DNA from: Azospirillaceae bacterium
GTDB lineage: Bacteria > Pseudomonadota > Alphaproteobacteria > Azospirillales > Azospirillaceae
NCBI GenBank assembly: GCA_028277115.1
Contig: JANQHG010000058.1
Location: 1 to 53,290 of the forward strand
Direction of reading: 5' to 3'
Length of the DNA: 53,290 nt
Under the pieces are notes generated by a model, which was given only the letters and a program-made list of their open reading frames with translations, made no database searches and was not told the DNA's origin. Below are positions 1-53,290 of this stretch, piece by piece (position 1 is the stretch's first letter; every line of letters begins with the position of its first letter). Made by a program: the position numbers and the translations under genes.

Positions 1-333
1 GTCCGGCAAGCGGTCAGTGGCATGGGGCCGACCGTTCCGCCGGTGGTGATCCCGGCGGAGATGATGGAGATCAGAACCATGTTGGCAACCCAGGGCGAGA
101 GGTGGATCAAGAAGTGGAAGGCGGAAGGGGCGGCGGAAGGCCGCGTTGACGGCGAGAAGGCAGGCCGCGCCGAGATGCTCCTGCGCCTTTTCCGCCGCAA
201 GTTCGGCGAGGTACCCGCCGCTGCCGTCGAGCGGGTCCGAAGCGCCAGCATCGACCAGCTGGACGAGTGGAGCGAGCGCATCCTGGATGCCCGTTCGCTT
301 GAAGATGTCTTCGGCGACGACGGTCGGCAATGA
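1..333 (+). CDS. Rpn-family PD-(D/E)XK nuclease/transposase-like protein, C-terminal part (cut by window edge)
   Basis: The reading frame is open back to base 1, so the gene begins outside the window and only about 110 C-terminal residues are visible. These match the tail of Rpn/YhgA-type (DUF4351-like) proteins: a charged helix containing WIKKWKAEG, then LLRLFRRKFGEVP and a closing segment DQLDEWSERILDARSLEDVF. The full-length relative on the minus strand at 36289-37275 has the equivalent WIEEWKAEG, IIRLLRRRFGVLP and DQLDVWADRLLDTPSLKALF in the same order, which supports the assignment. Rpn proteins are linked to recombination-promoting DNA cleavage, with the nuclease domain at the N-terminus, so the catalytic part is not visible here. 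This copy lacks the EGRT tandem repeats of its relative and has only EGAAEGRVDGEKAGR at that place. Confidence 0.75.
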   Translation, partial: VRQAVSGMGPTVPPVVIPAEMMEIRTMLATQGERWIKKWKAEGAAEGRVDGEKAGRAEMLLRLFRRKFGEVPAAAVERVRSASIDQLDEWSERILDARSLEDVFGDDGRQ

Positions 334-1117
334 CCGCCACCTTGGCACATTTTTCGCGTCCGCTCCGCCACCCGAAGGGATTGCTTCTTGTACTGCGCGT
401 CACGTCTGCACCGCCCCCACCATCAACCCATTGATTTTGCTCACCTGCGTTTCGAACACCGTCCCCACCGCCCACCGATCCGCAATCCAAATCATCCTCG
501 AATATCCACAATCCAAAGTCTGAGATTCGTTCGAAAAGCGTCCCCTTCGCTCCGCCAACACTCACCAAATTGATTCTCTCCGTCCCCAAGTCGAGGGCGA
601 ATTTCTTTTTAATTTCGAGGGTTGTAGCCGGGCAAGCCGTACTTGGGTCGGCGGCCGAGAGGTCCATTTTTCTCTCTCCGGCGCCCGACTCTCCAAATGA
701 GTCGAACTTGGGCGCGTGAGGTTCGGAAAACCGTACCTAGCCAAAATCAAAGGCTTAAGCGAGGTTTGGCTCGATGGTGTTTCGAATGCGTCTTGGTCGG
801 GCGGAGGGGACGATTTTCGAATTTGGAGATTCGACTTGACGGCGATGGCAGCTCTTGATGTCGCGGACTTTCCCTGACTTCCGCCGATTTTTGCAATGCG
901 CCAAAAGGCCTGCCCGATTGTCCGGTGGGTGTTCGCTTCTGCGCATCTCCGAGAATGGAACTAGGGTATTGGTGTATCGAAGTACGGTTCGCGTCCGCCG
1001 GGGCGTTGACGTCCACTCTACGTCCCCGTCTGCATCGCAGGCCGAGGTCGTCGGACAACGCGCGGCAGGACGTTCACCGGCCTGCGGCACACCGGCTCGA
1101 ACGGCGAATGCCCGCCA
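334..1117. other. No recognisable gene; decayed accessory DNA
   Basis: Between the Rpn tail and the transposase remnant I see no open frame with credible protein character. Base composition is more mixed than the surrounding coding DNA, with T-rich runs around 600-680. The stretch looks like decayed mobile or accessory DNA, but I cannot assign it. Confidence 0.4.
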
Positions 1118-1264
1118 AAAGCCCATGACGCGCAACACAGCAGTGACGGTGCGCTTGCCCGGTGCCAGCACCGCCCCGGTCACCAGGACCAGGGCGTTGT
1201 GCCACATCGGCGCGGAGCGATGCTTTGACATCGCCTTGGTAGAATCGAGTCGGCGCCGAGACAC
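1118..1264 (-). pseudogene. Transposase N-terminal remnant (DDE, IS701-like)
   Basis: About 49 residues on the minus strand read as the start of a DDE transposase of the IS701-like group. The diagnostic piece is WHNALVLVTGAVLAPGKRTV followed by TAVLRVMGF; known members carry close variants of W..ALVLL.GALLAPG.RTV.A.LRVMGL near the N-terminus. Past this point the frame no longer resembles the family: the expected HF.NYHRVL.R segment and the catalytic DDE core are missing. It is therefore a dead fragment. It lies next to the Rpn remnant, as expected for a worn accessory edge. The family assignment comes from recalled motif similarity only. Confidence 0.6.
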
Positions 1265-1358
1265 AACATCGTGTAGATGTGTCAGAGCGACTCATCAAGG
1301 CTGGTTGCCCCCGCTGATCGGTGGTGCCAGCCGCATCCCCGAGGCGTATGCTTGAGCC

Positions 1359-1736
1359 ATGATCGCTCGCGACGACGTTCTGGCCCGGATCGAAGCCTTC
1401 AACCGCGCGAAAGGCGGCGGCGTCCTCGCCGAATACCGTCAGGGCGGCTTTACTCTCTGGCTCGAAGCCACCGGCGCTCCGACTGCGCGCCGCAAGCCGA
1501 CGGGCCGCGACCACCGGATGGATATTCACTACTGGTCGCACAAAGGAACATGGTCCGATTACGGCCCGCTTGGCGGAACCGTCTTACCGCTTGACGACCC
1601 GCTCGCGTTCATTGCTGACGAGCCTCTCTTCTGGACCCTGACCAAAAAAAACCCTCCCCAAGCTTCTCGCCCAGGGATGCCATTTTGGGCAAAGTCGAGA
1701 TCAGGGTTTATGCCGGGAAGCTGTATGCCAAGATGA
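1359..1736 (+). CDS. Small hypothetical protein
   Basis: This 125-residue protein is hydrophilic with no signal peptide or membrane span. The first 92 residues look like a genuine compact domain: it begins MIARDDVLARIEAFNRAKGG and contains LAEYRQGGFTLWLEATGAP, YWSHKGTWSDYGPLGG and FIADEPLFWT, rich in Trp and Gly. I do not recognise an established function. After FWT the sequence turns into a basic, proline-rich tail of different character. The change falls at a run of seven or eight A residues (1642-1650), so the original C-terminus may have been altered by a frameshift there. It sits in accessory DNA beside transposase and Rpn remnants and may itself be relict. Confidence 0.5.
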   Translation: MIARDDVLARIEAFNRAKGGGVLAEYRQGGFTLWLEATGAPTARRKPTGRDHRMDIHYWSHKGTWSDYGPLGGTVLPLDDPLAFIADEPLFWTLTKKNPPQASRPGMPFWAKSRSGFMPGSCMPR

Positions 1737-1737
1737 C

Positions 1738-1791
1738 CAGTACACCACGGCGGGCCGCCAAATCATGTCACTATCTACGCCGCGGTGTACT
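1738..1791. repeat. 14-bp inverted repeat, possibly one end of a mobile-element remnant
   Basis: AGTACACCACGGCG (1739-1752) faces CGCCGCGGTGTACT (1778-1791), an inverted pair with one mismatch around a 25-base loop. The 40 bases leading into the left arm (from about 1710) recur in diverged form at 43805-43845 with the shared core AAGCTGTAYGCCAAGATGA. The pair sits at the 3' end of the solute-binding-like gene that reads leftward and could act as a terminator stem, but the second copy elsewhere points to a dispersed element. Confidence 0.45.
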
Positions 1792-2704
1792 AGCGCTCAG
1801 CCAGGATGGTTTCGAGCTGCGCGGCGGTTTCGTCGTCGAGGTCGGCGAGGTAACGCTCCAACCACGGCGGCCGTGGGCCGGCCGTGGCGAGGATCGTGTC
1901 AATCCGGGCGACCACGGCAGCGCCCCAGCTGCTGCGAGTGCAGGCGGCGTGGACCGTGACATACGCCGGCATTCCGGCGATCGGCAGCGGGACCAGGCGG
2001 ATCCCGGTGGGGCCCCCCGCGCGTGCGACCTGCCATCTGACCTCGCCCGGAAACGCGAACAGATAGTCGATCCAGCCCGCGACCAGCTGGCGAAACGGGG
2101 TGTCGAAGTCGACGTTGGCGCGGATCACGTGGGCACGCGCGGCGGTCTTGGCGAGAGCGGCGGCGATCAAGGGCGGATAGACCCGTTGTTCGGTGATCGT
2201 GGTGACCAGCTTGGTGTCGGCAACCAGGCGGTCGGCGGCGATCGCGCCGTCCGCCGTGCGATGGGGTGCCAGGCGGTCGAGCATGTCGGCGCGCACCACC
2301 ACGTGGAGCGGCAGTGAATACGCGATCGGCCGCGAGAAGACCATGTCGCGGGTGCGGTCCGGGGTGACCAACAACGACGGGCAGCACACCGGCGCACCCT
2401 GGCGCATCAACCCGACCGCGCGCGCGACGCTGCCGCGTTCGAAGCTGTGGCGGTGGTCCGGCGTGCGCGCCATCACATGGCGCAGGAATTCACCGACGAA
2501 CCCGCGGCCCGGCAAGCCGTCTTCGAGGCTCGACCCCGGGGGCAGGTCGAACAGCACCCAATGAACTGGCGTTGGCTCGGCGACCGCCGCGCCGGCCGGT
2601 TCGAGGACCGCAATCGCCATGGCGATCAGGCCGATCAAGAGGGCCGTGCGCGACCGTCGGCGGTCGTGCGGTCGGTCGGATCGATGGTCGTCCCGGCGGC
2701 CCAT
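1790..2704 (-). CDS. Periplasmic solute-binding-like protein (TIGR02285-like)
   Basis: About 304 residues. The N-terminus is basic and followed by a hydrophobic stretch TALLIGLIAMAIAVLEPAGA ending in small residues, consistent with a Sec signal peptide, so the mature protein should be periplasmic. The body resembles the family-3-like solute-binding fold of TIGR02285-type conserved proteins: a start like VHWVLFDLPPGSSLEDGLPG, a central RGSVARAVGLMRQG, CCPSLLVTPDR and FSRPIAYSLPLHVVVR, and a C-terminal AYVTVHAACTRS. No transporter permease or ATPase gene lies beside it, so it may work as a stand-alone sensor or receptor; the ligand cannot be deduced. I chose the ATG at 2704; a TTG 33 bases upstream is possible. 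Confidence 0.6.
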   Translation of the reverse strand: MGRRDDHRSDRPHDRRRSRTALLIGLIAMAIAVLEPAGAAVAEPTPVHWVLFDLPPGSSLEDGLPGRGFVGEFLRHVMARTPDHRHSFERGSVARAVGLMRQGAPVCCPSLLVTPDRTRDMVFSRPIAYSLPLHVVVRADMLDRLAPHRTADGAIAADRLVADTKLVTTITEQRVYPPLIAAALAKTAARAHVIRANVDFDTPFRQLVAGWIDYLFAFPGEVRWQVARAGGPTGIRLVPLPIAGMPAYVTVHAACTRSSWGAAVVARIDTILATAGPRPPWLERYLADLDDETAAQLETILAER

Positions 2705-3173
2705 ACCGAAAATCAGCTGGTCGTTTAGTCCGGACAAGGCTCGGTGCGTACCGAGCTCCCGCCGGTCAACAGGTCGGAAATCGCTGGGTTTGTCGGCTTT
2801 GACCTCGATCGTTCGACCAGACGGTGTCGATTTGGGCGGGTCATACCAAATCCGATTGTTTGGTTCCGGTTATCCACGCCTGAGGAAGCTATTCACCGAT
2901 CCTGTTGGGGCGATCGGCCGGCACGGTCTGCCTGTTTGCATCGTCGGTGGGGGCCGATCGCCCCAACATCGGCGGTTCAGCTTTTCGGCCCAGACATCGA
3001 CGACCGGCGTGCTCCGACCAAACGGAACGGTTCAACCGGATTTCGTATCATGCCTTCGGTGAGCCGATCCGAACCCATTCCCGTTGCTCTGCGCACGCCG
3101 ACGGTGGCGCCGGCGACCGGCGGCACCGTCGTTGACTGCGGACAAGGGCGTCCCGCCCAGCCCGCGGTCCGGC
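2705..3173. other. Intergenic region holding hairpin repeat copy A
   Basis: There is no gene here. Bases 2843-2992 are copy A of the dispersed hairpin element. The remainder (2705-2842 and 2993-3173) shows no gene I can support; short open frames run through it without protein-like features. Confidence 0.5.
2843..2992 (+). repeat. Interspersed hairpin repeat, copy A
   Basis: The element opens with ATACCAAATCCG, continues TTGGTTCCGGTTATCCACGC, and carries a perfect 16-bp inverted pair GTTGGGGCGATCGGCC (2904-2919) against GGCCGATCGCCCCAAC (2952-2967). An almost identical copy lies in opposite orientation at 16961-17106, and a fragment of its start is at 42602-42633. The length, lack of coding potential and internal stem suggest a MITE- or REP-like element. 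It lies between two genes that both read leftward. Confidence 0.8.
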
Positions 3174-4571
3174 TCAGTCGCCCGTCACGATCCGTTCGAC
3201 CAGTTGGCGCACGGTCGGGATGAAGCCGCCAGCATAAAACGGGTCGGTGGCAAAGCGATAGGCGTTGTGGCCCGCGAACATCAGCTGATTTTCGCAGTCG
3301 TCGGTGTGGCTGACCGCCTGCAGGGTTTTCTGGATGCAGTAAGAGCGCGGGTCGGCCTTGCGGCCGGTGGTGCCTTCTTCGTTTTGCGCCCAGTTGGAAA
3401 ACTGACATGCGCTGAGACAGCCCATGCAGTCGATCTGGTCGGTCAGAATCTGGTCGGCCTTGGCCGGGGTGACGAAGATCAAGGTGGTGTCCGGGGTGCG
3501 CAACGCGGTGGTGAAGCCCTCGGCGACCCAGCCTTCGGCGTGGGCCCGGTCGGCCTCGGTCAGATAGACCGGGCGGCCGCGCGGGCCGACCGCAAAGCGT
3601 TCGGTGTGTTCGCCGATCGGCTTGACCGAAAACGCGACCTGCCGGCGCGAGCGGTCCATCAGCTCCTGCAGGAACGGGTTGTGCACCGCCGAGGAGTAAA
3701 AGCCGGTCGGCGAAAAGCGGTTGAGCTCGACGTCGCCCTCTTTCAGGGACAGAAGTTTTTTCTTCCAGGCGTCCGAGATCGGGCTTTCCTTGGTCAACAG
3801 CGGTCGGGTGCCGAACTGGAACCCGATCGGGCCGAGCTCGGGGTTTTCGATCCAGTCCTGCCATTCGCGCAGGCACCAGACCCCGCCGGCCATCAGGATC
3901 GGCACCTGGTCGAGCCCGAAGCCGCGCATGGTTTGGCGCAACGCCAACACCCGCGGGAACGGGTCCTCGGGCGCCAGCGGGTCCTCGCTGTTGGTCAGGC
4001 CGTTGTGGCCGCCGGCGCGCCACGGGTCCTCGTAGACCACGGCGCCGAGATTGTCCGGGAACTTCTTGTAGGCGCGCAGCCACAGGGCGCGGAACGCGCG
4101 CGCCGAGGACACGATCGGGTAATAGTAGACGCCGTAGCGGGCGGTGATCTCGGCGATCCGATAGGGCATGCCGGCGCCGCAGGTGACGCCGTGGATCACG
4201 CCGCGTGCGCCTTCGAGCACGCCGTGCAAGATATGCTCGGCGCCGCCCATTTCCCACAGGATGTTCATATGGATGCGGCCGCGGCCGCTCGCGGTCTCGT
4301 GGGCGATCCGGGCCTGGGAGATGCCGCCGCGGATCGCGAACGCCATTAACTCGTCGTGGCGCTCGCGCCGGGTGCGGCCATGGTAGACCTGCGCCAGCAT
4401 GCTACCGTCGTCGTCGTAGCTGTCGGCGTTGACGCCGGAGAAGGTACCGACGCCGTCGGCCGCCGCCCAAGCGCCCGAGCTCTCCCCGTTCGAAACGGCG
4501 ATCCCCTTGCCGCCTTCGATCAGCGGCAGCACCTCGCGACCGGAGATGACCAACGGTCTCAGTGCCTTCAA
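3174..4571 (-). CDS. Nitronate monooxygenase-like flavin oxidoreductase (NPD/YrpB family)
   Basis: A 465-residue FMN-dependent TIM-barrel protein of the 2-nitropropane dioxygenase/nitronate monooxygenase family, in the longer subgroup with a cysteine-bearing C-terminus. Typical segments are EGGKGIAVSNGESSGAWAAA near the start, GGISQARIAHETASGRGRIH, VVYEDPWRAGGHNGL, ILMAGGVW and FQFGTRPLL (flavin phosphate side), and then CMGCLSACQFSNWA toward the end, which may bind metal. Members oxidise nitronates or act as NAD(P)H-dependent flavin oxidoreductases; the substrate here is unknown. I chose the TTG at 4571 because AGGGAGG lies just upstream and the protein then starts LKALRPLVISG, matching the family. 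In-frame upstream sequence has no homologous character. It is divergent from the PilZ-like gene. Confidence 0.8.
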   Translation of the reverse strand: MKALRPLVISGREVLPLIEGGKGIAVSNGESSGAWAAADGVGTFSGVNADSYDDDGSMLAQVYHGRTRRERHDELMAFAIRGGISQARIAHETASGRGRIHMNILWEMGGAEHILHGVLEGARGVIHGVTCGAGMPYRIAEITARYGVYYYPIVSSARAFRALWLRAYKKFPDNLGAVVYEDPWRAGGHNGLTNSEDPLAPEDPFPRVLALRQTMRGFGLDQVPILMAGGVWCLREWQDWIENPELGPIGFQFGTRPLLTKESPISDAWKKKLLSLKEGDVELNRFSPTGFYSSAVHNPFLQELMDRSRRQVAFSVKPIGEHTERFAVGPRGRPVYLTEADRAHAEGWVAEGFTTALRTPDTTLIFVTPAKADQILTDQIDCMGCLSACQFSNWAQNEEGTTGRKADPRSYCIQKTLQAVSHTDDCENQLMFAGHNAYRFATDPFYAGGFIPTVRQLVERIVTGD

Positions 4572-4805
4572 CCCAGCCTCCCTATGCCATGTCCACCCCG
4601 TCGGTCCGCAACCGCCGGCAGGGGCGGCGGCGTTACCACCACCCCCTTGCCGATCCATATAGGAAGGAAAATTCGTAAAGACGAACCGGCATAGCGGTCG
4701 CCGTGACGACGGGCTGTGCACTGCAGTGTGGGCGGCGGCAAACGCGGTTGAAAATCTGCGGTGGATTTGCGAACAATGGCTGTGAGAGCGGAGCCGGGAA
4801 GTGCC

Positions 4806-5264
4806 ATGACCTTTCTGTCCAAACTAGGCGGCAGCACCGGCGGCGACCCGGCCGCCGACTCGGCCGATCCCCCCGACGGCGCCGGCACCGCCCGGGTCGA
4901 GATCGACAGCGCAACCTTCGAGATCGCCGATCTCAAGGTGCGAAGCTTTCGGATTCCGAAATACGACGGCGGTCTGATTGCGCGCCAACATTTTACCTTC
5001 GTCCTGCATTTCGAGGCTGGGGGTGAGGAGGTCGCGTTCAGCGGACGCGGCGTGGTGATCCGGCTTGATCGCCGCACTGGTTTGGTCGCGCGGTTCTTCG
5101 CGCCTCAGCCCTATTACGACGGCCGCTTGGTCGATTATTTGATGGAGCGCCGCGGCGTCAGGCCGCGCCGGCGCCGGTCCGACGACGCCGGCGAGGGCGA
5201 CGGCGGCGAGGGCGACGGCGGCGCGGACGGGGGGGACGGTACGGATGCCGCGGCCGTCCGGTGA
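4806..5264 (+). CDS. PilZ-domain-like protein
   Basis: A 152-residue cytoplasmic protein. The central part has the beta-rich pattern of a PilZ-type domain: IADLKVRSFRIPKYDGGLIA, FTFVLHFEAGGEEVAFSGRG and VVIRLDRRTGLVARFF, followed by PYYDGRLVDYLMERRG. The usual RxxxR cyclic-di-GMP motif is not clear before the domain, so binding of the nucleotide is uncertain. The C-terminus is a low-complexity tail of DDAGEGDGGEGDGG type. I placed the start at ATG 4806 because GGAG lies ten bases upstream and the protein then begins MTFLSKLGG; an in-frame ATG at 4761 would add 15 residues without a better ribosome site. It lies upstream of regB, about 230 bases apart. Confidence 0.5.
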   Translation: MTFLSKLGGSTGGDPAADSADPPDGAGTARVEIDSATFEIADLKVRSFRIPKYDGGLIARQHFTFVLHFEAGGEEVAFSGRGVVIRLDRRTGLVARFFAPQPYYDGRLVDYLMERRGVRPRRRRSDDAGEGDGGEGDGGADGGDGTDAAAVR

Positions 5265-5493
5265 TCGGGCGTGCGCTGACGCGGACACCGGTGCGCGCCC
5301 AGGCCTCGGCACCGCGGCGTTACCGAAAAATCGTTGTCTGATCGGCGCTTCGATTGCAAACTGACCGCACGCTCCGCCGGTTGTGGCGGCGACCAGGTCT
5401 TGGGTCGGCGCCGGCGCCGAGGCAGCGGGGCCGGGACAGGGGGCTTGGGCCGCGCGTCCAAGGTCGCCTGATCTGCCGGGGACGCCTGATCTC

Positions 5494-6882
5494 ATGACGC
5501 TCGACCAATCGGCATTGTCTTTGGACGCGGTCGCCTCATCGCCGCGGTCGGCGGCGGCGTCGCCCGCCGGCGCCGCGCGCGCCGGGCCCCAGGACCCGGC
5601 GCCATCCGCCACGGTCGATGGCCGGATCACCGCCCGCACCTTGATCCTGACCCGTTGGATCGCGATCCAGGGCCAGTTGCTGACGGTCTTCACCGTGCAT
5701 TTCGGCTTCGGCTTTGCGCTGCCGATCGGCCCGGTGCTCGCGACCATCGGGGCGTCGGTCCTGGTCAACATCGTCGCGACGATCCAGCCGATGACCCAAC
5801 CGCGGCTGGGCGACCGCGACGCGGCGCAGTATCTTGGCTACGACACGCTCCAGCTGACCCTGTTGCTGTATCTGACCGGCGGCTTGACCAATCCGTTTTC
5901 GATCTTGTTGCTGGCGCCGTTGACGGTGGCGGCGGCGATTCTGTCCGACCGCTGGGTGATTCTGTTGACCGCGCTCAGCCAGGCGTGTCTGACCGTGCTC
6001 GCGCTCTGGCACTTCCCGTTGCCGTGGCCCGAGGGCGGGCTCAGCCTGCCGTTGCTTTATCGCTTCGGCATTTGGTTGGGGTTATCGCTGTCGTCGGTGT
6101 TCATTGCGGCATATGTGTTCCGGGTCGCGCGCGAGGCGCGGCGGATCGCCGACGCACTGGCCGCCACCCAGCTGGGTCTGGCGCGCGAGCAGCGGCTGTC
6201 GGCACTCGGCGCCTTGGCCGCGGCGGCGGCGCACGAGTTGGGCACGCCGCTCGGCACGATCGCGGTGGTGGTCAAGGAGTTGGCGCGCGATCTCACCCCC
6301 GACAGCCCGATGGCCGAAGACGTCGCCCTGTTGCAGAGCGAGAGCGAACGCTGTCGGACCATTCTGGCGCGGTTGTCGGAAAAGCCCGAAGGCGACGGCG
6401 GCTCGCCCTTGGAACGGATGGCGCTGACCGGGGTGATCGAGGCGGCCGCCGACCCCTACCGCGCCGGCAGCAATGCCACGCTCGAGATCGTGCGCGACAC
6501 CGCCGACGACGACAGCCCGGAGCCGGTGTTGCGCCGCAGCCCCGAGATCATGCACGGCCTCGGCAACTTGATGCAGAACGCGCTCCAATTCGCCACCCGG
6601 GTGGTGACCGTGCAGGTCAAATGGTCGGATCGCGAGGTGGTGGTGGTGATCTCGGACGACGGTCCCGGGTTTCCGAGCCACCTGTTGGCGCGGATCGGCG
6701 AGCCGTTCCTGTCCGGACGCAGCGCGCGCACCGGGCACATGGGTCTTGGGATCTTCATTGCCCAGACCCTGCTCGAGCGGACCGGCGCGACCCTGGAGTT
6801 CGGCAACAATCGGCGCGGCGGCGCCCGGGTGGTGGTCCGGTGGCACCGCCAGGCCCTCGACTTCATCGAGCAAGGAGCGTGA
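5494..6882 (+). CDS. regB: Redox-sensing histidine kinase RegB/PrrB/ActS
   Basis: A 462-residue membrane histidine kinase. The N-terminal half has about six hydrophobic segments; within it lies GGLTNPF (residues 129-135), the heptad tied to ubiquinone sensing in RegB. The phosphoacceptor is His247 in AAAAHELGTPLG, and Cys287 in ESERCRTIL lies exactly 40 residues later, the same spacing as His225 and redox-active Cys265 in Rhodobacter RegB. The kinase core follows with an N box (GNLMQNALQFA), DDGPGFP and GLGIFIAQTLL. RegB senses quinone and thiol redox state and phosphorylates RegA to control respiration, carbon and nitrogen fixation genes. The ATG at 5494 gives the expected length; the longer upstream frame has no family resemblance. 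The regA ATG begins 6 bases after the stop, so the two are co-transcribed. No senC gene lies between or beside them. Confidence 0.92.
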   Translation: MTLDQSALSLDAVASSPRSAAASPAGAARAGPQDPAPSATVDGRITARTLILTRWIAIQGQLLTVFTVHFGFGFALPIGPVLATIGASVLVNIVATIQPMTQPRLGDRDAAQYLGYDTLQLTLLLYLTGGLTNPFSILLLAPLTVAAAILSDRWVILLTALSQACLTVLALWHFPLPWPEGGLSLPLLYRFGIWLGLSLSSVFIAAYVFRVAREARRIADALAATQLGLAREQRLSALGALAAAAAHELGTPLGTIAVVVKELARDLTPDSPMAEDVALLQSESERCRTILARLSEKPEGDGGSPLERMALTGVIEAAADPYRAGSNATLEIVRDTADDDSPEPVLRRSPEIMHGLGNLMQNALQFATRVVTVQVKWSDREVVVVISDDGPGFPSHLLARIGEPFLSGRSARTGHMGLGIFIAQTLLERTGATLEFGNNRRGGARVVVRWHRQALDFIEQGA

Positions 6883-6887
6883 CGACG

Positions 6888-7472
6888 ATGCAGACCGAAG
6901 ACATGCAAGCTCCGGAGGCGACCCGGCTGACCTTCACCGGGGATGCGTCGCGCAGTCTTCTGATCGTCGATGACGACGGGCCGTTCCGGATGCGGCTCGC
7001 CCGCGCGATGGAGCGGCGCGGGTTCAACGTGGTCGCGGTCGACTCGGTGGCGCTCGGGGTCGAGGTCGCGCAGGAGTCGGCGCCGGTGTTCGCGGTGGTC
7101 GATCTCCGCCTGGCCGACGGCAGCGGGCTCGACGTGGTCGCGGCGCTGCGCGACGCCCGGCCGGAGGCGCGGATCGTGATGCTGACCGGGTACGGCAACA
7201 TCGCGACCGCGGTCGCGGCGGTCAAAGCGGGGGCGGTCGATTACTTGCCGAAGCCGGCCGACGCCGATCAGATCGAGGCGGCCTTGTTGATGGATGGGCG
7301 GTCGTTGCCGGCGCCGCCGGAAAACCCGATGTCGGCCGATCGGGTGCGCTGGGAGCATATCCAGCGCGTGTTCGAGCAATGCGATCGCAACGTTTCGGAG
7401 ACCGCGCGGCGGCTCAAGATGCATCGGCGCACGTTGCAGCGGATCTTGAACAAGCATGCGCCGCGGGGGTGA
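6888..7472 (+). CDS. regA: Response regulator RegA/PrrA/ActR
   Basis: A 194-residue partner of RegB. It has a receiver domain with LLIVDDDGPF acidic pocket, the phosphoacceptor Asp in FAVVDLRLADGSGLDVV, VMLTGYGNIATAVAAVKAGA and the lysine in DYLPKPAD. A short proline-containing linker leads to a C-terminal Fis-type helix-turn-helix, RNVSETARRLKMHRRTLQRI, which is nearly invariant in this family and contacts GC-rich target sites. A ribosome site AAGGAG lies at the end of regB. The gene is followed at once by a GC-rich repeat whose first stem (7486-7505) probably ends transcription. Confidence 0.93.
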   Translation: MQTEDMQAPEATRLTFTGDASRSLLIVDDDGPFRMRLARAMERRGFNVVAVDSVALGVEVAQESAPVFAVVDLRLADGSGLDVVAALRDARPEARIVMLTGYGNIATAVAAVKAGAVDYLPKPADADQIEAALLMDGRSLPAPPENPMSADRVRWEHIQRVFEQCDRNVSETARRLKMHRRTLQRILNKHAPRG

Positions 7473-7485
7473 GGCGGCGCCGTAG

Positions 7486-7642
7486 TTTGGGGGCAAAGCC
7501 CCCAAGGTCAGGGGGGTTCACCCCCCGACACCCCCCGACCAGGGGTTGCCCCCTGGACCCCGCTAATTAGTCGGGGTCAAAGGGGGGGGGGTCCCCTTGC
7601 GGGGGTGTCGGGGGCAGCGCCCCTGACAACGGCCGTCAGGCC
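7486..7642 (+). repeat. GC-rich intergenic repeat, long copy 1
   Basis: It begins with the stem TTTGGGGGCAAAGCCCCCAA, then CCCCCCGACACCCCCCGACC, AGGGGTTGCCCCCTGGACCC and ends GACAACGGCCGTCAGGCC. Nearly the same 157-base sequence occurs at 51154-51309, and shortened copies lie at 24594-24651 and 28165-28224. The element is a chain of strong inverted repeats, has no coding potential and lies just after the regA stop, so it probably works as a transcription terminator as well as being a dispersed repeat. Confidence 0.8.
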
Positions 7643-7729
7643 GCCGTGTCGCCGCCCTGCGGTTGCACCCGACCTGTCGCACGGCTTACGCTGCGCGCCG
7701 ATGAGCCGGGCGATGGAGCCGTGCGGTCA

Positions 7730-9094
7730 ATGTCTTTCAAAACCTGGATCAAGCGACTCCTGATCGTGCCGCCGATCATCGTCGGCGTCGCGGTCATGGC
7801 GGTGATGGTGCGCTCGCGCGCCGCGCCGGAACGGATCGAGGCGGCCGAACGGGTGCGCGCGATGCGGGTGATCGAAGCACCGGTCGCCGCAGCGGTGCCG
7901 CGCGCGCTCGGCTATGGCCGGGTCAAACCGGCACGGGTCTGGACCGCAACCGCCCAGGTGGCCGGCGAGATCGTCGAGACCCATCCGCGTCTGCGCAACG
8001 GCGCCATTATTCTTAAAGACGAATTGCTGCTGCGGATCGACCCGACCGACTATCGCTTGGCGATCCGGACGGTCGAGGCCGATCTCCAGTCCGCTGCCGC
8101 CGACCTCGCCAATCTCGAGGCGCGGGCGGCAAACACCCGGGCGTCGCTGGCGATCGAGCGCCGCGCGGTGACGCTGGCCGAGCAGGACCTGGCCCGCAAG
8201 CGCGATCTGGCGCGGCGCGGCACCGCCGCCGCGGTCGCGGTCGACCAGGCCGAGACCACCCTCTTGGCGTCGCGCCAGAAGGTCCAGAGCCTGGAGAACG
8301 AGCTCGCGCTGGTGCCGAGCCAGCGCGCGGTGATCGAGGCGCGCCAGGCCCAACTCGACGCCCAGTTGGAAAGCGCCCGCCACGATCTGGCGCGCACCGA
8401 AATCACCGCACCGTTCGATCTCTTGGTGACCCGCTTGGCGATCGAGGCGCGCCAGGCGGTTACGGTCGGCCAGCAACTGTTCGGCGGCGACGGGATCGCG
8501 ACTGCGGAGATCGAGGCGCAGGTGCCGATCGGCGAATTGCGCAAGGTGATGGCCGGGGTCGGCGACCATCGGGTCACGCGCGAGCGTCTGACCCGGTTCG
8601 ACCAGATGCCGGTCGACGTCACGGTCCGCCTGCCCGGCGACGGCTTGGGCGTCACCTGGACCGCCCGCCCGGTCCGCTTGGCCGCCGAGACGGTAGACCC
8701 GCAAAGCCGCACGGCCGGGATCATCGTCGCGGTGGATGATCCGTACACCCAGGCCGTCCCCGGCGAACGCCCACCGTTGTTCACCAACATGTTCGTCGAG
8801 GTCGAGTTCCGCGGCCGCCCGCGCCCGCCGGCCCCGATCCTGCCGCGCACCGCGCTCCACGGCGGCGTGATCTATACCGTCGCCCCCGATGACCGCCTCG
8901 CCCCGTTACCGGTCACCGTCTCGATGACGCTCGGCGACATCGTCACCCTCGCCGAACCCCTCCCCCCCGGCACCCGCGTGATCGTGTCCGACCCTGCCCC
9001 TGCGATCACCGGCCAACGGATTGCCCCGATCCCCGACCCGACCCTGTCCGCCGCTCTGATCTCCGACGCCCAAGGCATCCACCCCCTGCGCTGA
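7730..9094 (+). CDS. RND efflux periplasmic adaptor (membrane fusion protein)
   Basis: About 454 residues with one N-terminal membrane anchor (LIVPPIIVGVAVMAVMV), so it is a periplasmic protein held to the inner membrane. The order is typical of HlyD/AcrA adaptors: lipoyl half-domain VWTATAQVAGEIVETHPRLR, an alpha-helical hairpin of about 110 residues rich in Ala, Glu and Arg, the second lipoyl half ARTEITAPFDLLVTRLAIEA with VTVGQQLF, and then beta-barrel and membrane-proximal domains. It should link the RND permease encoded just downstream to an outer-membrane channel; no channel gene is adjacent. Start ATG 7730 follows a weak GGAG; the in-frame ATG 84 bases upstream lacks support and would bury the membrane anchor. 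Confidence 0.85.
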   Translation: MSFKTWIKRLLIVPPIIVGVAVMAVMVRSRAAPERIEAAERVRAMRVIEAPVAAAVPRALGYGRVKPARVWTATAQVAGEIVETHPRLRNGAIILKDELLLRIDPTDYRLAIRTVEADLQSAAADLANLEARAANTRASLAIERRAVTLAEQDLARKRDLARRGTAAAVAVDQAETTLLASRQKVQSLENELALVPSQRAVIEARQAQLDAQLESARHDLARTEITAPFDLLVTRLAIEARQAVTVGQQLFGGDGIATAEIEAQVPIGELRKVMAGVGDHRVTRERLTRFDQMPVDVTVRLPGDGLGVTWTARPVRLAAETVDPQSRTAGIIVAVDDPYTQAVPGERPPLFTNMFVEVEFRGRPRPPAPILPRTALHGGVIYTVAPDDRLAPLPVTVSMTLGDIVTLAEPLPPGTRVIVSDPAPAITGQRIAPIPDPTLSAALISDAQGIHPLR

Positions 9095-9161
9095 CATTTT
9101 TTTTTAAGGGGGTCCAGGGGGTCGTCGGCCCCTTGCCGCGCCGCAGCTGGGACTGACTGCC

Positions 9162-12100
9162 ATGATCCGCTGGTTTGCCGGCCACCCCACCGCCGCCAAT
9201 CTGTTGATGATTGCGTTGCTTGCGGTCGGCCTGACCGCCGCCCCCGGCCTGCGCCGCCAGACCTTCCCCGACTTCACCGCCGACGAGGTCGAGATCCGCG
9301 TGGTCTACCCCGGCGCCAGTGCCGAGGATGTCGAGCTTGCGATCTGCCAGCGGATCGAAGACGCGATCGAGGGCGTCGGCTACTTGTCCGAACTCCGGTG
9401 CGAGGCCCGGGAGGGTTTGGCGATCGCGGTGGCCGAGATGGACGGGGACGGCGAGATCGATCAGTTCCTGACCGACATCGAGACCGACATCGACGCGATC
9501 GACAGTTTTCCCGACACGGTCGAGGACCCGGTGATCGACCGGTTGAACCGGACCGACCGTGTGGTGTCGATCGCGATCACCGGCCCGATGCCGGACGCCG
9601 ATCTCAAGATGTTTGCCGAGGAGGTGCGCGACCGTCTGGTGCGCTTGCCCGACGTGTCCCAGGTGACGTTGGACGGGTTTTCCGATCGCCAGATCCGGAT
9701 CACCCCGCGCGCCGCGGTGCTGCGGGAGTATGGGCTGTCGGTCGCCGACATCGCCGACGCGGTGGCGCGCCAGAGCGTCGACCTGCCGGGCGGCACGCTC
9801 GAGACGCGGGCCCGCGACATCTTGATCCGGTTCGCCGACGCGCGGCGCCGCCCTCTCGATTTCGAGAGCTTGGTGGTGGTCGCCGGCAGTCGCGGCGGTG
9901 AGGTCCGGCTGGGCGAGATCGCGACGATCACCGATCGGTTCGAGCTCGACGAGGCGCGGGTTCTGTTCAACGGCCGGCGCGCCGCCCTGTTGAAGGTGAC
10001 CAAGACCCGGACCGAGGACACGCTGGACGTGATGGATGCGGTCGAGGCGTTCCTGGTCACCGAGCGGGCGGCCGCACCCCCCGGGGTCGCGTTCGCTTTG
10101 ACCGAGAATGTGTCGTCGATCGTGCGCGATCGTCTGCAGATGCTTATCGGTAACGGGGTGGCCGGGCTCGCCCTGGTGTTCGGGGTAATGTGGCTGTTCT
10201 TTACCTTCCGGTTCAGTTTTTGGGTTGCGATGGGGCTGCCGGTGTCGTTCCTCGGCACGCTATTCGTGATGACCATGTTGGGCCTATCGATCAACATGAT
10301 CACGATGGTCGGGCTGTTGATTGCGATCGGCCTGTTGATGGACGATGCGATCGTGATCTCGGAGAGCATCGCGGCGCGGCTGCGGGAAGGTTTGGCGCCG
10401 CTCGAGGCCGCGGTCGCCGGGGTCGGCCGGGTCGGGCCCGGCGTGTTGGCGTCGTTTGCCACCACGGTGTGCGTGTTCGCGCCCTTGATGTTCTTGGAAG
10501 GCAACATCGGCCGGGTGCTGAAGGAGATGCCGGTGGTGCTGATCGCGGTGCTGGTGGTCAGCTTCGTCGAGGCGTTCTTGATCTTGCCGAACCATCTGGT
10601 GCACGCCGAGCGTCACCGCTCGGGCCGGCCGCCGTCGCGGTTCCGGCGCGGGTTCGACGCCGGGTTCGAGTGGGTGCGTACGCGGGTGGTCGGCGGCTTG
10701 GTGAAAAGCGCGGTGTCGTGGCGCTATCTGACCACCGGTCTCGGGCTCGGCGTGCTGTTGGTCTCGGTCGCGATGATCGCGGGCGGGGTGTTGAAGACCC
10801 GGGCGTTTCCCGCGCTCGACGGCGATGTGTTGCAGGCGCGTCTGTTGCTGCCCCAGGGCACGCCGCTCGCGCGCACCGAGGCGATCGTGGACCAGATCGT
10901 GGCGGCGCTCGCGCGGACCAACGACGCGTTCCGCCCGCGCCAGCCCGAGGGTCGGGATCTGGTGGTCGGCACCATGGTGCGCACGGGCGTCAACGTCGAT
11001 GCGTATGAGAGCGGCCCGCATCTGGCGACGGTGAGCGCCGATCTCCTGACCGCCGAGCTGCGCGACGCGACGATCGACGAGATCGCCGAGCATTGGCGCG
11101 CCGAGGTCGGGCCGGTCGCCGACGCGATCGCGCTGACCTTCAAGGAACCGCAGATCGGGCCGGCCGGTCTGCCGATCGACGTCCGGCTCGAGGGCCGCGA
11201 CCTCGACGAGCTGAAGGCGGCGGCGCTGGCGCTTCAGGACTATCTCGCCGGGTTCCGCGGCGTGGTCGATCTTGAGGACGATTTGAGACCCGGCAAGCCC
11301 GAGCTGCGCCTGACCCTGCGCGAGGGCGCCGCCGACCTCGGGGTCGATGCCGCGATGGTGGCAAACCAGGTGCGCGCGGCGTTTTACGGCACCACCGCCG
11401 ACGAGGTCGAGGTCGGCGGCGAAAGCTACGAGATCGACGTCCGCCTGGCCCCGGGCGACCAGGACGGGCTGGCCGACATCGCCTATTTCACGGTGAAGGC
11501 GCCGGCGAGCCGGGGCGGCGCCGAGATCCCGCTCTCGATGGTCGCCGAGATCACCCAGGCGCGCGGCTATGCCCGGATCAACCGGATCGACGGGGTGCGC
11601 ACGGTGACGGTGCGCGGCGACATTCAGGGCGACGCCAACGCCAACGAGATCATGGCCCTGACCCAGGCCGAGTTCTTCGCGCGCACGATGGCGCGCGACT
11701 TCCCGGGCGTGTCGGTCAATCTGGCCGGCGAGCAGGAGGAGCAGGCACGCACCCGCGGGTCAATGATCACCGGGTTCTTGCTCGGTCTTTTGGGCGTGTT
11801 CTTGCTCTTGAGCTTACAGTTTCGGTCTTATCTCGAGCCGATCGTGGTGATGATGGCGATCCCGATGGCGTTGATCGGGGTGGTGTGGGGCCATTTGGGT
11901 ATGGGGCTGGACGTGTCGATGCCGAGCATCATGGGGTTCGTGTCTCTGTCCGGGATCGTGGTTAACAATGCAATTTTATTGGTTGAATTCACCAAGCACG
12001 GGGTCGCCGAGGGGTTGGCGCTGCCCGACGCGTTGACCCAGGCGAGCCGGCAACGGTTTCGCGCACTGGCGATGACCACCCTGACGACCTTTGCCGGGCT

Positions 12101-12263
12101 GTTGCCGATTCTTTTGGAAAAGAGCCTGCAAGCGCAAATTCTGATCCCGCTGGTGACCAGCCTCGCCTTCGGTCTGTTGGCATCGGCGATCTTGGTCTTG
12201 TTCGTGGTGCCGTCGCTCTATGGTGTGCTCGATGACCTCGGCCTGGCGCGGCCGCGGGCGTGA
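9162..12263 (+). CDS. RND efflux transporter permease (AcrB/D/F family)
   Basis: This 1033-residue protein has the length and duplicated architecture of inner-membrane RND pumps: one N-terminal helix, a large periplasmic loop, six helices, a second periplasmic loop and five more helices. The proton-relay pair is present as Asp394-Asp395 in GLLMDDAIVISESI. Other hallmarks are QTFPDFTADEVEIRVVYPGA after the first helix and PMALIGVVWGHLGMGLDVSM plus VNNAILLVEF in the C-terminal half. It lies 67 bases after the adaptor gene and forms an efflux operon with it. The divergence from AcrB in the first loop (DVELAICQRIEDAIEGVGYL) resembles the CusA/MdtB-like environmental clades; the substrate cannot be told. 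Confidence 0.9.
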   Translation: MIRWFAGHPTAANLLMIALLAVGLTAAPGLRRQTFPDFTADEVEIRVVYPGASAEDVELAICQRIEDAIEGVGYLSELRCEAREGLAIAVAEMDGDGEIDQFLTDIETDIDAIDSFPDTVEDPVIDRLNRTDRVVSIAITGPMPDADLKMFAEEVRDRLVRLPDVSQVTLDGFSDRQIRITPRAAVLREYGLSVADIADAVARQSVDLPGGTLETRARDILIRFADARRRPLDFESLVVVAGSRGGEVRLGEIATITDRFELDEARVLFNGRRAALLKVTKTRTEDTLDVMDAVEAFLVTERAAAPPGVAFALTENVSSIVRDRLQMLIGNGVAGLALVFGVMWLFFTFRFSFWVAMGLPVSFLGTLFVMTMLGLSINMITMVGLLIAIGLLMDDAIVISESIAARLREGLAPLEAAVAGVGRVGPGVLASFATTVCVFAPLMFLEGNIGRVLKEMPVVLIAVLVVSFVEAFLILPNHLVHAERHRSGRPPSRFRRGFDAGFEWVRTRVVGGLVKSAVSWRYLTTGLGLGVLLVSVAMIAGGVLKTRAFPALDGDVLQARLLLPQGTPLARTEAIVDQIVAALARTNDAFRPRQPEGRDLVVGTMVRTGVNVDAYESGPHLATVSADLLTAELRDATIDEIAEHWRAEVGPVADAIALTFKEPQIGPAGLPIDVRLEGRDLDELKAAALALQDYLAGFRGVVDLEDDLRPGKPELRLTLREGAADLGVDAAMVANQVRAAFYGTTADEVEVGGESYEIDVRLAPGDQDGLADIAYFTVKAPASRGGAEIPLSMVAEITQARGYARINRIDGVRTVTVRGDIQGDANANEIMALTQAEFFARTMARDFPGVSVNLAGEQEEQARTRGSMITGFLLGLLGVFLLLSLQFRSYLEPIVVMMAIPMALIGVVWGHLGMGLDVSMPSIMGFVSLSGIVVNNAILLVEFTKHGVAEGLALPDALTQASRQRFRALAMTTLTTFAGLLPILLEKSLQAQILIPLVTSLAFGLLASAILVLFVVPSLYGVLDDLGLARPRA

Positions 12264-12324
12264 CTGCGCTGCCCACCGCAGTGCCGCATGAGGACCTGAG
12301 CGGTCTGCTGCGGCATTGCTGCAC

Positions 12325-12354
12325 TTGTCAAATTATAGCAAACACCCGTATATC
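12325..12354 (+). promoter_or_regulatory. Probable sigma70-type promoter of irr
   Basis: In an AT-rich patch that stands out from its surroundings, TTGTCA (12325-12330) and TATATC (12349-12354) are 18 bases apart, about 100 bases before the irr start. This is a match to housekeeping promoter boxes judged by eye. Confidence 0.45.
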
Positions 12355-12453
12355 ACGTAAATGTGGGGTGGCTGTCTCGCCGTCTGGTGGCGGTCGGGCG
12401 GTGCCCCTTGTGGGTGGGTCCCGCGTTCTGGCATTTTTGGGTGAGGCGAGCCG

Positions 12454-12924
12454 ATGACCTCCGACCGGCCTTTCAAGCGTGCGCTCGATCGTCTGACCGC
12501 GGTCGGCCTTAGGCCAACCCGCCAGCGGCTGGCGCTGGCGCGGCTGTTGTTCGACGGCGGCGACCGCCACATCACGGCGGAACAACTGCATGCCGAGGCG
12601 CTGGGCGCCCACATGCCGGTGTCGCTGGCAACCGTTTACAACACCTTGCACCAGCTGACCGCGTCGGGCCTGCTGCGCGAGGTGGTGGTCGAGCCGGGGA
12701 AATCCTACTTCGATACCAATGTATCCGAGCACCATCACTTCTATCATGAGGCGACCGGGGAGCTGATCGACATCCCGGGCAACCAGGTGGTGGTGACCGA
12801 CCTGCCGGTCGCGCCGCCGGGCACCCGGATCGCGCGGGTCGATGTGACAATTCGGTTAACCGGTCAGTCCGAAACCGCGATGCGCCCGACCGGCTGTTAC
12901 GTCGGCAGTGCCGCGGCGGACTGA
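12454..12924 (+). CDS. irr: Iron response regulator Irr (Fur superfamily)
   Basis: A 156-residue Fur-superfamily regulator that resembles alphaproteobacterial Irr rather than Fur, Zur or PerR. The winged-helix part contains GLRPTRQRLALARLLF and PVSLATVYNTLHQLTASGLL, and the Irr-type SYFDTNVSEHHHFYHE follows with three histidines at residues 93-95, the site linked to haem binding. The paired CxxC zinc motifs of PerR/Zur are absent. The N-terminal GCPW haem regulatory motif of Bradyrhizobium Irr is also absent, as in many other Irr proteins. Irr acts under iron limitation and is inactivated by haem. A matching Irr-type box lies just downstream, ahead of the rubrerythrin gene. The ribosome site is GAGG nine bases upstream of the ATG. 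Confidence 0.88.
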   Translation: MTSDRPFKRALDRLTAVGLRPTRQRLALARLLFDGGDRHITAEQLHAEALGAHMPVSLATVYNTLHQLTASGLLREVVVEPGKSYFDTNVSEHHHFYHEATGELIDIPGNQVVVTDLPVAPPGTRIARVDVTIRLTGQSETAMRPTGCYVGSAAAD

Positions 12925-12931
12925 GGCAACA

Positions 12932-12957
12932 TGCCGCAGCCTTTGCGGCAACTTTTC
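12932..12957 (+). terminator. Rho-independent-like terminator of irr
   Basis: TGCCGCA (12932-12938) pairs with TGCGGCA (12944-12950) around a 5-base loop, followed by ACTTTTCATT. It lies a few bases after the irr stop and immediately before the Irr box of the next gene. Confidence 0.55.
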
Positions 12958-12974
12958 ATTAGAGCCATTCTAAA
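12958..12974 (+). promoter_or_regulatory. Irr box (iron control element) upstream of rubrerythrin
   Basis: ATTAGAGCCATTCTAAA agrees with the ICE/Irr consensus TTTAGAACCATTCTAAA at 15 of 17 positions. It sits directly upstream of a plausible promoter (TTGACT at 12981-12986 and GATAAC at 13005-13010) and about 120 bases before the rubrerythrin start. The irr gene next door encodes the expected binding protein. A site upstream of the -35 box could activate, whereas one overlapping the promoter would repress; this one ends 6 bases before the -35 box. Confidence 0.7.
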
Positions 12975-13093
12975 GAGGCGTTGACTCCGCACGCGGATGG
13001 GTGCGATAACCGGCGTGCGTTGCACCATGAGTTATGGCGCAATGCGAAAGCAGTCGGAAAGACACGTCACACGTGTTCGGAGGATCGACAGCC

Positions 13094-13513
13094 ATGGCGT
13101 CGTTGAAGGGCAGCAGGACCGAGGAAAATCTGAAGGCGGCGTTTTCGGGCGAGAGCCAGGCCAACCGCCGTTACTTGTACTTCGCGCAAAAGGCGGACAT
13201 TGAGGGCTACAATGACGTCGCCGCGGTGTTTCGGTCGACCGCGGAGGGTGAGACCGGCCACGCCCACGGCCATCTCGAATTCCTTGAGGAGGTCGGCGAT
13301 CCGGCGACCGGCGAGCCGATCGGCGACACCATGCAGAACCTGAAGGCGTCGATCGCGGGCGAGACCCACGAATACACCGACATGTACCCGGGGATGGCAC
13401 GGACCGCGCGCGAGGAAGGGTTCGAAGAGATCGCCGACTGGTTCGAAACGCTGGCGAAAGCCGAGAAGTCGCACGCCGGCCGGTTCCAAAAGGCGCTCGA
13501 GACCCTGGCCTGA
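13094..13513 (+). CDS. Rubrerythrin (ferritin-like di-iron protein without rubredoxin domain)
   Basis: A 139-residue four-helix ferritin-like protein. The di-iron ligands appear in order: [20 protein letters not shown] (Glu on helix 1), [14 protein letters not shown] (Glu and His pair on helix 2), [20 protein letters not shown] and [16 protein letters not shown] on helices 3 and 4. There is no C-terminal rubredoxin module, so electrons must come from a separate partner. Rubrerythrins reduce hydrogen peroxide. The Fe-S protein and DUF3501 genes that follow are its usual neighbours in proteobacteria. An Irr box and promoter precede it, linking expression to iron or haem status. The ATG at 13094 has GGAGG ten bases upstream; an upstream in-frame ATG at 13034 would add an unrelated stretch. 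Confidence 0.88.
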
Positions 13514-13762
13514 CCCGCGCGAGCCATAACCACCACGCGGGGTGACGCCGCCAGGGCCTCTGGCACCGCCCCCCCATCCTGCCCCGACGTCGTGCCGATA
13601 AAAGGCCGGCACAGCGTCGGCGGCGCGGGGGTGGCCGGCCGAGGGCCCGGTCCCCTTTGACCATTTGGTTTGGTCTTGCTTTCTTTGCTCATGTTATCCC
13701 GATCCGTCCCGACAGACGGCGTCGGCCCGCGTTTGACCGGCCGAGCCAGGAGTTCGTAAAAG

Positions 13763-15142
13763 ATGCGCGAAGGCAGCCTCGAGGCCCCGACTCGTCATCC
13801 GGTCGCGTGGCAGGATGAGGCTTTTTATGACGAAGTTAATTTGGATACGGAGCTTCGTCGGGTTTTTGATATCTGCCATAGCTGTCGCAGATGTTTTAAT
13901 CTTTGTGACAGCTTTCCGCGCCTGTTCGATTTGATTGACGACAGCACCTCGGGTGAGCTCGACAATGTCGCGTCGTCGGCGTTCAAGTCGGTGGTCGATG
14001 CCTGCACGCTGTGCGACATGTGTTTTATGACCAAGTGCCCGTATGTGCCGCCGCACGAGTTTCAGCTCGACTTTCCGCATTTGATGCTGCGTTATCGGGC
14101 GGTCGAGCACCGAAAGGGCGCGGTGCCGGCGAGCGCGCGGGCGATCAAAGAGATCGACCGCAACGGACGGCTGGCGGCGCCCATCGCGGGGCTCGCCAAC
14201 TGGGTGATCGACGAACGCAACGAGGTGACGCGGCCGGTTTTGCAGAAGATCGCGAAGATCCACCGCGAGGCCCGGCTGCCGCGCTTTGTCGGCAAGACCT
14301 TCGTGATGCGGGCACGCGACGACCGAGCCTTTATCGACATCACCGCACCGGCTTATGGGCGCAAGGCGGTGCTGTACGCCACCTGTACGGTGAACTACCA
14401 CCTGCCGTCGGTCGGGGCGGCGACGCGCAAGGTGCTGGCGGCCAACGGGGTCGAGACCGAGGTGGTATACCCCGGCTGCTGCGGCATGCCGCAGCACGAA
14501 CACGGCGATCTCGCCAAGGTGGCGGAGGCGGCGGTGCGGGTGGCCGAGGCGATGGCACCGTGGATCGATCGCGGCTATCCGGTGGTCGCGTTGGTGCCAA
14601 GCTGCGCTTTGATGCTGAAGTTCGAGTGGCCGTTGATCGTGCCGCGCGACTGGCCGGCGTATCCCTTGGTCGACAAGCTGGCGCGCGCCACCGTCGATGT
14701 CAGTGAATATGTGGTCGACCTCGCGCGCACCGCGGGGCTGGCGCCGGGCCTGAAGCCGCTCGACGGGCCGGTCGCGCTCCACAGTGCGTGCCATGCCCGG
14801 GCCCAGAACATGGGCCAGAAGGCGGCCGAGATGCTGCGCCTGGTGCCCGAGCTTGAGCTCAAGGTGATCGAGCGCTGTTCGGGCCATGGCGGCAGCTTCG
14901 GGGTGATGCAGGATTTCTTCGAGGTCGCGCACAAGGTCGGCAAGCCGGTGGTCCGCCAGGCGTTGGCCTCGGGCGCCCCTTATGTCGTCAGCGAATGCCC
15001 GCTCGCCGGCCTGCACATCGCCCAGGGCATGGAACGGCAGACCGACCGCGAGTCCGAGACCCCGCCGCAGGCCGGCAGCCGCGGTGCCGGCCTGCACCCG
15101 ATCGAGCTGATCGCCCGCGCCTACGGCCTCGACGAGACGTGA
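13763..15142 (+). CDS. GlpC/HdrD-like Fe-S oxidoreductase (two 4Fe-4S sites plus cysteine-rich domains)
   Basis: A 459-residue soluble protein. Two ferredoxin-type clusters lie near the start: Cys38, 41, 44 and 48 in [11 protein letters not shown], and Cys81, 84, 87 and 92 in [13 protein letters not shown]. The rest has two heterodisulfide-reductase-like cysteine-rich domains: [14 protein letters not shown] in the first and [12 protein letters not shown] with [11 protein letters not shown] in the second, where the second half-motif reads CSG rather than CCG, as also recalled in GlpC. Such proteins pass electrons between quinone or flavin partners and a redox substrate. Sitting between rubrerythrin and a DUF3501 gene, it is the likely electron donor or maturation partner in a peroxide-handling unit. 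It starts at ATG 13763 after AGGAG. Confidence 0.85.
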
Positions 15143-15221
15143 TTCCGGCCCCTGCTCCGACACAAACAAGGTCGGGGTGACACCCGCCAACCCCGCGCCG
15201 ACAGCAATTCTAGGAGCCCCC

Positions 15222-15815
15222 ATGCCGCGCCCCTTCGAGATCACCAATGCCGACATCCTGTCGATCGAGGCATTTTCTGCGATCCGCGCCGAAAAACGCC
15301 AAGAGATCAAAGAGATCAAGCGCAACCGCCGAGTCGCGGTCGGCCCGTTCGCGACCTTTTATTTCGAGAACTATGACACCATGTGGTGGCAGATCCACGA
15401 GATGCTGTTCATCGAACGGGGCGGCGAGGCGCAGATCCCGGACGAGCTGCGCGCTTACAACCCGCTGATTCCCAAGGGCCGCGAGTTGGTGGCGACGGTG
15501 ATGTTCGAGATCCCGGACGCCGCCCGGCGCACGGCCGAGCTGGCGCGGTTGGGCGGGGTCGAGGAGACGATGACGCTCCGGTTCGCCGGCGAGACGATCA
15601 AAGGGGTGCCCGAGGCGGATGTCGACCGGACCACGGCGGCGGGTAAGGCGTCGTCGGTCCAGTTTGTCCACTTCCCGTTCACCGACGCCCGGGCCGAGCG
15701 GTTCCGGGCGCCCGGCACCGAGGTCGTGGTCGGGATCGGCCACCCGGGCTACGGCCATCTGGCGGTGATGCCGGCGGCGGTGCGCGTGGCGCTTGGCAAC
15801 GATTTCGCGGCGTGA
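15222..15815 (+). CDS. DUF3501 family protein
   Basis: A 197-residue soluble protein matching DUF3501: it starts PRPFEITNADILSIEAF, then AEKRQEIKEIKRNRRVAVGP, TFYFENYDTMWWQIHEMLFI and a C-terminal QFVHFPFTDARAERFRAPGT. The family has no established biochemical function, but it recurs beside rubrerythrin and GlpC-like Fe-S proteins and is sometimes fused to rubrerythrin. The order here repeats that association, so a role in iron or peroxide handling is a contextual inference. The ATG at 15222 follows AGGAG seven bases upstream; 79 bases separate it from the Fe-S gene. Confidence 0.85.
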   Translation: MPRPFEITNADILSIEAFSAIRAEKRQEIKEIKRNRRVAVGPFATFYFENYDTMWWQIHEMLFIERGGEAQIPDELRAYNPLIPKGRELVATVMFEIPDAARRTAELARLGGVEETMTLRFAGETIKGVPEADVDRTTAAGKASSVQFVHFPFTDARAERFRAPGTEVVVGIGHPGYGHLAVMPAAVRVALGNDFAA

Positions 15816-15828
15816 GGGCAGGGGCGAC

Positions 15829-16629
15829 GTGCGCCGAGCCGCCGCCGTCGCCGTGACCCTGGCGGTTGTCACGGTCGGCTTGGTCCGGCCGGCGGCGGCA
15901 CCGGAGCCGCCTGACCGCTTGGCGCGGGTCGCCGCGGCACGCCCGGCGTCGGGGACGGCGCGGGTGGTCGGGGTTGACGTCGGCTTTCGGCTGCGGCTCG
16001 CCGACGGTCGGACGCTGCGGCTGGCGGCGGTCGGCGGGCCCGAGCCCGCGGCGGTGCCGGCGCAGCTGATCGCGGCAGCGACCGGGCGGGTGGTGTCGAT
16101 GCATCCGGCGGCGGTGCCGGTCGATCGCTATGACCGGGTGGTCGCCCATGCGGTGGTGGTGCCGGGGGGCGCCTGGCTTCAGGAGCTGCTGGTCGGCACG
16201 GGGGCGGCGTGGGTGCATACGCGGCTCGGCGAGCGCGCGTTGGCGGCCGAGTTGCTCGCGGCCGAGCGTGCGGCGCGCGCGGCCGGCCGCGGCTTGTGGG
16301 GCGCGCCGCGCCATCGGGTCTTGGCGCCGGGCCAGACGGCGCGCCACCTTGGCCGGTTTCGGCTGGTGACCGGCCGTGTGATCCGGGCGACGCGGGTGCG
16401 CGGCACCGTCTACCTCAATTTCGGCGCCGACTGGCGACGCGACTTCACGGTGCGGCTCGACCGGGCGGCGGTCCGCCGGTTGGGGGCCGCCGACCTTGAT
16501 CCGCTGGCGCTGGCGGGCCGGCTGATCCGGGTGCGCGGCTGGCTCGTTTGGCGCAACGGACCTGAGATCGCGCCGACCCATCCCGAGCGGCTGGAGCTGA
16601 TAGATGACACCGTCGCCGCGCCCGAGTGA
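15829..16629 (+). CDS. Secreted thermonuclease-like (SNase-fold) protein
   Basis: About 266 residues. Starting at GTG 15829 (ribosome site AGGGG) gives a short basic start and a hydrophobic run AVAVTLAVVTVGLVRPAAA, a plausible signal peptide, so the protein is probably exported. The middle has the SNase-type pattern: GFRLRLADGRTLRLAAVGGP, VDRYDRVVAHAVV and AERAARAAGRGLWG. A final part with RVRGTVYLNFGADWRRDF resembles the extra OB-like segment of some longer family members. The catalytic Arg-Glu-Arg triad of staphylococcal nuclease is not clearly complete (the first Arg is replaced by a divergent loop), so activity is uncertain. It follows the DUF3501 gene by 13 bases and may be its co-transcribed neighbour. 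Confidence 0.65.
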   Translation: MRRAAAVAVTLAVVTVGLVRPAAAPEPPDRLARVAAARPASGTARVVGVDVGFRLRLADGRTLRLAAVGGPEPAAVPAQLIAAATGRVVSMHPAAVPVDRYDRVVAHAVVVPGGAWLQELLVGTGAAWVHTRLGERALAAELLAAERAARAAGRGLWGAPRHRVLAPGQTARHLGRFRLVTGRVIRATRVRGTVYLNFGADWRRDFTVRLDRAAVRRLGAADLDPLALAGRLIRVRGWLVWRNGPEIAPTHPERLELIDDTVAAPE

Positions 16630-16684
16630 GGCGGCGTGTCGCGCCTTGCACCGACACCGGATCGTTGCTACATACCCGGTTCGT

Positions 16685-16759
<75 letters not shown>

Positions 16760-16960
16760 GGAAATCAAGGGGTTATCGGTTGATGCCGGCAACCAAACTC
16801 TGACAAGCTAACTCTGCTGTCAGAGTTGCCTTCCGGGGGCGGTCATGGTTGAGGCGTCGTTTGTTCTCGCGCTGCGGTCGGCCGGTCGGTCGGGGCTTGG
16901 GGCCGCACCCTGGTCGATCGGGCGCGCCCTGTCCCTGGCCCGCGCCCCGACATCGACGGG
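16760..16960. other. Gene-free stretch after tRNA-Thr with an inverted repeat
   Basis: No gene is visible. An imperfect inverted repeat spans 16788-16830: ACTCTGACA (16797-16805) pairs with TGTCAGAGT (16818-16826), extended by GGCAAC/GTTGCC with a 3-base bulge. It may be the tRNA terminator, though no T-run follows. tRNA 3' ends are common integration sites, but I find no second copy of the tRNA end in this window. Confidence 0.45.
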
Positions 16961-17106
16961 GCCGCAAAGCTGAACCGCCGATGGTGGGGCGATCGGCTCC
17001 ATCGGCGATGCAAACAGGCAGACGGTGCCGGCCGATCGCCCCAACAGGATCGGTGAGCAGCTTCCTCAGGCGTGGATAACCGGAACCAAACAATCGGACT
17101 TGGTAT
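16961..17106 (-). repeat. Interspersed hairpin repeat, copy B (inverted relative to copy A)
   Basis: Read on the minus strand it begins ATACCAAGTCCG and follows copy A (2843-2992) almost base for base, with scattered substitutions. The conserved hairpin core is there but the second arm is slightly changed (CCGATCGCCCCACC), so the stem is imperfect in this copy. Its end touches the stop codon of the outer-membrane protein gene that reads leftward, so it lies in that gene's 3' untranslated region. Confidence 0.8.
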
Positions 17107-18554
17107 TAGTAGCTATACCGAACCGCGGCGTAAACGTTGCTGTTGTTCCAGAGTTGGCCGTAAAAGGTGTGGTCGTCGGTGCCTGCAAAGAGATTGCCGC
17201 CGGCGCTGACCGTCCAGCGGTCGGTCACCTTCCAATTGACCTCGGGGATCACGTAGGCGTCGAGGTCGGACGGCGAGAAGAAGGTGAACAGCGACCATTC
17301 GACGTTTTGATTGTGGGTCAGCCAGGTCCAGCGTTGGGTCAGGACATGGCGAACCTGGTCGTCGGCCGGCTGGCCGGCGGGCAGGGACGCCAGATAGCCG
17401 TCGTGCGCCTGGCGCCAATCGACCGCATACTGCACGCCCAGCGTCAAGTTGGGCACGATCTCCTGCTCGTAGCCGACGAGGACCCGCGCCTCGCTGTTGC
17501 GCACCAGCGGGTCGTCGCCCGCAAGGTCATCGCGCGACAGGTAGTAGGCAAACTCGGCCGAGCCGATCCCCGGTCCGATCGGCCCGCGCAGGCTCGCGCC
17601 GAACACGCTGAGCGACGGGAAGGCCGGCCGGCCGGTCGCGGCGTCGGCGCCCGCGGGGCTCTTCCAGAAGCCGTCATAGCCATAGAGCGCCGCCTCGAAC
17701 GCGCCGAAGGTCCGGTAGAGTCGGGCCGCCCACTCGTCGTCGGTGAACCAGCGCTTGGGTCGGCGCGCGTCGATCTTGCCGCTGTCGCCGACCACCGCGC
17801 CGGCGGACGCCGAGTAGAACGACACCCGGTCGCCGGTGAGGAACCGGTCGGCGTCAAAGCGCGGGGTGTAGACCAGGTCGAGATTGGCGAGATCGCTGAA
17901 AAACGACAGCTTGAGCGCGTCCGACGGCGCCTTCAGATACTCGTCGTCGCGGCCCAGGAAGAACGAGGCATAGTCCTTGGGAAACAGGTCGTTCAGGAAC
18001 ACGAGATCGCCGGTGCCCCAGGTCAGGATCTGCCGGCCGACCCGGACGTCGAGGAAATCGACCGGCGAGAATACCAGGTTGGCGGCGCGCAGATCGACCA
18101 CGCCCTCGCCGGTCTCGAGATCGATCGACCGGCGCCGCGACGCCAAGCCGTCCCAGACGAAATCGGCGGTCACGGTCGCGGTCACCCCGGCGGCCGCGGC
18201 CGTGAGATCGACCTGGGCCCGCACCTCGCCGAGCGACGCCTGGTCGGCGTCTTCAGCCTCGTGGATGCGCACGCCGGCGCGGGTGTCGACGAAGCCGCTG
18301 ACCGAGACGGCCGGCCCGGTGCCGGCAAAGGCGCCGTCGTCCTCGAGCTCGTCAAAGGCGTCGTCACCGGCCGAGGTGCCGCCGCCCAGGCCCGGCGGCA
18401 GGGGCGGCGGCGCATCGTCGAGGCCCGCGGGCAGGGGCGACGGGCCGCCGTCCAACCCCGCGGGCAGCGGCGGCGGCTCGCTCGCCGCTGCCGCGCTGCC
18501 GATTGCCGCGATCGCCGCCGCGATCACCCAAACCCGCCCGTCGCGTCGCATCAC
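17106..18554 (-). CDS. Outer-membrane beta-barrel-like protein of an MMPL/RND exporter operon
   Basis: A 482-residue exported protein with a signal peptide (RVWVIAAAIAAIGSAAAA). Next comes a proline-rich linker with three variants of PPLPAGLDG in a row, then an acidic segment. The remainder has alternating hydrophobic and polar strands with many aromatic residues (VDFLDVRVGRQILTWGTGDL, FNDLFPKDY-like turns, WTWLTHNQNVEWSLFTFF) and ends in VYAAVRYSY, a terminal aromatic typical of outer-membrane barrels. I recognise no curated family with confidence; DUF1302-like barrels from similar operons are the closest comparison. It is the last gene of the operon with the LolA-fold protein and MMPL transporter, which suggests lipid or hydrophobic-compound traffic to the outer membrane. 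Confidence 0.65.
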   Translation of the reverse strand: MMRRDGRVWVIAAAIAAIGSAAAASEPPPLPAGLDGGPSPLPAGLDDAPPPLPPGLGGGTSAGDDAFDELEDDGAFAGTGPAVSVSGFVDTRAGVRIHEAEDADQASLGEVRAQVDLTAAAAGVTATVTADFVWDGLASRRRSIDLETGEGVVDLRAANLVFSPVDFLDVRVGRQILTWGTGDLVFLNDLFPKDYASFFLGRDDEYLKAPSDALKLSFFSDLANLDLVYTPRFDADRFLTGDRVSFYSASAGAVVGDSGKIDARRPKRWFTDDEWAARLYRTFGAFEAALYGYDGFWKSPAGADAATGRPAFPSLSVFGASLRGPIGPGIGSAEFAYYLSRDDLAGDDPLVRNSEARVLVGYEQEIVPNLTLGVQYAVDWRQAHDGYLASLPAGQPADDQVRHVLTQRWTWLTHNQNVEWSLFTFFSPSDLDAYVIPEVNWKVTDRWTVSAGGNLFAGTDDHTFYGQLWNNSNVYAAVRYSY

Positions 18555-18589
18555 CCGGCCACCTCCACTCGGGTCCTTCGGATTGCCGG

Positions 18590-19426
18590 TCAGCGCAGGT
18601 ACTGAGTCGGCGCGCGCCGCAGATAGCGCTCGGTGAACATGCCGTCCGGCACCCCGATGTCATAGGTGACGTCGGCATAGCGCAACACCGTGGTGCTGCC
18701 GGTGGTCAGGTCCTGCATGCTCGCCTCGACCACCGTGTTGAAGCCCTGGATCCGTTCGACCTTGAGCACCCGGGCGATACGATACTTGCGGCCGCGCCGG
18801 TCGTAATACTCGGTCTGGACCGGCAAGAACGTGCCCTGGTGGATGTACATGTCGTAATAAGAGAATTCAACCTCGCCCGGCGCCGTCGGCCGGTTGCGCA
18901 CCACGTAATAGGCGTCGGTGGTGTCGATCAGTTCGTGGGTGTCGAGGTCGATGCTGCGGCCCGACACGTCCTCGTAAAAGAAATCCGAGCCGGCAAAGCT
19001 GGTCCGCTTGTCGCTCGCCGCGATCCGTTTGACCAGATCGAGCGCCGGCAGGTAGAGCCAGCGGTCGTCGTCGCGCCGGATGTGCTTCCAGACCAACAGC
19101 GCCATCTTGCGCACGTCGGCCGGGCGGTGGAAGTAGACATAGTACTTCTGCTCGCCGCGGTAGGCACCGCCGACGAGCGCGTCGCTGGTCGGGGTGTCGC
19201 GGCGCAGGATGGTAAACGCGCGCACCCGCTCGCGCCCCTGGGCGTCGGTGATCGTCATGGTCACCCGGGCCCGACCGCTCTGGCCCTGATAATAGGACGC
19301 GAGGTTGGATCGGTTGACGATCTCGTCGACCGACTGGGCGTGGACCGCCGGTGCGGCGGCGGCGATCAGCGCGCCGGCCGCAAGGCCGAACGCGCGCATC
19401 CAAACAGACGTGAGACGGAACACCAT
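18590..19426 (-). CDS. LolA-fold outer membrane lipoprotein-sorting-like protein (COG2834 type)
   Basis: A 278-residue periplasmic protein with signal peptide (AFGLAAGALIAAAAPAVHA). The mature part fits the large LolA/LppX-like family that accompanies MMPL transporters: VDEIVNRSNLASYYQGQSGR, MTITDAQGRERVRAFTILRR, YYVYFHRPADVRKMALLVWK, DDDRWLYLPALDLVKRIAAS and FFYEDVSGRSIDLDTHEL. These proteins form an open beta half-barrel that holds an acyl chain, so it probably carries a lipid between the exporter and the outer membrane. A strong ribosome site AGGAG precedes the ATG. Only 30 bases separate it from the upstream transporter gene and 35 from the downstream barrel gene. Confidence 0.8.
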   Translation of the reverse strand: MVFRLTSVWMRAFGLAAGALIAAAAPAVHAQSVDEIVNRSNLASYYQGQSGRARVTMTITDAQGRERVRAFTILRRDTPTSDALVGGAYRGEQKYYVYFHRPADVRKMALLVWKHIRRDDDRWLYLPALDLVKRIAASDKRTSFAGSDFFYEDVSGRSIDLDTHELIDTTDAYYVVRNRPTAPGEVEFSYYDMYIHQGTFLPVQTEYYDRRGRKYRIARVLKVERIQGFNTVVEASMQDLTTGSTTVLRYADVTYDIGVPDGMFTERYLRRAPTQYLR

Positions 19427-19456
19427 CGCAGATCTCCTAGGCTGGCCGATAGAGGA

Positions 19457-22210
19457 TCAGGGCGCCGCCGGCGCGGTCGCGTCGGGCGCGGTCGGGCGCG
19501 GCCGCCGGAACACCAAAGGCTCGAGCAGGGTGATCAGCGCCGGCAGGATCAACAGGGTGCCGATGCCGGCCGAGACCAGGATCGCCGCGATGAACACGCC
19601 AACCGTCTGGTAGGGCACCAACGGCGCGGCCAACAGCGGCAGGAACCCGACCCCGAGCACGACCGCGTTGCGGGTGATCGCGCGCGCCGGCTCGTCGAAC
19701 ATCGGCCCGACCGCGGTCGCCCAACGGCCGGTCTCGGCGTGCGCCGCGCGGGCGCGCGCCAGGAAATGGATCGCATAGTCGATCGCCAGCCCAAGGCTGA
19801 GCGCGCTCAACACCGCGATCGGCATGTCGTAGTCCTTGCCGATCACGCCGATCACGCCATAGATCATCCCGATCGTGACGGTCAGCGGCACCATCGACAT
19901 CAGCCCGAACGCAACCGAGCGGAACAACGCCACCATCAAAATCAGGACGACCGCGAAACTGCCGAGCAGCGAGCGCAGCATCCCGGTGACCATTTCGTCT
20001 TGCCACACCAGGTTGATGTAGGTGAGACCGAACCACTCTGCGTTGAGCGCGACCGGCGGAGGGTTGGCGGCCATGAACGCCTCGAGGGCCGCGACCACCC
20101 GGCTCATGTCCTGGTTGTCGCCGCTGGTCAGCTGGACCCACAGGTTGGTCTGGCGGTAGTCCGGGGTCACGAAGTGCCACAGATCATGGGGGCGGTGGCT
20201 GTTCTGGAAGGTCAGCAGGGTCTGGGCGACCGCCGCGGCGCTGTCCGGGATGCGGAACTGGTCCGGCTCGCCCAGCAACAGCTCGCGATGCACCGTCTTT
20301 ACGATGTCGGGCAGCCCGTTGACCTTGCCGACCACGTCGGTCTCGGCAAGCGCGTCTTGCAGCGCCGCGAGGTAGCGCAGCACCTCGGGGTCCTTGAACA
20401 GCTCGGCTCGCTGGCGTTCACTGTCGAGGAACAACTGGGCCTCGTCCCAGGCGAAGTACTGGTCGTCCGGCGCTTCGGCGAACCTGGTCTCGACGTGTCC
20501 GCCGAGCGTGTCGGCGAACGCCCGCTTGGTGTCGACCCGGGCGGCTAGGGTGGTCGCGGTCGCGCGCAGTTCGGTGAACACTGCCTCGGCCGCCGGCACC
20601 TCGGCGGCGACCGCGTCGGCGCGGTGGGCGTCGAGCCGTGCGAAGAAGCCGTCCAGATAGGCGCCGAGTGCCTGCTCGCCCGGGGTGGGGGCAAGCGACA
20701 GATACGCCATGTAGCTGCCGCCGAACCGCTCGTTGAGCGCCCGGTCGGCGACCCGGATCGGATGGTCCGACTCGAACCACTTGACCGGGTTGTCGTTGAT
20801 CGTGATCTGGGTGATCCCGGCGATCGCGCCGGCGACCACGACCAGGGTCAGCGCCAGCACCGGCTTGGCGGCACCGTGGACCGCGCGCCCGGTCGCCGCC
20901 AGCCAGCACGCAAGCCGGGTCGGCGGCGCCCCGTCCGGGGTGCCCGCGTCCGGTGCACCCGTGGTCGGGGCGCGCAGCTTGGCCAGTCGTCGCTCGGGGA
21001 TCATCATCACATAGGCCGGGATGAACAGCATGGTCCACAGCCACGCCAGGAACACGCCGGCGGCGACGAACACGCCGAACACCTGGACCGGCGGGATCGG
21101 GGTCAGTGCCAAGGACGTGAACCCGGCCATCGTGGTCAGCGTGGTGAACAGCATCGGCTGGTGCAGCGTGGTCAAGACCACGCGCATGGTCCGCCGGCGG
21201 TCGCCGATCGCCGGGTAGCGGTCGAAGAACTCCGACAGGATATGGACCGCGTCGAGCACCGCGATCGGCATGATGAAGATCGGGATCATCGAACTCATGA
21301 TGTGGATCGTGTTGCCGGTCACGACCAACAACCCCATGGTCGTCAAGGCCGACACCATCGCCACGATCATCGGTGAGATCACCAAGACCAAGCTCTTGAA
21401 AAACCACCACATGATCAGGAAGATCACCAGCATCGCCAAGGGTGCCGAGATCGCCATCTGGTAGAACATCTGAATGCCGAAAGTGTCTTCGGCGACCGGC
21501 AGGCCGGTGATGTGGACCTCGAGCGTCCGGTCGGGCCAGGCCTCGGTGAACGCCAGCAGTTCCCGGCGCACCCGGTAGCTCAGATCCTTGTTGGTCAGCG
21601 GCAGATAGAGCGCGATCGCGCTGCCGTCGGCCGACACCAGGGTGTTGTCGAGCAGCGGCAGCGCGGCGGCACGCGTTCGCACCGCCAACGCCTCTTCCCG
21701 GGTGGTCGGCGGGGTCGGCATCAGCCAGCTGAAGCTAACCGTGCCGAGCCCGGCCTGTTCGATGTTGTCGACCACCGAGGGTGCGATCACGTCGGCACCG
21801 TCGACCCCGATGGTCCGCTCCGGATCCTCGGGGTCGGGCCAGCGCAAACCGAGCGCGAACTCGGTCAGCTGATGGATGCGCGTCAATGAAGAGACGTTGA
21901 ACACACCATCGGGGTGGGTTTCGTTGATCAGCCCGACCACGACGATGTCGTTGAGATCGAAGGTTTCGGTCATCCGGTTGTGGAACACCCGGACCGGGTG
22001 ATCGGCCGGCAGCATGTTTTCAGGATCGGTGTCGACCGTGACCGGGAACAGGACCTGCCCGACCGACGGCACCAGGCTCGGCACCGCGGCGAGGATCGCA
22101 AGCCCGATCGTCACCGCCGCCATCAGCCAGGTGACCAGGCGCGGATGCTGCTCGCCGAAGCGGCCGAGCGCGGTGCCGGCAGGGTCTGTCATCGTGCCTG
22201 TGCCTGTCAT
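19457..22210 (-). CDS. MMPL/HpnN-like RND family exporter
   Basis: A 917-residue inner-membrane RND transporter of the MMPL type (SSD superfamily). It has two repeats, each with one helix, a periplasmic domain and five or six helices: first repeat with FPVTVDTDPENMLPADHPVR after helix 1 and FGIQMFYQMAISAPLAMLVI, IPIFIMPIAVLDAVHILSEF in its helices; second repeat with GLSLGLAIDYAIHFLARARA. Relatives export lipids, hopanoids or other hydrophobic compounds. The co-transcribed LolA-fold and outer-membrane proteins suggest a complete envelope lipid route. I start at ATG 22210, which has GAAGGAGG six bases upstream; earlier in-frame ATGs lack such a site. Low-complexity codons (TGTGTM) follow the start. 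Confidence 0.85.
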   Translation of the reverse strand: MTGTGTMTDPAGTALGRFGEQHPRLVTWLMAAVTIGLAILAAVPSLVPSVGQVLFPVTVDTDPENMLPADHPVRVFHNRMTETFDLNDIVVVGLINETHPDGVFNVSSLTRIHQLTEFALGLRWPDPEDPERTIGVDGADVIAPSVVDNIEQAGLGTVSFSWLMPTPPTTREEALAVRTRAAALPLLDNTLVSADGSAIALYLPLTNKDLSYRVRRELLAFTEAWPDRTLEVHITGLPVAEDTFGIQMFYQMAISAPLAMLVIFLIMWWFFKSLVLVISPMIVAMVSALTTMGLLVVTGNTIHIMSSMIPIFIMPIAVLDAVHILSEFFDRYPAIGDRRRTMRVVLTTLHQPMLFTTLTTMAGFTSLALTPIPPVQVFGVFVAAGVFLAWLWTMLFIPAYVMMIPERRLAKLRAPTTGAPDAGTPDGAPPTRLACWLAATGRAVHGAAKPVLALTLVVVAGAIAGITQITINDNPVKWFESDHPIRVADRALNERFGGSYMAYLSLAPTPGEQALGAYLDGFFARLDAHRADAVAAEVPAAEAVFTELRATATTLAARVDTKRAFADTLGGHVETRFAEAPDDQYFAWDEAQLFLDSERQRAELFKDPEVLRYLAALQDALAETDVVGKVNGLPDIVKTVHRELLLGEPDQFRIPDSAAAVAQTLLTFQNSHRPHDLWHFVTPDYRQTNLWVQLTSGDNQDMSRVVAALEAFMAANPPPVALNAEWFGLTYINLVWQDEMVTGMLRSLLGSFAVVLILMVALFRSVAFGLMSMVPLTVTIGMIYGVIGVIGKDYDMPIAVLSALSLGLAIDYAIHFLARARAAHAETGRWATAVGPMFDEPARAITRNAVVLGVGFLPLLAAPLVPYQTVGVFIAAILVSAGIGTLLILPALITLLEPLVFRRPRPTAPDATAPAAP

Positions 22211-22336
22211 CGTGCCTCCTTCTCCGGTCATGGTCTTCGTCTTCATGCGCGGTTTCATACGCAGTCTCGGGTCCGATCCGGGGCCGAGGGCCGGCCGCAC
22301 CAATGCGCCCGGATGTCCCGGGTAGATTTGGGGCCA

Positions 22337-22363
22337 TGTATATTAGTAAATGCTCATATAACA
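22337..22363. promoter_or_regulatory. AT-rich imperfect palindrome upstream of the exporter operon
   Basis: TGTATAT and ATATAACA flank an AT-rich core in an otherwise GC-rich region, about 130 bases before the exporter start. On the minus strand a TAATAT -10-like hexamer lies in it. It is a candidate promoter/operator, for example for a TetR-type repressor, but no regulator gene is adjacent. Confidence 0.35.
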
Positions 22364-22436
22364 CGCGACAGCCATGCGTCGACCGCGGCTTTCGGTCGCG
22401 CGGCCGCCGGGGCGGTGATCCGGTTCGGGGGCGGGG

Positions 22437-22904
22437 TCAGTCGGTCGCCGTGATCCGCCACTCGCAGCGGCCGGCCCGGCCCGGTTCGCACAGCCACAGC
22501 TCGGGTCGGTCTGCGGTCTCGGTCGGCACCTTCAAGACCAGTGAGCAAATCCACAGGTCCGATGACCCAAACAGGCACAGTCCGTGGTCGCGCAAGTCAT
22601 AGGGGGCTGGCGCGCCGTCCGGCCGGCGCGCCAGCCGGTCGGTGCCGAATCGGATCGTGCGCGCCGCGCCGTCGGCGGGCCGGCTGAGCGACAGCGTCTG
22701 CCCGACCACCAGCCGGCGCAGCGCCGACCGGGTCAGCGGGGTCGCCCCGTTGCGCCGGAGCGCGTCGCGGGTCGGCGCCTCGGCCGCCTCGGCCCGGTGA
22801 TCGCCGGGCAGCCCGGCCGGGACCCCGGTCAGGGCGGGTCCAAGGGTGAGGGCGACGGCCAGGCCTGCAGCCGTGGCATATCGCATCGTCAGGGCAGGGC
22901 GCAT
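22437..22904 (-). CDS. Hypothetical secreted protein
   Basis: A 155-residue protein with a probable signal peptide (YATAAGLAVALTLGPALTGV). The mature part contains NGATPLTRSALRRLVVGQTL, TIRFGTDRLARRPDGAPAPY, LCLFGSSDLWICSLVLKV and WLCEPGRAGRCEWRITATD. Four cysteines in the second half could form disulfides in the periplasm. I recognise no family. It is followed by the exporter operon in the same orientation, about 230 bases away, and may be independent. An in-frame ATG at 22886 is an alternative start that gives a tighter signal peptide. Confidence 0.55.
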   Translation of the reverse strand: MRPALTMRYATAAGLAVALTLGPALTGVPAGLPGDHRAEAAEAPTRDALRRNGATPLTRSALRRLVVGQTLSLSRPADGAARTIRFGTDRLARRPDGAPAPYDLRDHGLCLFGSSDLWICSLVLKVPTETADRPELWLCEPGRAGRCEWRITATD

Positions 22905-23309
22905 GGGTCGGCGGGTCCGGTCTGTCGGGTCGCGCCGAACCGTAGCGGATCGCGGCCAGCCGGTCGAGCGCCGCCCCCGCGCGGCGCGGTGCGCGCTTGC
23001 GTCATCTTGTCCAACACCGCGCGACCACGCCGGCGGGTCCGTTGACAGGCCCGGGTCGAGCCCCCAGGTAAAGCCCGGTAAAGAACCGGCGGTCTATAAG
23101 CGTCCCTACGACGCCGGCCGCGCGGTAATGCCGGGCTTGCCGGTTCGGGCGGCTTCTCCGCACACGGCGAACACCGGCAAAGGTGCGCGGATCTCTGTCT
23201 TGCCGCGCGTCGTTCCCTCTCCTACCGCGCCCCAAACCGTCCCTCGTGCGCCCCGACTCCCCCCTCGGGATTTCGCCAAACGCTGTCCTGTCCTTCGTGT
23301 GGGCTCGCA
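22905..23309. promoter_or_regulatory. rho leader region with promoter-like boxes and a C-rich, G-poor tract
   Basis: TTGACA at 23042-23047 is the clearest -35-like hexamer, and TATAAG at 23095-23100 is a -10-like hexamer, but the spacing between them is too long for one promoter. From about 23211 to 23270 the sense strand is strongly C-rich and G-poor (TTCCCTCTCCTACC, CCCCGACTCCCCCCTC), the composition of a Rho utilisation tract. This fits the known autoregulation of rho by termination in its own leader, here inferred from composition only. Confidence 0.4.
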
Positions 23310-24575
23310 ATGAACCTCCAGGAACTGAAGTGCAAAACGCCGGCGGAACTGCTGGCCTTTGCCGAAGAACTTCAGATCGAAAACGCCAGTGCCCTGCGCA
23401 AGCAGGACATGATGTTTGCCATCCTGAAACAGCTGGCGGAGAACGATGTCCCAATTTTCGGCGACGGCGTGCTCGAAATTTTACAGGACGGATTTGGATT
23501 TCTGCGCTCGCCCGAGGCCAATTACCTGCCCGGGCCCGATGATATCTATGTGTCGCCGAGCCAGGTCCGCCGGTTCTCCTTGCGCACCGGCGACACCGTC
23601 GAGGGGCAGATCCGCGCGCCCAAGGACGGCGAGCGCTATTTCGCCCTGCTCAAAGTCAACTCGATCAATTTCGATGCCCCCGAGAAGGTGCGCCACCGGA
23701 TCAATTTCGACAACCTGACCCCGCTCTATCCGAACGAGCGGATCAAGCTTGAGGTCGAGGATCCGGGCGAACAGCCACGCAAGGACTTCACCGCGCGCAC
23801 GATCGACTTGGTCGCGCCGCTCGGCAAAGGCCAGCGTGCGTTGATCGTCGCGCCGCCGCGCACCGGCAAGACCGTGATGTTGCAGAACATCGCCCACTCG
23901 ATTGCGCGCAACCATCCCGAGGTCTATCTGATCGTGCTGCTGATCGACGAGCGGCCCGAGGAGGTGACCGACATGGCGCGCTCGGTGCGCGGCGAGGTGA
24001 TCAGCTCGACCTTCGACGAGCCGGCGTCGCGCCATGTCCAGGTCGCCGAGATGGTCAGCGAAAAGGCCAAGCGCCTGGTCGAGCACAAGCGCGACGTCGT
24101 GATCCTGCTCGACAGCATCACCCGGCTCGCGCGCGCCTACAATACCGTGGTCCCGAGCTCGGGCAAGGTGTTGACCGGCGGCGTCGATGCCAACGCGCTG
24201 CAGCGGCCCAAGCGCTTTTTCGGTGCCGCCCGCAACATCGAGGAAGGCGGCTCGCTCACCATCATCGCAACCGCGCTGATCGACACCGGCAGCCGGATGG
24301 ACGAGGTGATCTTCGAAGAGTTCAAGGGTACCGGCAACTCGGAGATCATTCTCGACCGCCGCTTGGTCGACAAGCGGGTGTTCCCGTCGATCGACATCAC
24401 CAAATCAGGGACCCGCAAGGAAGAACTGCTGGTCGACCGCGCGACCATGTCCAAAATGTGGGTGTTGCGCCGCATCCTGATGCCGATGGGCGTGACCGAC
24501 GCGGTCGAGTTCCTGATCGACAAGCTGAAGTACACCAAGACCAATTCGGATTTCTTCGACTCGATGAACCAGTAG
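23310..24575 (+). CDS. rho: Transcription termination factor Rho
   Basis: A 421-residue hexameric RNA-dependent ATPase that ends untranslated transcripts. In order it has the N-terminal helical domain ([20 protein letters not shown]), the cold-shock-like RNA-binding domain with [20 protein letters not shown], then the RecA-like motor: Walker A in [32 protein letters not shown], Walker B in [19 protein letters not shown], the Q/R loops near [20 protein letters not shown] and the C-terminal [17 protein letters not shown]. Length and ends agree with the E. coli protein (419). No insertions are present. It is likely monocistronic: a long leader precedes it and a GC-rich repeat follows the stop. 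Confidence 0.98.
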
Positions 24576-24593
24576 GGCTGGGCGCCGCCGTCT

Positions 24594-24651
24594 GCGGCCT
24601 GACGGCTGTGCGGGGGGGGGGGAACCCCTGACCTTGGGGGCGCCAGTCCCC
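24594..24651 (-). repeat. GC-rich intergenic repeat, short copy
   Basis: Read on the minus strand this is GGGGACTGGCGCCCCCAAGG, TCAGGGGTTCC, a C-run and GCACAGCCGTCAGGCCGC, which parallels 28165-28224 on the plus strand and shares its tail with the long copies. It lies between the converging rho and secB genes and could terminate both. Confidence 0.65.
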
Positions 24652-24729
24652 AAAACCCGGCGCCGTCGGCCCGCTGCCACCGGAACCTCGCCCCCGCCCG
24701 AAGGCGGGGGAAAGGTGCCGGGTGAACGA

Positions 24730-25275
24730 TCAGGCGCTGCCGGCGTCGGCCTCGGTGCCGGCCTGGCGGCGATAGAGCTCAAGGAAGTCGATCGGGTTGA
24801 TCAACAGCGGCGGGTAGCCGCCGTCGCGGGTGATTTCCGCAATAATCTGCCGGGCAAACGGAAATAAAAGCCTTGGCGCCTCGATCAAAAGAAAAGGACG
24901 GTGATGATCAGGCGGCACCCGGTTGAGGGCGAACAGGCCGGCGTAGCTGAGCTCGACCAGGAAGACATGCGACTCGCCGACCCGGGCGTCGGCCCGCAGG
25001 GTCAGCGTGACCTCGTAGGTGGTCTCGCCGTCCATCGGCGTGGTCCGGACGTCGACGTTGATCGAAAAGCTTGGCTGGGTCTGGTTGTTGCGGAACGACC
25101 CGGGCGCGTTCGGGTTTTCGAACGACAGGTCCTTGACATACTGGCCGAGAATCTGGACCGGCGGCACCTGGGGCCGCGCCGCGCCCTCGGTGGCGCCGGT
25201 GGCGGTGGGCTGCGGCGACTCGGCCGCGCCGGTTCCGTCCGCCGCGGGCTCGGGCGGGGTCTGGGACTGAGACAT
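24730..25275 (-). CDS. secB: Protein-export chaperone SecB
   Basis: A 181-residue SecB, a tetrameric cytoplasmic chaperone that keeps preproteins unfolded and hands them to SecA. The conserved core reads VQILGQYVKDLSFENPNAPG, INVDVRTTPM, YEVTLTLRADARVG, VFLVELSYAGLFAL, EAPRLLFPFARQIIAEITRD and GGYPPLLINPIDFLELYRRQ. It carries an Ala/Gln/Pro-rich N-terminal extension of some 40 residues before the core, common in alphaproteobacteria. The ATG at 25275 has GGAG eleven bases upstream; a longer in-frame start gives only basic residues with no match. The neighbours fxsA, tim44-like and mltA are its usual alphaproteobacterial companions. Confidence 0.95.
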   Translation of the reverse strand: MSQSQTPPEPAADGTGAAESPQPTATGATEGAARPQVPPVQILGQYVKDLSFENPNAPGSFRNNQTQPSFSINVDVRTTPMDGETTYEVTLTLRADARVGESHVFLVELSYAGLFALNRVPPDHHRPFLLIEAPRLLFPFARQIIAEITRDGGYPPLLINPIDFLELYRRQAGTEADAGSA

Positions 25276-25388
25276 GGCGATCGGGAACTCCAAATCGTGG
25301 GACAGCAAAGGGTAATGGCGCGGGGGGCGCCTGCGGCGCACCCCCGCGTCGGCTCATCCGGGTGGGCCGACGCCGCGCCGCCGGCGGG

Positions 25389-25955
25389 TCACGAGGTCGA
25401 ACGCGGCCGGCGCAGCTTGGCCTTCGACCGCGCGCCCCACAGCGACTCCTCGAGCCGCGGACCGGCCTGAGGCGCCATCGGGTCGTCGGGGCCGTCGCTC
25501 GCGTCGTCGCCGCCGACCGGTTCCGGCCGGCGGTCGGGCGGCTCGTCCGGCGGCGTCGGCTCGAGCTCGACCGAGCTGCCGTTGATGTAGACGTGCAGGT
25601 TGGCACGCGTACGCAGCGTGGCGAACAGGCGTCGACCAAGCATCAGACGCATCGGTGGCAACAGCAGCAGATAGCCGGCGATGTCGGTGACGAAGCCGGG
25701 GGTCAGCAGCAACAGCCCCGCGACCAGAAGACACAGGCCGTCGATCAGCTCGCGCACCGGCACGTCGCCCTGCTCGAGCGCGGCCCGGGCGCGGTACAGG
25801 GCCGAGAAGCCCTGGGTATAGACAAGCGCCGACCCGATCACCGCGGTCAGCACCACCAAGCCGACGGTCGGCCACACCCCGATCAGGTCGCCGATGCGGA
25901 TGAACACCGCGATCTCGACCAGCGGGACAACCAGGAACGCCAGAAGGAACACCAT
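25389..25955 (-). CDS. fxsA: FxsA family inner-membrane protein
   Basis: A 188-residue protein with three or four hydrophobic segments in the first 110 residues: FLLAFLVVPLVEIAVFI, VGLVVLTAVIGSALVY and LVAGLLLLTPGFVTDIAGYL-like, the last being the family hallmark. A hydrophilic, Asp/Pro-rich C-terminal tail (residues about 125-188) is cytoplasmic. E. coli FxsA (158 residues) prevents exclusion of phage T7 by F plasmid; its housekeeping role is unclear. It precedes secB on the same strand with a gap of about 110 bases and is divergent from the Tim44-like gene. Confidence 0.9.
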   Translation of the reverse strand: MVFLLAFLVVPLVEIAVFIRIGDLIGVWPTVGLVVLTAVIGSALVYTQGFSALYRARAALEQGDVPVRELIDGLCLLVAGLLLLTPGFVTDIAGYLLLLPPMRLMLGRRLFATLRTRANLHVYINGSSVELEPTPPDEPPDRRPEPVGGDDASDGPDDPMAPQAGPRLEESLWGARSKAKLRRPRSTS

Positions 25956-26133
25956 GGGTAAACTTGCTCTTTGCGGGACGACCGCCTATTTTCCGCTGAA
26001 AGCCGGCGCGGCGCACGGCGGTGCAACGGTCGCGCCACCGGTCTGAAGGACGCTTGTGCAACAGGTAATGCCCGGCAACCGCCGGGTCCAGTGTCGAGCG
26101 CCGCCGGCGCCACGCGCACCCAAGCAGGACTGC

Positions 26134-26829
26134 ATGATGGGGGACGGGCTGCATTTCATCGACATCGTCATCTTCGCGATGATCGCCGGGTTCCTGGTGT
26201 ACCGCCTGCGCGGGGTGCTCGGCCGACGCCATGGTGAGGAACGGCGGCGGCCGAACCCGTTCGGCCAACGTCCGGCCGCCCGCGGGGCCGCTGACGCCCG
26301 CGGCTCCAACGACAATATCGTAACCCTGCCCGATCGCGGCCGGCCGCCGGCGGCAGACGACCAGGAGTCGCCGCGTTCGCTCGCGGCGTCGCTTGACGCG
26401 ATCAAGACCGCCGACCCGTCGTTCGACGAAAAACACTTCCTGGAAGGGGCGACCGCAGCGTTCCGAATGGTCGTCGAAGCGTTCGCCCGCGGCGACGCCG
26501 ACACGCTGCGGCCGCTGCTCGACGACGACGTGTTCGATGATTTCTCGACCGCGATTCGCCAGCGCGAGCGCGACGGCGAGTCCCTGGAAACCCGGGTCGA
26601 GCGGATCCAGGACGCGACGGTGCTCGAGGCGGAGATCAAAGGGCGCAAGGCCCAGATTACCGTCAAATTCATCTCTGACCAGGTCAATATCACTCGGAAC
26701 CAGGACGGCAAGATGATCGACGGCGATCCCGATCGCTCGGTCGAGGTGACCGACATCTGGACATTCCAGCGCAGCCTCCGGTCGCGCGATCCCAACTGGC
26801 TGTTGGTCGCGACCCGGACGCCGAACTGA
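26134..26829 (+). CDS. Tim44-like (TimA-type) membrane-associated protein
   Basis: A 231-residue protein with a single N-terminal membrane segment (FIDIVIFAMIAGFLVYRLRG), a flexible Pro/Arg/Asp linker and a C-terminal Tim44 domain of about 140 residues: FDEKHFLEGATAAFRMVVEA, ADTLRPLLDDDVFDDFSTAI, ITVKFISDQVNITR and VTDIWTFQRSLRSRDPNWLL. In mitochondria this fold tethers the import motor; bacterial relatives bind proteins at the inner membrane, with an incompletely known role. Divergence from fxsA and secB and the following mltA match a conserved alphaproteobacterial block. Two ATGs abut at 26134 and 26137. Confidence 0.85.
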   Translation: MMGDGLHFIDIVIFAMIAGFLVYRLRGVLGRRHGEERRRPNPFGQRPAARGAADARGSNDNIVTLPDRGRPPAADDQESPRSLAASLDAIKTADPSFDEKHFLEGATAAFRMVVEAFARGDADTLRPLLDDDVFDDFSTAIRQRERDGESLETRVERIQDATVLEAEIKGRKAQITVKFISDQVNITRNQDGKMIDGDPDRSVEVTDIWTFQRSLRSRDPNWLLVATRTPN

Positions 26830-26955
26830 TTGCGCTGGGGACGCCGACCCGCGTCGGGGCGCCATGGGGAGCCGCCCCGGCCTTGGCGGTTTGTCGCGCC
26901 CGTTGGCGCGCGCCCTTTTTTTGGGGGCGGTGGTCGCGTGTCGTTGACAGCTGCG

Positions 26956-28152
26956 ATGCCGATCCGACCGGTCTTGCGCCTGTGCCTTTTGGTGCTGGTC
27001 AGCGGCATGGTCGGCTGTGCCAGTCCACCGCCCCCGGGACCGCCGCTGCCGCCGGCGATCGTCGGGGCGGACGGGGTACGGCTCGACCCGGAGCGGTTCT
27101 CCCGCCTCGAGGGCTGGGCGGACGATCGCCATGCCGAGGCTCTGGCGGCCTTTTTGGTCTCGTGCGATCGCTGGCGGGCGGTGCCGGCCGGCAAGACGGT
27201 CCGCGGGCTCGGCGCCACGGTGCGCGTCGGGACCTGGCACCGTGTCTGCACGGCCGCGGCCGCGGTGCCACCGGGCGACGATGGGCGGGCGCGCGCCTTT
27301 TTCGAAGATCAATTCCAGGCGTTTCGGGTCAGCCGTGCCGGCGCGGCTGACGGCTTGTTCACCGGCTACTATGAGCCTGAGCTGCGGGGCAGTGCGTGGC
27401 CGGACCGGACCTATTCGGTGCCGCTGTATCGCCGGCCGCCCGATTTGGTCACCGGGCCGGAAACCGGCCGTCGGGTCGGCCGGCGGATCGTGCCCTATTA
27501 CGACCGCGCCGCAATCGTCGGCGGCGCGCTCAAAGGCCGACGGCTCGAGCTGGTGTGGGTCGATGATCCGGTCGATGCCTTTTTCCTGCAGATCCAGGGG
27601 TCCGGCCGGGTGGTGCTGCCCAACGGCCGGGTGGTGCGGCTCGGCTACGCCGCTCAGAACGGGCATGATTATTTCCCGATCGGGCGCGCGTTGGTCGACC
27701 GCGGCGATATGACGTTTGAGACCGTGTCGATGCCGGCGATCCGGGCGTGGCTGGAGCGCAACCCGGAAAAGGCCGACGCCGTGATGAACCTCAACCGTTC
27801 GTATGTGTTCTTCCGGGTGATCGACGGCGCCGGGCCGATCGGCGCCGAGGGGGTGCCGCTGACCCCGGGCCGCAGTCTGGCGGTCGACGACGACCATTGG
27901 CCCTACGGCGTGCCGGTGTGGCTCGACGCCGACGACCCGCTCGACGAGGACGCCCGGGTCCGCCGGTTGATGGTCGCTCAGGACACCGGCGGTGCGATCC
28001 GCGGCGTGGTACGCGGCGACGTGTTTTGGGGTCATGGGCCGGATGCGGAGCGAAGGGCCGGGGTGATGCGCAGCCGCGGCGGTCTTTGGATCTTGCTGCC
28101 GCGGCCGGGGCGTCATGCCGACCACCGGGCCGACGGGCGGCGGGTCGGCTAG
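26956..28152 (+). CDS. mltA: Membrane-bound lytic murein transglycosylase A (MltA)
   Basis: About 398 residues. The start is a lipoprotein-type signal (LRLCLLVLVSGMVGCAS), with Cys as the likely lipidated residue, so it should be anchored to the outer membrane and face the periplasm. The MltA domain follows: FRVSRAGAADGLFTGYYEPE, YSVPLYRRPPDLV, IVPYYDRAAIVGGALKGRRL, VWVDDPVDAFFLQIQGSGRV and LNRSYVFFRVIDGAGPIGAE. The C-terminal 3D domain has DDDHWPYGVPVWLDA, RLMVAQDTGGAIRGVVRGDV and FWGHG, with the catalytic Asp in QDTGGAI. It cleaves peptidoglycan glycan chains to anhydromuropeptides. An alternative GTG start lies 18 bases upstream. Confidence 0.93.
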   Translation: MPIRPVLRLCLLVLVSGMVGCASPPPPGPPLPPAIVGADGVRLDPERFSRLEGWADDRHAEALAAFLVSCDRWRAVPAGKTVRGLGATVRVGTWHRVCTAAAAVPPGDDGRARAFFEDQFQAFRVSRAGAADGLFTGYYEPELRGSAWPDRTYSVPLYRRPPDLVTGPETGRRVGRRIVPYYDRAAIVGGALKGRRLELVWVDDPVDAFFLQIQGSGRVVLPNGRVVRLGYAAQNGHDYFPIGRALVDRGDMTFETVSMPAIRAWLERNPEKADAVMNLNRSYVFFRVIDGAGPIGAEGVPLTPGRSLAVDDDHWPYGVPVWLDADDPLDEDARVRRLMVAQDTGGAIRGVVRGDVFWGHGPDAERRAGVMRSRGGLWILLPRPGRHADHRADGRRVG

Positions 28153-28164
28153 CGGACCGGGATT

Positions 28165-28224
28165 GGGGGGGCTGGCGCACCCAAGGTCAGGGGGGCACCC
28201 CCTCCCGCACGGCCGTCAGGCCGC
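28165..28224 (+). repeat. GC-rich intergenic repeat, short copy
   Basis: GGGGGGCTGGCGCACCCAAG, GTCAGGGGGGCACCCCCTCC and GCACGGCCGTCAGGCCGC closely match the copy at 24594-24651. It sits 13 bases after the mltA stop, between converging genes, as expected of a terminator. Confidence 0.7.
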
Positions 28225-28234
28225 ATTGGGCGGA

Positions 28235-29170
28235 TCAGGCGAGCGCCGCCGGATCGAGATTGGCGCCGCAGACCACCACCCCAACCCGCTCGCCGCGACG
28301 GGGCCGATACGCACCGGCGAGCAGCGCCGCCAACGCGACCGCGCCACCCGGTTCGGCGGCCGTCCTGAGCGTGCGCCAAAGCGCCACCTGGGCCGCGCGG
28401 ACCGCGTGGTCCTCGACCACCACGCTCTCGACCCCACGACGCCGGATCAACGCGAACGGCCGCACCCCGATCTTGCGCGCGCCGAGCGCATCGGCCGCAA
28501 GACCCGAAATCATCACCTCGACCGGCCGGCCGGCGGCGAGCGCGTGGGCAAGACTGCGGGTGCCCTCGGTCTCGACCCCGACCAACCGCACCGTCTCGCC
28601 CAACGCCGCCGCGGCACCGGCGATCAGCCCGCCGCCGCCGACCGCGACCAACAGGGTGTCGAACGGCGCGTCGGCGGCGAACTCGCGCGCCGTGGTGCCC
28701 TGGCCGGCGATCACACGGTCGTCGTCGAACGCCGGGACCGCGAGCGCCCCGGTCTCGGCCTGCCAGGCGTCGGCCGCGTCCTTGGCATCGGCATAGTATT
28801 GGCCGCCGACCCGCACGGTCGCGCCGAACTGGCCGAGCCGCGCCAGCTTGGCCGGCGGCGTGGTCTCGGGCACGAAGATGGTCGCAGGCACGCCCAGTTG
28901 GCGGGCGGCATAGGCGACCGCGCTGCCGTGGTTGCCGCCCGATGCCGCCACCACCCCGACGGCCGGCAACGGCCGGGCCGCCAGCAACAGGTTGAACGCG
29001 CCGCGCACTTTGAACGAGCCGGTGATCTGCAGGCACTCGAGCTTGAGCGTCAACGCGGCCTCGTCCTGCCCGAACGCGCCCCGCTCCAGGCGCACCATCG
29101 GGGTGCGCCGGACCCGGCCGTCCAACGCCGCGGCGGCCGCCTCAACCTCGGCCGGTCCGATCCCGTCCAT
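28235..29170 (-). CDS. PLP-dependent threonine/serine dehydratase-like protein
   Basis: A 311-residue fold-type II PLP enzyme of the catabolic threonine dehydratase/serine racemase type; it lacks the C-terminal ACT regulatory domain of biosynthetic IlvA. The PLP lysine is Lys54 in QITGSFKVRGAFN; the substrate and phosphate sites are SGGNHGSAVAYAARQLGVPA and VAVGGGGLIAGAAAA. It would deaminate threonine to 2-oxobutanoate or serine to pyruvate. The ATG at 29170 is preceded by AGGAG; in-frame sequence upstream does not resemble the family. It faces the dCTP deaminase gene head to head. Confidence 0.85.
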   Translation of the reverse strand: MDGIGPAEVEAAAAALDGRVRRTPMVRLERGAFGQDEAALTLKLECLQITGSFKVRGAFNLLLAARPLPAVGVVAASGGNHGSAVAYAARQLGVPATIFVPETTPPAKLARLGQFGATVRVGGQYYADAKDAADAWQAETGALAVPAFDDDRVIAGQGTTAREFAADAPFDTLLVAVGGGGLIAGAAAALGETVRLVGVETEGTRSLAHALAAGRPVEVMISGLAADALGARKIGVRPFALIRRRGVESVVVEDHAVRAAQVALWRTLRTAAEPGGAVALAALLAGAYRPRRGERVGVVVCGANLDPAALA

Positions 29171-29315
29171 CGGGTCTCCTGAAAAGAAAAGGGAAGGGGC
29201 GCTCGACGTCGGGCGCCACTGGAGACAGGGATCGCCATCATGCAAGGATCACCGGCGGCGGTCCAGCCCGACCGGCCGAACGCCGATCCAACCGACCGAT
29301 CAGGGGGGACCACCG

Positions 29316-30473
29316 TTGAGCGACCGGGTGACCACGACCCTTGGCGACGCGCCGCCCGAGACCGAGGGGATCCTGCCGTCGCAAGCGGTGCGCGCTGCGA
29401 TCGCCCGGGGCTGGATCGGAGCGGCGACCGCGGTCGGCGACGACCAGATCCAGCCGGCCAGTCTCGACCTGCGGCTCGGGGCGACCGCCTATCGGGTGCA
29501 GGCGAGCTTTCTTCCCGGGCGCAGCGCCCGGGTCGCCGACAAGATCGACGCGTTCACCCTATACGCCCTCGACCTCGGCGACGGCGCGGTGCTCGAACGG
29601 CACTGCGTCTACATCGTGCCGCTGGTCGAACGGCTGGCGTTGCCGCCGAACCTGTCGGGGCTCGGCAACCCCAAGAGCTCGGTCGGACGGCTCGACATTT
29701 TCGTGCGGCTGTTGACCGACTATGGCGGCGAGTTCGACCGGGTCGCCGCCGGCTACCACGGGCCGCTCTATGCCGAGATTTCGCCGCGCGCCTTTGCGGT
29801 CCGGGTGCGCGCCGGGTCGCGCCTGGCGCAACTGCGCCTGCGGCGCGGCCGCGCCAGCCGCCCGAGCGATACCGAGATGCGCCGCCTCAACGCCCGGGTG
29901 CCGCTGATCCAGTGCGAGGGTGCGACCGAGCCGATCGACCGCGGGGTCGTCGTCACGGTCGATGCCCGCGGCGACGGGCCGGGCGGCCTGGTTGGCTACA
30001 AAGCGCGGCGCAACGCCGGCCTGATCGATCTCGAGAAGATCGATCACTACGACCCGCTCGCCTATTGGGAGCCGGTGGTCGCCCATGGTCGGCCCGAGCT
30101 GATCCTCGACCCGTTCGACTTCTACATTCTGGCGTCGCGCGAATCGGTGACCGTGCCGTCCGACCATGCCGCCGAGATGCTGGCCTACGACACCCTGGTC
30201 GGGGAGTTTCGGGTCCACTACGCTGGCTTTTTCGACCCCGGCTTCGGCATGGCCGAGACCGGCGGTGCCGGCAGCCGGGCCGTGCTCGAGGTTCGCGCCC
30301 ACGAGGTGCCGTTCGTGATCGAGGATGGCCAGGTGGTCGGCCGCCTGATCTACGAGCCGATGTGCGCGGTCCCGGACAAGCTCTACGGCAGCGCGATCGG
30401 GTCGTCCTATCAGCGCCAGCGCCTCGCACTGGCCAAGCAGTTCCGCCGCCCTGGACCTGCACCAGAAGTCTGA
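29316..30473 (+). CDS. dcd: dCTP deaminase, long alphaproteobacterial form
   Basis: A 385-residue enzyme, about twice the E. coli Dcd length, as in the long bacterial form with two tandem dUTPase-like modules. The N-terminal half carries GILPSQAVRAAI, DDQIQPASLDLRLGATAYRV, NPKSSVGRLDIFVRLLTDYG and GYHGPLYAEISPRAFAVRVR; the C-terminal half repeats the theme with LDPFDFYILASRESVTVPSD, FDPGFG and FVIEDGQVVGRLIYEPM. It deaminates dCTP to dUTP for thymidylate synthesis. I chose TTG 29316, which has AGGGGGG six to eight bases upstream; GTG 29328 is the other candidate. Confidence 0.85.
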   Translation: MSDRVTTTLGDAPPETEGILPSQAVRAAIARGWIGAATAVGDDQIQPASLDLRLGATAYRVQASFLPGRSARVADKIDAFTLYALDLGDGAVLERHCVYIVPLVERLALPPNLSGLGNPKSSVGRLDIFVRLLTDYGGEFDRVAAGYHGPLYAEISPRAFAVRVRAGSRLAQLRLRRGRASRPSDTEMRRLNARVPLIQCEGATEPIDRGVVVTVDARGDGPGGLVGYKARRNAGLIDLEKIDHYDPLAYWEPVVAHGRPELILDPFDFYILASRESVTVPSDHAAEMLAYDTLVGEFRVHYAGFFDPGFGMAETGGAGSRAVLEVRAHEVPFVIEDGQVVGRLIYEPMCAVPDKLYGSAIGSSYQRQRLALAKQFRRPGPAPEV

Positions 30474-30567
30474 CCAACAAAATCGGATTTTTTGCAACAG
30501 CTACGGTGATCCGGCCCGAAACCGCTGGCGTAGAAGCGGTTACAACAACACAGCAGGGGACAGGGAC

Positions 30568-30804
30568 ATGGACACCAACTCGTTGATCATCGCGCTGCCG
30601 CTCGCCACCTTCGGTATTACACTTGCGTACATCTTGTTCGGTGATCGGTTCGTCCGGTCGAGCAGCGGCGTTGACAGCGCGTCGGTCGCCGGCGCCGGCG
30701 TGGTGACTTCGCAGAGCTATGCCCGTCGGGCGACCGAGAGCCGGGGCGCGACCCAGCGGTCGGTGGCAGGCACCGCCAACGCCGCGGTCGGCAAGGCGGC
30801 GTAA
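30568..30804 (+). CDS. Small single-span membrane protein (tandem paralogue 1)
   Basis: 78 residues. A hydrophobic N-terminal segment, SLIIALPLATFGITLAYILF, is a single membrane span starting at residue 5; the rest is a polar tail of Ser, Ala, Arg and Gly. The next gene (30871) is a close paralogue: the first 26 residues differ at three positions, and the tail end matches as ARRATESRG and QRSVAG. The ribosome sites are also alike (AGGGGACAGGGAC here). I know no family for it. Lpd lies downstream, so an operon is possible. The conserved N-terminus and tail with a variable middle favour a real gene over chance. Confidence 0.7.
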   Translation: MDTNSLIIALPLATFGITLAYILFGDRFVRSSSGVDSASVAGAGVVTSQSYARRATESRGATQRSVAGTANAAVGKAA

Positions 30805-30870
30805 CCTGACCGCCAACCGACGGTTTCGTGTCATCCAGAAAATCCGAACGATCTTTGAGGGGACCGGGAC

Positions 30871-31089
30871 ATGGACACCAGCTCGTTGATCATCGCGCTT
30901 CCGCTCGTCACCTTCGGCATCACGCTCGCGTACATTTTGTTGGGTGATCAGGTTGTCGGCACCGGTCGCAGCAGCTCGGCATCGTCGGCCGGTGCGCAGC
31001 CGCACGCGCGCCGGGCGTCGGAGAGCCGCACGTCCGGCCAGCGGTCGGTGGCGGGCCGGGCGTCGGGCGGGGTCGCCAAGGCGGCGTGA
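30871..31089 (+). CDS. Small single-span membrane protein (tandem paralogue 2)
   Basis: 72 residues. It begins MDTSSLIIALPLVTFGITLA and continues YILLGDQVVG, giving one membrane span, and ends ARRASESRTSGQRSVAGRAS. Relative to the copy 300 bases upstream it lacks about six residues in the middle. Its ribosome site GAGGGGACCGGGAC matches that of the first copy. The tail is strongly basic, so positive-inside topology would place it in the cytoplasm. Tandem duplication followed by divergence is the simplest history. Function unknown. Confidence 0.7.
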   Translation: MDTSSLIIALPLVTFGITLAYILLGDQVVGTGRSSSASSAGAQPHARRASESRTSGQRSVAGRASGGVAKAA

Positions 31090-31368
31090 GCCGTCCGGAG
31101 GTCCGACGGCATCATGGGTTGACCGCACACGGGGCATGGGCGGTCGGGTCGGAGGGCGCGGGGGGCATCCCCGCGCCCTTTGATGTCTGTTGCCCGCCGG
31201 CTTTCGGCCTGTCGGCCGGGCGATGGGCGCCAGACCCCAAAAAACTCTGCTGCCCGCCAACAATGCCGCCGCATGCCCTCATCCGGCCGCCGGCGCGGCG
31301 ATTGTCAGGCGTGCCGGTTCCGGTCCATAAAGACGACCCGTCTCGCGAAGACCGGAAGGCACCCTCCA

Positions 31369-32775
31369 ATGGATCAATTCGATGTCGTGGTGATCGGCGG
31401 CGGTCCGGGCGGCTATGTCGCCGCGATCCGGGCTGCCCAGCTCGGGTTGTCGGTCGCGTGCGTCGAAAAACGCGACAGCCTCGGTGGCACCTGCCTCAAC
31501 GTCGGCTGCATTCCGTCGAAGGCGCTGTTGACCAGTTCGGAGAAATGGGTCGAGGCGACCGGCCATCTCGCCAGCCACGGAGTCAAGGTCGGCGAGGTCA
31601 CGTTCGATCTTGGCGCCATGATGGCGCACAAGGACAAGGTGGTCGCCGCCAACACTGCCGGCATCGCATTCCTGTTCCGCAAGCACAAGATAACCTGGGT
31701 CAAGGGTCACGGCCGGCTGGTCGCGGCCGACCGGGTCGAGGTCACCGGCGACGCGCCGGCGCGCACGCTGATCGCGTCCAAGGCGATCGTGATCGCCACC
31801 GGCTCCGAGGTTCAACCGCTGCCCGGGGTCGAGATCGACGAACACAAGATTGTGTCCTCGACCGGGGCGCTGACGCTCACCGAGGTGCCGCGGCGGCTGG
31901 CGGTGATCGGCGGCGGCTACATCGGGCTCGAGCTGGGCTCGGTGTGGGCCCGGCTCGGCAGCCAGGTCACGGTGATCGAGTTTCTCGACCGGATCCTTCC
32001 GGGGATGGACCGCGACGTGTCGAAGACCATGCATCGGCTGCTCGGCCGACAAGGTCTCACGTTCCGTCTCGGCACCAAGGTCACCGCTGCGGGGCGCGAG
32101 GGCGATGGCGTGCGTCTCACCCTCACGCCGGCCGCCGGCGACGGCGCGGCCGAGACGCTGGACGCCGACCTCGTGCTGGTCGCGATCGGGCGGCGGCCCC
32201 ATGTCGCGGGGCTCGGGCTCGACGCGGTCGGGGTCGCGTTGACCGGGCGCGGGCGCATTCGAACCGACCAGAACTTGCGCACCAGCGTGCCCGGGATCTA
32301 CGCGATCGGCGACGTGATCGACGGCCCGATGCTCGCCCACAAGGCCGAGGAAGACGGTGTTGCGGTGGCCGAGGTGATCGCCGGCCAGTCTGCGCACCTC
32401 GACTACGGCGGCGTGCCGGGCGTGGTCTACACCGCGCCCGAGGCGGCCCAGGTCGGCCGCACCGAGGAGGGGCTGCGCGACGCCGGCGTTGCGATCAAGG
32501 TCGGCAGCTTCCCGTTCACCGCCAACGGGCGGGCCCGCGCTCTGGCGCAGACCGACGGCTTCGTCAAGCTGATCGCCGACGCCCGGACCGACCGTCTGCT
32601 CGGCGCCCACATCGTCGGTGCCGAGGCCGGCACCATGGTCGCCGAGCTCGCTCTGGCGATGGCGTTCGGCGCCTCGGCCGAGGACATCGCCCGGACCAGC
32701 CACGCCCACCCGACCCTCAACGAGGCGGTCAAGGAAGCCGCGCTCGCGGTCGCGGACCGGGCGTTGCATATGTGA
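31369..32775 (+). CDS. lpdA: Dihydrolipoamide dehydrogenase (E3)
   Basis: A 468-residue FAD-dependent disulfide oxidoreductase, the shared E3 of 2-oxo acid dehydrogenase complexes and the glycine cleavage system. Seen in order: FAD fingerprint GGGPGGYVAAIRAAQLG (from residue 10), the redox pair Cys42-Cys47 in GGTCLNVGCIPSKALL, the NAD site VIGGGYIGLELGSVWARLG, the second FAD contact GIYAIGDVIDGPMLAHKAEE, and the catalytic His-Glu pair in HAHPTLNEAVKEAAL. Its usual sucAB or pdh neighbours are absent here, so it may serve several complexes. The ribosome site GGAAGG precedes the ATG at 31369. A hairpin follows the stop. Confidence 0.95.
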   Translation: MDQFDVVVIGGGPGGYVAAIRAAQLGLSVACVEKRDSLGGTCLNVGCIPSKALLTSSEKWVEATGHLASHGVKVGEVTFDLGAMMAHKDKVVAANTAGIAFLFRKHKITWVKGHGRLVAADRVEVTGDAPARTLIASKAIVIATGSEVQPLPGVEIDEHKIVSSTGALTLTEVPRRLAVIGGGYIGLELGSVWARLGSQVTVIEFLDRILPGMDRDVSKTMHRLLGRQGLTFRLGTKVTAAGREGDGVRLTLTPAAGDGAAETLDADLVLVAIGRRPHVAGLGLDAVGVALTGRGRIRTDQNLRTSVPGIYAIGDVIDGPMLAHKAEEDGVAVAEVIAGQSAHLDYGGVPGVVYTAPEAAQVGRTEEGLRDAGVAIKVGSFPFTANGRARALAQTDGFVKLIADARTDRLLGAHIVGAEAGTMVAELALAMAFGASAEDIARTSHAHPTLNEAVKEAALAVADRALHM

Positions 32776-32838
32776 CGATAGGCTGTGACGATGGGCGTGT
32801 GGGTTGGGGGTGGCACCGCAATCGACGGCTTGGGTATC

Positions 32839-32874
32839 ATACCAAATCCGGAAGGTCACGTCCGGATTTGGTAT
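32839..32874. terminator. Palindrome downstream of lpdA, related to the hairpin repeat end
   Basis: ATACCAAATCCGGA (32839-32852) and TCCGGATTTGGTAT (32861-32874) form a perfect 14-bp inverted repeat with an 8-base loop. Its outer 12 bases equal the opening of hairpin repeat copy A at 2843. A third partial copy of the arm (CGGATTTGGTGTCA) lies near 32928. It may end lpdA transcription, or be a solo terminal fragment of the dispersed element. Confidence 0.55.
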
Positions 32875-32980
32875 CAGGCCGCGACCGCGGCCCGCGCCGT
32901 GTGGCGCGCAAGCCGAGCGGCGATTGAACGGATTTGGTGTCACCCCCACCTGGCCGCGGGTCACGCGGCCGTGAGGTCGC

Positions 32981-33018
32981 CGCAGCACCGCCGGATCAGG
33001 TCATCCGGCGGTGCTGCG
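32981..33018. terminator. Strong hairpin at the end of the sensor kinase gene
   Basis: CGCAGCACCGCCGGAT (32981-32996) pairs perfectly with ATCCGGCGGTGCTGCG (33003-33018) around a 6-base loop. The kinase stop codon lies inside the loop and first arm. It probably ends the leftward two-component operon. There is no T-run. Confidence 0.55.
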
Positions 33019-34447
33019 TGCCGCCCGCCGCCGGCAAGGTGATCGTCGCCTCGAGCCCGCCGAGCGCGGCCGAGCTGTCGAGGGCGAGGGAGCCGCCGTG
33101 GAGGTCGACCAGATCGGCGACGATCGCAAGGCCGATCCCGGTCCCCGGGCGCGCCTGGTCCAACCGGCCACCCCAGGCGAGCGCGGCGGCGCGGTCTTCC
33201 GCCGCGATGCCCGGACCATCGTCCGCCACGGTGATCCGCAGATGCGCGGCGGTCGGTGCCTCGGCGCTGATCACGATCCGCGACGCCGCGTGGCGGTGGG
33301 CGTTGCCGACCAGGTTGCCGACCATCGCCTCGAGATCGGGGCGCGGGATCGCCCAGTTGAGTGTCTCGGGGCAGGCGACCGTGATCTCGACCGGGTCGCG
33401 GCGCAGCATCAGGCGGTAGCCGTCGCGGACATCGGCGAGCACCGGCGCGATCGCGATACGTGGCGCGACCCCGACGCCGTCGCGGCCGATCGCCGCGGCG
33501 AGGTTGGTGGTTCGCGCGATCAGCGCCGCCATCCGGTCGAGCTGGCGCGCCGCAAGCGCGAGGTCGGGGGACGGGCGGGCCAACTCATTGCGCACGATCG
33601 TCACCGGGTGGCCGAGGTCGTGGGCGATCTTCAGCGCATATTTGCGCGCGCGCGCCGCCAGCCGCGCCGTGTGGCCGAGCATCGCGTTGATCCGCTGGAC
33701 CAGCCGGTCGAGCTCGCGTGGGAACCGGCCGACCACCCGGTCGGTGCGGCCGTGCTCATAGGCGTCGAGCGCCCGGCCGACCCGGCCGAGCTCGCGGCTC
33801 GCGACCAACAGGAACAGGCCGAGCATCGCCAGCACGCCGCCCGCGGTGGCGCCGGCGACCAGGCGCCACAGGCCGCCGACCTCGGCGGCGACCCGCGCGA
33901 CATCGGCGAGATAGCGGTCGCGCCGAACCCCGATCAGATAGCGCACGCGCGCGGTCGCCGGGCCGACGGTGTCGTCGTCGGAAAAGCGCGGCACGGCCTC
34001 GTCGACCAGGCGCTCGGCGATCCGGAGCTCGCCGATCCGGCTCGCCCGGTCGCCGACCACGAATGCCGCGGTCGGTCCCGCCAGCCGGCCGGTCAGCGTG
34101 ACATCGACCAACTCGAGCGCGCCGCCGCGGGCGACCACACGGCCGTCGACCGAGATCTGCCACACCCATTCGAGGTCAGCGAGCGCGATCGCCGGCGGCG
34201 CCGCCCGCCGGGTCGGCGCCTTGGGGGCGGTTGCCGCGGCGGCGCTCGCCCACACCCCGCGCAGCTGGGCGCCGAGGCCGCGGATCTGGGTGTCGACCGC
34301 TTCGCGCGCGAACCGGTCGACCATCGCCCGGGTCCCGGCGACCAGCGCCGGCACGCCGAGCGCGAGCCCGATCGCCGCCACCGCGACCAGCCGTCCGATC
34401 AGGCTCGCCGGTCGGGCGCGCGTCGGCTCTGGGGCCGGCGCGGTCAC
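32996..34447 (-). CDS. Sensor histidine kinase
   Basis: A 483-residue membrane kinase with two membrane spans: LIGRLVAVAAIGLALGVPAL near the start and LVAGATAGGVLAMLGLFLLV around residue 190, enclosing a periplasmic sensor domain of about 150 residues. A HAMP-like segment (ASRELGRVGRALDAYEHGR) leads to the phosphoacceptor in KIAHDLGHPVTIVRNELA; the ATPase domain has VGNLVGNAHRHA, DDGPGIAAEDRAA and GTGIGLAIVADLVDLHGGSL. It is PhoQ/QseC-like in layout, signal unknown. I start it at GTG 34447, which overlaps the regulator stop by four bases, a sign of translational coupling; the longer frame upstream is antisense-like and lies inside the regulator gene. Confidence 0.85.
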   Translation of the reverse strand: MTAPAPEPTRARPASLIGRLVAVAAIGLALGVPALVAGTRAMVDRFAREAVDTQIRGLGAQLRGVWASAAAATAPKAPTRRAAPPAIALADLEWVWQISVDGRVVARGGALELVDVTLTGRLAGPTAAFVVGDRASRIGELRIAERLVDEAVPRFSDDDTVGPATARVRYLIGVRRDRYLADVARVAAEVGGLWRLVAGATAGGVLAMLGLFLLVASRELGRVGRALDAYEHGRTDRVVGRFPRELDRLVQRINAMLGHTARLAARARKYALKIAHDLGHPVTIVRNELARPSPDLALAARQLDRMAALIARTTNLAAAIGRDGVGVAPRIAIAPVLADVRDGYRLMLRRDPVEITVACPETLNWAIPRPDLEAMVGNLVGNAHRHAASRIVISAEAPTAAHLRITVADDGPGIAAEDRAAALAWGGRLDQARPGTGIGLAIVADLVDLHGGSLALDSSAALGGLEATITLPAAGGTQHRRMT

Positions 34448-35121
34448 CCGGCGTCCGTCGGCGGTGCCAGCCGGTAGCCCTGGCCGTGCACCGTCTCGAT
34501 CAGCGCGCGACCGAGCTTGTCCCGCAGCCGGGAGATGTAAACCGGGATCTCGGCCGCGGTGCGCGTGCTGGCGCGATCGAAATTGTGCCGGACCAGCTCG
34601 TCCGCCGACACCGGGCGGTCGCCGTGAACCATCAGATAGCGCAACAGGCGGAACTCGGTCGGCGACAGCCGGACCGGTGCATCGCCCGACCACACCCGAT
34701 GGCTTTGGCTGTCGAGCCGCAGCCGACCGCGGACCAAGACGGGCGAGCGGCGGTTCGGCCCGGCCGAGGTGACGACGCCGCGCACCCAATCGACCAACAG
34801 CTCAAGATCCATCGGTTTGGTCAGATAGTTGGTCGCGCCGGCGCGCACCGCGTCCTTCATGTCGGCGACCTCGCGCCGGCTTGCGGTCAACACGATCACC
34901 GGCATCGACAGACCGCGGTCGCGCCAGCGGCGCAGCACGGTGAAGCCGTCGAGCGTCGGCACGCCGGGGTCGAGCACGACGGCATCGAACGGTTCCTCGC
35001 AGCCGAGGTCGAACGCCTCGCGCCCGTCGGCGACCCAATCGACCGCGAACTGTTCGGCCTCGAGCGCGCGCAGGATCTGGGCGGCGAGGTCCGGGTCGTC
35101 CTCGAGCAGGAGGATGCGCAT
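34444..35121 (-). CDS. OmpR/PhoP-family response regulator
   Basis: A 225-residue regulator. The receiver domain has MRILLLEDDPDL, the phosphoacceptor Asp in FDAVVLDPGVPTLDG (proline replaces the common Leu after it), IVLTASRREVADMKDAVRAG and the conserved lysine in YLTKPMDLELL. The C-terminal winged helix is OmpR type: VRLSPTEFRLLRYLMVHGDR, ELVRHNFDRASTRTAAEIPV and ISRLRDKLGRALIETVHGQG. It is encoded after a small exported protein and is coupled to the kinase by a GTGA overlap. Confidence 0.9.
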   Translation of the reverse strand: MRILLLEDDPDLAAQILRALEAEQFAVDWVADGREAFDLGCEEPFDAVVLDPGVPTLDGFTVLRRWRDRGLSMPVIVLTASRREVADMKDAVRAGATNYLTKPMDLELLVDWVRGVVTSAGPNRRSPVLVRGRLRLDSQSHRVWSGDAPVRLSPTEFRLLRYLMVHGDRPVSADELVRHNFDRASTRTAAEIPVYISRLRDKLGRALIETVHGQGYRLAPPTDAG

Positions 35122-35136
35122 CGCGCCGGGCCGCCG

Positions 35137-35427
35137 TCAGCGCCGGCGCCCGACCGCGCGGCCGACCACCCGGCCGGTGCCGTCGACGCGCAGGATCTCG
35201 ATTTGGTCGGTGCGGGCCCGGCGCACCCGCACCTCGAACAGGGTGCGCTCGGCGGTCCGGCCGGGACGCACCAGCGCGCTGCCCAACACCTCGACCCGGG
35301 GGTCGCGGTAGAGGCGCGCCAGGTAATCGTAAAACCCCTGCGCATCCGTCGCCGCGGCGGCGACGGGCGCGACCATAAGGCCGAGCGCCAAGACGGCGGC
35401 GGCAAGACGGCGTCCGAGCAGGGTCAT
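35137..35427 (-). CDS. Small exported protein, first gene of the two-component operon
   Basis: 96 residues with a clear signal peptide (LAAAVLALGLMVAPVAAAA). The mature part of about 75 residues is basic: QGFYDYLARLYRDPRVEVLG, TLFEVRVRRARTDQIEILRV and DGTGRVVGRAVGRRR. The last strand pattern (EILRVDGTGRVVG) is like a single PepSY repeat, and PepSY proteins often accompany such kinases as periplasmic inhibitors; this is an analogy only. It lies 15 bases before the regulator and should be co-transcribed. GGATC with ATG 35427 is the likely start region; an in-frame ATG at 35463 would add 12 residues before the signal peptide. Confidence 0.6.
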   Translation of the reverse strand: MTLLGRRLAAAVLALGLMVAPVAAAATDAQGFYDYLARLYRDPRVEVLGSALVRPGRTAERTLFEVRVRRARTDQIEILRVDGTGRVVGRAVGRRR

Positions 35428-35523
35428 CGCGGGGGATCCTCGTGTCTGGGGTCGCGCTGACATCGGTCTGCCGACGATAGGCCGCCCGACCCCGGCCGGG
35501 CCATGGCGCCGCTGTTCGGTCGC

Positions 35524-35539
35524 GTTCAGCAGGTTGAAC
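35524..35539. promoter_or_regulatory. Inverted repeat in the divergent promoter region
   Basis: GTTCA (35524-35528) and TGAAC (35535-35539) form an inverted pair in the 194-base gap between the two-component operon and the divergent exported protein gene. An A-rich patch (GAAACATAACA) follows. It is a candidate operator for the response regulator. Confidence 0.3.
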
Positions 35540-35621
35540 GAAACATAACAAGGCGGCGATGGTGATCACAGCTCGGTTGGGCGGACGCTCCGGGTGCTTG
35601 GACCTATCGGGAGTGACCGCA

Positions 35622-36170
35622 ATGACCCGTTGCCTGCGCCGTTTGCCGTCCGTGATCCTGACCGCCGCTTTGTTGGCCGGCGCCCCGGCCGACGCCGCGG
35701 CCGCGCCGGGCGGGGTCGCCGCCCCACCGTCGGCGACCCTCAGGCGCGCCGAACCGGTGCGCGGTCACCACCACCGCCGGCCCTCGGCCTTTGAGACCCG
35801 GGTGATCCGGATCGAGCGTTGGGTCGAGCACGAAACCCTGCCGCTTCGCTGGCTCGGCCGTCTCGGCCGCCGGTTCGACGACTATCGGATCGACGCCGTC
35901 GATGTCCGGATCCGCCGGCGCCCCCGCGGCACCCGGCTCTACCTGATCACCGACGGTCGGGTCGCCGACCGGCGCCGGGCGTCGCGGCCGACGACCCATC
36001 TGCGCCCGCGACCGTCGTCGTGGGTCGGCCACGCCCTCGGCACGGTCAAGCTCCATGTCGATGGCCGGGCCTACATCGACCACATCCGGGTGCGGCTGTT
36101 GCCGCGTCGCCCGGTCCACCGCGATCGGCTGCACCGCCCGTTCCGTCCGCGCCGACCCGATTGGCGGTGA
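35622..36170 (+). CDS. Hypothetical exported, strongly basic protein
   Basis: 182 residues with a signal peptide (LPSVILTAALLAGAPADAAA). The mature part is rich in Arg and His: RRAEPVRGHHHRRPS, FETRVIRIERWVEHETLPLR, YRIDAVDVRIRRRPRGTRLY and YIDHIRVRLLPRRPVHRDRL. Its charge would suit binding to anionic envelope polymers, but I recognise no family. It is divergent from the two-component operon and may be its target. The ATG at 35622 follows GGGAG; an in-frame ATG at 35559 lacks support. Confidence 0.55.
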   Translation: MTRCLRRLPSVILTAALLAGAPADAAAAPGGVAAPPSATLRRAEPVRGHHHRRPSAFETRVIRIERWVEHETLPLRWLGRLGRRFDDYRIDAVDVRIRRRPRGTRLYLITDGRVADRRRASRPTTHLRPRPSSWVGHALGTVKLHVDGRAYIDHIRVRLLPRRPVHRDRLHRPFRPRRPDWR

Positions 36171-36288
36171 CCGCGCCTCGGCGGGGCGGCGTCCCGCCGA
36201 CCCGCCGGGGTGGGCGTTCGGCCGTCACCTCCGGCCAGGGCCGAAACCGATCCCAACGTCGACACCACGGAGCGCTCGGTGGGCGCTG

Positions 36289-37275
36289 TCAGGGGGCTTC
36301 GAACAGTGCCTTTAGCGATGGCGTGTCGAGGAGCCGGTCAGCCCAGACATCCAGTTGGTCCGGTTCGGCGTCGTGGATTCGTTTCTCGACCTCGGGCGGT
36401 AGTACACCGAACCGGCGACGAAGCAACCGAATGATCGTCTTGGCCTGTCCTTCGATCCGCCCTTCGGTTCGCCCTTCGGTCCGCCCTTCGGTCCGCCCTT
36501 CGGCTTTCCATTCTTCTATCCAGTACTCGCCTAGGTCTGCCAGCATCGTCTTGACCTTCTGCAAATCGTGCGGCACCGCCGCCGTGGGCGCAACGGTCTC
36601 AAGCGCCACCCGCGCCATCTCGGCGAACAAGTCGCGGAGCTGGTCATGGCCCGGATGACGAAGGAACCAGGCGACGATCGCCGCGACCAACTCTTGGAAC
36701 TCCGCGAACGATGGGCGGCGTTCGAGACGGGTCAGAAGGGTCGCGAGATTGGTCTCGTCGCCGAGGTCGGCCGCCGGTGCCGCGCCCATGTCGAGCAGAT
36801 AATAGCGCGCTCGCGGCTGCCAAGGTGCCAGCGGCGATCCCGGCGTGAGCGCGATCAGCTCGGTGGTCGTGGTCGGCGCGGTCCAGCGCGGCGTGCCGTT
36901 GTACAGCACAATCACCAGCACCGGCGGCAGCCGGTCCCCGGTCTTCAGCTTGCGCGCGGCGATGATCGCCTGGAACAAGAGGCCCTGATAGACCTGGACC
37001 CGCACCGCCATCCACCAGTCGGTCTTGGACTGAAACTCGAACATGACATAGACCAATAGGTCGGTGCCGCTGTGGGTCGGCAGGCACCAGACGATGTCGC
37101 CGCGCCGTTCCCGCCCCCGGCCCGGTTTGCCGGTCGTAAAGTCGGTGGCGAACAGCTCCATTCGGGTAAAATCGATCCCGGCCGCCAGCACCTCGGGCAC
37201 GAATGCCCGGATCAAATGTTCGACCAGCACCGCATGGCTGAAAAGCCGCCGGTAGAGCGCGTCGAAATCCGGCAT
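36289..37275 (-). CDS. Rpn-family PD-(D/E)XK nuclease/transposase-like protein, full length
   Basis: A 328-residue protein of the Rpn/YhgA family (putative transposase/invertase; recombination-promoting nucleases). The N-terminus is MPDFDALYRRLFSHAVLVEH, and the nuclease core includes GDIVWCLPT (Asp) and LVYVMFEFQSKTDWWMAVRV (the E-x-Q motif of this PD-(D/E)XK group). The C-terminal part is helical and holds the peptide repeat EGRTEGRTEGRTEGRIEG, encoded by a 12-base unit in tandem. AGGAG precedes the ATG at 37275; the longer frame upstream has no family match. A C-terminal relative lies at 1-333. It is divergent from the aminotransferase. Confidence 0.85.
   Translation of the reverse strand: MPDFDALYRRLFSHAVLVEHLIRAFVPEVLAAGIDFTRMELFATDFTTGKPGRGRERRGDIVWCLPTHSGTDLLVYVMFEFQSKTDWWMAVRVQVYQGLLFQAIIAARKLKTGDRLPPVLVIVLYNGTPRWTAPTTTTELIALTPGSPLAPWQPRARYYLLDMGAAPAADLGDETNLATLLTRLERRPSFAEFQELVAAIVAWFLRHPGHDQLRDLFAEMARVALETVAPTAAVPHDLQKVKTMLADLGEYWIEEWKAEGRTEGRTEGRTEGRIEGQAKTIIRLLRRRFGVLPPEVEKRIHDAEPDQLDVWADRLLDTPSLKALFEAP
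36457..36504 (-). repeat. In-frame 12-bp tandem repeat inside the Rpn-family gene
   Basis: Four consecutive units of the 12-base sequence CGCCCTTCGGTC (plus strand) with small variations encode EGRT/EGRI on the minus strand. Because the unit is a multiple of three, gain or loss of copies would change the helix length without a frameshift. Confidence 0.75.
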
Positions 37276-37427
37276 GGTCGGTCCGCTCTCTCCTGGATGC
37301 CTCGGCTCGCCCCACGTGGCGGTGAACCGCACGCGCCCGGCGCCGCATCCAGGACCGTTGCTTGTGTGACTGCGGCCGTCAAGCTATATCTAGGCGCGCA
37401 AGGCGCCCGATACGTGGATATATGCTC

Positions 37428-38654
37428 ATGAGCCCGGCCGGCGCCCGCGATCCGCGGGTCAACGACCGCCTCGACCAGCTGGCCGATTATCCGTTCACCC
37501 GGCTCCGTCGCCTGCTCGCCGATCTCGCGCCGGCGCCGGGGCGGACGCCGCTGGTGCTGTCGCTCGGCGAGCCGCAGCGGCCGGCGCCGGTCGCGTTGAT
37601 CGAGGCGGCGATCGCCGCCCACCGCGCCGACTGGCACCGGTACCCGCCGGTCGCCGGCACACCCGGGCTGCGCCAGGCGATCGCCGAAGCGCTGACCCGG
37701 CGCTACCGGCTGCCGGCCGACCTGATCGATCCCGACCGGAGGGTGTTGCCGGTCGCCGGGACCCGCGAGGCGTTGTTTCTCGCCGCGCAGCTGGTCGCGC
37801 GCGACGGCGCCGGCGGCGCACCGCCGGTGGTGTTGATGCCGGAGCCGTTCTATGCGGTCTATCTCGGCGCCGCCGTGCTCGGCGGGTTCGAGCCGGTGAT
37901 GATGCCGGCGACCGCCGCGACCGGGCATCTGCCCAGGCTCGACGAAGTGCCGGGCGAGGTGCTGGCGCGCACCCGTTTGTGCTTCCTGGCGTCGCCGTCC
38001 AACCCGCAGGGCGCGGTTGCCGATCTCGGGTATCTCGGCCGCGCGCTCGCGCTCGCACGACGGCACGGCTTCGTGCTCGCGGTCGATGAGTGCTACGCCG
38101 ATCTCTATGACCAGGTGCCGCCGCCCGGCACGCTCGAGGCCGCGGCGGCGGCGGGCGGTCGGCTCGACAATCTCCTGGTGTTCCACTCCTTGTCCAAGCG
38201 CTCGAGCGCGGCCGGCCTGCGGGCGGGCGCGGTGGTCGGCGACCCGGCGCTGATCGCGGCGTTCACCCGGCTGCGCAGCTACGGCCACGCCGGCACGCCG
38301 CTGCCGTTGATGGCGGCGGCGGCGGCGTTGTGGCGCGACCCGGACCATGTCGATGCCAACCGCGCCGCCTACCGCGCCGGGCTCGATGCCGCGAGCGCGG
38401 CGCTGGCCGGCCGGCTCGGGTTCGTGCGGCCGGCGGCCGGGCTGTTCCTGTGGCTCGAGGTCGGCGACGGCGAACAGGCGGCGCGCCGGCTGTGGGCCGA
38501 GGCCGCGGTCAAGGTGCTGCCCGGGGCCTATCTCTGCCGCGCCGACCCGGCCGGTGCTGCGCGCGGCGCGGGTTACGTCCGGGTCGCTTTGGTCCACCCG
38601 CCCGAGGTGATCGCCGACGCCTGTCGCCGGATCGCCGCGACCCTGGCGCCTTGA
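37428..38654 (+). CDS. Class I/II PLP aminotransferase (DapC-like)
   Basis: A 408-residue fold-type I aminotransferase. Typical parts: LVLSLGEPQRPAPVALIEAA, YPPVAGTPGLRQAIAEALTR, VAGTREALFLAAQL, FLASPSNPQGAV (Asn of the PLP site), AVDECYADLY, the PLP lysine in FHSLSKRSSAAGLRAG, and FVRPAAGLFLWLEV near the end. It most resembles succinyldiaminopimelate aminotransferase (DapC), which acts in lysine and peptidoglycan synthesis; related N-acetylornithine-like enzymes cannot be ruled out. Two near ATGs (37422 and 37428) are possible. It precedes ftsK in the same direction, 39 bases apart. Confidence 0.82.
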   Translation: MSPAGARDPRVNDRLDQLADYPFTRLRRLLADLAPAPGRTPLVLSLGEPQRPAPVALIEAAIAAHRADWHRYPPVAGTPGLRQAIAEALTRRYRLPADLIDPDRRVLPVAGTREALFLAAQLVARDGAGGAPPVVLMPEPFYAVYLGAAVLGGFEPVMMPATAATGHLPRLDEVPGEVLARTRLCFLASPSNPQGAVADLGYLGRALALARRHGFVLAVDECYADLYDQVPPPGTLEAAAAAGGRLDNLLVFHSLSKRSSAAGLRAGAVVGDPALIAAFTRLRSYGHAGTPLPLMAAAAALWRDPDHVDANRAAYRAGLDAASAALAGRLGFVRPAAGLFLWLEVGDGEQAARRLWAEAAVKVLPGAYLCRADPAGAARGAGYVRVALVHPPEVIADACRRIAATLAP

Positions 38655-38693
38655 CGCGCAGGCGACGCGCGCCGCGCAACGGAGGACGTGCCG

Positions 38694-41651
38694 ATGACGA
38701 CACTTGACGAGGGGACCCGGTCCCTCGGCCCCCGCTCGACCGGGCTGCGCAGCAGCCGTGCCGCGGCGCGGCCCCAGTTGGTCGCGCCGGCGGCGGTCGC
38801 AGGCGCGGTCCGCCGGCTGGTCGAGCTCGGCGGGCTCGCCCTGATGCTCGGCGGTCTGGCGCTGCTCGCGACCGTGCTCAGCTACCAGTCGTCCGATCCG
38901 TCGTGGAACACCGCGGTCGCCGGCGACGGCGGCGCGGTGCCGGCCGGCGCCGGGGTGGTGCGCAACCTGTTGGGCCGCACCGGCGCCGAACTCGCTGACC
39001 TGTTGATGCAGACTTTCGGGTTCGGGGCCTATCTGTTGCCGGCGTTGGTGATCGGCTGGGGGTGGCGGGTCGCGACCCACCACGGGCTGCCGCTGGCGTG
39101 GGCGCGCGCCGGCCACGGAATCGCCGCCTGCCTGGCGGCGGCAGTCGCGCTCGAGGGGCTGGCCGGCACCGCGATCGCGTGGTCACCCGGCGTCCATCCG
39201 GGCGGCAGCCTCGGCTATCTTCTGCTGGGGCGGATCGATACCGTGTCGGGCGCCTGGCTCGATCGTTGGGTGATCGGCGCCGCCGCCGCGGCGGTCGCCG
39301 GCGCGACCGCGCTCGGTGCGCTCCGGTTGTCGCCGTTCGCGTTGGTCGCGACCGGGATCTCGTGGCTGCGTGTCGCGGGCAGGGTCGGGCGGCGCCTCGG
39401 CGGCGCGACCGTTGCCGGTGCCGGCGGGCTGGTGGCGACCGGCCGGGTCGCGGCGGCGCGGCTCGCCGCGGCGATCGCCGATCGCCGCCGCCGCGCACCC
39501 GCACCCGCCGCGGCACCGACGCCCGACCGCGCGCACTGGGACGGCGGCGACCTGGCTGCGCACGACGTGGGCGGTCGGGCGGCGATGGCGTTCGATCGGG
39601 AGCCGGCTCATTCGCCGACCCCGGCAGCCGCGCGGGCAGCGATGGAGCCGACGCCGGCCGCGCCGTCCGTGCCGGCGATCGTCGTCACCCCGGCCTGGGA
39701 GGTCTCGGCACCGATCTGGGCCGATCCGGAGACCGCGGCCGGGCCAGTGCTGCCGGCGCCCGGTGCGGCGGTCCGGGTTTCGGAGCACGGCACCCGGCCG
39801 GACCCCGCCGAGACCCCCGACGACAGGGAAGTCGCGCATGCTTTGACGCCGCACGAGGTCGTCGCGGCGGCGCCCGCGGCATCGGTGCCGACCGTGGTCG
39901 GCGCGCCGGTGCCCGCACCGTGGGACGGCGCCGCGGGCACCGGGGCGGCGGCCACCGAGGACCCGGCGGCGGCTGATCCGGGTCGGGCGCTCCGTCCGGT
40001 GGTGGTCGGTCCGGCGCCGAAACCGCTCGCCCCGATGCGGCGCACCGCCGAGGGCCGCCAGCCGCTGCTCGACCTCGGCTTCCCCGAGGCCCAGGCCTAT
40101 CAGCTGCCGGCGCACGACCTGTTGCAGCTGCCGCTGCCGTCGCGCCGTGCCGGCGGCCTCGACGAGGACGGGCTGCGGCACAACGCCGAGATGTTGGAAA
40201 AGGTGCTCGGCGATTTCGGCGTCCGCGGCACCATCCAGGCGGTTCACCCGGGGCCGGTGGTGACGCTGTATGAGCTCGAACCCGCGCCCGGGACCAAGTC
40301 GTCGCGGGTGATCGGGCTGGCCGACGACATTGCGCGCTCGATGTGCGCGATCTCGGTCCGGGTCGCGGTGGTGCCGGGGCGCAATGTGCTCGGCATCGAG
40401 CTGCCGAACGCCAAGCGCGAGATCGTCTATTTGCGCGAACTCTTGGCGTCCGAGGCATATGAGAAAAGCTCGGCCAAGCTCGCGCTGGCGCTCGGCAAGG
40501 ACATTTCGGGCGCGCCGGTGATCGCCGATCTCGCGCGTTTTCCCCATCTCCTGGTCGCCGGCACCACCGGCTCGGGCAAGTCGGTGGCGATCAACGCGAT
40601 GATCTTGTCGTTGCTCTACCGGCTGCCGCCCGACCGCTGTCGCCTGGTGATGATCGACCCCAAGATGCTCGAGTTGTCGGTCTACGAGGGCATCCCGCAC
40701 CTGTTGGCACCGGTGGTCACCGACCCCAAGGTGGCGGTGCGCGCGCTCAAATGGACCGTGCGCGAGATGGAGAACCGCTACCGCGCGATGTCCAAACTCG
40801 GCGTGCGCAACATCGAAGGCTACAACGCCCGCCTGCGCGAGGCGCGCCAGACCGGCGAGGCGCTGACCCGCCGGGTCCAGACCGGCTTCGACCCCGACAC
40901 CGGCAAGCCGTTGTTCGAAGAACAGCCGGTCGATCTCGCCGAGTTGCCCTATATCGTGGTGCTGGTCGACGAGATGGCCGATCTGATGCTGGTCGCCGGC
41001 AAGGACATCGAGGCGGCGATCCAGCGGCTCGCCCAGATGGCGCGCGCCGCCGGCATTCATCTGATCATGGCGACCCAGCGGCCGTCGGTCGATGTGATCA
41101 CCGGCACGATCAAGGCCAATTTCCCGACCCGGATCAGCTTCCAGGTGACCTCCAAGATCGACAGCCGGACCATCCTGGGCGAGCAGGGGGCGGAACAGCT
41201 GCTCGGCCAGGGCGATATGCTGTACATGGCCGGCGGCGGCCGGCTGACCCGCGTTCACGGGCCGTTCGTGCGCGACGACGAGGTCGAGTCGGTGGTCCGC
41301 TTCTTGAAGACCCAGGGCGAGCCCAACTATGTCGATGCGGTGACCGACGAGGCCGACGACGATGCGGGCGGTGCGGGTGACGAGGGGTCCGGCGGCGGTT
41401 CGGGCGGGCCGTCGTCGGGCGATTTGCAGTACGACCGCGCGGTCGACCTGGTGTGCCGCGAGGGCAAGGCCTCGACCAGCTTCGTGCAGCGCCACTTACG
41501 CATTGGCTACAACAGCGCAGCCCGGTTGATCGAGCGGATGGAAAAGGAAGGCGTGGTCTCCAAGGCCAACCACGCCGGCAAGCGCGAGGTGCTGGCGCGC
41601 ACGGCGGCCGACGAGGAGGCCGAGGGCGCGGGCGACGAGGCCGACGCCTGA
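38694..41651 (+). CDS. ftsK: DNA translocase FtsK
   Basis: A 985-residue cell-division protein. The N-terminal 180 residues hold about four membrane spans (for example [20 protein letters not shown] and [16 protein letters not shown]), followed by an Ala/Pro-rich linker of about 270 residues. The motor begins near [20 protein letters not shown]; Walker A is GTTGSGKS at about residue 623, Walker B is in [14 protein letters not shown], and [20 protein letters not shown] is the family motif. The C-terminal gamma winged helix ([20 protein letters not shown] and [18 protein letters not shown]) recognises KOPS sites. It pumps the terminus region DNA at the division septum. ATG 38694 has GGAGG at ideal spacing. 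Confidence 0.97.
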
Positions 41652-41689
41652 GCCGCCCGGGGCCTTGGCACAGCAAGGGGGGATGTTGC

Positions 41690-42340
41690 GTGGTGACGAG
41701 GCGAGGGATCGGGGGCGTCGCGGCGGCGCTGGTGGCGGTGTGGCTCGGAATCGGGGCGGCGGCGCCGGCGCTCGGCACCTTGTCGCCGTTTGCGATGTCG
41801 GAGGCCGACCGACGGACCGTGGCGCGGGTCGAGCGCTATCTGAATGGGATCACGACGATGACCGCGCGCTTCCGCCAGATCTCCGAGGTCGGGTTGCCCA
41901 AGACCGGCACCTTTTACCTGTCCCGCCCGGGCCGGATGCGGCTTGAGTACGACCCGCCGATCCGCGACTTCATCGTCGCCGACGGCTGGTTCGTGTTTTT
42001 TTGGGACGCCGAGCTCGAGCAGCAATCGAGCACGCCGATCGGTTCCAGCCTCGCCGACGTGATCTTGCGCGAGAACTTCCGGCTGTCGGGCGACATCACG
42101 GTCACCGATGTCGCGCGGCGCAACGGCTATCTTGAGATCACGGTGATCGACAGCGAGGAACCGGGCAAGGGCCAGTTCACCCTGATCTTCGAGGAACGGC
42201 CGCTCAAGCTTCGGCGCTGGCGGGTGGTTGATGCCCAAGGGGTAACGACGCGGGTGTTGTTGACCGATGCCCGCACCGAGGTGCGGTTGGATGAGGAGAT
42301 GTTCTACTTTCGCGACCCGAGCCGGCAGCGGGGGGAGTGA
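41690..42340 (+). CDS. lolA: Outer-membrane lipoprotein carrier protein LolA
   Basis: A 216-residue periplasmic chaperone with a signal peptide (GIGGVAAALVAVWLGIGAAA). The LolA core is seen in VERYLNGITTMTARFRQISE, GTFYLSRPGRMRLEYDPP, FIVADGWFVFFWDAELEQQS, LRENFRLSGDITVTDVARRN and FEERPLKLRRWRVVDAQGVT. It takes lipoproteins from LolCDE to the outer membrane. A GTG start at 41690 follows AAGGGGGG; a second GTG comes next codon. Position 38 bases after ftsK agrees with a conserved ftsK-lolA pair in alphaproteobacteria. Confidence 0.9.
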   Translation: MVTRRGIGGVAAALVAVWLGIGAAAPALGTLSPFAMSEADRRTVARVERYLNGITTMTARFRQISEVGLPKTGTFYLSRPGRMRLEYDPPIRDFIVADGWFVFFWDAELEQQSSTPIGSSLADVILRENFRLSGDITVTDVARRNGYLEITVIDSEEPGKGQFTLIFEERPLKLRRWRVVDAQGVTTRVLLTDARTEVRLDEEMFYFRDPSRQRGE

Positions 42341-42873
42341 CTGCGTGGCGGCAACGGTGGGCATCTACGCCGCCGCATTCGGCCCGTCGGCCGTGCGGGG
42401 GGGGGGGGCGCCCGAGGGTCATTCGGTTCTCCCATTGAGTTTCCCACCGCCCTTCGGCCGACCCACCCTGGATGAAACTGCGTGGCATCCCCGCCGAAAG
42501 GCGAGGGACCGTCCTCGCCCCACGGAACGTGGGGGGCGTTAGCGGGGGGCATACGGCGGTGCCGCCTGGCAACCGCCCTCGCCCGGTCGCGAGGCGGCCT
42601 TATCCGATTGTCTGGTTCCGGTTATCCGCGCGAGCCGCCCCCGCGGCCCGGAATGGGCCGGGCGCGCCCATATCACACCGGCACCCCAGACGGTGATCCG
42701 GGATCCTGGGCGCGGCGACGCCTTGACAAGGGTTGACCGGGGGCGCAACAAGAGAGGTCTTCCAAGTGAGTGGTCCGGCCGTCGTTACATCCGACGGCGC
42801 GAATGATACCCGGCGAGAAACAACCCCTCATGATTAACCCGCGACCAGCCGGTTGCGCACATGGAGGCTCGTC
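42341..42873. other. Gene-free stretch with remnants of both repeat families
   Basis: No gene. Around 42370-42435 the minus strand reads as a decayed GC-rich repeat (C-run, then GCACGGCCGACGGGCCG). At 42602-42633 ATCCGATTGTCTGGTTCCGG and following TTATCCGC are the opening of the hairpin repeat (copy C). A TTGACA hexamer at 42723-42728 may be part of the promoter of the next gene, but I see no matching -10 box. Confidence 0.5.
42602..42633 (+). repeat. Interspersed hairpin repeat, fragment copy C
   Basis: About 32 bases match the start of copies A and B (ATCCGATTGT.TGGTTCCGGTTATCC.CGC), with two substitutions; the rest of the element, including the hairpin, is missing or diverged beyond recognition. 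Confidence 0.7.
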
Positions 42874-43770
42874 ATGCACCTGACCCGGGGCCGCGTTCTG
42901 GCGGCCGTGTGTTTGGCCTTGATATGGGGCGCGGTCGTCGCCGCACCGGCCGCGCGCGCAACCGAAGGCAACGTCGCGGCGGACGAAAAGGCGCCGGATG
43001 ACGCCACCGCGCGCCAAGTGGGGGACCTCAGCCTGGCCGACCGGTTGATCGACCATGGCTTGGCCGCGCGCGACCCGCTCGCGCTGCTCACCGCCGCCAA
43101 GATCGTCCGCCAGACCCCTGTCCAGCAGACCACCCGGTCGGCCGAAGAGGTCGAAGACGGCGCGACCCCGACCTTCTCCGGCACCGGCACCGGCCCCGCG
43201 CCGGCGATCGCGCCGGCGCCGTCGACCGGCGGGATGTCGCTCGACGATCTTCTGGGTGGCGGCGGGACCGCGCGCCAGTTGTCGCTCGACGACCTTTTGG
43301 GCGGGGGAAGCGCGGCGGCACCGCCGGCCGGCGGCACCGGCGGCTTCGACCGGTCGGTCGATCGTCCGACCACCTTCGAAGAGATCATCGCGAGCGCGCG
43401 CTCGATGGCCCAAGGCCAGCCGACCGTGCTGGCGCTGGTCGACGAAATCAGCCGCCTGCCGCCCCCGACCGCGACCCGCGGGCGGGTCGGCGGCCCGGCC
43501 TACAGCCGAGACTATGTGATGGCGCGCCGTGAGGACTGGTACCGGATGACCTTTCGTGCCCGCCAGCGCGCCGCTGTGTCGCTGCGCGGCTATACCGGCG
43601 CCGACCTCGATCTCTACATTTACGACCAGAACCGAAACCTGATCTGCGCCGACACCAACAGCACCGGCCGCGGCTACTGCCGCTGGGTGCCGCGGTGGAC
43701 CGGACCGTTTTTCGTGCGGATCAAGAACTGGAGCAACCGCGGCGGCGCCTATCGCCTGCGTACCAACTAG
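42874..43770 (+). CDS. Secreted protein with C-terminal PPC-like domain
   Basis: 298 residues with a signal peptide (AAVCLALIWGAVVAAPAARA). Residues 30-80 are helical (LADRLIDHGLAARDPLALLT, AAKIVRQTP). A low-complexity Ala/Pro/Gly/Thr part then has the motif SLDDLLGGGG twice, 15 residues apart. The C-terminal 110 residues resemble a bacterial pre-peptidase (PPC) beta-sandwich: YRMTFRARQRAAVSLRGYTG, ADLDLYIYDQNRNLIC and GPFFVRIKNWSNRGGAYRLR, with two cysteines that may pair. PPC domains are usually found on secreted enzymes, but no catalytic domain is present. GGAGG precedes ATG 42874. Confidence 0.65.
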   Translation: MHLTRGRVLAAVCLALIWGAVVAAPAARATEGNVAADEKAPDDATARQVGDLSLADRLIDHGLAARDPLALLTAAKIVRQTPVQQTTRSAEEVEDGATPTFSGTGTGPAPAIAPAPSTGGMSLDDLLGGGGTARQLSLDDLLGGGSAAAPPAGGTGGFDRSVDRPTTFEEIIASARSMAQGQPTVLALVDEISRLPPPTATRGRVGGPAYSRDYVMARREDWYRMTFRARQRAAVSLRGYTGADLDLYIYDQNRNLICADTNSTGRGYCRWVPRWTGPFFVRIKNWSNRGGAYRLRTN

Positions 43771-44158
43771 TACAGCCCGGCTCGAATCCTGACCTGGTCG
43801 GGATTTGAGCCGGAAAGCTGTACGCCAAGATGAAGAGTTCACCGTGGCGAGAATGGCGACCAGATCGCCGGCGTCGATTGCTGGCTGTGCGTCTGGGACG
43901 CAACAGGTTGTGTCCCGTTCGCCAGATTCACGTTCGGACATACAAAATGGAGATTCCTCCCGGCAACGCGACTGGGGGCACTGCAAGAGGTGCGGGTTGG
44001 GCGGCAGCCGCGGGTGACGGATGAGGAACGGTCGGCATTCGGGTCACCGCACCTTGGCGGGTGTCCGCACCGAACATGGTGAGCCGGGGCAGAGTAAGCG
44101 GACCCGGGATCGGATGTCGCCGATCCGACGCGACGTGCCGGGCGGCGCAGCCCCCTTG
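43771..44158. other. Gene-free boundary region of the AAA/DUF4276 island
   Basis: I find no credible gene. At 43805-43845 a 40-base segment resembles 1710-1752 (shared AAGCTGTAYGCCAAGATGA). The rest has mixed composition and looks like decayed accessory DNA between core gene and island. Confidence 0.45.
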
Positions 44159-44457
44159 TCAAAGCGCTCGGTACAGGGCGACCGACGGCAGTGCCGCGAC
44201 AAACCCGACCTTTTGATAGGCACGGCGCGCCGCGGCGTGGCTCGGATCGCCGCCGGTGCTGACCTCGACCGCCTTGACGCCCTGGTCCCTCATGCGCTCA
44301 AGGGTGAGACGGTAGAGGTGGGTGCCGATCCCCTGACCGGCGTGGTCGGGGTGGACCGCGTTGAGGCCGATCTCCCCGAATTGGGTCTCGGGTTTCACGG
44401 TGTAGCTGACGAAGCCGACGATCTCGCCTTGTCCCCGTTCGCGCAAGACAGATGTTG
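44159..44457 (-). pseudogene. GNAT acetyltransferase, C-terminal fragment
   Basis: About 95 residues equal the second half of a GNAT acetyltransferase: IVGFVSYTVKPETQFGEIGL, NAVHPDHAGQGIGTHLYRLT (the acetyl-CoA pyrophosphate loop, Q-x-x-G-x-G/A form as GQGIG), and SHAAARRAYQKVGFVAALPS. The first two strands and helices of the fold are missing. Immediately upstream the sequence changes into a truncated DUF4276-like gene in another frame, so the two genes were joined by a deletion or recombination at about 44455-44480. The open frame could be translated from an internal ATG but would lack half the fold. Confidence 0.75.
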
Positions 44458-44748
44458 AATCCGACTTGGCATCGTGACCGCGGCTTCGGCATCGACGAGT
44501 AGAACCAAGATGTCGTTGGGGGATCCTTGGTCCCGCGCGGCTCGAAAACGCTCATAGGCCTCACGCCGGGAACCGCAGGCGATCATGTCCCAGTGCCATC
44601 GGTTGGTTTGGGCCTTGTCCTTGATCGGTTTCAGGAAACCGTTCATCCCTTGGGCAATCAGCAGCCTCGACGCCTTGCCATCGCCACCGCCCTCAAGGAA
44701 GACCCTTACCCGACGTGACCGCTTGTAAGGGCGCTTGCCCGAGGTCAT
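44458..44748 (-). pseudogene. DUF4276-like (TOPRIM-like) partner of the AAA ATPase, C-terminally truncated
   Basis: About 95 residues match the N-terminal half of DUF4276 proteins: RVRVFLEGGGDGKASRLLIA, QGMNGFLKPIKDKA, WDMIACGSRREAYERFRAAR and NDILVLLVDAEAAV, the last being the acidic strand of a TOPRIM-like fold with EGGGD. The family normally continues for about 100 residues with an H/W-rich second half, which is absent. Instead the frame runs into GNAT-derived DNA and stops at 44395 after unrelated residues. Its ATG overlaps the ATPase stop by four bases (ATGA), so the two were translationally coupled. The truncation probably inactivates it. Confidence 0.7.
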
Positions 44749-45926
44749 GGATTGCCACCGATGGCGCCCATCAGCCAAATCTCGCCGAGTTGGTATTTTT
44801 CGAGATACGATCGGATCGCTGCGGCGTCCAGGCGAGTGAGCTCAGTGCCATTGCCTGAATTCTCGCAGACCACGACCGAGTCCGTATGGTTCGAAAGGGC
44901 GGAGATCAGAATGTCCGAGTGGGTCGTGACGATCAGCTGCATGGTCTGGGCCGCCTCGGTGAGCAACTCAGCCATCAGCGGCATCGCGCTTGGATGAAGC
45001 CCGAGCTCCGGTTCTTCGATGCACAACAAAGGCGGCTTGGACGGCGCAAAAAGGGATGCCAGGATCGCCAGAAATCGGAGTGTGCCGTCCGACAATCGGG
45101 TCGCCGGGATTGGGCGGTCCAGCCAGTCTTCATGAAGGAAAAACTGAACTGTCCCGCCATGTATCCTTGTGCTCAAACGAGCGAATTTTGGGAGAAACCT
45201 CTTGATTGTTCGGTCCAGTTCTTTGCCATTCACGTGTTGTATTTCGTTCAGTACCAGCGCGAGATTGGACAAATCCTGGAGCAGTCGGTCGGAGGGACCG
45301 TCAGCCGATTGAGGATGCCGGAGATTTGCAGATTGCCCGAAACGCCACTCTCGAAATGTCACAAAGTTACCGAAATTTATCCCTATAGTTGTTATCATTG
45401 GAAAGTTTGTTGGGTCTTTTATTTGAGAGAGGATCGACTGATATCTATCTATTTTAGAAGTATCTATAGAGATGATCTTTTTGTTACGAGTGTCGTAAAT
45501 TCTCGGGTTTCCGCGTTGAAAACTATAATATGGATCATGTGTTTGGTCGCCAGCTCCAGGAAAGGCATCAGATATCTCCTCATCGATTATTTCAACGCGC
45601 TGAAAGGCCGCCGCGAACTGAAGACGATACCGTGTCGGCCCAATTAGCTCGTAAAACTCGTTAAAGGAGATGCAGATCTCGGCGCTCTCTATTCTCTCTT
45701 CGCCCTTCCAAATCCACTCGATGGCCCCGCCACCTTTACGGATCGCTGCTGCGAAATCCGTCGGCGTCGCTCGCAATAGTTCGAAGCACTCGATCAGATT
45801 GGACTTGCCACTTCCATTCGGACCGATCAGGACATTCAGAGGCGTCAGGGCGAACGGCGGACTGTCCGGCGCGAACGATAGGAAGCCGCGAAGCCGGATG
45901 CTCTCAATCAGGCTGTCGTGCGCCAC
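44745..45926 (-). CDS. AAA ATPase of OLD/RecF type (AAA_15/AAA_21), defence-associated
   Basis: An intact 393-residue ABC-type ATPase. Walker A is GPNGSGKS at residues 35-42; the middle 200 residues form a variable coiled insertion; then RLSDGTLRFLAILASLFAP is the signature motif, LLCIEEPELGLHPSAM is Walker B, and LIVTTHSDILISAL contains the switch His. Proteins of this kind act with a TOPRIM or other effector in anti-phage systems (compare OLD, PARIS and similar pairs); here the coupled effector is a DUF4276-like gene. The stretch 45330-45560 is clearly AT-richer than its surroundings, a sign of acquisition. The start MAHDSLIESIRLRGFLSFAP is at 45926. Confidence 0.85.
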   Translation of the reverse strand: MAHDSLIESIRLRGFLSFAPDSPPFALTPLNVLIGPNGSGKSNLIECFELLRATPTDFAAAIRKGGGAIEWIWKGEERIESAEICISFNEFYELIGPTRYRLQFAAAFQRVEIIDEEISDAFPGAGDQTHDPYYSFQRGNPRIYDTRNKKIISIDTSKIDRYQSILSQIKDPTNFPMITTIGINFGNFVTFREWRFGQSANLRHPQSADGPSDRLLQDLSNLALVLNEIQHVNGKELDRTIKRFLPKFARLSTRIHGGTVQFFLHEDWLDRPIPATRLSDGTLRFLAILASLFAPSKPPLLCIEEPELGLHPSAMPLMAELLTEAAQTMQLIVTTHSDILISALSNHTDSVVVCENSGNGTELTRLDAAAIRSYLEKYQLGEIWLMGAIGGNP

Positions 45927-46107
45927 CTTGGCTCAACTCCGTCTGCCGATCGACCGCGGCCGCGCGACGGGGGCCTGCACCGAATTCACCGGCGTCGATT
46001 TCTCCGAATTAGAGGACGATGCGCGCTTCGAGAGGCGGCCGTCAAGCGGCTGGCTGCGGGGTGCTGCACCGCCGCCCGATCAATAATGTATCGTGCCGCA
46101 AAGCGGC
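45927..46107. other. Short gene-free gap
   Basis: Between the ATPase start and the hairpin after malate synthase I see no gene. It should hold the promoter of the island, which reads leftward. Confidence 0.4.
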
Positions 46108-46129
46108 GGCGCGGCGTGTACGCCGCGCC
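46108..46129. terminator. Hairpin at the end of malate synthase
   Basis: GGCGCGGCG (46108-46116) pairs with CGCCGCGCC (46121-46129) with loop TGTA, nine bases beyond the aceB stop on its downstream side. The minus-strand sequence after it turns AT-rich (ACATTATTG). Confidence 0.5.
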
Positions 46130-46138
46130 GCTCGCGGA

Positions 46139-47743
46139 TCAGACCCCTTCGCCGATCAGCTTGTCATAGGCCGGCAGGGTCAGGAACTCGACCAGCTCCG
46201 GCTGTTCGACCAGGTCGCGGAAGATCGCCGCGGCGTCGGCAAAGCGGCCGGCCGCGTAAGCGTCGTCGCCCAGGCGCTCGCGCCACTTGGCGAGCTCCTC
46301 ATCGATCGTCGTGCGCACCAGGGCGACGTCGATCGGGCGGCCGTCGTCAAGCTTGGCGCCGTGGTGCAGCCACTGCCAGACCTGGGTGCGCGAGATTTCC
46401 GCGGTCGCCGCGTCCTCCATCAGGTTGAACAGCGGCACGCAGCCGATGCCGCGCAGCCACGCCTCGAGATAGCCGATGCCGACCGCCACGTTCTGGCGCA
46501 GCCCCGCCTCGGACTTCGGCCCCTCGGGCACTGTCAGCAGGTCGGCCGCGGTGAGCGTGACGTCGTCGCGCTTCTTGTCGATCTGGTTCGGGCCGGGCAT
46601 GTGGGTGTCGAACACCTCGCGCGCCACCGGGACCAGGCCCGGGTGGGCGACCCAGGTGCCGTCGTGGCCGTTCTTGGCTTCGCGCTCCTTGTCCGCGCGG
46701 ACCTTGGCGATCGCCTCGGCATTGGCCGCGGCGTCGGTCTTGATCGGGATGTAGGCCGCCATGCCGCCGATCGCCGGCGCGTTGCGGCGGTGGCAGGTCT
46801 TGATCGCCAACACGCTGTAGGAGTTGAGGAAGTGGACGTCCATCGTCACCTTGGCGCGGTCGGGCATCACCGCCGCCGGGTCGCGCCGGAACTTTTTGAT
46901 GAAGCTGAAGATATAGTCCCAGCGGCCGCAGTTGAGCCCGGCCGAGTGGTCGCGCAGTTCGTACAGGATCTCGTCCATCTCGAACGCCGCCAAGATATGC
47001 TCGATCAACACGGTCGCCTTGATCGTGCCGGGGTCGAGGCCGAGCGCGGCTTCCGCGATCTTGAACGCCTCGTTCCACAGCCGCGCCTCGAAATGCGATT
47101 CGAGCTTGGGCAAGTAGAAATAAGGGCCGGAGCCGCGCGCCAGCAATTCCTTGGCGTTGTGGAAGACGAACAGGCCGAAATCGAATAGCGCGCCCGAGAT
47201 CGGCTGGCCGTCGAGCCGGACATGCTGTTCTTCCAGATGCCAGCCGCGCGGCCGCACCTTTATGACGGCGGTCTGGTCGTTCAAGCGATAGGCCTTGCCG
47301 GTCGCCGGGTCGTCGAAGGTGATGGTCCGGCGCACCGCGTCGCGCAGATTGATGTGGCCCTCGACCAGGTTGGTCCAGATCGGGGTGTTCGAATCTTCGA
47401 AATCGGCCATATAGAGCTTGGCGCCGGAGTTCAGCGCGTTGATCACCATCTTGCGGTCGGTCGGCCCGGTGATCTCGACCCGGCGGTCCTGAAGGTCCCC
47501 GGGCAGGGGCGCGATCGTCCAGTCGCCCTCGCGCACCGACTTTGTCTCGGCCAGGAAATCGGGCCGCTCGCCGGCGTCGAGCCGCGCCTGGCGCTCGGCG
47601 CGGACCTTGAGCAGGCGCTTTCTCTCGTCGCCGAACCGGCGCTCGAGCTCAAGCACCAACGCCATCGCGTCGGGGGTCAGAATCTCCTGGAAGGCCGGCG
47701 TCACAGGGGCCACGATCTCGAGGCCGGAGATGGTCGTTGACAT
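46139..47743 (-). CDS. aceB: Malate synthase A
   Basis: A 534-residue glyoxylate-shunt enzyme that condenses glyoxylate and acetyl-CoA to malate. It is the A isoform (about 530 residues, lacking the extra domain of malate synthase G). Seen: YMADFEDSNTPIWTNLVEGH, VIKVRPRGWHLEEQHV (catalytic Arg), TVLIEHILAAFEMDEILYEL (metal-binding Glu region), AGLNCGRWDYIFSFIKKF (metal-binding Asp region), IGGMAAYIPIK and DGTWVAHPGLVPVA. The isocitrate lyase gene is not in the window. It follows secF in the same direction, about 100 bases apart from it, with secF downstream... in transcription order aceB is separately promoted. Confidence 0.97.
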   Translation of the reverse strand: MSTTISGLEIVAPVTPAFQEILTPDAMALVLELERRFGDERKRLLKVRAERQARLDAGERPDFLAETKSVREGDWTIAPLPGDLQDRRVEITGPTDRKMVINALNSGAKLYMADFEDSNTPIWTNLVEGHINLRDAVRRTITFDDPATGKAYRLNDQTAVIKVRPRGWHLEEQHVRLDGQPISGALFDFGLFVFHNAKELLARGSGPYFYLPKLESHFEARLWNEAFKIAEAALGLDPGTIKATVLIEHILAAFEMDEILYELRDHSAGLNCGRWDYIFSFIKKFRRDPAAVMPDRAKVTMDVHFLNSYSVLAIKTCHRRNAPAIGGMAAYIPIKTDAAANAEAIAKVRADKEREAKNGHDGTWVAHPGLVPVAREVFDTHMPGPNQIDKKRDDVTLTAADLLTVPEGPKSEAGLRQNVAVGIGYLEAWLRGIGCVPLFNLMEDAATAEISRTQVWQWLHHGAKLDDGRPIDVALVRTTIDEELAKWRERLGDDAYAAGRFADAAAIFRDLVEQPELVEFLTLPAYDKLIGEGV

Positions 47744-47845
47744 GGGAACGGCTCTCTCGGTGTTGGGGGGACGACAAGCTGGGACGCGGGCGCGGCCCCC
47801 AAAGGGGCACGCCCGGCCGGTCGGCGCAGCGGCGGCGACGCCCCG

Positions 47846-48799
47846 TCAGGGCGGTGGTGTCGCCGGGGCGTCGGCCGCCGCCTCGGGCGTGCCGCGGCGC
47901 AGGCGGTTCTCGCCCAGGAACAACAAAATCGGCGCCGCGATGAAGATCGACGACAGGGTACCGATGATAATGCCGAACAACATCGGCAAGGCAAAGCCCC
48001 TGAGCGCCTCGCCCCCGAAAATCGCGAGCGGTGCCGCTGCCAGGAAGGTGGTCACCGAGGTGCCGATGGTCCGGCTCAAGGTCTGGTTGATCGACAAGTC
48101 GATCAGCTCGCGCAGTGGCATCTTCTTGTAGATGCGCAGATTCTCGCGCATGCGGTCATAGACCACGACCTTGTCGTTGATCGAATAGCCGATGATGGTC
48201 AAGACCGCGGCGACGCTGGTCAGGTTGAACGGGATCTGGGTGATCGCAAAGAACCCGATCGTCTTGGTGACGTCAAGGATCAAGGTGACCAGCGCCCCCA
48301 GGCCGAACTGCCATTCGAACCGGAACCAGATGTAGACCAGCATCGCGAGCAGGCCGAGCCCGACCGCCATCAGGCCGCTTTGCACCAGCTCGGCGCTGAC
48401 CGAGCCGCCGACCGCCTCGACCCGGCGGACCTCGCTGCCCGGGAACGCCTCCGCGACCGCGGCGCGGATCGCCAGGACCGCTTCTTGCTGCGCGGTCTCC
48501 GGCCCGGGCTGGCGTTCGACCCGGATCAGCACGTCGCGCGGCGAGCCGAACGACTGCAACGCGACCTCGCCGAGGTCGAGCCGGCCGAGCGCCCGGCGCA
48601 TCTCGCCGAAGTCGGCCGCCTCCACGGTCCGCAGCTCAACGACGATGCCGCCGCGGAAGTCGATGCCGTAGTTGAGGCCCGGGTAAAAGAACAGGACGAC
48701 GGCGATCAGGCTGACCAGCGCCGACACCGCCAGCCCGACCCGGCGCGCGCGCATGAACGGAATGCGGGTTTCGTCGGGCACCAGTCGCAGCATGACCAT
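47846..48799 (-). CDS. secF: Protein translocase subunit SecF
   Basis: A 317-residue inner-membrane protein with six membrane spans. The first is GLAVSALVSLIAVVLFFYPG followed by the conserved LNYGIDFRGGIVVELRT; the periplasmic P1-like loop is about 110 residues; the second half has GLLAMLVYIWFRFEWQFGLG, VLTIIGYSINDKVVVYDRMR and ENLR, the typical SecF GYSINDTVVVFDR-like motif, then LSRTIGTSVTTFLAAAPL. With SecD it uses the proton gradient to release preproteins on the periplasmic side. It lies 44 bases after secD. The two ATGs at 48799 and 48793 are both possible. Confidence 0.96.
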   Translation of the reverse strand: MVMLRLVPDETRIPFMRARRVGLAVSALVSLIAVVLFFYPGLNYGIDFRGGIVVELRTVEAADFGEMRRALGRLDLGEVALQSFGSPRDVLIRVERQPGPETAQQEAVLAIRAAVAEAFPGSEVRRVEAVGGSVSAELVQSGLMAVGLGLLAMLVYIWFRFEWQFGLGALVTLILDVTKTIGFFAITQIPFNLTSVAAVLTIIGYSINDKVVVYDRMRENLRIYKKMPLRELIDLSINQTLSRTIGTSVTTFLAAAPLAIFGGEALRGFALPMLFGIIIGTLSSIFIAAPILLFLGENRLRRGTPEAAADAPATPPP

Positions 48800-48843
48800 T
48801 GGCGCTTACTCTCGCGGTCGTCGGGGTTTCTTGGGGTCACCGG

Positions 48844-50457
<1,614 letters not shown>

Positions 50458-50511
50458 CGCTGAAAGCGTTCCCGAGTGTCGTCGAGGGTCGTCGGCCGGC
50501 CGCGGGGTCGG

Positions 50512-50970
50512 CTAGCCCTTGGCCGCCTTGCTGGCCGGCCGGTCGTCGTCGCTGTCGTCGTCGTTATCCCGGTCGCGGTCGCGCTCGCGCTCGCGGTCGC
50601 GGTCACGATCACGGTCGCGCCCGCGGTCACGGCCGCCCTTGGCGGCTGCCGGTTCGGGTTTGGCGAGCACGTGGCTGACGGTGGCGCGGACCACGCGGAC
50701 GCGCACGCCCTCGGCGATTTCGATCACGATTTCTTCTTCGTTGACGACCCGGGTGATCGTGCCGATCAGGCCGCCGGCGGTGACGATGCGGTCGCCGCGG
50801 CGCAGCGCATCGATCATCGCCTTGTGCTCTTTCATTTTTTTCTGCTGGGGGCGGATCAGCAGGAAATAGAACACGATGAAAATCAGGACCAGCGGCAGGA
50901 ACGCCATCGGGTCGAACGCGGAGGGTGCGCCCGCCGGGGCGCCCTGGGCAAGGGCCGTGGAAACCAACAT
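50512..50970 (-). CDS. yajC: Preprotein translocase subunit YajC with long charged tail
   Basis: A 152-residue inner-membrane protein. After a short Ala/Pro lead comes one membrane span (FLPLVLIFIVFYFLLIRPQQ) and the cytoplasmic YajC core KKMKEHKAMIDALRRGDRIV, TAGGLIGTITRVVNEEEIVI. The usual protein is about 110 residues; here 45 extra residues form a tail of alternating Arg and Asp (RDRDRDRERERDRDRDND). The bases encoding it are a repetitive GCGGTCGCGGTC-like tract that could expand or contract. Its binding partner, if any, is unknown. The ribosome site is GGGAGG. Confidence 0.93.
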   Translation of the reverse strand: MLVSTALAQGAPAGAPSAFDPMAFLPLVLIFIVFYFLLIRPQQKKMKEHKAMIDALRRGDRIVTAGGLIGTITRVVNEEEIVIEIAEGVRVRVVRATVSHVLAKPEPAAAKGGRDRGRDRDRDRDRERERDRDRDNDDDSDDDRPASKAAKG

Positions 50971-51371
50971 GTCGGAAGGTGCCTCCCAATAAGGCGGATC
51001 GGTGGGGAGAGGGCAGGGCGGCCGGACTATACCGGCGGCAACCGTTCTTGCATAGGGGCGGTGGCGGAGCGAATTCCGTCCCCCGCCTCAAGCGGGGGAC
51101 GTGCCAGCGGCCGGATGGGGGCCGACCGGCGACGCAGGCGCCGGGGGCGAGGGTTTTGGGGGCTTCGCCCCCAGGTCAGGGGGTTTCACCCCCCGACACC
51201 CCCTGACCAGGGGTTGCCCCCTGGACCCCGCCAATTCGTCGGGGTCAAGGGGGGTGTGCCCCCTTGCGGGGGTGTCGGGGGCAGCGCCCCTGACAACGGC
51301 CGTCAGGCCGAACCATGTGCCGCAGGCGCGTTCCATCCAGAGTGGATCGGCCGACGGACAGTGAGGAACCA
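50971..51371. other. Intergenic region with GC-rich repeat, long copy 2
   Basis: No gene is present. It includes the yajC promoter side (50971-51100) and the full repeat at 51154-51309. Confidence 0.5.
51154..51309 (+). repeat. GC-rich intergenic repeat, long copy 2
   Basis: TTTTGGGGGCTTCGCCCCCA, then CCCCCCGACACCCCCTGACC, AGGGGTTGCCCCCTGGACCC and GACAACGGCCGTCAGGCC match 7486-7642 closely along 156 bases with small substitutions and a shorter G-run. Unlike the other copies it does not follow a stop codon directly in its own direction. Confidence 0.8.
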
Positions 51372-51535
51372 ATGAAAAGATATGTCGCTCTTCTTTACCA
51401 CGAGGACGACGCTTGGCCTGTGATCTTTCGATGCGCTCTCAGGCCATGTCGCGACCATGCGGGACCATGGGGAGACGATCCCGGAGCCCCGGTCGGTGGA
51501 CGAGGTCTTATCGGCCGGGGCACGCCGACTGATGA
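51372..51535 (+). pseudogene. hicB-like antitoxin remnant with internal deletion
   Basis: From ATG 51372 the frame reads MKRYVALLYHEDDAWPVIF, the first strand of a HicB-type antitoxin. It then jumps: in another frame, from 51436, the sequence continues ALSGHVATMRDHGETIPEPR and SVDEV, which is the HicB helix and C-terminal part. The missing middle is the PDFPGC-type strand and the start of the helix, so an internal deletion with frameshift destroyed the gene. No hicA toxin gene is seen beside it. Family known for toxin-antitoxin pairs. Confidence 0.65.
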
Positions 51536-51730
51536 TCCTGCCGTGGGGCACCGACAACGGCGGGATGACGAGGACCTCACGATCGGTGACCGCGCGCTCG
51601 GGTGGCTGCGGCGCAACGGACGGGACCGACCCACCCGCAGCCATGACCCGACCGGCCGCGGGTCACGTAACTGTCACGCGCCGGCGATAGGCTGTTGCTG
51701 CGGTGCCGAGGGTGGGGCAAAAGAGTATCG

Positions 51731-52873
51731 ATGACCGACGAGACAATACTGACAAATGCCGAAGTCGTTGCCGACGGCCGCGTCTTTCACGGCACCGTGG
51801 TGGTGCGCGACGGCGCCATCGCCGAGGTTGCGCACGCCCCGAGCGCGGTGCGCACGGCCCAAGACCTTGAGGGCGACTTTCTGTTGCCCGGACTGGTCGA
51901 GCTCCACACCGACAATCTGGAAAAGCATTTCGAGCCGCGGCCGGGCGTGGTCTGGCCGGCGCCGTTGGCGGCGGTGGCCTCGCACGACGCGTTGTTGGTC
52001 GGCGCCGGGATCACCACGGTGTGCGACGCGGTCCGGGTCGGCGACTATCGCGACGCCGGCAAGCGCCGGTTCATCTTGGAGTCGTCGGTCGGCACTTTGC
52101 GCGCGGCGCGTGATGCCGACCTGTTCCGCGCCGACCATCTGGTCCATCTGCGCTGCGAGATCGCCGACCCGACCGTGGTCGAGATGTTCGAGCCGTTCGC
52201 CGACGAGCCGTTGGTCCGCCTGGTCTCGCTGATGGACCACACGCCCGGCCAGCGCCAATGGACCGATCTGTCCAAGTTCCGCGAGTACTACCGCGGCATC
52301 GGGATGGGCGAGGCGGAGATGGACACGCTGTTCCTCGAGCAGACCGAACTGCAGGCGCGCTGCGCCGCCGAGCACCGTCTGACCCTGGTCGCACGCTGCC
52401 ACGAACGCGGCATCCCGCTCGCCAGCCACGACGACACGACCGAGGACCATGTCGCCGAGGCCCACGCCGACGGCATCGCGATCGCGGAGTTCCCGACCAC
52501 CGAGCTGGCGGCCCGCACCGCGCGCCGCCACGGCCTGTCGGTCATCCTGGGCGCACCCAACATCGTGCGCGGGGTCTCGCACTCGGGCAATGTCTCGGCG
52601 CGCCTGCTGGCGCGCCAGGGCTTGGCCGACGTGCTGTCGTCGGACTATGTCCCGGCGAGCCTGTTGCACGCGGCGTTCCTGCTCCACGCCGAGTTCCGGG
52701 TGCCGCTGGCGGCGGCGGTCGCGATGGTGACCGAGACCCCGGCGCGGCTGATCGGGCTCGACGACCGCGGCCGGATCGCGCCGGGCGGCCGGGCCGACCT
52801 GATCCGGGTCCGGGTGGTCGACGGCTTTCCTGTCGTGCGCGCCGTCTGGGGCGCCGGCCGGCGCCTGATGTAG
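51731..52873 (+). CDS. phnM: Alpha-D-ribose 1-methylphosphonate 5-triphosphate diphosphatase PhnM
   Basis: A 380-residue metal-dependent amidohydrolase of the C-P lyase pathway; it removes pyrophosphate from ribose methylphosphonate triphosphate. Seen: TILTNAEVVADGRVFHGTVV, LPGLVELHTDNLEKHFEPRP (metal ligands near residue 57), SLMDHTPGQRQWTDLSKFRE, PLASHDDTTEDHVAEAHADG, GAPNIVRGVSHSGNVSARLL, LADVLSSDYVPASLLHAAFL and RGRIAPGGRADLIRVRVV. Other phn genes are not in view; the following DUF1045 gene is a usual companion, so the cluster continues beyond the right edge. The ATG at 51731 begins MTDETILTN; no clear ribosome site. Confidence 0.95.
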   Translation: MTDETILTNAEVVADGRVFHGTVVVRDGAIAEVAHAPSAVRTAQDLEGDFLLPGLVELHTDNLEKHFEPRPGVVWPAPLAAVASHDALLVGAGITTVCDAVRVGDYRDAGKRRFILESSVGTLRAARDADLFRADHLVHLRCEIADPTVVEMFEPFADEPLVRLVSLMDHTPGQRQWTDLSKFREYYRGIGMGEAEMDTLFLEQTELQARCAAEHRLTLVARCHERGIPLASHDDTTEDHVAEAHADGIAIAEFPTTELAARTARRHGLSVILGAPNIVRGVSHSGNVSARLLARQGLADVLSSDYVPASLLHAAFLLHAEFRVPLAAAVAMVTETPARLIGLDDRGRIAPGGRADLIRVRVVDGFPVVRAVWGAGRRLM

Positions 52874-52909
52874 CCGGCCGCCCCGCAAACCTTGGACCAC
52901 CAGTAACCC

Positions 52910-53290
52910 ATGACGCCGCCGGTCGCCCGGATCGCGCTCTACTACGCCCCGCCGCGCGGCAGCGCGCTCGCCGGGTTCGGCGCACGCTGGCTCGGCCGCG
53001 ACGCCGAGCCCGGCGCGCCGGCCGCGCCGCCGCCGATCCCCGGCCTCGCCCCCGCGCGCCAAGCGGCGCTGACCGAGGCCCCGCGCCGCTACGGCTTCCA
53101 CGGCACCCTGGTCGCGCCGTTCGTGCCGGCGCCCGGCCACGACCTCGCCGGCGTGCGCGCGGCGGCCGTGGCGCTGGCGGCCGACCGGCCGCCGATCCCG
53201 CTGCCGCCGCTCACGCTTGCGGCACTCGGCGACTTCCTCGCCCTGGTGCCGTCGGCCCCGGCGCCGGCGCTCGACGCGCTTGCGGCCGAC
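52910..53290 (+). CDS. DUF1045 (2H phosphoesterase-like) phosphonate-associated protein, partial
   Basis: The first 127 residues, cut by the right edge. It begins MTPPVARIALYYAPPRGSAL and has RYGFHGTLVAPFVP, the first H-x-T motif of the 2H phosphoesterase-like DUF1045 family, recorded with phn clusters. The second H-x-T motif must lie outside the window. It starts 36 bases after phnM and should be co-transcribed. Its likely role is in the later handling of cyclic ribose phosphates from phosphonate breakdown, by family association. Confidence 0.85.
   Translation, partial: MTPPVARIALYYAPPRGSALAGFGARWLGRDAEPGAPAAPPPIPGLAPARQAALTEAPRRYGFHGTLVAPFVPAPGHDLAGVRAAAVALAADRPPIPLPPLTLAALGDFLALVPSAPAPALDALAAD

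Follow-up and report, generated by a model that had tools for sequence, protein, structure and literature searches.

A tandem pair of predicted single-span small membrane proteins between dcd and lpdA in an Azospirillaceae bacterium

The small membrane proteins AcrZ, MgtR, MgtU, and MgtS bind transporters and alter their activity, with lengths of 49 aa for AcrZ, 30 for MgtR, and 28 for MgtU (PMC10710835, in extract). DinQ is a 27-aa peptide of the inner membrane that is under antisense control (PMC3567139, in extract). The intergenic microproteins of the Enterobacteriaceae, a set that spans 15 to 70 codons, are lineage specific and mainly hydrophobic or potentially transmembrane; according to excerpts of that study, some clusters are under purifying selection, while most potentially translated intergenic small ORFs carry no sign of selection (PMC11188072). 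In the alphaproteobacterium Sinorhizobium meliloti, seven of 48 newly found small proteins are predicted membrane proteins, and the spread of the small proteins ranges from one present in four strains only to some that occur across several phyla (PMC10117765, in extract).

Here, we describe two short ORFs in a window of 53,290 nucleotides, the whole stretch of DNA that was analyzed, from an Azospirillaceae bacterium with a 4.77-Mb assembly in 285 contigs. The ORFs sit between dcd (frame end 30473) and lpdA (31369 to 32775), with all four genes on the plus strand. We identified dcd by NCBIfam NF005734 together with Pfam DCD_N and DCD_C, and lpdA by TIGR01350. The coordinates and lengths (78 and 72 aa) given by a first-pass annotation are exact from ATG to stop. 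The features of the locus are as follows.

30555 to 30567, plus strand: leader and ribosome-site region of ORF1, AGGGGACAGGGAC, the same as the ORF2 leader at 12 of 13 bases.
30568 to 30804, plus strand: ORF1, with ATG at 30568 and stop at 30804, 78 aa, GC by codon position 0.59/0.60/0.86, paralogue of ORF2; an N-terminal predicted membrane span is followed by a Ser/Ala/Val-rich middle and a cationic tail.
30858 to 30870, plus strand: leader and ribosome-site region of ORF2, AGGGGACCGGGAC, the same as the ORF1 leader at 12 of 13 bases.
30871 to 31089, plus strand: ORF2, with ATG at 30871 and stop at 31089, 72 aa, GC by codon position 0.61/0.64/0.89; layout as in ORF1, with a shorter middle.
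31148 to 31184, plus strand: GC-rich hairpin with a 16-bp stem and a 5-nt loop, between ORF2 and lpdA.

ORF1 and ORF2 are tandem paralogues that derive from a duplication, as had been proposed at first pass. In an alignment of 78 columns, their proteins are 68% identical as counted by the alignment tool, and identities are distributed unevenly, with 23 in the 26 columns of the N-terminus, 8 in the 25 of the middle (where six columns are gapped), and 18 in the 27 of the tail. The pattern of conserved ends and a variable center was therefore read correctly, down to the three differences among the N-terminal 26 residues (N4S, A13V, and F24L) and the tail motifs ARRA[TS]ESR and QRSVAG, which are present in both proteins. 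Furthermore, local alignment of the residues after position 26 scored 94, compared to a maximum of 64 in 5,000 composition-shuffled pairs. The similarity is also visible in two blocks of DNA, one of 100 nt that runs from the leader through codon 29 (87%, spacing 303, which is the start-to-start spacing of the ORFs in bases) and one of 60 nt across the 3' end (75%, spacing 285). The ribosome-site regions had been said to match; 12 of the 13 bases before the ATG are identical, whereas the upstream DNA has diverged, with only 24 matches over 60 bases in an ungapped comparison. Allowing for up to one mismatch, the leader plus ATG occurs at just two sites in the assembly, those of ORF1 and ORF2, and folding revealed no RNA structure at either leader (z of 0.36 and 1.99). 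A search of the same genome for further paralogues gave next best matches at E 0.48, within a 1,285-aa frame, and E 0.51, within a 505-aa frame.

The composition of the two ORFs resembles that of genes. Specifically, third-position GC reaches 0.86 in ORF1 and 0.89 in ORF2, like that of dcd (0.88) and lpdA (0.90), and GC is 0.54 in the gap before ORF1 and 0.58 in the gap before ORF2. On the far side this contrast between gene and gap fails, since the 279 bases before lpdA have a GC of 0.70, as high as that of the genes. At codon positions 1 and 2, both ORFs range from 0.59 to 0.64 while the neighbors have values of 0.72 to 0.74 and 0.48 to 0.49, a mismatch that perhaps reflects an odd amino acid composition. 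The copies differ at 17 first, 14 second, and 28 third codon positions, and their overall dN/dS of 0.38 breaks down into 0.13 for the N-terminus, 0.43 for the middle, and 0.47 for the tail. The N-terminus carries six synonymous and three nonsynonymous substitutions, and under neutral simulation, three or fewer residue changes in this zone arose with a probability of 0.016 to 0.045 overall (P of 0.016 at a transition bias of 1, 0.026 to 0.027 at 2, and 0.044 to 0.045 at 5). These results support purifying selection on the protein that is strongest on the span, with a modest signal from a single pair of sequences. The selection put forward at first pass is upheld in that form, at modest strength; the case is limited to two sequences because no convincing homologue was found in the other genomes searched. 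In addition, dS is lowest in the N-terminus (0.40; middle, 1.34; tail, 0.63), and gene conversion or constraint at the level of the mRNA could therefore account for some of the identity there.

Each protein is predicted to cross the membrane once, in keeping with the first-pass annotation. Hydropathy over 19 residues reaches a maximum of 2.28 in ORF1 and 2.46 in ORF2, with the peak at residues 6 to 24. A structural model of ORF2, built with ORF1 as the sole alignment partner, consists of a single helix at residues 3 to 30 and a tail without structure (mean pLDDT 61.2, pTM 0.30), with low confidence past the helix. Basic residues favor the cytoplasmic side of a membrane, the positive-inside rule. 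Before the span there are no Lys or Arg residues and one Asp, and the tails carry 7 Lys or Arg and 2 Asp or Glu in ORF1, and 7 and 1 in ORF2. Under this rule, the basic tails suggest an orientation, called from hydropathy and charge, in which the short N-terminus would lie outside and the tail in the cytoplasm. Both copies conserve G16-x-x-x-A20. Motifs of the GxxxA type often pack helices yet are common, and pairing of helices through this one is a lead only.

We then asked how far the pair extends, a search that the first-pass annotation had suggested; a wider family is not supported. A profile made from the two proteins retrieved only ORF1 and ORF2 convincingly from 82 genomes of the family, and likewise from samples of 385 genomes of the class and 398 of the phylum, the own genome included in each. 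These sets overlap, the order and family searches drew on an identical set of 82 genomes, and the class and phylum searches scored at most 14 candidates among the matches listed. Three matches in family genomes (E 0.003 to 0.009) were rejected, two for an internal stop and one for lying within a 732-aa frame; matches in 3 of 58 relatives (E 0.003 to 0.07) were partial and inside longer frames. Patterns for the span written in degenerate codons hit 2 of 384 and 4 of 81 genomes other than the own one, all unrelated on inspection: a 511-aa polytopic-looking protein (G055), a 146-aa frame that by eye has no second span (G262), two further polytopic-looking proteins (G081 and G089), and open frames of just 36 and 39 aa (G010 and G019). 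Plasmids and phages held no relative of either ORF. A scan of named genome contigs returned 60 pattern stretches and no confirmed relative, and a scan of viral contigs returned one match (L041), most likely a chance frame of 44 aa enclosed by a 245-aa ORF that is read in another frame. Both scans require exact short peptides, and distant homologues could escape them as well as the sampled class and phylum searches.

Searching both proteins by tblastn against 131 loci gave, among the best 40 rows, matches outside the own locus from E 1.2e-4 (L004) with composition correction off. Without the own loci, five matches had E of 0.01 or less when correction and filter were off, and one did under default settings (L041, E 0.007). 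Two of the three partial matches among the 58 relatives, those in L004 and L005, seem to fall in the antisense frame of a gene resembling rho, a reading that we base on L045, which has similar letters antisense to its own rho-like ORF. We found no paper on these proteins. Conservation past the own genome was thus not found in genomes, phages, plasmids, or contig scans, and the pair appears to be lineage restricted as far as is visible. The first-pass annotation had said in advance that a lack of homologues in any related genome would refute it, and for the genomes searched this is formally the outcome. Since the family listing includes no other member of the genus, and given the paralogue comparison and codon composition, ORF1 and ORF2 are in all likelihood real genes.

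It is possible that such genes are newly arisen in this lineage, recently duplicated, and expressed with a function that has yet to settle. Neither a homologue nor a syntenic trace exists in the relatives examined, and small hydrophobic ORFs are frequently orphans (PMC11188072, in extract), in agreement with a recent origin. The low dN/dS of the span and the retention of shared motifs in both copies point the other way, and we regard this explanation as unlikely.

The neighborhood of the pair offers few clues to its role. The first-pass annotation had left room for a meaningful link to the E3 dehydrogenase gene lpdA, which was present in all 81 family genomes searched (the own one included; 80 of 80 others). 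From 30 lpdA loci, one of them the own locus, we read 1.5 kb upstream in the 29 others (1.4 kb in one). An E2 gene that we take to be sucB-like was found in six and other sequence in the rest; this gene ends directly upstream of lpdA in five of the six, and a 125-aa ORF intervenes in the sixth (L025). None of the 29 upstream regions contains an ORF similar to ORF1 or ORF2. A lipoprotein-like ORF of 61 aa that lies 0.8 to 0.9 kb upstream of lpdA in one relative (L021) is unrelated to the pair. An accessory protein linked to lpdA would be expected in a conserved neighborhood, and with none in 29 relatives and a hairpin separating ORF2 from lpdA, the proximity is most likely due to chance. The dcd of this window (29394 to 30470) is of the long two-domain form, DCD_N plus DCD_C. 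Of 39 family genomes that were sampled, 4 (the own one included) carry this form, and its presence in 3 of the 38 others makes the long dcd patchy in the family. Downstream of the long dcd in these three relatives there are other genes and no similar ORF, so linkage of the pair to dcd is not supported. At least 586 relatives of dcd were found in genome contigs, 80 loci of which were kept; in 20 of these, some with short flanks, we inspected the large or hydrophobic ORFs that follow dcd and did not find the pair. One of the dcd loci from the family (L044, in genome G004) has the same downstream ORFs as one from a Rhodospirillales assembly (L062), which means that the genome collections overlap and that such rows are not independent.

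Between ORF2 and lpdA, the region 31088 to 31190 folds at -58.8 kcal/mol (z -3.24), and none of 200 shuffled sequences was equally stable. The hairpin within it (31148 to 31184) has a weak T-tail, and a terminator scan found one site where 0.7 were expected; it is a candidate for the end of a transcription unit, with hints in its favor. Strong GC-rich hairpins are not unique to this spot, since in 45-nt windows taken every 5 bases a limit of -36 kcal/mol was reached at window starts 18371, 30236, 36171, and 49761, while the hairpin after ORF2 fails that limit in the same scan. The arrangement suggests that the pair probably forms its own transcription unit and is not part of a dcd-lpdA operon. 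After lpdA, at 32839 to 32874, there is a perfect 14-nt inverted repeat, ATACCAAATCCGGA ... TCCGGATTTGGTAT, with arms 8 nt apart. One arm has a near-copy at 32929 to 32942, and the palindrome, which is single in the window, could be either a terminator for lpdA or some repeat element. Elsewhere in the window, the minus strand at 36289 to 37332 encodes a protein with Pfam Transposase_31 (PF04754), which we take to be of the Rpn type, with a C-terminal DUF4351 at residues 290 to 342. From residue 277, just before DUF4351, it carries five units of four residues each, AEGR-TEGR-TEGR-TEGR-IEGQ.

The profile databases agree with the first-pass annotation, which knew of no family for the two proteins, as none of Pfam, NCBIfam, PHROGs, PADLOC, and PDB returned an accepted match. 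It could be argued that ORF1 and ORF2 evolve fast and belong to a known family of small membrane subunits, whether respiratory, pilin, holin, or transporter associated, from which they have diverged beyond recognition. Short single-span proteins hold little signal, and DUF7533 (PF24377) does match residues 5 to 32 of ORF2 weakly (E 0.02). Yet, at 15.4 bits, that match is below the gathering cut-off of 27 bits, ORF1 has no match to the same profile, and NCBIfam, PDB, PHROGs, and PADLOC were empty even at E up to 10. Furthermore, the pair is not in an operon with a partner, having dcd and lpdA for neighbors. We therefore rate membership in DUF7533 as unsupported and descent from a known subunit family as distinctly doubtful.

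Tandem copies are common in type I toxin families, and the duplication would fit a toxin-antitoxin-like pair of hydrophobic peptides that are silenced by antisense RNA and depolarize the membrane. DinQ-like single-span small proteins also exist (PMC3567139, in extract). Against this, 72 to 78 aa with a long cationic tail is longer than DinQ, PADLOC gave no match and Pfam none that was accepted, and no Rfam family was above threshold in 30300 to 31500, where the sole match was to a microRNA model (E 0.71, 21 bits against a threshold of 78). A promoter scan found none on either strand at the locus, which says little when only 0.1 was expected by chance. A toxin of this type is, in our judgment, quite improbable. 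Least probable of all are chance ORFs on a duplicated GC-rich stretch that are not genes. Long ORFs readily arise by chance in GC-rich DNA, and many surround this spot, among them an antisense one of 436 codons. Yet changes here are concentrated at synonymous sites, the ORFs have the GC3 signature, the leader and start are conserved, and both copies retain the span despite divergence of the DNA that precedes the leader.

The most likely explanation, which we favor tentatively, is that ORF1 and ORF2 are duplicated bitopic small membrane proteins, restricted to this lineage, that modulate a larger membrane partner. A tandem duplication gave two genes, in all likelihood real and confined to this lineage as far as is visible. 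Each product would be a bitopic protein of the inner membrane, with five residues outside, a helix at about residues 6 to 24, and a disordered cationic tail of 46 to 52 residues on the cytoplasmic side. The common span may dock on one larger membrane protein, or pair the two copies with each other, while the diverged middle and tail would set the partner, the timing, or the binding of lipid, as in small proteins that modulate transporters. This function is inferred, as the most economical reading of proteins that combine a single span with a disordered cationic tail and show no domain typical of enzymes. Against it, the gene context points to no partner gene. A more specific possibility is a genus-level family of hetero-pairs, in which the GxxxA face of the span would pair the copies and the tails would bind an anionic surface or two partners. 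In such a pair, the anionic cytoplasmic surface might be lipid, RNA, or DNA, and the ratio of the copies could tune a membrane tether. We consider this version a long shot.

What is new here is the orphan pair itself, in which selection is seen through the genes' own duplication instead of through homologues; the kind to which it belongs, lineage-restricted small membrane proteins, is already known. The finding is a modest one that by itself opens no new mechanism, and a tie to central metabolism through lpdA is unsupported. For ORF2, the likeness to DUF7533 is a weak profile match over the membrane span that most likely reflects shared hydrophobicity. With DinQ, the pair shares small size and a single predicted span of the inner membrane, but ORF1 and ORF2 are longer, have a long hydrophilic tail, and match no family, and Rfam showed no antisense RNA family above threshold at the locus. 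Similarly, they are predicted to be small hydrophobic single-span proteins of the kind of TisB, DinQ, and Ldr, but with 46 to 52 residues of hydrophilic tail. Like AcrZ, MgtR, MgtS, and MgtU, the products of ORF1 and ORF2 are predicted small membrane proteins in which no catalytic domain was seen, and the single span of the AcrZ and MgtR kind is predicted for both; unlike AcrZ, MgtR, and MgtU, they are 72 to 78 aa long, carry long cationic tails, and are duplicated, and there was no accepted Pfam or NCBIfam profile match to AcrZ, MgtR, or similar families. The enterobacterial microproteins differ from the pair, which has 72 and 78 codons, comes from an alphaproteobacterium, and consists of diverged tandem copies with a shared leader. 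Like the pair, however, they are intergenic, hydrophobic, and mostly lineage specific, with little structure and with clusters under purifying selection. ORF1 and ORF2 thus agree with a picture in which much of the small membrane proteome is lineage restricted.
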